Source of the DNA: a virus
Direction: 5' to 3' (one strand)
DNA: 22,272 bases
IMG/VR virus record: IMGVR_UViG_3300044631_000961
Location: 1 to 22,272 of that record
Shown: positions 1 to 22,272 of the stretch, in pieces
Layout: each line of letters begins with the position of its first letter
Position numbering within the stretch: position 1 is the stretch's first letter
The notes under the pieces: generated by a model
Database searches by the model: none
Seen by the model: only the letters and a program-made list of their open reading frames with translations
What the model was told of the DNA's origin: nothing
Position numbers and translations under genes: made by a program

Positions 1-1106
1 TTCACTGCACCAGTGACCGTGAAGGTGCCGGCCTGCAAGTTGACGGCCGACGGAGTGACGTTGCCGAGGTAGCGGTAGGTGATCGAATAGGTCGAGCCGG
101 GGGCTGGCTCAGCACCGGCCGGGCTCCAGTCCACCTTGTCGCCGTTCAGGAAGAAGTCGGTCGTCGCAACGTAGGTGGTGCCGCCCTGGGTGATGCTCTG
201 GATGCTCAGCACCGACACATCGGGCAAGGTGTCCTGACCACCGCTGACGCCGCCACGGGTGATGGTGACAGTTTTCTGCTGGGTGATCACCACCTCCAGG
301 ATCGACTCAACAGGGAAGCGGTTCAGCTGAATGCTGGCGCTGCCGCCGGTCGTGCCGGTGAAGGTGTCCGGCTCAGCATCGACCAGTTCCAGATCGGGAT
401 CTTCGGCGTAGGTGAGGCGGGTCGAGGCCAGCTTGTCGATTTTGTAGCCGAAGATGTTGCCGGTGCCATCCTTCACCGAGAAGGCGTTGACGCCAGCAGC
501 GAGGCCCAGGGCGGTGACGCTCAGGCCGGAGACGATGTAGTTGCCGTTGCTCTCGCGGTCGTACCGGGCCAGCGCTTCAGTGAACGCATCGCCCAGGTTG
601 TCGCCGCCAGGATTGAGCAGCGTGCCGTCGATGAGCGTGTAGACGGGGTAGAAGATGCCGGTGCCACCATCGCCCTCGCGCCCCCAGGTGGCGGTGACGC
701 GAAGGCGGCCGGCGCCGGGCTCGTTGTAGTTCCGGGTGCCGGTCGCAGGGTCGCGCAGGTCAGCATCCTGCAGCTCGGTGATCTCTGCATCGAGCAGGTA
801 GACGCCGATCCGTGTCAGGCCAACGGTGGGGATCGTGAAGCTGCGGGCAGCGACTTCACGCACCGCGCCGCGGAGGTAGATCAGACTGAGCGGGCAGGCT
901 GCCGTGGTGCCGGTGATCGCTGGCGGCGTGCCGCTGATCACGGCGCCATCCTTGAAGACCGCATCGGCGATCCGCTTCAGGCGGTCGATGACGGTGCTCT
1001 GCACCTCGTTCAGCTCGGCCGACTGGAGGCCTTTGCCAGCGCGGAAGAGCAGCTCGTCGTAGCGGTTCGCCGCGTTGAAGCGGTTGTAGTAGCCGGTGAG
1101 AGGCAT
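1..1106 (-). CDS. DUF4815-type phage tail/baseplate-associated protein, C-terminus cut by window edge
   Basis: About 368 residues are visible and the frame is open to the left edge. The N-terminus reads MPLTGYYNRFNAANRYDELL and continues with a FRAGKGLQSAELNEVQS stretch, which is the hallmark opening of DUF4815 proteins found beside tail fibres in cyanophages and other myoviruses. The middle carries an ISGTPPAITG segment and several beta-rich stretches (VYLLDAEITEL, GRLRVTATWG), as expected for a virion surface protein. Its molecular role is not established in the family; association with baseplate or fibres is inferred from position. The ATG at 1106 overlaps the TGA of the preceding gene (ATGA), suggesting translational coupling. 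The last readable codons end in FTVTGAV. Confidence 0.75.
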   Translation of the reverse strand, partial: MPLTGYYNRFNAANRYDELLFRAGKGLQSAELNEVQSTVIDRLKRIADAVFKDGAVISGTPPAITGTTAACPLSLIYLRGAVREVAARSFTIPTVGLTRIGVYLLDAEITELQDADLRDPATGTRNYNEPGAGRLRVTATWGREGDGGTGIFYPVYTLIDGTLLNPGGDNLGDAFTEALARYDRESNGNYIVSGLSVTALGLAAGVNAFSVKDGTGNIFGYKIDKLASTRLTYAEDPDLELVDAEPDTFTGTTGGSASIQLNRFPVESILEVVITQQKTVTITRGGVSGGQDTLPDVSVLSIQSITQGGTTYVATTDFFLNGDKVDWSPAGAEPAPGSTYSITYRYLGNVTPSAVNLQAGTFTVTGAV

Positions 1107-1591
1107 CAGAAAATCCCCACGAACTCGAACAGCTGGCGGGTTGTGATCTCCCGCACGATCGGCGCACGCCGCTCAATCGCCAGCAGCATGCCAGTCTGCG
1201 CTACCTGGGCTGGCACCAGGTAAAACTGGCCAGTAGGGACGCCAGCAGCGGCCACGGTGTCAAGGAAGATCCCCAGCTCGCGGACCGTCGAACCGACGCC
1301 ATCCTCAAACTCGAAGTGAAACTTGAAGTAGAGGCTGTTGGTTGGCGTCGCCGAGACTGAGAACCTGCCCTCGGGCGCGCTGATGGCGCCGTTGGCGTCG
1401 GGTGCGCAGTAGTCCACCAGGGTGGCCTTGCGTCGCCCGACCTCAGCGAGCAGTGCGGAGCTGTTGGCCGGCGGCGCCGGGGGCGTGTTGCCCCAGGCTG
1501 CGTTGCCTGACCCCCAGGCCAGGTGAGCGGTGCGCGCCTTGATCGCCGTGGCGATGGAGATGCGCCCGGATGTGGTCAAGATCGCCGCCAT
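1106..1591 (-). CDS. Tail fibre-associated protein of unknown family
   Basis: The protein has 161 residues. It begins MAAILTTSGRISIATAIKAR and contains a long beta-rich central part (SLYFKFHFEFEDGVG, VRELGIFLDT) followed by QFYLVPAQVAQTGMLLAIER. No catalytic motif is visible. Proteins of this sort sit between tailspike and DUF4815 genes in contractile-tailed phages, so a structural role in the fibre or its attachment is likely by context. The ATG at 1591 has an AAGGA about 12 bases upstream. The TGA overlaps the start of the downstream DUF4815 gene. No signal peptide or membrane segment is seen. The coding frame is confident; the function is not. Confidence 0.75.
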   Translation of the reverse strand: MAAILTTSGRISIATAIKARTAHLAWGSGNAAWGNTPPAPPANSSALLAEVGRRKATLVDYCAPDANGAISAPEGRFSVSATPTNSLYFKFHFEFEDGVGSTVRELGIFLDTVAAAGVPTGQFYLVPAQVAQTGMLLAIERRAPIVREITTRQLFEFVGIF

Positions 1592-1598
1592 CGAGTCA

Positions 1599-1739
1599 CT
1601 AGTCCTTCGTTGCCATCATAGGAGCCTTCTTGGGAGAGGGCTGCTCCATTGCAAGCGCGGTGATCAATGGCTGATCTGATGTCTTTGGAGCAGTGGCGAT
1701 GCGACGCATGGCGTTCTCGGTTGAGATTGACAAATGCAT
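1599..1739 (-). CDS. Possible small protein (46 aa) between tailspike and fibre gene
   Basis: This is a short frame from ATG at 1739 to TAG at 1599-1601, starting MHLSISTENAMRRIATAPKT and ending in a lysine/methionine-rich SPKKAPMMATKD. It fills a gap of about 175 bases between the tailspike stop and the next gene and ends 7 bases before that gene's ATG, which fits the tight packing. There is no good Shine-Dalgarno before the ATG, and no family is recognised. It could be a real small tail-associated protein or chance. An in-frame stop upstream (1746-1748) rules out a longer ATG start. Confidence 0.4.
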   Translation of the reverse strand: MHLSISTENAMRRIATAPKTSDQPLITALAMEQPSPKKAPMMATKD

Positions 1740-1768
1740 GGTTGATCAGTCAGTAAGGCCATCATAGC

Positions 1769-3667
1769 TTACTTCCACCGTCCATCTGCGAATAGCCATA
1801 CCGTTATTGTGCAATTTGTTATTGGCGAGTAATGAAAAACGTGCAAGGTCGGAAACCAATTTGCCGTGTTTGGCACGCCAGCTACTCCTGACCACGCAAA
1901 AGCTCCACTTACAGAGGCCTGTGCATAAACTCTTGGAACGGAAATAAATGATTGAGGAAACGCTTCGCTACCGGTAATTACGTTGGAAGAGATGAAGACA
2001 TTTCCCGCAGGCGTGTTGATGTCTTGAGATGTAAGCGTAAGGCTCTTGGCGCAGTGCATTCTGCCGTCTACATATTTAATGTAGTAACCGTTTGCGTTTG
2101 TGCCTTCCTCTTCGATTTGGCTAACAGATACTCCTTGGCCGACAGCTATGTTACCAAAAGATTTAACGTCTATCGCGGACGGGTTGATCAGTATTGGATC
2201 TGTCGAAAGGACAGCAGCGGTAAACGAGTTCGACGAAATAGTGCATTGTCGAGTGAACTCAGAAATAATCAGTACGCTTTCATTTGATGTGTACGGACCA
2301 TCAAAAATGTTGCCTGTGACTGTGCAACCAGAGCCTTGCAGAATGATTGCGTGCAGTGTTGACGGGTAAAGCCCAGGCGTCGAGGATGGCGCAATAAAAT
2401 GACAGCCCGTAATAGCAATGCCGCGCGAATAGGCATTGGCAGACATGGCGCTGTCATTGGCAAAATTAAGTGCTTCCCCTTTGTACTCAAGAAACTCACA
2501 GCCAGTAAATGAAATGTTTGAAACGTAGGCTAGAGAACTTGTCCGATCAGTTCCAGTAATTCTAACGCCTCCAGCGTTACGGTCTTGAGTCAAGCCATCG
2601 CCCCGGAACGTACAGTTGCTAAACTTTAATCCAAAAATGGTTGCACTCCCGGTGCCGGTGGCGTCAATAAATACGGCCCGCTTGTGCGGCTGCGTAGTCG
2701 ATGAATTACTGTCAAAATAACAGTTGCTTACCAGCAGCTGCCTAACCGTATTGTTGCCGCCAATGTTATCAGGTTCGATAAGAATAGTAGTCTCAGCAAA
2801 GTCAAAATGGCAGTTGTTCACATACAGCCCATCTACGGCACGAAGCAGCAGCGCGTTTATGTATCCCGGCCCTGACTGTGACTCGCAGTTGCTGACATAA
2901 TTACCAAATGAAGTACCTGCATTAAGGATGTAGTCAGTTTCAAAGACCAAGAAGGCCTGGGCGTAGTGTCCGCTGGCTACATAATTAGTATTGTAGTAAA
3001 TTTTGGAATAAAACGACTGCACCGATTTTTGGCTTCTGATGCCAAAAGGAGCGGAAGAAATTGTAATGTTTTCAAAGACTCCTGCATTACACTGCCTGTG
3101 GCGGATGGCTGCACCTGTGTCAGTGTTTAACGTGCCCCTGTATTCGATGCAGAAATTTTGAAAGCGTGGCTTGACTCGATACAGCAATGAAGTGTTTGAA
3201 TGGCTTACATAGAAAGTATCTTTGTTTCTGTTGGTTTGCCTAAATACAGTTGACGCCGCGCCATCCCCTATCAATCCTACGTCGCAAGCCAATGTTGGAT
3301 CTGTGGGGGCAAAAATAATTGTGTCACTTAATATATAGATTCCAGATGGGGCATAAACATATCGACCAGATTGGGAGGCTGCAACTGCAGCTGCTTGAAC
3401 CGCTGCCGTATCATCCGTCACCCCATCGCCCACCGCGCCAAAGTCCTTGACGGACACCACATCGCGCAGCTTGCTCTCAACCGTCCGCGCAACTGCGCCG
3501 GTGCCGGCTTGCATGAATGGTGCCTGTGCCACAAGAGGCCCTGGTTTGACCCGCTTGTTGCGGTTCACAAGCAACGGTTCGCTGACATCGACAATCGGCA
3601 GGTAATCGTCGGCTGCCGGCGATGTCAGCTCTTGATCTTCTGAAATCTTCCGAGGCGTGTAGGTCAT
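1769..3667 (-). CDS. Tailspike / tail fibre with pectate-lyase-like beta-helix
   Basis: The protein has 632 residues and is the likely receptor-binding spike. Residues 1-70 form a short attachment region that includes an ARTVESKLRDVVSV segment. The motif DFGAVGDGVTDD at about 75-86 is the usual opening of a right-handed parallel beta-helix of the pectate-lyase/glycosyl-hydrolase-28 type. Many helix-rung-like repeats follow (SNCYFDSNS, SNCTFRGDG, TGCEFLEYKG, TGCHFIAPS, TGNIFDG). The C-terminus ends WLFADGRWK. Enzymatic activity on polysaccharide is possible but no catalytic residues can be assigned. The ATG at 3667 is preferred over the in-frame TTG three bases upstream, because AGAGGA lies 6 bases before the ATG and it overlaps the gpI stop. 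The body is far more AT-rich than the neighbours. Confidence 0.88.
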   Translation of the reverse strand: MTYTPRKISEDQELTSPAADDYLPIVDVSEPLLVNRNKRVKPGPLVAQAPFMQAGTGAVARTVESKLRDVVSVKDFGAVGDGVTDDTAAVQAAAVAASQSGRYVYAPSGIYILSDTIIFAPTDPTLACDVGLIGDGAASTVFRQTNRNKDTFYVSHSNTSLLYRVKPRFQNFCIEYRGTLNTDTGAAIRHRQCNAGVFENITISSAPFGIRSQKSVQSFYSKIYYNTNYVASGHYAQAFLVFETDYILNAGTSFGNYVSNCESQSGPGYINALLLRAVDGLYVNNCHFDFAETTILIEPDNIGGNNTVRQLLVSNCYFDSNSSTTQPHKRAVFIDATGTGSATIFGLKFSNCTFRGDGLTQDRNAGGVRITGTDRTSSLAYVSNISFTGCEFLEYKGEALNFANDSAMSANAYSRGIAITGCHFIAPSSTPGLYPSTLHAIILQGSGCTVTGNIFDGPYTSNESVLIISEFTRQCTISSNSFTAAVLSTDPILINPSAIDVKSFGNIAVGQGVSVSQIEEEGTNANGYYIKYVDGRMHCAKSLTLTSQDINTPAGNVFISSNVITGSEAFPQSFISVPRVYAQASVSGAFAWSGVAGVPNTANWFPTLHVFHYSPITNCTITVWLFADGRWK

Positions 3668-4581
3668 CAATAATCCTCTCGCGCCAGAACGCGCCCATCT
3701 TCTGCAAGCATAAAGCCGCCATCCTCTAAAACGAAAACGCCGTTGTAAGTCGCTTGCACGCCGCTGCTCGCAACCGCATTCACATCACCCCATGCCGCCG
3801 GCTGCCAACTGATGCTGCTCCACGTCTGCCCCTCGTACCTGGCGCTCAACCCAATCAGCTCGGTGAGCAAGCTCGGATGGTTGATCGTGTGCCACTCCTC
3901 ATCCAGCAGGCTGTGATCCAGCTGGAATCGATCGAAGTTCTTGACCAGCACTCCGATCACGTCGGTGTGAGTGCTGGCGACCGTGGCGTTCTCCAGCACC
4001 AGGCTGGAGACGATCTGGCCGTAGCTGATTTGTGGCCAGTCCGGCTGCGGCCTGACGCCGCTGTGATCGCTGAGCATCCCGCCGTCGCTCAGCAGGCTGT
4101 CATCCAGCAGAAACCGCCGGAAGTCGTAGACCGCGTAGATGCGCTGCAGCCGCGAGCGCACCGGTGAACTGATCCTGCAGACCCCAACGATGTCGTTGAT
4201 GATCTGCTCGCCCTGGGTCGCGGCCGACAGGCCCAGTTGGTATTCAGCCCAGCGGGTCGAGCCGCCCTCGGATTCGTCGATCAGACCTTCGACGTTGATC
4301 CATCCCAGCGCAATCCGAACCGCTTCAGGCGTGCCCCGGATCCGCTGCCACAGCACACCATCCTCAATCGCCCGGCGCTGGTTGTTCCCCAGGTAGGGCA
4401 GTATCTCACCGAGGCCATATTCGTAGATCAGCCACGGCACCACCGAGTCGGGGATGTTGACCCGCTTCGCCGTGCGGATGATGGGCACCGGTGGGCCCAC
4501 ACGTTGCAGGCCGGAAGTGGCGCGGCTGAAGTCCCGCTCCAGCTGCGTTGCGTTAGGGGGGAGAAGATCGTGACGGCTCAT
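3667..4581 (-). CDS. I: Tail protein I (P2 gpI-like baseplate protein)
   Basis: This baseplate protein of contractile tails links wedge to fibre. The N-terminal half (about 1-180) matches the gpI family: LLPPNATQLERDF near the start, then PWLIYEYGLGEILPYL and RGTPEAVRIALGW, all typical family blocks. At 304 residues it is much longer than P2 gpI (176). The extra C-terminal part contains short repeated beta elements (LLDDSLLSDGGMLSD, LDHSLLDEEW, FVLEDGGFMLAEDG) and may form a fibre-docking extension; that is inference. It lies between gpJ and the tailspike, the canonical order. Its ATG overlaps the gpJ stop as ATGA, and its own stop overlaps the tailspike start. Confidence 0.9.
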   Translation of the reverse strand: MSRHDLLPPNATQLERDFSRATSGLQRVGPPVPIIRTAKRVNIPDSVVPWLIYEYGLGEILPYLGNNQRRAIEDGVLWQRIRGTPEAVRIALGWINVEGLIDESEGGSTRWAEYQLGLSAATQGEQIINDIVGVCRISSPVRSRLQRIYAVYDFRRFLLDDSLLSDGGMLSDHSGVRPQPDWPQISYGQIVSSLVLENATVASTHTDVIGVLVKNFDRFQLDHSLLDEEWHTINHPSLLTELIGLSARYEGQTWSSISWQPAAWGDVNAVASSGVQATYNGVFVLEDGGFMLAEDGRVLAREDY

Positions 4582-5417
4582 CGGTCACGTCCCGCCATCG
4601 TGAGCGTGATCGTGCCCAGCGTCGGGGCCTGACTGGGGCCGCAGACTACATCAGCTACTGGCGCCGTCAAGACCACACGCTGCACGCCAGCGGGGTGCAG
4701 CTGGGCGATCAGCCACGAGCGGGTCACGTCCCAGCCCAGACCGGATGCTGCGGTGAACGCTGCCTGAAGCCGGGCCTGCAGCCCGTTGAACACCTCGATC
4801 GGTGTCTCGGGGTAGAGGTAGACCTGGGCCGTCACCGGCACCGTGGTGATCGTCGCGCCGGCAACGGTCACCACGTCGGTGATCACCCGCACGCTGTCGC
4901 TCTGCAGCACGTCATCGACCGCCTCGATCAGAGCGCTGCTCGCCGTGCCATTGCCGGCCGTCGACAGGATGCTGACCAGCACCTCACCCGGGGCGGGGGA
5001 GCTTACGGCTGCATCCCTCACCAGCTCGCTCGCGCTCAACGCTTGGTACCGATACCAAGCGGCGCCGCCGGCGGTGCTGCTGCCCATGATGCGTTCGATC
5101 ACCCGCGCGCGCAGTGCTGCATCGGCCTCGGCTGCCAGTCGGGTGACGCCATAGAACGCTGCCAGGTTGTCCAGGTCGCCGCCTTCTGCGTAGCGCAGCA
5201 GCGTCGCCTTGAGCGCATCGTTGATCCGCTGGCGGATGATCAGCTCACGAGCCGCGGCCACCTCAAGGATCTTCACCCCCGGATCCGACTCCAGGATCTC
5301 GGTGTAGGACGGGTCACGCGCCTGCAGGTCGGCGATCATCTCCGCGAGGATCGTCTCGAAGTCGAGCTCCTCGATGATCTCTGGTGCTGGAATCGCGCTG
5401 AAGTCGAGCGTTGCCAT
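4578..5417 (-). CDS. J: Baseplate assembly protein J (P2 gpJ-like)
   Basis: This 279-residue wedge protein of the contractile-tail baseplate is close in length to P2 gpJ (302). Diagnostic stretches are the acidic N-terminus with DFETILAEMIADL, SDPGVKILEVAAARELIIRQ, GGDLDNLAAFYGV, and the Tyr/Trp-containing AWYRYQALSASELVRDA. These are the regular blocks of the baseplate J-like family. It sits directly between W and I as in P2, with ATGA overlaps on both sides, so the three are probably translated in a coupled way. The C-terminus is shorter than in P2, ending TLTMAGRDR. Confidence 0.93.
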   Translation of the reverse strand: MATLDFSAIPAPEIIEELDFETILAEMIADLQARDPSYTEILESDPGVKILEVAAARELIIRQRINDALKATLLRYAEGGDLDNLAAFYGVTRLAAEADAALRARVIERIMGSSTAGGAAWYRYQALSASELVRDAAVSSPAPGEVLVSILSTAGNGTASSALIEAVDDVLQSDSVRVITDVVTVAGATITTVPVTAQVYLYPETPIEVFNGLQARLQAAFTAASGLGWDVTRSWLIAQLHPAGVQRVVLTAPVADVVCGPSQAPTLGTITLTMAGRDR

Positions 5418-5755
5418 CAGACCACCAGCCCCTCGATTTCAACACGCTGCCCATTGAGCAGGTAGTACCCAACCAGGCTAAGGCTGATCTGCCCCTCGGC
5501 AGTCACGCTGTCGATCTTCACTTGCCCCAGCTTCAGCCGCGGCTCCCACCGCTCCAGAGCCTCGGCGGTAGCGGCTACCAGCTCAGCGATCAGGCTGTTG
5601 TTGATCGGCCGATCCACCAGACGGGGAATGCGGCTGCCGTAGTCGCGGCGATGGATGCGCGTGCCGATCGGGGTGGTCAGGATGTCCTGGATCGATTGGC
5701 GGAGATGATCGAAGCCGCCGAGCGATTCGCCTGTTGTGCGGCTCATGCCGGCCAT
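5417..5755 (-). CDS. W: Baseplate assembly protein W (P2 gpW / T4 gp25-like)
   Basis: At 112 residues it is nearly the size of P2 gpW (115). The conserved core is SIQDILTTPIGTRIHRRDYG followed by RLVDRPIN and an acidic-basic C-terminal strand pair, typical of the gp25-like fold that starts sheath polymerisation at the baseplate. Its ATG forms a TAATG overlap with the PAAR gene stop, and GGAGG lies about 7 bases upstream, which supports this start over the second Met at codon 4. The stop overlaps the gpJ start. Confidence 0.93.
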   Translation of the reverse strand: MAGMSRTTGESLGGFDHLRQSIQDILTTPIGTRIHRRDYGSRIPRLVDRPINNSLIAELVAATAEALERWEPRLKLGQVKIDSVTAEGQISLSLVGYYLLNGQRVEIEGLVV

Positions 5756-6012
5756 TAGTTCACCTCCACATCAGGGCTGCCGGCCTGCAGCGTGGCGCCG
5801 CAGGCGGTCGTGTCTCCCACTCTGGCAACAGCCTGGCCATTGGCGGTCACGTCGGGGCTGCCGGTGACGATCGGGTTGGGCCCGTGGATCGGGCAGCTGT
5901 AGGTGTCACCCACGCGCGCCACCTTGATGCCGTTGGCCAAGGTGTTGGGTGAGCCAGTGGTGACGCTGCCGCCGTGGCTACCCGGGTCGCCGATGCGGAT
6001 GATGTCGGGCAT
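5755..6012 (-). CDS. PAAR-domain spike-tip protein
   Basis: The 85-residue protein forms the sharp tip that caps the membrane-piercing spike of contractile tails. Two similar halves are visible: GDPGSHGGSVTTGSPN with ANGIKVARVGD, and GPNPIVTGSPDVTANG with QAVARVGD. The conserved ligands for the bound metal are plausible at His13, Cys40, His43 and Cys71. It sits between gpV and gpW, the typical place for a PAAR gene in P2-like baseplate clusters. It is a bare PAAR protein with no effector extension. Confidence 0.92.
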   Translation of the reverse strand: MPDIIRIGDPGSHGGSVTTGSPNTLANGIKVARVGDTYSCPIHGPNPIVTGSPDVTANGQAVARVGDTTACGATLQAGSPDVEVN

Positions 6013-6015
6013 GGC

Positions 6016-6540
6016 TCAGGGGTTGAGGTTGATGGTGGCGCCTTTGATCGTCACAGCGCCTACGGCTTCAACATGCACTGCCTGGCCCTTCACCACGACC
6101 TGGCCGCTGGCTGCGGTCGCGTCGATCGTCAGCCTGTGCGCCTGCCGGTCGTACTCGATCACCGTGCCATCGGCGTAGGTTCGCCGGTGCAGGCCGGCCC
6201 GGTCACCGTTGGAGTTGCCGTCAGAGAACAGGCCCGGGATGGCGACGCCGTTGGCCAGCTCGCCGGAGGGTGCCAGCAGCATCACCACCTCGCCGACTTC
6301 GGGCGGATCCCACACACGATCGCCGCCCGCGCGCGGGGAGAACCATGGCACCCAGTCGGAGAGGATCTCACCGTCTTGCAGCTGCACGCGGATCGCGGGG
6401 AAGCCTGCTGTTGCGCCGGTGTAGTCGGTTTCAGCCACCGTGCCGTAGCGGGCCACGTTGCTCAGCCGGCGGGCGTGGTCGGTGCTCTCCGCCGAACCGA
6501 CGCCGCTGGTGGTCTGGTCGCTGCGATTAACGCCCAGCAT
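6016..6540 (-). CDS. V: Baseplate assembly / central spike protein V (P2 gpV-like)
   Basis: This 174-residue protein is the trimeric spike below the tail tube (P2 gpV is 211). The N-terminal OB-fold part includes RYGTVAETDY, AIRVQLQDGEI and VWDPPEVGEVVMLLAPSG, the usual family blocks. Next comes a YADGTVIEYDRQAHRLTIDA segment and a C-terminal beta-helix ending VTIKGATINLNP. The PAAR protein encoded just downstream would cap this helix. The start overlaps the preceding gene by 14 bases; a slightly later start cannot be excluded. Confidence 0.92.
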   Translation of the reverse strand: MLGVNRSDQTTSGVGSAESTDHARRLSNVARYGTVAETDYTGATAGFPAIRVQLQDGEILSDWVPWFSPRAGGDRVWDPPEVGEVVMLLAPSGELANGVAIPGLFSDGNSNGDRAGLHRRTYADGTVIEYDRQAHRLTIDATAASGQVVVKGQAVHVEAVGAVTIKGATINLNP

Positions 6541-6895
6541 CAGCAGCCTTCCACAGGTAGCGGATCACGCCCGGGATCTCGGCGCTCTGGGGGGCGGCTT
6601 CGAGCTGATCCTTGATGAGCAGCTGCGCGGCGAGCATATGGACGCCGTGGCGGATGCCATGGGGGGCAGTGTCGCCCACGGGCCGGCCGGTCACCGCCAG
6701 GGCAGCATCCGTGGCCAGGTTGAGGGCGAGGCCGAGCCGCTCGCGGTCCGGCTGCTCGATCGCCATGAAGGCAGCCAAGCTGTCGATGCTCACCGGCAGG
6801 TCTTGCGCGAAGGCCTCGTTGATCTCCGGTGTCGCCGGGTCGTCGCCCTGGAACTGGCCGGCGACGGTGCGGGCGCGCTTGCGGGTGGTGGCCAT
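6527..6895 (-). CDS. Probable connector-like phage structural protein
   Basis: The protein has 122 residues. The N-terminal stretch with GQFQGDDPATPEINEAF resembles a short module common at the start of small phage structural proteins. The rest is helical, with ALAVTGRPVG and HGIRHGVHMLAAQLLIKDQ followed by IPGVIRYLWKAADAGR. This pattern recalls gp6-like head-tail connectors, where a hydrophobic helix with a region for Leu-Ala-Ala is followed by a proline and a terminal helix. The assignment is tentative. It lies between the tail terminator and gpV with ATGA coupling to the former. Confidence 0.7.
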   Translation of the reverse strand: MATTRKRARTVAGQFQGDDPATPEINEAFAQDLPVSIDSLAAFMAIEQPDRERLGLALNLATDAALAVTGRPVGDTAPHGIRHGVHMLAAQLLIKDQLEAAPQSAEIPGVIRYLWKAADAGR

Positions 6896-7485
6896 CAGTT
6901 GATCGGCTCCTCTTGTGTGAACAGCTGAGCCTCACCAATGGGGCAGGCTTCGCCGGTATTGCCAGCCGGGCAGCCCGGCGTGACCTGGCCACCAGGATAG
7001 GCGCCGCTGCGCTCCAGGGCGCCGCCGCTGATGACGTAGGGGTTGCTGCAGTCGCGGTAGGCCCTGCGGTAGATCACTTCGTAGCGCAGCGTCGTGGCGC
7101 CGGTGGTGAGCTCACCGTCGAACTCTGGGTCGTCGCTCTTGGTGTCAAGGTAGAGCGCATCACTCGACTCGAACCCAGGGATGGTCCAGTTCTGCAGCGC
7201 AGCTTCCACCTGGTCAGCCATGGCGTCCAGCTTTGCGTCGATGTCATCGAAGCTCTGAGCGATGCAGACGACGGAGACGATGCAGCGGTGGCGCTCGAAG
7301 CCGTTCCAGCTGGAGGGGCTCCGCTCCTGGATCTCGTCAGGTTCGCGGGTGTGGATGACGATGGCCGGCAACTGCGGCTCTTCGATCGGCATGAGCCGGC
7401 CGCTGTGGACTCGATCCGCTGCGTCCGTGGCGTTGAGCAGACGAGCCCTGAAGACGGCGCGCAGCTCGGTGCGGGGGTGGGTCAT
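6895..7485 (-). CDS. Tail terminator/completion-like protein with Cys-containing C-terminal extension
   Basis: The first 140 or so of 196 residues look like a gpU-type tail terminator: N-terminal helix TELRAVFRARLLNATDAADRV, then LPAIVIHTREPDEI, a central strand RHRCIVSVVCIAQ, the helix DDIDAKLDAMADQVEAAL and the closing strand LRYEVIYRRAYRD. Such proteins cap the tail tube and join it to the head. After residue 145 there is an extension of about 50 residues with three cysteines (DCSN, PGCPAG, EACPIG) that the family does not usually have; its role is unknown. ATGA overlaps are present on both ends. Confidence 0.78.
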   Translation of the reverse strand: MTHPRTELRAVFRARLLNATDAADRVHSGRLMPIEEPQLPAIVIHTREPDEIQERSPSSWNGFERHRCIVSVVCIAQSFDDIDAKLDAMADQVEAALQNWTIPGFESSDALYLDTKSDDPEFDGELTTGATTLRYEVIYRRAYRDCSNPYVISGGALERSGAYPGGQVTPGCPAGNTGEACPIGEAQLFTQEEPIN

Positions 7486-7832
7486 GGCTGCCCGCCCAGC
7501 GGCCGCAGAAACTCAGGCGGCAGGTTGCATTGCTGGCCAGCGGCCAGCAATGCTGCCAGTGTCTCCTGGCCCAGCAGTCCCTGACGACGCAGCAGCAGCA
7601 GCGCAGTTCTCAGATGCCTTGAATCGCCGTTGGCGGCGAACATCACCGCAGATGGCAGCGATCCGGCGGTGAGCTTGTTCCCGGCGAACGCAATGTCATA
7701 CGCTTGCAAAATCTCAGGCGTGGTCAACAGCCAGAATCCAAACCCGTCGTAATCAGGCTTGGGTTCGAGATCCTCAATCTCCAGCTCCTGAATGACCTGG
7801 CCAGCGCTATCAAGCAGAACGATGCGATCCAT
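7482..7832 (-). CDS. Unknown phage protein downstream of collagen-like fibre
   Basis: The protein has 116 residues. It starts MDRIVLLDSAGQVIQELEIED, continues with DYDGFGFWLLTTPEILQAYD, and has a helical leucine-rich middle (LRTALLLLRRQGLLGQETLAALLAAG) before a short tail ending LRPLGGQP. I do not recognise a family. The gene starts 6 bases after the collagen-like gene and ends in an ATGA overlap with the tail terminator. It may be a fibre assembly chaperone, as small proteins in this position sometimes are, but nothing in the sequence shows that. Confidence 0.65.
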   Translation of the reverse strand: MDRIVLLDSAGQVIQELEIEDLEPKPDYDGFGFWLLTTPEILQAYDIAFAGNKLTAGSLPSAVMFAANGDSRHLRTALLLLRRQGLLGQETLAALLAAGQQCNLPPEFLRPLGGQP

Positions 7833-7838
7833 GGATTA

Positions 7839-8707
<869 letters not shown>

Positions 8708-8711
<4 letters not shown>

Positions 8712-9100
8712 GTTCCCGCCGTGATCATCGTGTTCGCCCGGATGATCGTGTTGCCGTAGATCATCCCAATCGTTTCAGCTGTGGCCGGCAGGCGATGCAA
8801 CATCAGCAGCCACCCACTATGCCCATCAGGCTGCGCATCACGCACCCTGAACATGCCGCCGCGCACCTCCACTTCATCGCCTTGTTTCGGCTCGATCGTC
8901 AGCTCGGCGCCGTTGATCAACAGCACCGGCTGCGTCGATCGCACCTGAATCCCGCTCTCAGGATCAAGCCCCACATGACTGGCCTGGTAGACACCGCCGA
9001 TCTCCTGCACATCCGAACCCCGGCGATAGGTGATAGGGGATCGCTCCCCCATCACCTTCACAACGGCCTTCAGAGCACGACTGGCGATGTCAGGCAACAT
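8708..9100 (-). CDS. Head-tail joining protein (lambda gpFII-like)
   Basis: The protein has 130 residues (lambda gpFII is 117). The family pattern is visible: GERSPITYRRG near residue 20, a YQASHVGLDPESGIQVRS segment, the strand PVLLINGAELTI, then KQGDEVEVRGGMFRVRDAQPDG and a final strand WLLMLHRL. In lambda this protein sits at the bottom of the neck and accepts the tail. The last 25 residues (AETIGMIYGNTIIRANTMI) extend past the normal end. It lies just after the capsid cement gene, as expected, and overlaps it and the next gene by ATGA. Confidence 0.75.
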
Positions 9101-9429
9101 CAGTCGAGCAGCACACGGGCCACCGCATCGGTGGTGGCTTTGGCTGCCATGAACACGCCGACCTGCAGATGGGACGATGCCTGGGGGGTGATGCGCTTGT
9201 TGGTGTCGTCCCAGTAAGCCACGGCGCCAACAGTGGCATCAGTGCCACTGTTGGTCGCGGCGGTTAGGTCGTACACGCCCTCGGTGTCGATGTTGATGGA
9301 AGCGCCGGAAGCGCCATCCACTACGCACACACCGAACAGGCCAGCGCCAACCTTGACGCCCTCACCAGACAGGCGGGCGTACGGGAGAGTCACCTCCACG
9401 TAACGGCCGTTCTGCACAAAGTTCTTCAT
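9100..9429 (-). CDS. Capsid cement / decoration protein (DUF2190)
   Basis: The protein has 109 residues. It starts MKNFVQNGRYVEVTLPYARL, then GEGVKVGAGLFGVCVVDGA, GVYDLTAATNSG, GAVAYWDDTNKRIT and LQVGVFMAA, and ends VARVLLD. These blocks, especially the opening MKNFVQ, the glycine-rich GAGLFGV and the YWDDTNK, define the DUF2190 capsid cement family that binds the outside of the head and stabilises it. It is encoded right after the major capsid gene. A GAGGA motif about 8 bases before the ATG supports the start. Confidence 0.9.
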   Translation of the reverse strand: MKNFVQNGRYVEVTLPYARLSGEGVKVGAGLFGVCVVDGASGASINIDTEGVYDLTAATNSGTDATVGAVAYWDDTNKRITPQASSHLQVGVFMAAKATTDAVARVLLD

Positions 9430-9465
9430 TGATCAGTCCTCAGAAGGGATGGAAGGGGATCCGGC

Positions 9466-11337
9466 TCAAGCGCCGGTCGAGCGGTAGAAGCCCTGGTGCT
9501 GACCCACGGCACAACCGAAGTCGTGACGCAGGTAGGTCACGATGCCATCGGGATCGCGCTTAATCTCCGACTCGATCGTCGGCCCTGCCTCGCCTTCGAG
9601 ATAGCCGTAGATCAGCTTCGTCACACCGGGGTAGTTGCCCACGATGTAGTACTGCGTGGTGCTCGAAGCATTCAGGCGAGGCTCCACGATCTTCTGCAGG
9701 TAGCCCGAGAAGATGTTGACGTTCGAGGTTTGGTCCGGAACAATCGTGGTGTTGAACTTGTCGAACGCCGTCTCCAGAGTGGTCGGCAGCAGGATGTACT
9801 GCGGCACCACGTAGAGGGGGTTCTTGCCAGTGAAGTCGGTCTGGTTGCGCATCGCCTCACGCGCAGCCGAGATTGAAGTTTCGCCGATCACGCCAGTGCC
9901 GATGTTCTTGTGGCTAGAGCTGAACAGCACAGCGCCGTCGCTCATGCACTTGGCATTGCCAGTGATCAGGCCCCACATCTGGTTGGCCTCAAAGGTGGCG
10001 ACGCCACGGGCCAGCACCTGCACAGCACGGGTGATGTAGCCCAGGTTGTCGTTGATGATCAGCCGGCGGCCGATCACCAGCTTCTTGCCGTACTCGGTCA
10101 GGCTCCAGGAGCCCTGTTGCTCCTGGATGGTCCCGGTTTTGTACTCGCCGCCTTCCTTGATCTCCTCAGGCAGCATCTGGCCGCCCACCTCGATCTCCTT
10201 CATCTCGCGGAAGTCAGGCAGGTTGCGCTGCTCCGCCATCGGGCGCCAGGTCTGCACCTCCTCGCCATAAGCAGCCTTCAGCGTCACGCGCTGGATGCTT
10301 GCCATCAGCAGGGGGAAATCGCTGGTGCTGTGCATCGCACGCACGGCGATCTCGCTCTTGTCCATACCACGGCAGTTGATGCCGGCCATGTCCAGCGACT
10401 CGCGGGCCATGTCGAGCAGCGAGGTGCCGCGATACTCCCGAGCGCCAGGGGCATCATCCAGGGTGGTCAGGTTGGCACGCACCTTCAGGTAGTCGAGCTT
10501 GGCGGCGGCGCGCTTCTCGCCGTGGTCCTGGGTCACCTCGACGCGGCTGTGAGCAGGGGTCTTCCGCTGCTCGGTGGCCTGCGCGTCGATCAGCTGCATC
10601 CGGGCATCATCAAGCGCCACGCCGTCAGCGATCAGCTTGTGCGCCAGATCCTCGCTCACCTGCAGCTTGCGGGCAGCGTCGAGGATCCCGGCAGCGCGGC
10701 GGCGCTCTTCAGCGCGCACCTCGTCGGCATTCACCACCGGCGCAACAGGCGCGGCGGCACGAGTGTCGGGCGCAGCCTCAGCGGCCGGCGCCCCCTGGTT
10801 CAGTTCAGGCATGGGTTTCTCCTGTTGGGTGGGGGTGGGCTCGTCTGAGCGCACCTGGGCCCCGGCGTCAGCCGGGATCGGGACCAGCGAGAGCTCATAG
10901 GGCTCCCAGTCCACTGCGCGCTCAACCGGCACTTCGCCGGTCTCATCACGCTCGGTCTTGTGGACCTTGTAGCCCACAGACACGTTGCGGTAGATGCCGT
11001 CGATCACATCCTGGAAGATGCTCTCCACGTCATCACGCCGGCTGAATTTCACCAGGGCACGGCCCTTGTTGCCATCCAGCCATGCTCGCTGCACCACGCC
11101 GATCTGGCTGCGCAGCGAGAACGAATCGTGCGCATCGAGCAGCGGAGCTCCGTTGTTCAGTCGCTCCAGCCGAACGTGGCCAGGGACCAGGCTGAGCTCC
11201 TCGATGTAGTCGCCACGAGACCAGCTCGCACGACGCACCTGGGCGCCGGTGCTCCACACCAGCTCAACAGTTCGCTCCTCGACGTTGATCGTCTCGGGGG
11301 CAAACATTGCCCGGGTCTGTAGGAGACCGTCGCTCAT
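9466..11337 (-). CDS. Prohead protease/major capsid protein fusion
   Basis: The protein has 623 residues. Residues 1 to about 165 are an S78-type prohead protease; the probable triad is His70 (LLDAHDS), Ser120 (NVSVGY) and Glu148 (EPYELSLVPIPA). Residues 170-205 are a Pro/Ala-rich linker, 205-275 a charged helical scaffold-like part (DEVRAEERRRAAGIL), and from about 275 a Mu gpT-like major capsid domain (TSDFPLLMASIQRV, NLPDFREM, GKKLVIGRRLIINDNLGYI, VLFSSSHKNIG). The protease would mature the head and be lost. The ATG at 11337 is chosen because AAGGAG sits 5 bases upstream; the in-frame GTG six bases earlier overlaps that site. A second start lies inside, at 10812. Confidence 0.92.
   Translation of the reverse strand: MSDGLLQTRAMFAPETINVEERTVELVWSTGAQVRRASWSRGDYIEELSLVPGHVRLERLNNGAPLLDAHDSFSLRSQIGVVQRAWLDGNKGRALVKFSRRDDVESIFQDVIDGIYRNVSVGYKVHKTERDETGEVPVERAVDWEPYELSLVPIPADAGAQVRSDEPTPTQQEKPMPELNQGAPAAEAAPDTRAAAPVAPVVNADEVRAEERRRAAGILDAARKLQVSEDLAHKLIADGVALDDARMQLIDAQATEQRKTPAHSRVEVTQDHGEKRAAAKLDYLKVRANLTTLDDAPGAREYRGTSLLDMARESLDMAGINCRGMDKSEIAVRAMHSTSDFPLLMASIQRVTLKAAYGEEVQTWRPMAEQRNLPDFREMKEIEVGGQMLPEEIKEGGEYKTGTIQEQQGSWSLTEYGKKLVIGRRLIINDNLGYITRAVQVLARGVATFEANQMWGLITGNAKCMSDGAVLFSSSHKNIGTGVIGETSISAAREAMRNQTDFTGKNPLYVVPQYILLPTTLETAFDKFNTTIVPDQTSNVNIFSGYLQKIVEPRLNASSTTQYYIVGNYPGVTKLIYGYLEGEAGPTIESEIKRDPDGIVTYLRHDFGCAVGQHQGFYRSTGA
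10810..10824 (-). promoter_or_regulatory. Internal ribosome-binding site and ATG within protease-capsid gene
   Basis: On the coding strand CAGGAG is followed by six bases and then an in-frame ATG at 10812 (residue 176 of the fusion). The new start, MPELNQGAPAAE, lies exactly at the junction between the protease domain and the linker, and would give a product of about 448 residues containing scaffold-like part and capsid domain without the protease. The site is better than those of many genuine starts in the window. Use in the cell is an inference. Confidence 0.7.
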
Positions 11338-11367
11338 GTGCACTCCTTCATCGTCACGATTCTAGGG

Positions 11368-12921
11368 TCAGCCCGCAGCAGCGGGTCTTGGCGCTGCCGG
11401 CGCCGGCGGCTGCTCCGCTTCGGCCGGTGGTTCGCCCACCGGCGGCATGGTCGAACCAAGCGGCCGGGCCTGCGTCAGACCAGCGGCCGACACCTTCCGC
11501 GGGTCGGTGTCGAGCACGATGCCCGCTGCATCGAGCATCGCCATCCACTCCTTCCACTGCTGGATCATCTCGTCCGGCTCATACCCACCCTCGCGGATCC
11601 CTTCCTGCGGCGGCAGCAGGCCCGCACGCACCCGCGAGATTGTGCTGTTCGTCTCGCTCTGGGGGTCGAACAGCTCACGACGCGGCGGTGTCCAGTCGGC
11701 GCTCAGCCCATCGGTGGGGATCCCCATGGCGCCGATGGCGTTGAACGCCCAGCCCGCGATCCGGTCGAACGCCATCGGCGCCAGGATCTGCCACGTGTCG
11801 CTCTGCAGTCGCCGCTGGAATCCAATCCAGCCCATCCGGCCCTGGGTGAAACTGCCCCCCGAGTAGTCGCCGGTCAGCTCCTCATACGTGATCCCGATTC
11901 CTGCCGCAATCTCCAGCAGGTAGGTCTTGATCACCCGGTCGATCTCACCCGCAGCCGGTGGGTTGATCGTCCTGATGTCCTGGCCGGGGCCCAGCCGCAC
12001 AATCCCGCCCGGCTCGATCCGATCGCCGATCGTCGACTTCTGGTTGCTCGTGCCATCGAGGTCCACCACGGCGGCCGCCAGGCACGCGGCCACCTTCTCT
12101 TTCATCAGCCGGGCGTCGAGCAGATCGCCCAGGTCCCGCAGCCGCACCATCACCGGCGCCAGGCAGCTGACGCCTCGCGTCATCCCCGGCCGCTCGGGCG
12201 TGAATAGGTGGATGATCTGCTCCGCCGGCACCGTGTTGCTCACGATGCTCGTCGCCTGCACCGCAGACTCACCCGGGTGGTAGTTGTAGAGCCAGATGCT
12301 CTCCCGCTGGCCCTCGGCGTCGTAGACGATTCCGCGCTTCGTCCAGCCCTTGCCCGTCACCCCTGGGGTGTCGTGCGTCTCGTCGATCCAGTCGCCCTCC
12401 AGCACCTGCAGCTGCAGCGGCACCACCAGCTTCAGCCCGCGCATCTTCGCCTCACTCGGCGTCCTCATCCGGATCAGCACCTCGCCGCTCTCCTTCCAGC
12501 AGCGCACCGCCTGGGCCATCAACCCGTCGAAGCTCAGCAGGCCGTTGTAGTCGCACTGCTTCGGGTCGGCCATCCACGCACGCATCACCTCCGTGACGCG
12601 CTCACCTTGCCGGCCGTTGCGCCGGCTCTGCTTCGCCTTGAAGCTCCACCCTGCGCCGATCAGGTTGGTCACCCACGACTCAATCGCCTTCCGCGCATAT
12701 GGGTTGTTGCGCACCAGGTCACGCGCGCGGTCACGCTGAACGCCAAACCCGCGCGCGCTCGCTGCATCAGCGCTGCTGCCCTGCGTCACCCACGCATCAG
12801 TCCGCCGACCGCGCGCCGCCGCGTCATACCGGCGCATCTGGTCCAACTGCACCCGCGCCGCATGACGCTTCAGCGCCGCACGCGGGGAGATGGCGGCCAG
12901 CAGCTGCTCAAATGGGTTCAT
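11368..12921 (-). CDS. Portal protein, lambda gpB family
   Basis: At 517 residues it is close to lambda gpB (533). It forms the dodecameric ring at one head vertex through which DNA passes. Family landmarks are RARDLVRNNPYARKAIESWV near the N-terminus, NLIGAGWSF, CDYNGLLSFDGLMAQAVRCW, GEVLIRMR, LQVLEGDWID, IIHLFTPERPGMTRGVS, and the EIAAGIGITYEELTGDYS block followed by SFTQGRMGWI. The C-terminus is a Pro/Ala-rich tail (AEAEQPPAPAAPRPAAAG) that may not be structured. It lies between gpW and the capsid gene as in lambda, overlapping gpW by ATGA. Confidence 0.95.
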   Translation of the reverse strand: MNPFEQLLAAISPRAALKRHAARVQLDQMRRYDAAARGRRTDAWVTQGSSADAASARGFGVQRDRARDLVRNNPYARKAIESWVTNLIGAGWSFKAKQSRRNGRQGERVTEVMRAWMADPKQCDYNGLLSFDGLMAQAVRCWKESGEVLIRMRTPSEAKMRGLKLVVPLQLQVLEGDWIDETHDTPGVTGKGWTKRGIVYDAEGQRESIWLYNYHPGESAVQATSIVSNTVPAEQIIHLFTPERPGMTRGVSCLAPVMVRLRDLGDLLDARLMKEKVAACLAAAVVDLDGTSNQKSTIGDRIEPGGIVRLGPGQDIRTINPPAAGEIDRVIKTYLLEIAAGIGITYEELTGDYSGGSFTQGRMGWIGFQRRLQSDTWQILAPMAFDRIAGWAFNAIGAMGIPTDGLSADWTPPRRELFDPQSETNSTISRVRAGLLPPQEGIREGGYEPDEMIQQWKEWMAMLDAAGIVLDTDPRKVSAAGLTQARPLGSTMPPVGEPPAEAEQPPAPAAPRPAAAG

Positions 12922-13127
12922 TCGTAGTCCCGCACCACGGCTGGATAGTCGATCCGCACGACCGGCGCGGTAGCGGCTGCCAGGCTACTGGCGATCAGGT
13001 TGCGCGCTCTCATCAGGTCGCCCAGCGACTGGTAGCGCACCACCTTGTCGTCATACCTGACCTCCAGGTAGCCGCCAGCAATCGCTTCCTCGATCGCTGC
13101 AAGATGCGCCTGCGTAAACGTGCTCAT
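12918..13127 (-). CDS. Head-tail joining protein, lambda gpW family
   Basis: With start at ATG 13127 the product has 69 residues, almost equal to lambda gpW (68). The sequence runs MSTFTQAHLAAIEEAIAGG, then VRYDDKVVRYQSLGDLMRAR, the classic two-helix plus beta-hairpin layout of gpW. gpW is added to the portal after packaging. An in-frame GTG at 13136 is possible, but GAGGTG lies 6 bases before the ATG, which decides for 13127. Note that this is lambda gpW, unrelated to the P2-type W of the baseplate cluster. Confidence 0.88.
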   Translation of the reverse strand: MSTFTQAHLAAIEEAIAGGYLEVRYDDKVVRYQSLGDLMRARNLIASSLAAATAPVVRIDYPAVVRDYE

Positions 13128-13155
13128 CGTGGCCACCTCTTCTCGGTCATGCTAC

Positions 13156-15063
13156 TCAGTCCCAGAAGCTCCCCCCTGACAGCGCTGGCGCGCTGTCATC
13201 CTGCACTTGCGCAGGTCGTGGCACGTCACGCACCGCACTACCGCTTCGCTCCTCATCCCACCGCTCATCGCTCCACCGATCGGCGCCCACCAGCGCCGCC
13301 GCCGCCCGCGCATACACCCTGCAGTCGAGCGCTTCGTTCCTGGGCCTGATCTTCACCCACTCGAACCGGTTGTAGCCTCGGCGGTCGATCGTGTTCGTCA
13401 GCCGCTCGGCGCACAGCTGCCGGAACCACTCTTCGCTATACTGCGGGAAGTGGCACCAGCCGTGCGGCAGCGGCTCGCCGTTGTCAGGCATCGGCCGCCG
13501 CAGCCAGCCGTAGAGCTCAGACTTCGCCGTGCTGCCCCCCACCGGCCAGACCTTCACGCCACCCCTTAACGCCTTGCCGTTTCGCAGCACCTCCACGCGG
13601 CCCGGCGTGCCGATGATTGAGGTCTGGCTGTCCGGGCCGCCCTTGATCGCAATCACACGGTTCCCGGCCTGGCCCCGCACCCACCGGTAGACCTCCTGGC
13701 TCCTAAACCCCGAGTCGATCGCCGTCATTCGGATCGGCAGCCGCTGACCATCGCCGCGGCCAAACTCTGACCGCACGAACTTCGACAGCTCGCGCCACAC
13801 CGCCGGCTGCGCCGTGTCGCCAGCCAGCACCTGATAGTCCAGGCTCCAGCTCTCCATCCCAGGGCCCCAGCCCACGACCTCCAGCTCGAGGCGGTCCATC
13901 TGCGCGTCCACGCCGCACGTGATGAACGCCACCTGCTCAGGCACCGTGCCCAGCTCGTAGAGCTCCCGCCGGTTGTAGAGCGCCTCCCAGTCCGGCGCTT
14001 CGCCATCATCGTTCCAGCACTCCGCCAGCACCGTGTTCGTCCAGGGCTTTAGGTCCGCCGGGTTGTCCTCCGCCTTCTCGTAGCCCACCGCCGCTTCGGT
14101 CCAGCTGAACCACCCGAGCGGGCTGTAGAGCGCCGAGAGGTGGTAGCCCTGCACCTGGCGCTCGGGGTAGGCCGCTTCCCACCAGTCATCGTCGAACACC
14201 TCCGGGTCATACCACCAGGCCTTGGTGTCCTCCTCGATCCCCGCGCCGCATTCCTCGCAGAACAGCACCGGCGGCGTCCGCAGCGTGTTCGGCAGCCCTG
14301 GATCCTTCTTGTCGTAGCTGATCCGGTCCCAGCTGATCACCTGCCGGTGGCCGCAGTGGGGGCAGGGGAGCTTCAGCATCTGCTGGTTGCTCAACTCCCA
14401 CTTCGCCCAGATCGCGCTCCGGCCCGCCACCGTCGGGGTGCTCGTCCACGCCATCTTCTTGCGCACGCCGAAGGTCCGCGTCCGCGCCGTCACGATTGCA
14501 AGCGGGCTCCCTTCCTCATCAACGTCCGCCCGCCAGCGGTCGATCTCATCGCCGCCCAGGTAGCGGATCGGCATCGACGCCAGGCCGCTCGCCGCGTTCG
14601 CGCCGCCCAAGATCAGGAAGCCGCCGACGAACTCCTTCATCAGCATCGTGTTGCCCGAGTCCCGCTCCCGGGGGGCCGCCCCCTTCTCCTGCAAGCTCGG
14701 GCTTGCCTCGATCATCGGCGCAATCCGCATCTTGCTGTAGCGCTTCGCCAGGTCGATCGTCGGCTGCACGAACAGCGCCGGGCCTGGCGCAATGTCCATC
14801 GTGTAACCCATCCAGTTGTTGAGGCTTTCGCTTTTGCCCGTTTGGGCGCCGAACACCATCACCACCTCCTGAACCGTGCTCGTCGCGCTCAGGTCATCCA
14901 TCGGCCGGCGCAGGTACGGCGTCCGGCTTGTTCTCCATGGCCCGTGCTCGCTGCTGGCTTTCGCACTCAGCACCCGCCGTTGATCCGCCCACTCACTCAC
15001 CGTCAGCAGCGGGTCCGGCTCCATTCCCCGGCGGAACGCCAAGCGGCACTCTTCAATCAGCAC
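13156..15063 (-). CDS. terL: Terminase large subunit, lambda gpA family
   Basis: The 635-residue protein (lambda gpA is 641) is the packaging motor and DNA-cutting subunit. Visible motifs: VSEWADQRRVLS at 22-33, Walker A-like GAQTGKSES at 72-80, Walker B DEID at 172-175, coupling motif TSTPT at 207-211, a zinc-binding pair CPHC (234-237) and CEEC (269-272), and nuclease acidic residues at Asp386 (CGVDAQ) and Asp450 (AIDSG). The start is a GTG at 15063 overlapping the small subunit by 11 bases. No strong ribosome site is seen, so coupled translation is likely. The C-terminal 40 residues are polar and probably bind the portal. Confidence 0.95.
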   Translation of the reverse strand: MLIEECRLAFRRGMEPDPLLTVSEWADQRRVLSAKASSEHGPWRTSRTPYLRRPMDDLSATSTVQEVVMVFGAQTGKSESLNNWMGYTMDIAPGPALFVQPTIDLAKRYSKMRIAPMIEASPSLQEKGAAPRERDSGNTMLMKEFVGGFLILGGANAASGLASMPIRYLGGDEIDRWRADVDEEGSPLAIVTARTRTFGVRKKMAWTSTPTVAGRSAIWAKWELSNQQMLKLPCPHCGHRQVISWDRISYDKKDPGLPNTLRTPPVLFCEECGAGIEEDTKAWWYDPEVFDDDWWEAAYPERQVQGYHLSALYSPLGWFSWTEAAVGYEKAEDNPADLKPWTNTVLAECWNDDGEAPDWEALYNRRELYELGTVPEQVAFITCGVDAQMDRLELEVVGWGPGMESWSLDYQVLAGDTAQPAVWRELSKFVRSEFGRGDGQRLPIRMTAIDSGFRSQEVYRWVRGQAGNRVIAIKGGPDSQTSIIGTPGRVEVLRNGKALRGGVKVWPVGGSTAKSELYGWLRRPMPDNGEPLPHGWCHFPQYSEEWFRQLCAERLTNTIDRRGYNRFEWVKIRPRNEALDCRVYARAAAALVGADRWSDERWDEERSGSAVRDVPRPAQVQDDSAPALSGGSFWD

Positions 15064-15625
15064 CGGCCAGGCCCTGCAACGTTTTCACCAGATGCCGCTC
15101 GAGGATCAGCAGCACCTCGGCGCGCTGCTGCTGGCTCATCCCGCCAACAGCTCGGGCGATGTCGCCAATCATCTGCTGCGGTGTCCGGCGAACTGCATCC
15201 CGCACCCGCCGGCCTTCCTCGAACCACACCCGCTCCACATCGGCCTTCGGCACCAGCTGGGCCTGGCGCTCCTTCAGGTCCAGCTCCAGCAGCCGCGCCT
15301 GGTACATGGTCCGCACCGCCGCGGCCTGCGCCTGGCTCGGCACCTTCGGCATCGGCGCATCGGCAGCAGCTGGCGGTGGCGCTGACACCGGCGCACGGGG
15401 TGGGCGGCCGCCTTCGCCCTTGGCACGCCCGCCGCCTTTCTTCTCCCGCTGGAACTGCGGCGCCGTGTTGCGCTGCCATTCCTGATCCGCAATCGCTGGG
15501 TCGATCTTCCACCGCCCGCCGTCGCGGAACGCACCCTGCACCAGCCGTCCAGTCGCAATCGCCTTCCGCACCGCACGGCCACTCACGCCTCGCTGCTGGG
15601 CGTACTCGTCCGGTGTGATCAACAC
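15053..15625 (-). CDS. terS: Terminase small subunit (Nu1-like)
   Basis: The protein has 190 residues (lambda Nu1 has 181). The N-terminal 55 residues form a winged helix-turn-helix of the Nu1 type: LITPDEYAQQRGVSGRAVRK, then GRLVQGAFRDGGRWKID. A Lys/Gly/Pro/Ala-rich linker (about 60-95) leads to a helical assembly region with YQARLLELDLKERQAQLVPK, FEEGRRVRDAVRRTPQQM and a leucine-rich end. It would recognise the packaging site and regulate the large subunit. The start is a GTG overlapping the preceding stop. Confidence 0.85.
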   Translation of the reverse strand: MLITPDEYAQQRGVSGRAVRKAIATGRLVQGAFRDGGRWKIDPAIADQEWQRNTAPQFQREKKGGGRAKGEGGRPPRAPVSAPPPAAADAPMPKVPSQAQAAAVRTMYQARLLELDLKERQAQLVPKADVERVWFEEGRRVRDAVRRTPQQMIGDIARAVGGMSQQQRAEVLLILERHLVKTLQGLAGAD

Positions 15626-15894
15626 AGCTCAACGAAAAACCCAGCGGTCACGAGCTTAGCCGGCCCCGAAGGAATCGGCCGCACCAGCTGGATCGGCGTG
15701 TCGGCGTTCGTCATGCCGCGCACCAGCTCCACCAGCTGGTCGATCAGCATCACCGTGTGGCCGCGGCCCTCCAGCATCTGATCAACCGTCACCTCAGCGC
15801 CCGTGGGCCCGAACTCGATTCGCATCGGCCACGCTCTCACGTGCCCCCGCTCGTCCCACTCACAGCCATATCGGATGCTGGCGACCTCAATCAT
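15619..15894 (-). CDS. Unknown phage protein before terminase
   Basis: The protein has 91 residues. It begins MIEVASIRYGCEWDERGHVR, continues WPMRIEFGPTGAEVTVDQML, and ends LVTAGFFVELC. A strand-rich N-terminal half and a helix LIDQLVELVRGM are predicted by eye; no family is recognised. The ATG at 15894 overlaps the preceding stop by 8 bases (ATGATTGA). A longer reading from 15936 would add an Arg-rich piece lying wholly inside the previous gene, so I reject it. Confidence 0.6.
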   Translation of the reverse strand: MIEVASIRYGCEWDERGHVRAWPMRIEFGPTGAEVTVDQMLEGRGHTVMLIDQLVELVRGMTNADTPIQLVRPIPSGPAKLVTAGFFVELC

Positions 15895-16267
15895 CGAACC
15901 CGGGGACGAACGGACGTGGGCGGCACGCCCCCGCATCCTGCCAGGGCATCAGTACCGCAGTGCCTGGCGTCACCTTCATCACCGAATCCACGCCATGGCT
16001 GGCCGTCATGTCCACCCAGGCCCAGATCACAGCATCAGCACACCGGGACCGGGGCTTGCGCTCAACCAGGCCCCAGAGCAGCAGGGCACCGGCCTGGGGT
16101 CGGGCGGCGCAGGGCACGGCCAGCCGGTCGGCCAGCGCCCAGGCCAGCACTTCGCCGGCCCGGTCCATCCCGCACACCTCTATGCAGTGCCGCGGCGCTT
16201 GCGCGGCGATCACATCAACCGCCGCATCAAGCCCGGCCCAGGTCAGGTGAAGGGTGGGGGAAGTCAT
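15887..16267 (-). CDS. Phosphoribosyltransferase-like protein, probably degenerate
   Basis: The protein has 126 residues from ATG 16267, chosen because GAGAAG lies 7 bases upstream and the ATG forms ATGA with the small frame before it. The fold pattern recalls type I phosphoribosyltransferases: strand HCIEVCGMDRAGEVLAWALA (20-48 area), DRLAVPCAA, then the strand ALLLWGL where a PRPP-binding acidic loop would normally lie, followed by ADAVIWAWVDM and a C-terminal VLMPWQDAG that resembles the FPWE end of such proteins. The acidic PRPP loop (DDIxDTG type) is absent, so catalysis is doubtful. Similar genes occur among phage accessory genes. An unknown binding role is equally possible. Confidence 0.55.
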   Translation of the reverse strand: MTSPTLHLTWAGLDAAVDVIAAQAPRHCIEVCGMDRAGEVLAWALADRLAVPCAARPQAGALLLWGLVERKPRSRCADAVIWAWVDMTASHGVDSVMKVTPGTAVLMPWQDAGACRPRPFVPGFDD

Positions 16268-16362
16268 GCGCGCTTCTCGATCAGCCACCCAGCGAAGTCG
16301 CCAAAACGGAACCACTGATAGGACTCACCGCCGAGCTGGCCTTCGACGATCGGCCGCTCCAC
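16264..16362 (-). CDS. Probable small protein (32 aa) or frameshifted ParB-like tail
   Basis: The reading frame one base behind the ParB-like gene holds a GTG at 16362 and reads MERPIVEGQLGGESYQWF, then RFGDFAGWLIEKRA, to a TGA that forms a perfect ATGA overlap with the next gene. The composition (Trp, Phe, Tyr, charged ends) is far more protein-like than the Ser/Gly-rich end of the ParB frame in the same DNA. It may be a separate small gene, or the true C-terminus of the ParB-like protein reached by a -1 shift or after a base loss near 16352. The GTG has no clear ribosome site. Confidence 0.45.
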   Translation of the reverse strand: MERPIVEGQLGGESYQWFRFGDFAGWLIEKRA

Positions 16363-16880
16363 TCGTAGCCGCAGGACGGGCAGCGGTGGTCGGTCTCGAT
16401 GTCGTCGTCAACCTCGGCGAACTCGTCAGGCGCCTCAGCGTCGTCGATCCCTTCCGGGTCCAGCATTCCTGCAATGTCGTCGTCGCTCCAGCCAAGGAGG
16501 CTCAGGTCGAAGTCCTCGAGGTTGAGGGCCATCACTTCCTGCTGGAGCAGGCTCATGTCCCATCCGGCATTCAGCGCCAACTTGTTGTCGGCCAGCACAT
16601 AGGCCCGCTTCTGCGCCGGGGTCAGGTGGTCGAGCACCACCACGGGAACCTCAGCCATGCCCAGATCCTTCGCCGCTTTCAGCCGGCCGTGGCCCGCCAG
16701 GATCCCGTCGTCGCCGTCCACCAGGATCGGCGCGGTGAAGCCGAACTCCTGAATGCTCGCCTTGATCTGCGCGATCTGATGCGGGCTGTGGGTCCGGGCA
16801 TTGCGCTCGTAGGGGACCAGTCGCTCGACCGGCCACATCTCCAGACGCTTGGCCATGGCTGGCGCTGCTTCTTTGCCCAT
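16281..16880 (-). CDS. ParB-like nuclease-domain protein with C-terminal zinc ribbon
   Basis: The protein has 199 residues. The ParB/Sulfiredoxin-like fold is shown by PVERLVPYERNARTHS (17-32), QIAQIKASIQEFGFTAPILV, the motif box GILAGHGRLKAAKDLGM and VVVLDHLTPAQKRAYVLADN. This subfamily is common in phages and often accompanies DNA methylases or the terminase region; it is not a partition ParB. An acidic linker leads to HRCPSCGYEWSG, half of a zinc ribbon. The last 23 residues are Ser/Gly-rich and look like out-of-frame translation (see the overlapping small frame). A start at the second Met (codon 9) is possible. Confidence 0.82.
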   Translation of the reverse strand: MGKEAAPAMAKRLEMWPVERLVPYERNARTHSPHQIAQIKASIQEFGFTAPILVDGDDGILAGHGRLKAAKDLGMAEVPVVVLDHLTPAQKRAYVLADNKLALNAGWDMSLLQQEVMALNLEDFDLSLLGWSDDDIAGMLDPEGIDDAEAPDEFAEVDDDIETDHRCPSCGYEWSGRSSKASSAVSPISGSVLATSLGG

Positions 16881-17161
16881 GCTTATCCGCTGGATGGAAC
16901 CACAGTAGCGGCGGAACCGGAACCAGGCCGCTGATTCCTGCCTGTTCCTTTCTGCGCAATTTTTGCGCGGATCCCGCCGGAACTGGGGTTTTCAATAACG
17001 GTTGCTATTGAGAAGCCTAGTGTTTGCAAGGGTTCTGGAACCCCGTTTGAAATCTGGCCCTAGCGAAATTTCGGGGCACGGTGGTGCGCAGGCAGGTTGC
17101 GCCAGGGGGAACCAAAGGCGTGCCCCCCCCCCATTCCCCCTCCGAGGGGTTCCGGTTCTGA
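16881..17161 (-). promoter_or_regulatory. Palindrome-rich intergenic region between HNH and ParB-like genes
   Basis: No convincing gene lies here. The 281 bases contain the perfect inverted repeat GCGCAA-TTT-TTGCGC (16954-16968), CAATA...TATTG (16993-17010), GGTTCTGGAACC (17031-17042), the 10-base palindrome CGAAATTTCG (17064-17073), and a run of ten C (17123-17132). An 11-base pair of inverted copies, GAACCGGAACC at 16914-16924 and GGTTCCGGTTC at 17148-17158, brackets the block. It could carry operators, a promoter for the packaging genes, or the packaging (cos) site, which is often near an HNH gene and the terminase. No clear -35/-10 pair stands out. Confidence 0.45.
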
Positions 17162-17842
17162 TCACATCAAGCTGAGCTGCCCGACGGGAACGCGCTGCTT
17201 GCCCAAAATGCGCAGGATGTTGCGCCAACGGGTGTCGGTGAAGAAAGGCTGAGCCCGATACCAAGCTTCGGGATCAAGGTCACGCTTGCGAGAGTTGCAG
17301 TCAATGCAAGCTGGGAGAAAGTTGCCAAGGGCATGAGGGCCCCCCGAAGCAATGGGGATGAAGTGATCGAGGCTCAGATGCTGCTCAGATGCGGAATAGG
17401 CGCAAGAGTTTCCGAATGCCGAAAAGCGATGTTTGAGCTGTTGCTGAGAGACAGGCCATTGGTGAACCTGCTTTTGCCTTGCTCTCCTGTTGGCTTCTTT
17501 GAGCCTCCTGCGTTTACGGTTGCGTTCGCGCTCACGGTCAGGATAAAGGCGTTTCCACTCTTGAAGCCTTGCCTGGCATTTAGCCGTCATCGACCTACGT
17601 TTTCTTGGTTTGCCTTTTTGGCGTTCAAGAATTGCATTCCTGTTCTTTTGGTAAAGAGACGCGGAAAGCTCTGACCTACAGGCTACGCATCGTCCTGTTT
17701 TCTTGTTTCCATGTTTGAGGTAGCGAAGACACAAGCCCGTGTCTTCGTGAAGGTGTCTGCGCTTGCATGGCTTTCCAAGCACATGAAGAGCGGGGTCGAA
17801 TGTGTAAGATTGCGCCATCGCCAGGTAGTTGCTGGTGGTCAT
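17162..17842 (-). CDS. HNH endonuclease
   Basis: The protein has 226 residues. The N-terminal part has a possible zinc site, CKRRH (26-30) with CVAC (52-55). A very basic central segment (75-125, KRRSMTAKCQ, RERERNRKRRR) probably binds DNA. The HNH core is at 147-186: CAYS, then LSLDHFIPIASGG with Asp159-His160, ALGNFLPAC with Asn174, and CIDCNSRKRD. The second cysteine of the first CxxC is replaced by Ser (CAYS). HNH proteins next to terminases assist packaging in some phages, but free-standing HNH genes can also be homing elements. The start is uncertain: ATG 17842 follows an in-frame stop but lacks a ribosome site; ATG 17818 is the alternative. Confidence 0.85.
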   Translation of the reverse strand: MTTSNYLAMAQSYTFDPALHVLGKPCKRRHLHEDTGLCLRYLKHGNKKTGRCVACRSELSASLYQKNRNAILERQKGKPRKRRSMTAKCQARLQEWKRLYPDRERERNRKRRRLKEANRRARQKQVHQWPVSQQQLKHRFSAFGNSCAYSASEQHLSLDHFIPIASGGPHALGNFLPACIDCNSRKRDLDPEAWYRAQPFFTDTRWRNILRILGKQRVPVGQLSLM

Positions 17843-17882
17843 GCCCGGGGCCTGCCAGCCGCCGGGCTTTCATCTTAGGGCC

Positions 17883-18494
17883 TCACGCCTTGCCGAAGCC
17901 CCTCCCCATAGCCCCAAGGCGCTGGAGGATGCCCTTGACGAGCTGCTCTTCTACGCGTGCTTCGGTGAGCTGTTGCAGGCGAGCGCTGTGACGTCCACCG
18001 AGGTAGATGGACGCGATAGAGAGACCGAAGACGAACTGCATGCCCTTGCGCTTGTTCTTGCGTCGGCCGTCGAAGGAGTAAGGGCGCTCAGAGGTGGGCT
18101 TGAAGGGCAGCTTGCCGCGACCGGCCTGAGCACGGTTGGTCTGCATGAACCCTGAGCGGATGACGGTGCGCTCGCCCTTGTAGAGGGTTAGCTGGAGGCC
18201 AGTGCGTGTCTGCTTGGGCTTGAAGCGGAGAGCCGAGATGGGTTGGCTGGAAGTGTAGACCTGGGCGGATTGGCCATCGCCAGCAATGGAAACAAAAACG
18301 TCTTGCTTGATGCGGTCGGAAGGGATCGGGGTGATGGCGCTGATGTTCTTGCCCAGGGCGGTCTTGGCGCCGCGGGAAGCAAGGCGCACGCCTGCCTTGA
18401 TGGCCTTGGGGATGTCGTGGCTGGAGAGGCGGGCGAGGGCAGCAGAGAGCTCCTTGTCCCCAATGATCTTGGCGTTGATGTCGATGGATGCCAT
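17883..18494 (-). CDS. Minor tail protein Z-like (lambda gpZ family)
   Basis: The protein has 203 residues (lambda gpZ has 192). The pattern SSHDIPKAIKAGVRLASRGA, KTALGKNISAITPIPSDRI and KQDVFVSIAG, with a basic helix-rich N-terminal half followed by strands such as ISALRFKPKQTRTGLQLTLY and a C-terminal helix LQQLTEARVEEQLVKGI, fits the gpZ family, whose members act at the head-proximal end of the tail. AGGAGG lies 8 bases before the ATG and overlaps the previous stop, making this start very secure. The gene is oddly placed, upstream of the terminase rather than among tail genes. Confidence 0.75.
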   Translation of the reverse strand: MASIDINAKIIGDKELSAALARLSSHDIPKAIKAGVRLASRGAKTALGKNISAITPIPSDRIKQDVFVSIAGDGQSAQVYTSSQPISALRFKPKQTRTGLQLTLYKGERTVIRSGFMQTNRAQAGRGKLPFKPTSERPYSFDGRRKNKRKGMQFVFGLSIASIYLGGRHSARLQQLTEARVEEQLVKGILQRLGAMGRGFGKA

Positions 18495-18506
18495 GGGGTG
18501 ATCCTC

Positions 18507-18785
18507 CTAGCGAGTGCGGACACAGATCACGGACTGAGTTCCGAGCTCTGAGGCGCGGCGAACTGAGAAACGCTTTCGCTGACCAGGACCATAGCCGCAG
18601 TGAGAGATTGCAGAAGAGCGAATTGATCTGATGCGGCGAGTGTCGCAGTGGTCAACCACGAACCAGTCGCCAACTTCCATGAGGAGCCAGGGGTAGAGGG
18701 CTGGTGGCCTACCTGGGGATTGGCGCGGGTCGAATGGGGTCAGCAGCTCCTGGCGGCGGCCGGGCGGTAAATCCATATAGAGCAT
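18507..18785 (-). CDS. Small basic protein of unknown function, first gene of the structural unit
   Basis: The protein has 92 residues. It begins MLYMDLPPGRRQELLTPFDP, then LYPWLLMEVGDWFVVDHCD, and a basic C-terminal half with TRRIRSIRSSAISHCGYG, QRKRFSVRRASELG and SVICVRTR. The second half has the strand-helix-strand style of small phage proteins with a conserved GDWF / RIRSxxS / KRFSVR / CVRTR layout that I have no name for; nucleic-acid binding is suggested by charge only. No ribosome site precedes either Met1 or Met4. An in-frame stop lies just upstream (18795-18797). Confidence 0.6.
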   Translation of the reverse strand: MLYMDLPPGRRQELLTPFDPRQSPGRPPALYPWLLMEVGDWFVVDHCDTRRIRSIRSSAISHCGYGPGQRKRFSVRRASELGTQSVICVRTR

Positions 18786-18871
18786 TAACGAGCTTTAGAG
18801 AGCTTAGGTCAATTCGAGGATGCCTGATGAATTGCCCCTCCTGCCCCCAAATATTGCCCCACGTCTGAGGG

Positions 18872-18880
18872 GGTGAGGCA
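18872..18880 (+). repeat. GGTGAGGCA motif copy 1
   Basis: This is the first copy of a 9-base motif, extended to GGGGGTGAGGCA (18869-18880). The same 12 bases occur at 19118-19129. It lies in the leader of the structural unit, about 85 bases before the first gene. Confidence 0.6.
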
Positions 18881-19051
18881 GGCTGAAAACCCTGCCCACG
18901 ACTGGCCTTTCTATCTATTACCCTACCTACCCTCTAAAGAAGTAATAAAGAAAGAGAAGGGAAGGAGAGGCCATAGGAGGGGGTGCGGGTAAGGGCGCGA
19001 GAGAGTTTTGCGACATAGGTAGGACACCTGGCAAAGGTGGCAGCAAGTAGA

Positions 19052-19076
19052 AAACCCCAGGTGTGGCCTGGGGTTT
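19052..19076 (-). terminator. Rho-independent terminator of the replication unit
   Basis: This is a perfect 10-base stem, AAACCCCAGG with CCTGGGGTTT, and a 5-base loop. On the minus strand it is followed by TTTTCTACTT, the expected U-rich tail. It lies about 55 bases past the helicase stop, so replication-gene transcripts should end here. In the plus direction it lacks a T-run. Confidence 0.85.
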
Positions 19077-19081
19077 CGGGG

Positions 19082-19129
19082 TGCCTCACCTCTTCAGAAA
19101 GTGGGGGCATCAAGTAGGGGGGTGAGGCA
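19082..19129. repeat. GGTGAGGCA motif copies 2 and 3, inverted pair
   Basis: TGCCTCACC at 19082-19090 is the exact inverse of GGTGAGGCA at 19121-19129, giving a 9-base stem with a 30-base loop. The pair lies directly behind the helicase stop codon and just before the terminator hairpin, so it would be at the 3' end of the replication transcript. Confidence 0.6.
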
Positions 19130-19130
19130 A

Positions 19131-21395
19131 TCAGCCGGTGTGGAACCACCGCCAGGTGCGTTGCCCGTTGCTCATGACCCTGCGGCGCTCGTAGCCCAAG
19201 GAGCGGAGGATGTCGGCCACGGCCATCTGGTCAATGCGCGTCTGGCGTTCGACGGGCTTCTCCACGGCCTCGACGAGAATGCGCTCGGTGGTGATCGGCT
19301 CGCCCGGAATGCGCTGGTTGAGCCACTGTGTGATGGCGGGCTCCCAGGGGTTGGTGATCACGTAGGCCTCGTTCTCCTGGTCCACCAGGTCGAGAAGATC
19401 GCTGGGGAGGTGATCGGGCTCATTGGCGCGGAATGCGGCCATGGCGCCGGCCCAGATCGCGTCGCGTTCCAGCATGAGCGCACCCGTGTCGATCGGGTTG
19501 GCTTTGGTCTTGGTGACGGGGATGATCCAGAAGCGGCGGTTTTCGTCGTCGACGAGGAGGCCGTGCTGGCGGTTGGCGGAGCCGACGATGATGCCGCGGC
19601 GTGGGTGCTCCTCTGTGGACTTGCCGTAGGGGACGCGGAAGGTATCGGTAGAGCGCGAGAGGAAGGCTTTGATGTGGCCGGCGTGCTTCTTGGAGGTGAC
19701 CTGATCGAGCTCGGCCCACTCCATAACCCAGGAGCGGTGGAGCACCATCAGGTCGTCCTTCGAGGAGAGGTCGCCCAGGGAATCGGAGAAGAATGGCCCG
19801 CCGAGCGCCTTCCAGAAGGATGACTTGCGAAGGCCCTGGCCGCCGGTGAGGACGCAGGCTTCATCGTGCTTGCAGCCGGGCATGAAGGCGCGGCGGACGG
19901 CTGCGATGAGCGTGCAGCGAAGCATGTGGTCGTAGAGGGTGGGTTGGCCCAGGGCGGTGTCTTCGGGCCGGAGGTAGGCAGATGCAAGGCCGCCGATGTA
20001 GGCGGGCTGAACGGTGGCCTCGACGTGTTCGAGGTAGAGGCGCACGGGGTCGTAGGGATTTTCGTTGGCGACGTGCACGAGGCAGTCGAGTGCGTTCTCC
20101 TTACCGACCTTGAAGCCCTGATCAGCGAGGGTGAGGTAGAAGCGCTCAACGCCGTCTAGCACTGATCCATCAAGCTCAATGAGCTGGGAGAAAGTGTTGT
20201 AACGGAGGCGTCCGCCAGCGGCCTGTGCGCGGAGCATGGCGAGCACCTCAGCCGACTCGAGCTTGATGGGCTTGCCGAGGGTTGGTGCGTAGGGCTGCTG
20301 GTGCTGCTGGTTGTCCAGCTGCTGTGGTGATGCTGCTGTGGTGCGGGAACCATCCGGCGATTCCGGATGGTTGGCTGAGCGCTCGCGCGGCGGCGGTGGA
20401 AGGATCGGGAGCGAGTGGCGGTTGTGGTAGCGCAATCGCTCTTCGAGCTTTTCGACAGGTGTCGATGGCCTGGGTGTGCGGTCATCAGCGCCATCAAAGC
20501 GCCGCCAGGCTTTGCGCTCATCGAAGTCTTTGGCTTTGGCCGCTGCGGCCTGGATGTGGAGAGCGAAGGCCTGCGATGCGGTGATGTCGGGCTGGTGGCC
20601 CTGGGAGCGGATCCATTCTTCGGTGCCGCGGAGGTCGAGGGCGAGCTTGAGCTGATCGTCGTTCCATGAGCCGGGGGTGCCACCGGACTCGATCAGCTCA
20701 CGAGAGGCCTTGCAGACGAAGTCGAGCAAGGGAAGCGGCCCGGGGCCAGGTGGTGGCATTGGTGTGGCGACCAATGGCGCGGGTGTGAGCAGAGGAGTTG
20801 GATCGGGCTCGGGCTCGTTGAGGAGCAGCTCGATGAGCTCTGCGGGAGCGGTGGCCAGCTCTTGTTCACCGGGGCCGCGGCCTTTGAGCCAGCGATAGCC
20901 AGTGGTTTCTGGGTGGCTGCCAGCAACGACAGAGTAGTGGCGGGCCCAGCGGAGATCGAGCTGCTCGGCCTTGCCATCGGGGCCTGGGATCTTGGTGGGC
21001 TTGCCGGTGTCGGGATCAGGCGCGCCGGTGTACCAAAAGCGGCGGTTGCGAAGAGCGGGCCAGAACTCGTCTGGGACGAGGTAGGCGATCTGGAAGCGGC
21101 CATTGCGGCCTGATGTGAAGGCCCAGGACTTGGGGAGGTTGCGCAGGGGGATGCCGAGCCGCTCCATCTGGGCGGTGGCGGAGATGCCGTCGTGATCGAC
21201 GAAGAGGATGCCACCGGATGTGGGGCCGCCTTGAACGCCGATTCCATGAGCGCGGCCAGCGGTGATCTCGGCGGCCATCTCGGCTTTGGAGAGCGGACGC
21301 TCATCCCAGCCTTTCTGATAGGCGCGCTTGTTTTGTGATACCGCAACGAAGGCCCAGTGATCTGGGAGGCGGCCGAGCTCCTGCAGCAGATCCAT
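19131..21395 (-). CDS. Bifunctional primase-polymerase / VirE-type (D5/P4-like) helicase
   Basis: The protein has 754 residues. Residues 1-190 are a prim-pol domain: GIGVQGG, the metal-binding VDHDG (66-70), FTSGRNGRFQIAYL, QLDLRWARHYSVVAGSHPET and GYRW. A Pro-rich hinge (195-225) and a polar Gln-rich stretch (340-372) separate it from a VirE-like superfamily 3/AAA+ helicase at 440-700. The helicase has Walker A GGQGLRKSS (518-526), Walker B VMEWAEL (557-563), IKAFLSRSTDTFRVPYG, and the VGSANRQ...NRRFW block (604-623) with the arginine finger. Together they would prime and unwind phage DNA at an origin. The ATG overlaps the small gene before it (ATGA). A terminator follows. Confidence 0.93.
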   Translation of the reverse strand: MDLLQELGRLPDHWAFVAVSQNKRAYQKGWDERPLSKAEMAAEITAGRAHGIGVQGGPTSGGILFVDHDGISATAQMERLGIPLRNLPKSWAFTSGRNGRFQIAYLVPDEFWPALRNRRFWYTGAPDPDTGKPTKIPGPDGKAEQLDLRWARHYSVVAGSHPETTGYRWLKGRGPGEQELATAPAELIELLLNEPEPDPTPLLTPAPLVATPMPPPGPGPLPLLDFVCKASRELIESGGTPGSWNDDQLKLALDLRGTEEWIRSQGHQPDITASQAFALHIQAAAAKAKDFDERKAWRRFDGADDRTPRPSTPVEKLEERLRYHNRHSLPILPPPPRERSANHPESPDGSRTTAASPQQLDNQQHQQPYAPTLGKPIKLESAEVLAMLRAQAAGGRLRYNTFSQLIELDGSVLDGVERFYLTLADQGFKVGKENALDCLVHVANENPYDPVRLYLEHVEATVQPAYIGGLASAYLRPEDTALGQPTLYDHMLRCTLIAAVRRAFMPGCKHDEACVLTGGQGLRKSSFWKALGGPFFSDSLGDLSSKDDLMVLHRSWVMEWAELDQVTSKKHAGHIKAFLSRSTDTFRVPYGKSTEEHPRRGIIVGSANRQHGLLVDDENRRFWIIPVTKTKANPIDTGALMLERDAIWAGAMAAFRANEPDHLPSDLLDLVDQENEAYVITNPWEPAITQWLNQRIPGEPITTERILVEAVEKPVERQTRIDQMAVADILRSLGYERRRVMSNGQRTWRWFHTG

Positions 21396-21586
21396 CAGGG
21401 CATGGCCTCTAGTTCATCAGCGAGGCGGCGAAGCTCTGCCTGAACGGAGCGTGAGGTAGGGCCTGGGAGGTCGCGCAGATCGGCGGCCCGCTGCAGTAGG
21501 CGCTCGGTCATGCGTCGGCGCTCGTGGCCGATGCCGGCGGTGAAAGCGACCGAGTCGCAGAACGCTTGAACGGCGGGTGTGCTCAT
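21395..21586 (-). CDS. Small helical protein of unknown function
   Basis: The protein has 63 residues: MSTPAVQAFCDSVAFTAGIG, then HERRRMTERLLQRAADL and a C-terminal helix SVQAELRRLADELEAMP. It looks almost wholly helical with heptad-like leucines. Its start overlaps the preceding gene and its stop overlaps the primase start (ATGA), so it belongs to the replication operon. No family is recognised. Confidence 0.65.
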   Translation of the reverse strand: MSTPAVQAFCDSVAFTAGIGHERRRMTERLLQRAADLRDLPGPTSRSVQAELRRLADELEAMP

Positions 21587-21774
21587 GCGGGTTCGTCGTG
21601 CCAGTCGGGGTGAAGTAGGGCGGTGGAGATGAGGTGATCAGGAAGGAGATCCTGCGCCATGGTGATGGCGTCTGCGGGCCCGGTTGCCATGAAGGTGTAG
21701 CGGGCCGGGGTAGGCCGGCCGTGGCGGTGCGCCGTGACGGTGTAGGCGAGCAGCCTGCGGGCGGTGGCGGTCAT
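21583..21774 (-). CDS. Small protein of unknown function
   Basis: The protein has 63 residues: MTATARRLLAYTVTAHRHGR, PTPARYTFMATGPADAITMA, then DLLPDHLISTALLHPDWHDE. The strand-strand-helix order (AYTVTAHR, ARYTFMATG, ADAITMAQDLL) suggests a small alpha/beta protein of the kind found in phage early operons. Overlaps of 4 bases on both sides support it. Function unknown. Confidence 0.65.
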   Translation of the reverse strand: MTATARRLLAYTVTAHRHGRPTPARYTFMATGPADAITMAQDLLPDHLISTALLHPDWHDEPA

Positions 21775-22022
21775 GCTGCCGGCTCCTGCTGCTGCTGGGG
21801 CATTGCTGCGACGGAGATGCGATTGGAGAGGCGGCGGGCTTCGCGCACGGTGGATTCGGTGGCCTGGTAGGACCAGCCGCGGAAGCGGATCTGGTGTTCA
21901 GCCCAAAGCTCAGGCTTGGCCGCCCAGTTGATGGCGTGACCTTCGGAGGGTGGCTCGCAGTGGTGAGCGTCGCGGTAGAGCTTGCGCAGGCGATGCTGAG
22001 CGGTTTCGAGCGAGAGTGTCAT
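21771..22022 (-). CDS. Small early protein of unknown function
   Basis: The protein has 83 residues: MTLSLETAQHRLRKLYRDAH, then INWAAKPELWAEHQIRFRGW, SYQATESTVREARRLSNRI and a Gln-rich end (PQQQQEPAA). No known domain is recognised. The start is uncertain: ATG 22022 gives the compact form and ATG 22043 adds seven residues; neither has a clear ribosome site. A GCAGCA/TGCTGC hairpin (22055-22072) lies just upstream. Reading further upstream gives Ser/Pro-rich nonsense that overlaps the VRR-NUC gene, so a longer form is rejected. Confidence 0.6.
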   Translation of the reverse strand: MTLSLETAQHRLRKLYRDAHHCEPPSEGHAINWAAKPELWAEHQIRFRGWSYQATESTVREARRLSNRISVAAMPQQQQEPAA

Positions 22023-22092
22023 GGGGTGTGCATTGGTGCCCATGAACGCTACGGGCAGCAGCGCCCTGCTGCTCTTCGGCAGTAACAATGCG

Positions 22093-22272
22093 TTACGCAG
22101 AAGGCAGCCAGCTGGGGTAGAGGATGGCCCGGCTTTCTTCGACGTTGTGCGCGAAGCCGGCCAGGCCGCCAGCGGCGATGACGTTGTTGGTGAAGGTGAT
22201 CTGCTCGGTCCGCGGTTTCGCCAGATCCTTGGCATCGATGGCGGCGAAGATGGCGACGCGGCGGCCGACCAT
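22093..22272 (-). CDS. VRR-NUC domain nuclease, C-terminal part only
   Basis: The last 59 residues are visible and the frame runs off the right edge. The sequence starts MVGRRVAIFAAIDAKDLAKP, then RTEQITFTNNVIAAGGLAGF, and ends RAILYPSWLPSA. This is the end of a VRR-NUC fold: GRRVAIFAAIDAKD carries the catalytic D/E-x-K (here Asp-Ala-Lys), EQ follows, and the GGLAGFAHNVEESRAIL block is the family closing motif. Stand-alone VRR-NUC proteins in phages are thought to cut branched DNA during replication or recombination. The edge Met is probably internal. Confidence 0.85.
   Translation of the reverse strand: MVGRRVAIFAAIDAKDLAKPRTEQITFTNNVIAAGGLAGFAHNVEESRAILYPSWLPSA

Follow-up and report, generated by a model that had tools for sequence, protein, structure and literature searches.

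To account for the mosaicism of phages, illegitimate recombination has been put forward, one of two routes discussed in PMC2327257. Scars of such recombination in mosaic phage genomes lie inside coding sequence at a very short shared sequence, with accessory genes being lost while the neighbouring terminase genes stay. The locus described here, in a 22,272-base virus record (hereafter the window, i.e. the whole stretch analysed, which is possibly a fragment), shares these traits and appears no different in kind; its probable remnant keeps a clean open frame and an ATGA overlap, hence its gene-like look. A deletion scar is an ordinary event in phage evolution, and a literature search by title or abstract start found nothing on this locus. 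Among the CmoA-like phage methyltransferases (PHROG 4752 and relatives of TIGR00740), which an intact protein from the related locus L013 matches, the window would keep only the last ~30 codons, the part left uncovered by the matches of the L013 protein to the CmoA structure and to TIGR00740. With phage ParB-like proteins that bear a C-terminal zinc ribbon (PHROG 620) the window shares the ParB_N domain and the motif CPSCGYEWSG, but its protein ends in 23 unrelated residues rather than in KTK or similar.

It is very probable that a frame hidden at the end of this ParB-like gene is the remnant of a methyltransferase gene, fused to it out of frame by a deletion. This reading is carried, at the level of sequence, by homology, by the gene order of relatives, by the position of the junction and by the absence of both methylase genes from the record. 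The frame encodes VERPIVEGQLGGESYQWFRFGDFAGWLIEKRA and a stop on the minus strand at 16362-16264. It is shifted by -1 against the frame of the ParB-like gene and reads GTG GAG CGG CCG ATC ... AAG CGC GCA TGA, or 32 codons plus the stop. Its stop overlaps the start of the next gene (15887-16267) as ATGA at 16267-16264 (minus). Rereading the minus strand bore out the coordinates and sequences given for the frame in an earlier note, including the perfect ATGA that it had described. The features of the locus are as follows.

16281..16880, minus strand: ParB-like gene (199 aa as it stands), an open reading frame matching Pfam ParB_N (4e-06) and phrog_620 ParB-like (2.6e-61)
16353..16358, minus strand: probable deletion junction at AGCGGC, from the aligned DNA of ParB ends and methyltransferase ends and from L113 and L114
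16281..16352, minus strand: probable acquired ParB tail RSSKASSAVSPISGSVLATSLGG and stop, formed by out-of-frame reading of the remnant; lacking in all 38 relatives (of 80) in which a ribbon was recognised
16264..16358, minus strand: probable remnant of a CmoA-like SAM-dependent methyltransferase gene, comprising its last ~30 codons and its stop, by C-terminal homology to full-length relatives
15887..16267, minus strand: next gene, NEXT (126 aa), whose ATG overlaps the methyltransferase stop, an overlap kept in G004 (L113)
15619..15894, minus strand: small conserved protein MIEV (MIEVASIRYGC.., 91 aa), by tblastn, with matches in 10 of the 80 loci (best 80 of 447)
15053..15625, minus strand: terminase small subunit (TerS), phrog_57 (9.5e-25)
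13156..15063, minus strand: terminase large subunit (TerL) of the GpA type, Pfam GpA_ATPase (2.4e-75) and GpA_nuclease (1.2e-89)

NEXT was matched in 16 of the 80 loci (best 80 of 447) and gave no match to Pfam, PHROGs and NCBIfam models; MIEV, searched with 90 of its 91 residues (the first missing), gave none in Pfam and PHROGs. Elsewhere in the window, the ORF at 17162-17842 (minus) looks HNH-nuclease-like by eye, and a run of ten C lies just outside its end, at 17123-17132.

A scan of IMG/VR with the ParB protein yielded 447 relatives, the best 80 of which were kept as loci. The translated search with the -1 frame peptide, as suggested in the earlier note, matched 13 of these 80 loci at E <= 1e-4 (tblastn), nine at 52.4-58.5 bits and four at 38.5-38.9 bits, while the peptide when shuffled (n=500, same 80 loci) scored at most 27.7 bits; the homology is thus beyond chance. 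In all 11 loci that were read back, the match was the C-terminus of a long ORF (227-305 codons, stop to stop), for instance the full-length ORF of L013, which begins MDIPSNWTFETPGVAAGFDRHVREQLPWYDLAT and ends in ELSLSGVQRPIIESQLGGPAYLWFKFGDFAGWVIERPAKAPDVC and a stop. The remnant is 78% identical over 32 residues to the methyltransferase of contig G004 (L113) and 66% to that of G006 (L114), these two being longer contigs behind two further loci of the 80. The homology is to part of a gene, as the hidden frame matches only the C-terminal ~30 codons of a ~220-aa protein, and the 32-codon peptide alone had no match in Pfam and PHROGs. The whole L013 protein matched Pfam Methyltransf_25/11/12, phrog_4752 'tRNA methyltransferase' (5e-47, residues 2-215) and structures of tRNA (cmo5U34)-methyltransferase (4gek, 1.9e-14, residues 6-187); against the NCBIfam CmoA (carboxy-SAM synthase) equivalog it scored 64.5 bits, below the cut-off of 193.3 bits. 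By these matches the methyltransferase of the intact relative is CmoA-like, its identity as CmoA itself falling below the cut-off. Most likely, the hidden frame is what is left of the 3' end of a methyltransferase gene still complete in related phages.

For the ParB-like gene, the 80 retained relatives are 49-81% identical in the best segment, and the codons homologous to them stop at about 16353 (..CPSCGYEWSG), from where the frame runs on through RSSKASSAVSPISGSVLATSLGG (23 residues, among them 8 Ser and 3 Gly) to a TGA at 16283-16281. A C-terminal ribbon (C[PS]xCx[YFH]) was recognised in 38 of the 80 relatives (best 80 of 447), every one of which stops 3-9 residues past the motif, e.g. with EWSGKTK, EFNG or EFDD; the remaining 42 have no ribbon by this pattern and are uninformative on the tail. 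The tail of the window was found in none of the 38 ribbon-bearing relatives, nor did any of these 38 conserve the ParB ending SSKASSAVSPIS, so that the outcome was the opposite of the one named in the earlier note as refuting its observation. As all of them stop so soon after the ribbon, the Ser-rich tail is best read as out-of-frame methyltransferase DNA, and weak tblastn matches (E 0.014-0.067) show RSSKASSAVSPISGSVLATSLGG to resemble the wrong-frame methyltransferase end in L006, L008 and L010. Damage need not be read from the length of a tail alone, since two distant ParB relatives (L116 and L118, 29% identical and outside the 80) have a natural 30-residue tail past the ribbon motif, ending CPSCGYEWSGRAKTHAAPEDDD... 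and unrelated to that of the window. The ParB_N domain and the CPSCGYEWSG motif are intact in the window, and from this intact core and ribbon it may be judged that the ParB protein probably still works.

The relatives with intact genes hold the missing DNA between the same two neighbours. In G004 (the contig behind L014), the order is ParB, C5 methylase, an AsnB-like gene, SAM methyltransferase, NEXT, MIEV, TerS and TerL. The SAM methyltransferase of G004 is 91% identical to that of L013, and its stop overlaps the NEXT start as GCATGAC, the same as in the window, so the perfect ATGA is explained as an inherited overlap. The pair SAM methyltransferase and NEXT is also kept in G006 (behind L017), and G001 (behind L035) keeps it together with MIEV, TerS and TerL. 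NEXT was present in three of the six contigs searched for it, the other three being short (5.7-7.9 kb), and relatives in which a TerS match directly follows the methyltransferase, without NEXT, include L006, L008, L009 and L013. In Moraxella phage Mcat8, ParB, C5 and SAM methyltransferase genes are followed by a short gene and the terminase. Matches to a C5-cytosine DNA methylase were found in at least 33 of the 80 loci and to a SAM-dependent methyltransferase in at least 21 (best 80 of 447), both being lower bounds as many loci end at contig ends or at the chosen flank. The 33 include L016, which has only a 28-codon piece, and 12 methylases at only 31-33% identity; 20 of the 21 loci with the SAM methyltransferase also have the C5 methylase, the exception being L035, where ParB lacks the ribbon and other genes precede the SAM methyltransferase. 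The AsnB-like gene (L014:4574-5953), which resembles asparagine synthase and lies between the C5 methylase and the SAM methyltransferase, scored 279.1 bits against TIGR01536, above the cut-off of 267.1. A gap of similar size was also seen in L003, L004, L005, L015, L017, L034 and L039.

A search of the 22,272-base record at E <= 1e-3 found no C5 methylase, and of the SAM methyltransferase the 5' part, ~185 codons long, was likewise not found; the record is perhaps a fragment, and the missing genes may sit elsewhere in the genome. A scan of genome contigs gave 26 ParB-like loci, with no SAM methyltransferase or remnant at E <= 1e-3 within the fetched flanks. Separately, L086 (BJHE01000012.1, a Cyanobium sp. 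bin) has the order of the window, i.e. ParB, NEXT, MIEV, TerS and TerL, with TerL 85% identical, and this bacterial genome bin is without either methylase of this type; its gene order may give a hint of the kind of host. A distant DNA search against named phages returned 10 records, none of which covers more than 22% of the query. Counted loosely by label, the rows listed comprise four DNA modification methylases, three adenine-specific DNA methyltransferases, one DNA methyltransferase and one ParB-domain protein; three of the ten rows (H41-H43) are one phage, and two records carry no annotation.

The junction is located by the aligned DNA of the two kinds of gene end. ParB reads GTGGAGCGGC at this point, and the methyltransferase end of L002 reads GTGCAGCGGC. 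ParB ends of aligned relatives read GARTGGAGYGGN and then AAR, methyltransferase ends mostly read GTGCAGCGNCC, with variants in L013, L012, L007 and L042, and the sequence at the junction in the window is GAGTGGAGCGGCCGATC. Just ahead of AGCGGC the window has a G, as in ParB, where the nine aligned methyltransferase ends and L113 and L114 have C; because this G is the base of ParB, the crossover can be placed in or right after AGCGGC (16353-16358). The suspicion in the earlier note that something had happened near GGCCGATC was well placed. AGCGGC is complete in one of the nine aligned methyltransferase ends, that of L002, whereas L113 reads AACGGC; that the ancestor shared exactly these six bases is inferred. 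Exact microhomology does not exceed 6 bp (in L002, 9 of 10 if the flanking GTG is counted; G004 has CAACGGCC), so that the mechanism of deletion is weakly supported. Measured from where WSG ends up to the V codon in VQRP, the spacing in intact relatives is 1,624-1,628 bp (five loci), 2,650 bp (L007) or 2,980 bp (G004), and by arithmetic nine more bases than this spacing were lost, since the two ends overlap in the window. Searches of viral contigs for a second copy of the junction gave none with an exact pattern and none with a degenerate one, near-identical records possibly escaping both, and a looser pattern gave three stretches (L116, L117 and L118). None of the query proteins matched the stretch of L117. 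L116 and L118 were rejected as copies, since their tail differs (RAKTHAAPEDDD..) and both methylases are present, the C5 methylase at 49% and the SAM methyltransferase at 29%.

The ancestor probably carried, in order, the ParB-like gene, a C5-cytosine DNA methylase (possibly with an AsnB-like gene), the CmoA-like SAM methyltransferase, NEXT, MIEV, TerS and TerL. A single deletion of about 1.6-3.0 kb between near-repeats, the ParB ribbon end (GTGGAGCGGC) and a methyltransferase end of the GTGCAGCGGC type, would then have taken the whole C5 methylase and have spared no more than the last ~30 codons of the SAM methyltransferase. Which genes were lost is less certain, since L035 has other genes instead of a C5 methylase before its SAM methyltransferase. 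Illegitimate (microhomology) recombination would be the likely route, a deletion between short shared sequences being the simplest one. By this event ParB would have lost its short KTK-type end and stop and come to read, out of frame, through 23 residues' worth of the remnant. In the frame proper to it, the remnant is without a start and is probably untranslated. GAGAAG, a plausible ribosome-binding stretch, lies in the 3' end of the remnant, five bases before the ATG of NEXT (GAGAGG in G004), and this would account for the deletion not reaching so far. If selection had a part in this, the 3' end was probably retained for GAGAAG and for the stop/start overlap with NEXT. The new ParB stop lies 13 nt before the ATG of NEXT, probably close enough for translational coupling.

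The age of the deletion may be gauged from the remnant itself. Over 84 bases the remnant differs from G004 at 14 positions, which in the methyltransferase frame fall mostly on third codon positions (3, 3 and 8 at positions 1, 2 and 3). When the protein identity of the remnant to 13 relatives is set against that of ParB, it follows the general trend, with a mean residual of -0.05 (SD of other pairs 0.16); for Mcat8 the comparison was ungapped, so that its identity is understated. Two residues are unlike those of close relatives, a Q in place of L ahead of WF and an R in place of K behind it, the R also occurring in L042. The deletion is probably recent, or else the stretch is too short to show decay.

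A scar put to use would be a further step, in which the ParB tail couples translation of NEXT to that of ParB and the 23 new residues are tolerated or useful. A single deletion would then have given ParB a new C-terminus and, at the same stroke, the operon a new coupling; we regard this as unlikely.

An improbable alternative is that the junction is an assembly chimera of two phage strains or of two parts of one genome, both methylase genes being present in the actual phage. In favour of it, the window is a virus record and a second contig with its junction was not found. However, the downstream gene order and the ATGA overlap match G004, so only the short junction itself is in doubt, and an overlap of 6 bp is short for an assembly join, assemblers normally needing longer ones. 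In addition, L016 has a truncation of its own in the same interval, though this too is one contig. The junction is probably real in the population.

The two explanations offered in the earlier note fared worse than its observations: a coding -1 frame, a ParB ending that is not genuine protein and an event near the junction all stood, whereas the small gene, the programmed frameshift and the single lost base were rejected on comparison with relatives. An unannotated 32-codon gene translated in its own right from GTG 16362 would fit the open frame, the GTG and the ATGA shared with the next gene, but it is very improbable, as no relative was seen to have these 32 codons as a gene of their own, the 11 read-back matches all being ends of long ORFs with no free-standing short version among them, and the GTG is simply ParB DNA, preceded by CTGCGGCTACGA without an evident Shine-Dalgarno sequence by eye. 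A programmed -1 frameshift, or a lost base, joining ParB to a true C-terminus in the clearly protein-like -1 frame can be dismissed as extremely improbable: none of the 38 ribbon-bearing ParB relatives (of 80) continues into this sequence, the closest ending in EWSGKTK or similar, the sequence belongs to a different full-length protein 1.6-3.0 kb downstream (seven contigs measured), and by eye the junction GAGCGGCCGATC is without the usual slippery heptanucleotide.

Other losses were noted in the same interval. In L016 (744-1104) only the first 28 codons of the C5 methylase are left, with a stop in frame, and the MIEV gene follows directly; a search of this locus for the C5 methylase body, the SAM methyltransferase and NEXT gave no match. 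As judged from its sequence, L016 is an independent scar, and losses in the interval are not unique to the window. In L085 (150-330), only the first ~17 codons of NEXT match, after an apparent end of the C5 methylase ORF (by eye), and past this partial NEXT come short repeats (GTCGGGACCGAGCTCCCC..) and then TerS; this looks like another deletion at the same place, a third case.

The double reading of this stretch would thus be explained as a plain deletion scar, an explanation that averts a false annotation of a small gene or of a frameshift. The interval between ParB and the terminase, as seen in the window, in L016 and, by eye, in L085, appears to be a slot where methylation genes come and go.
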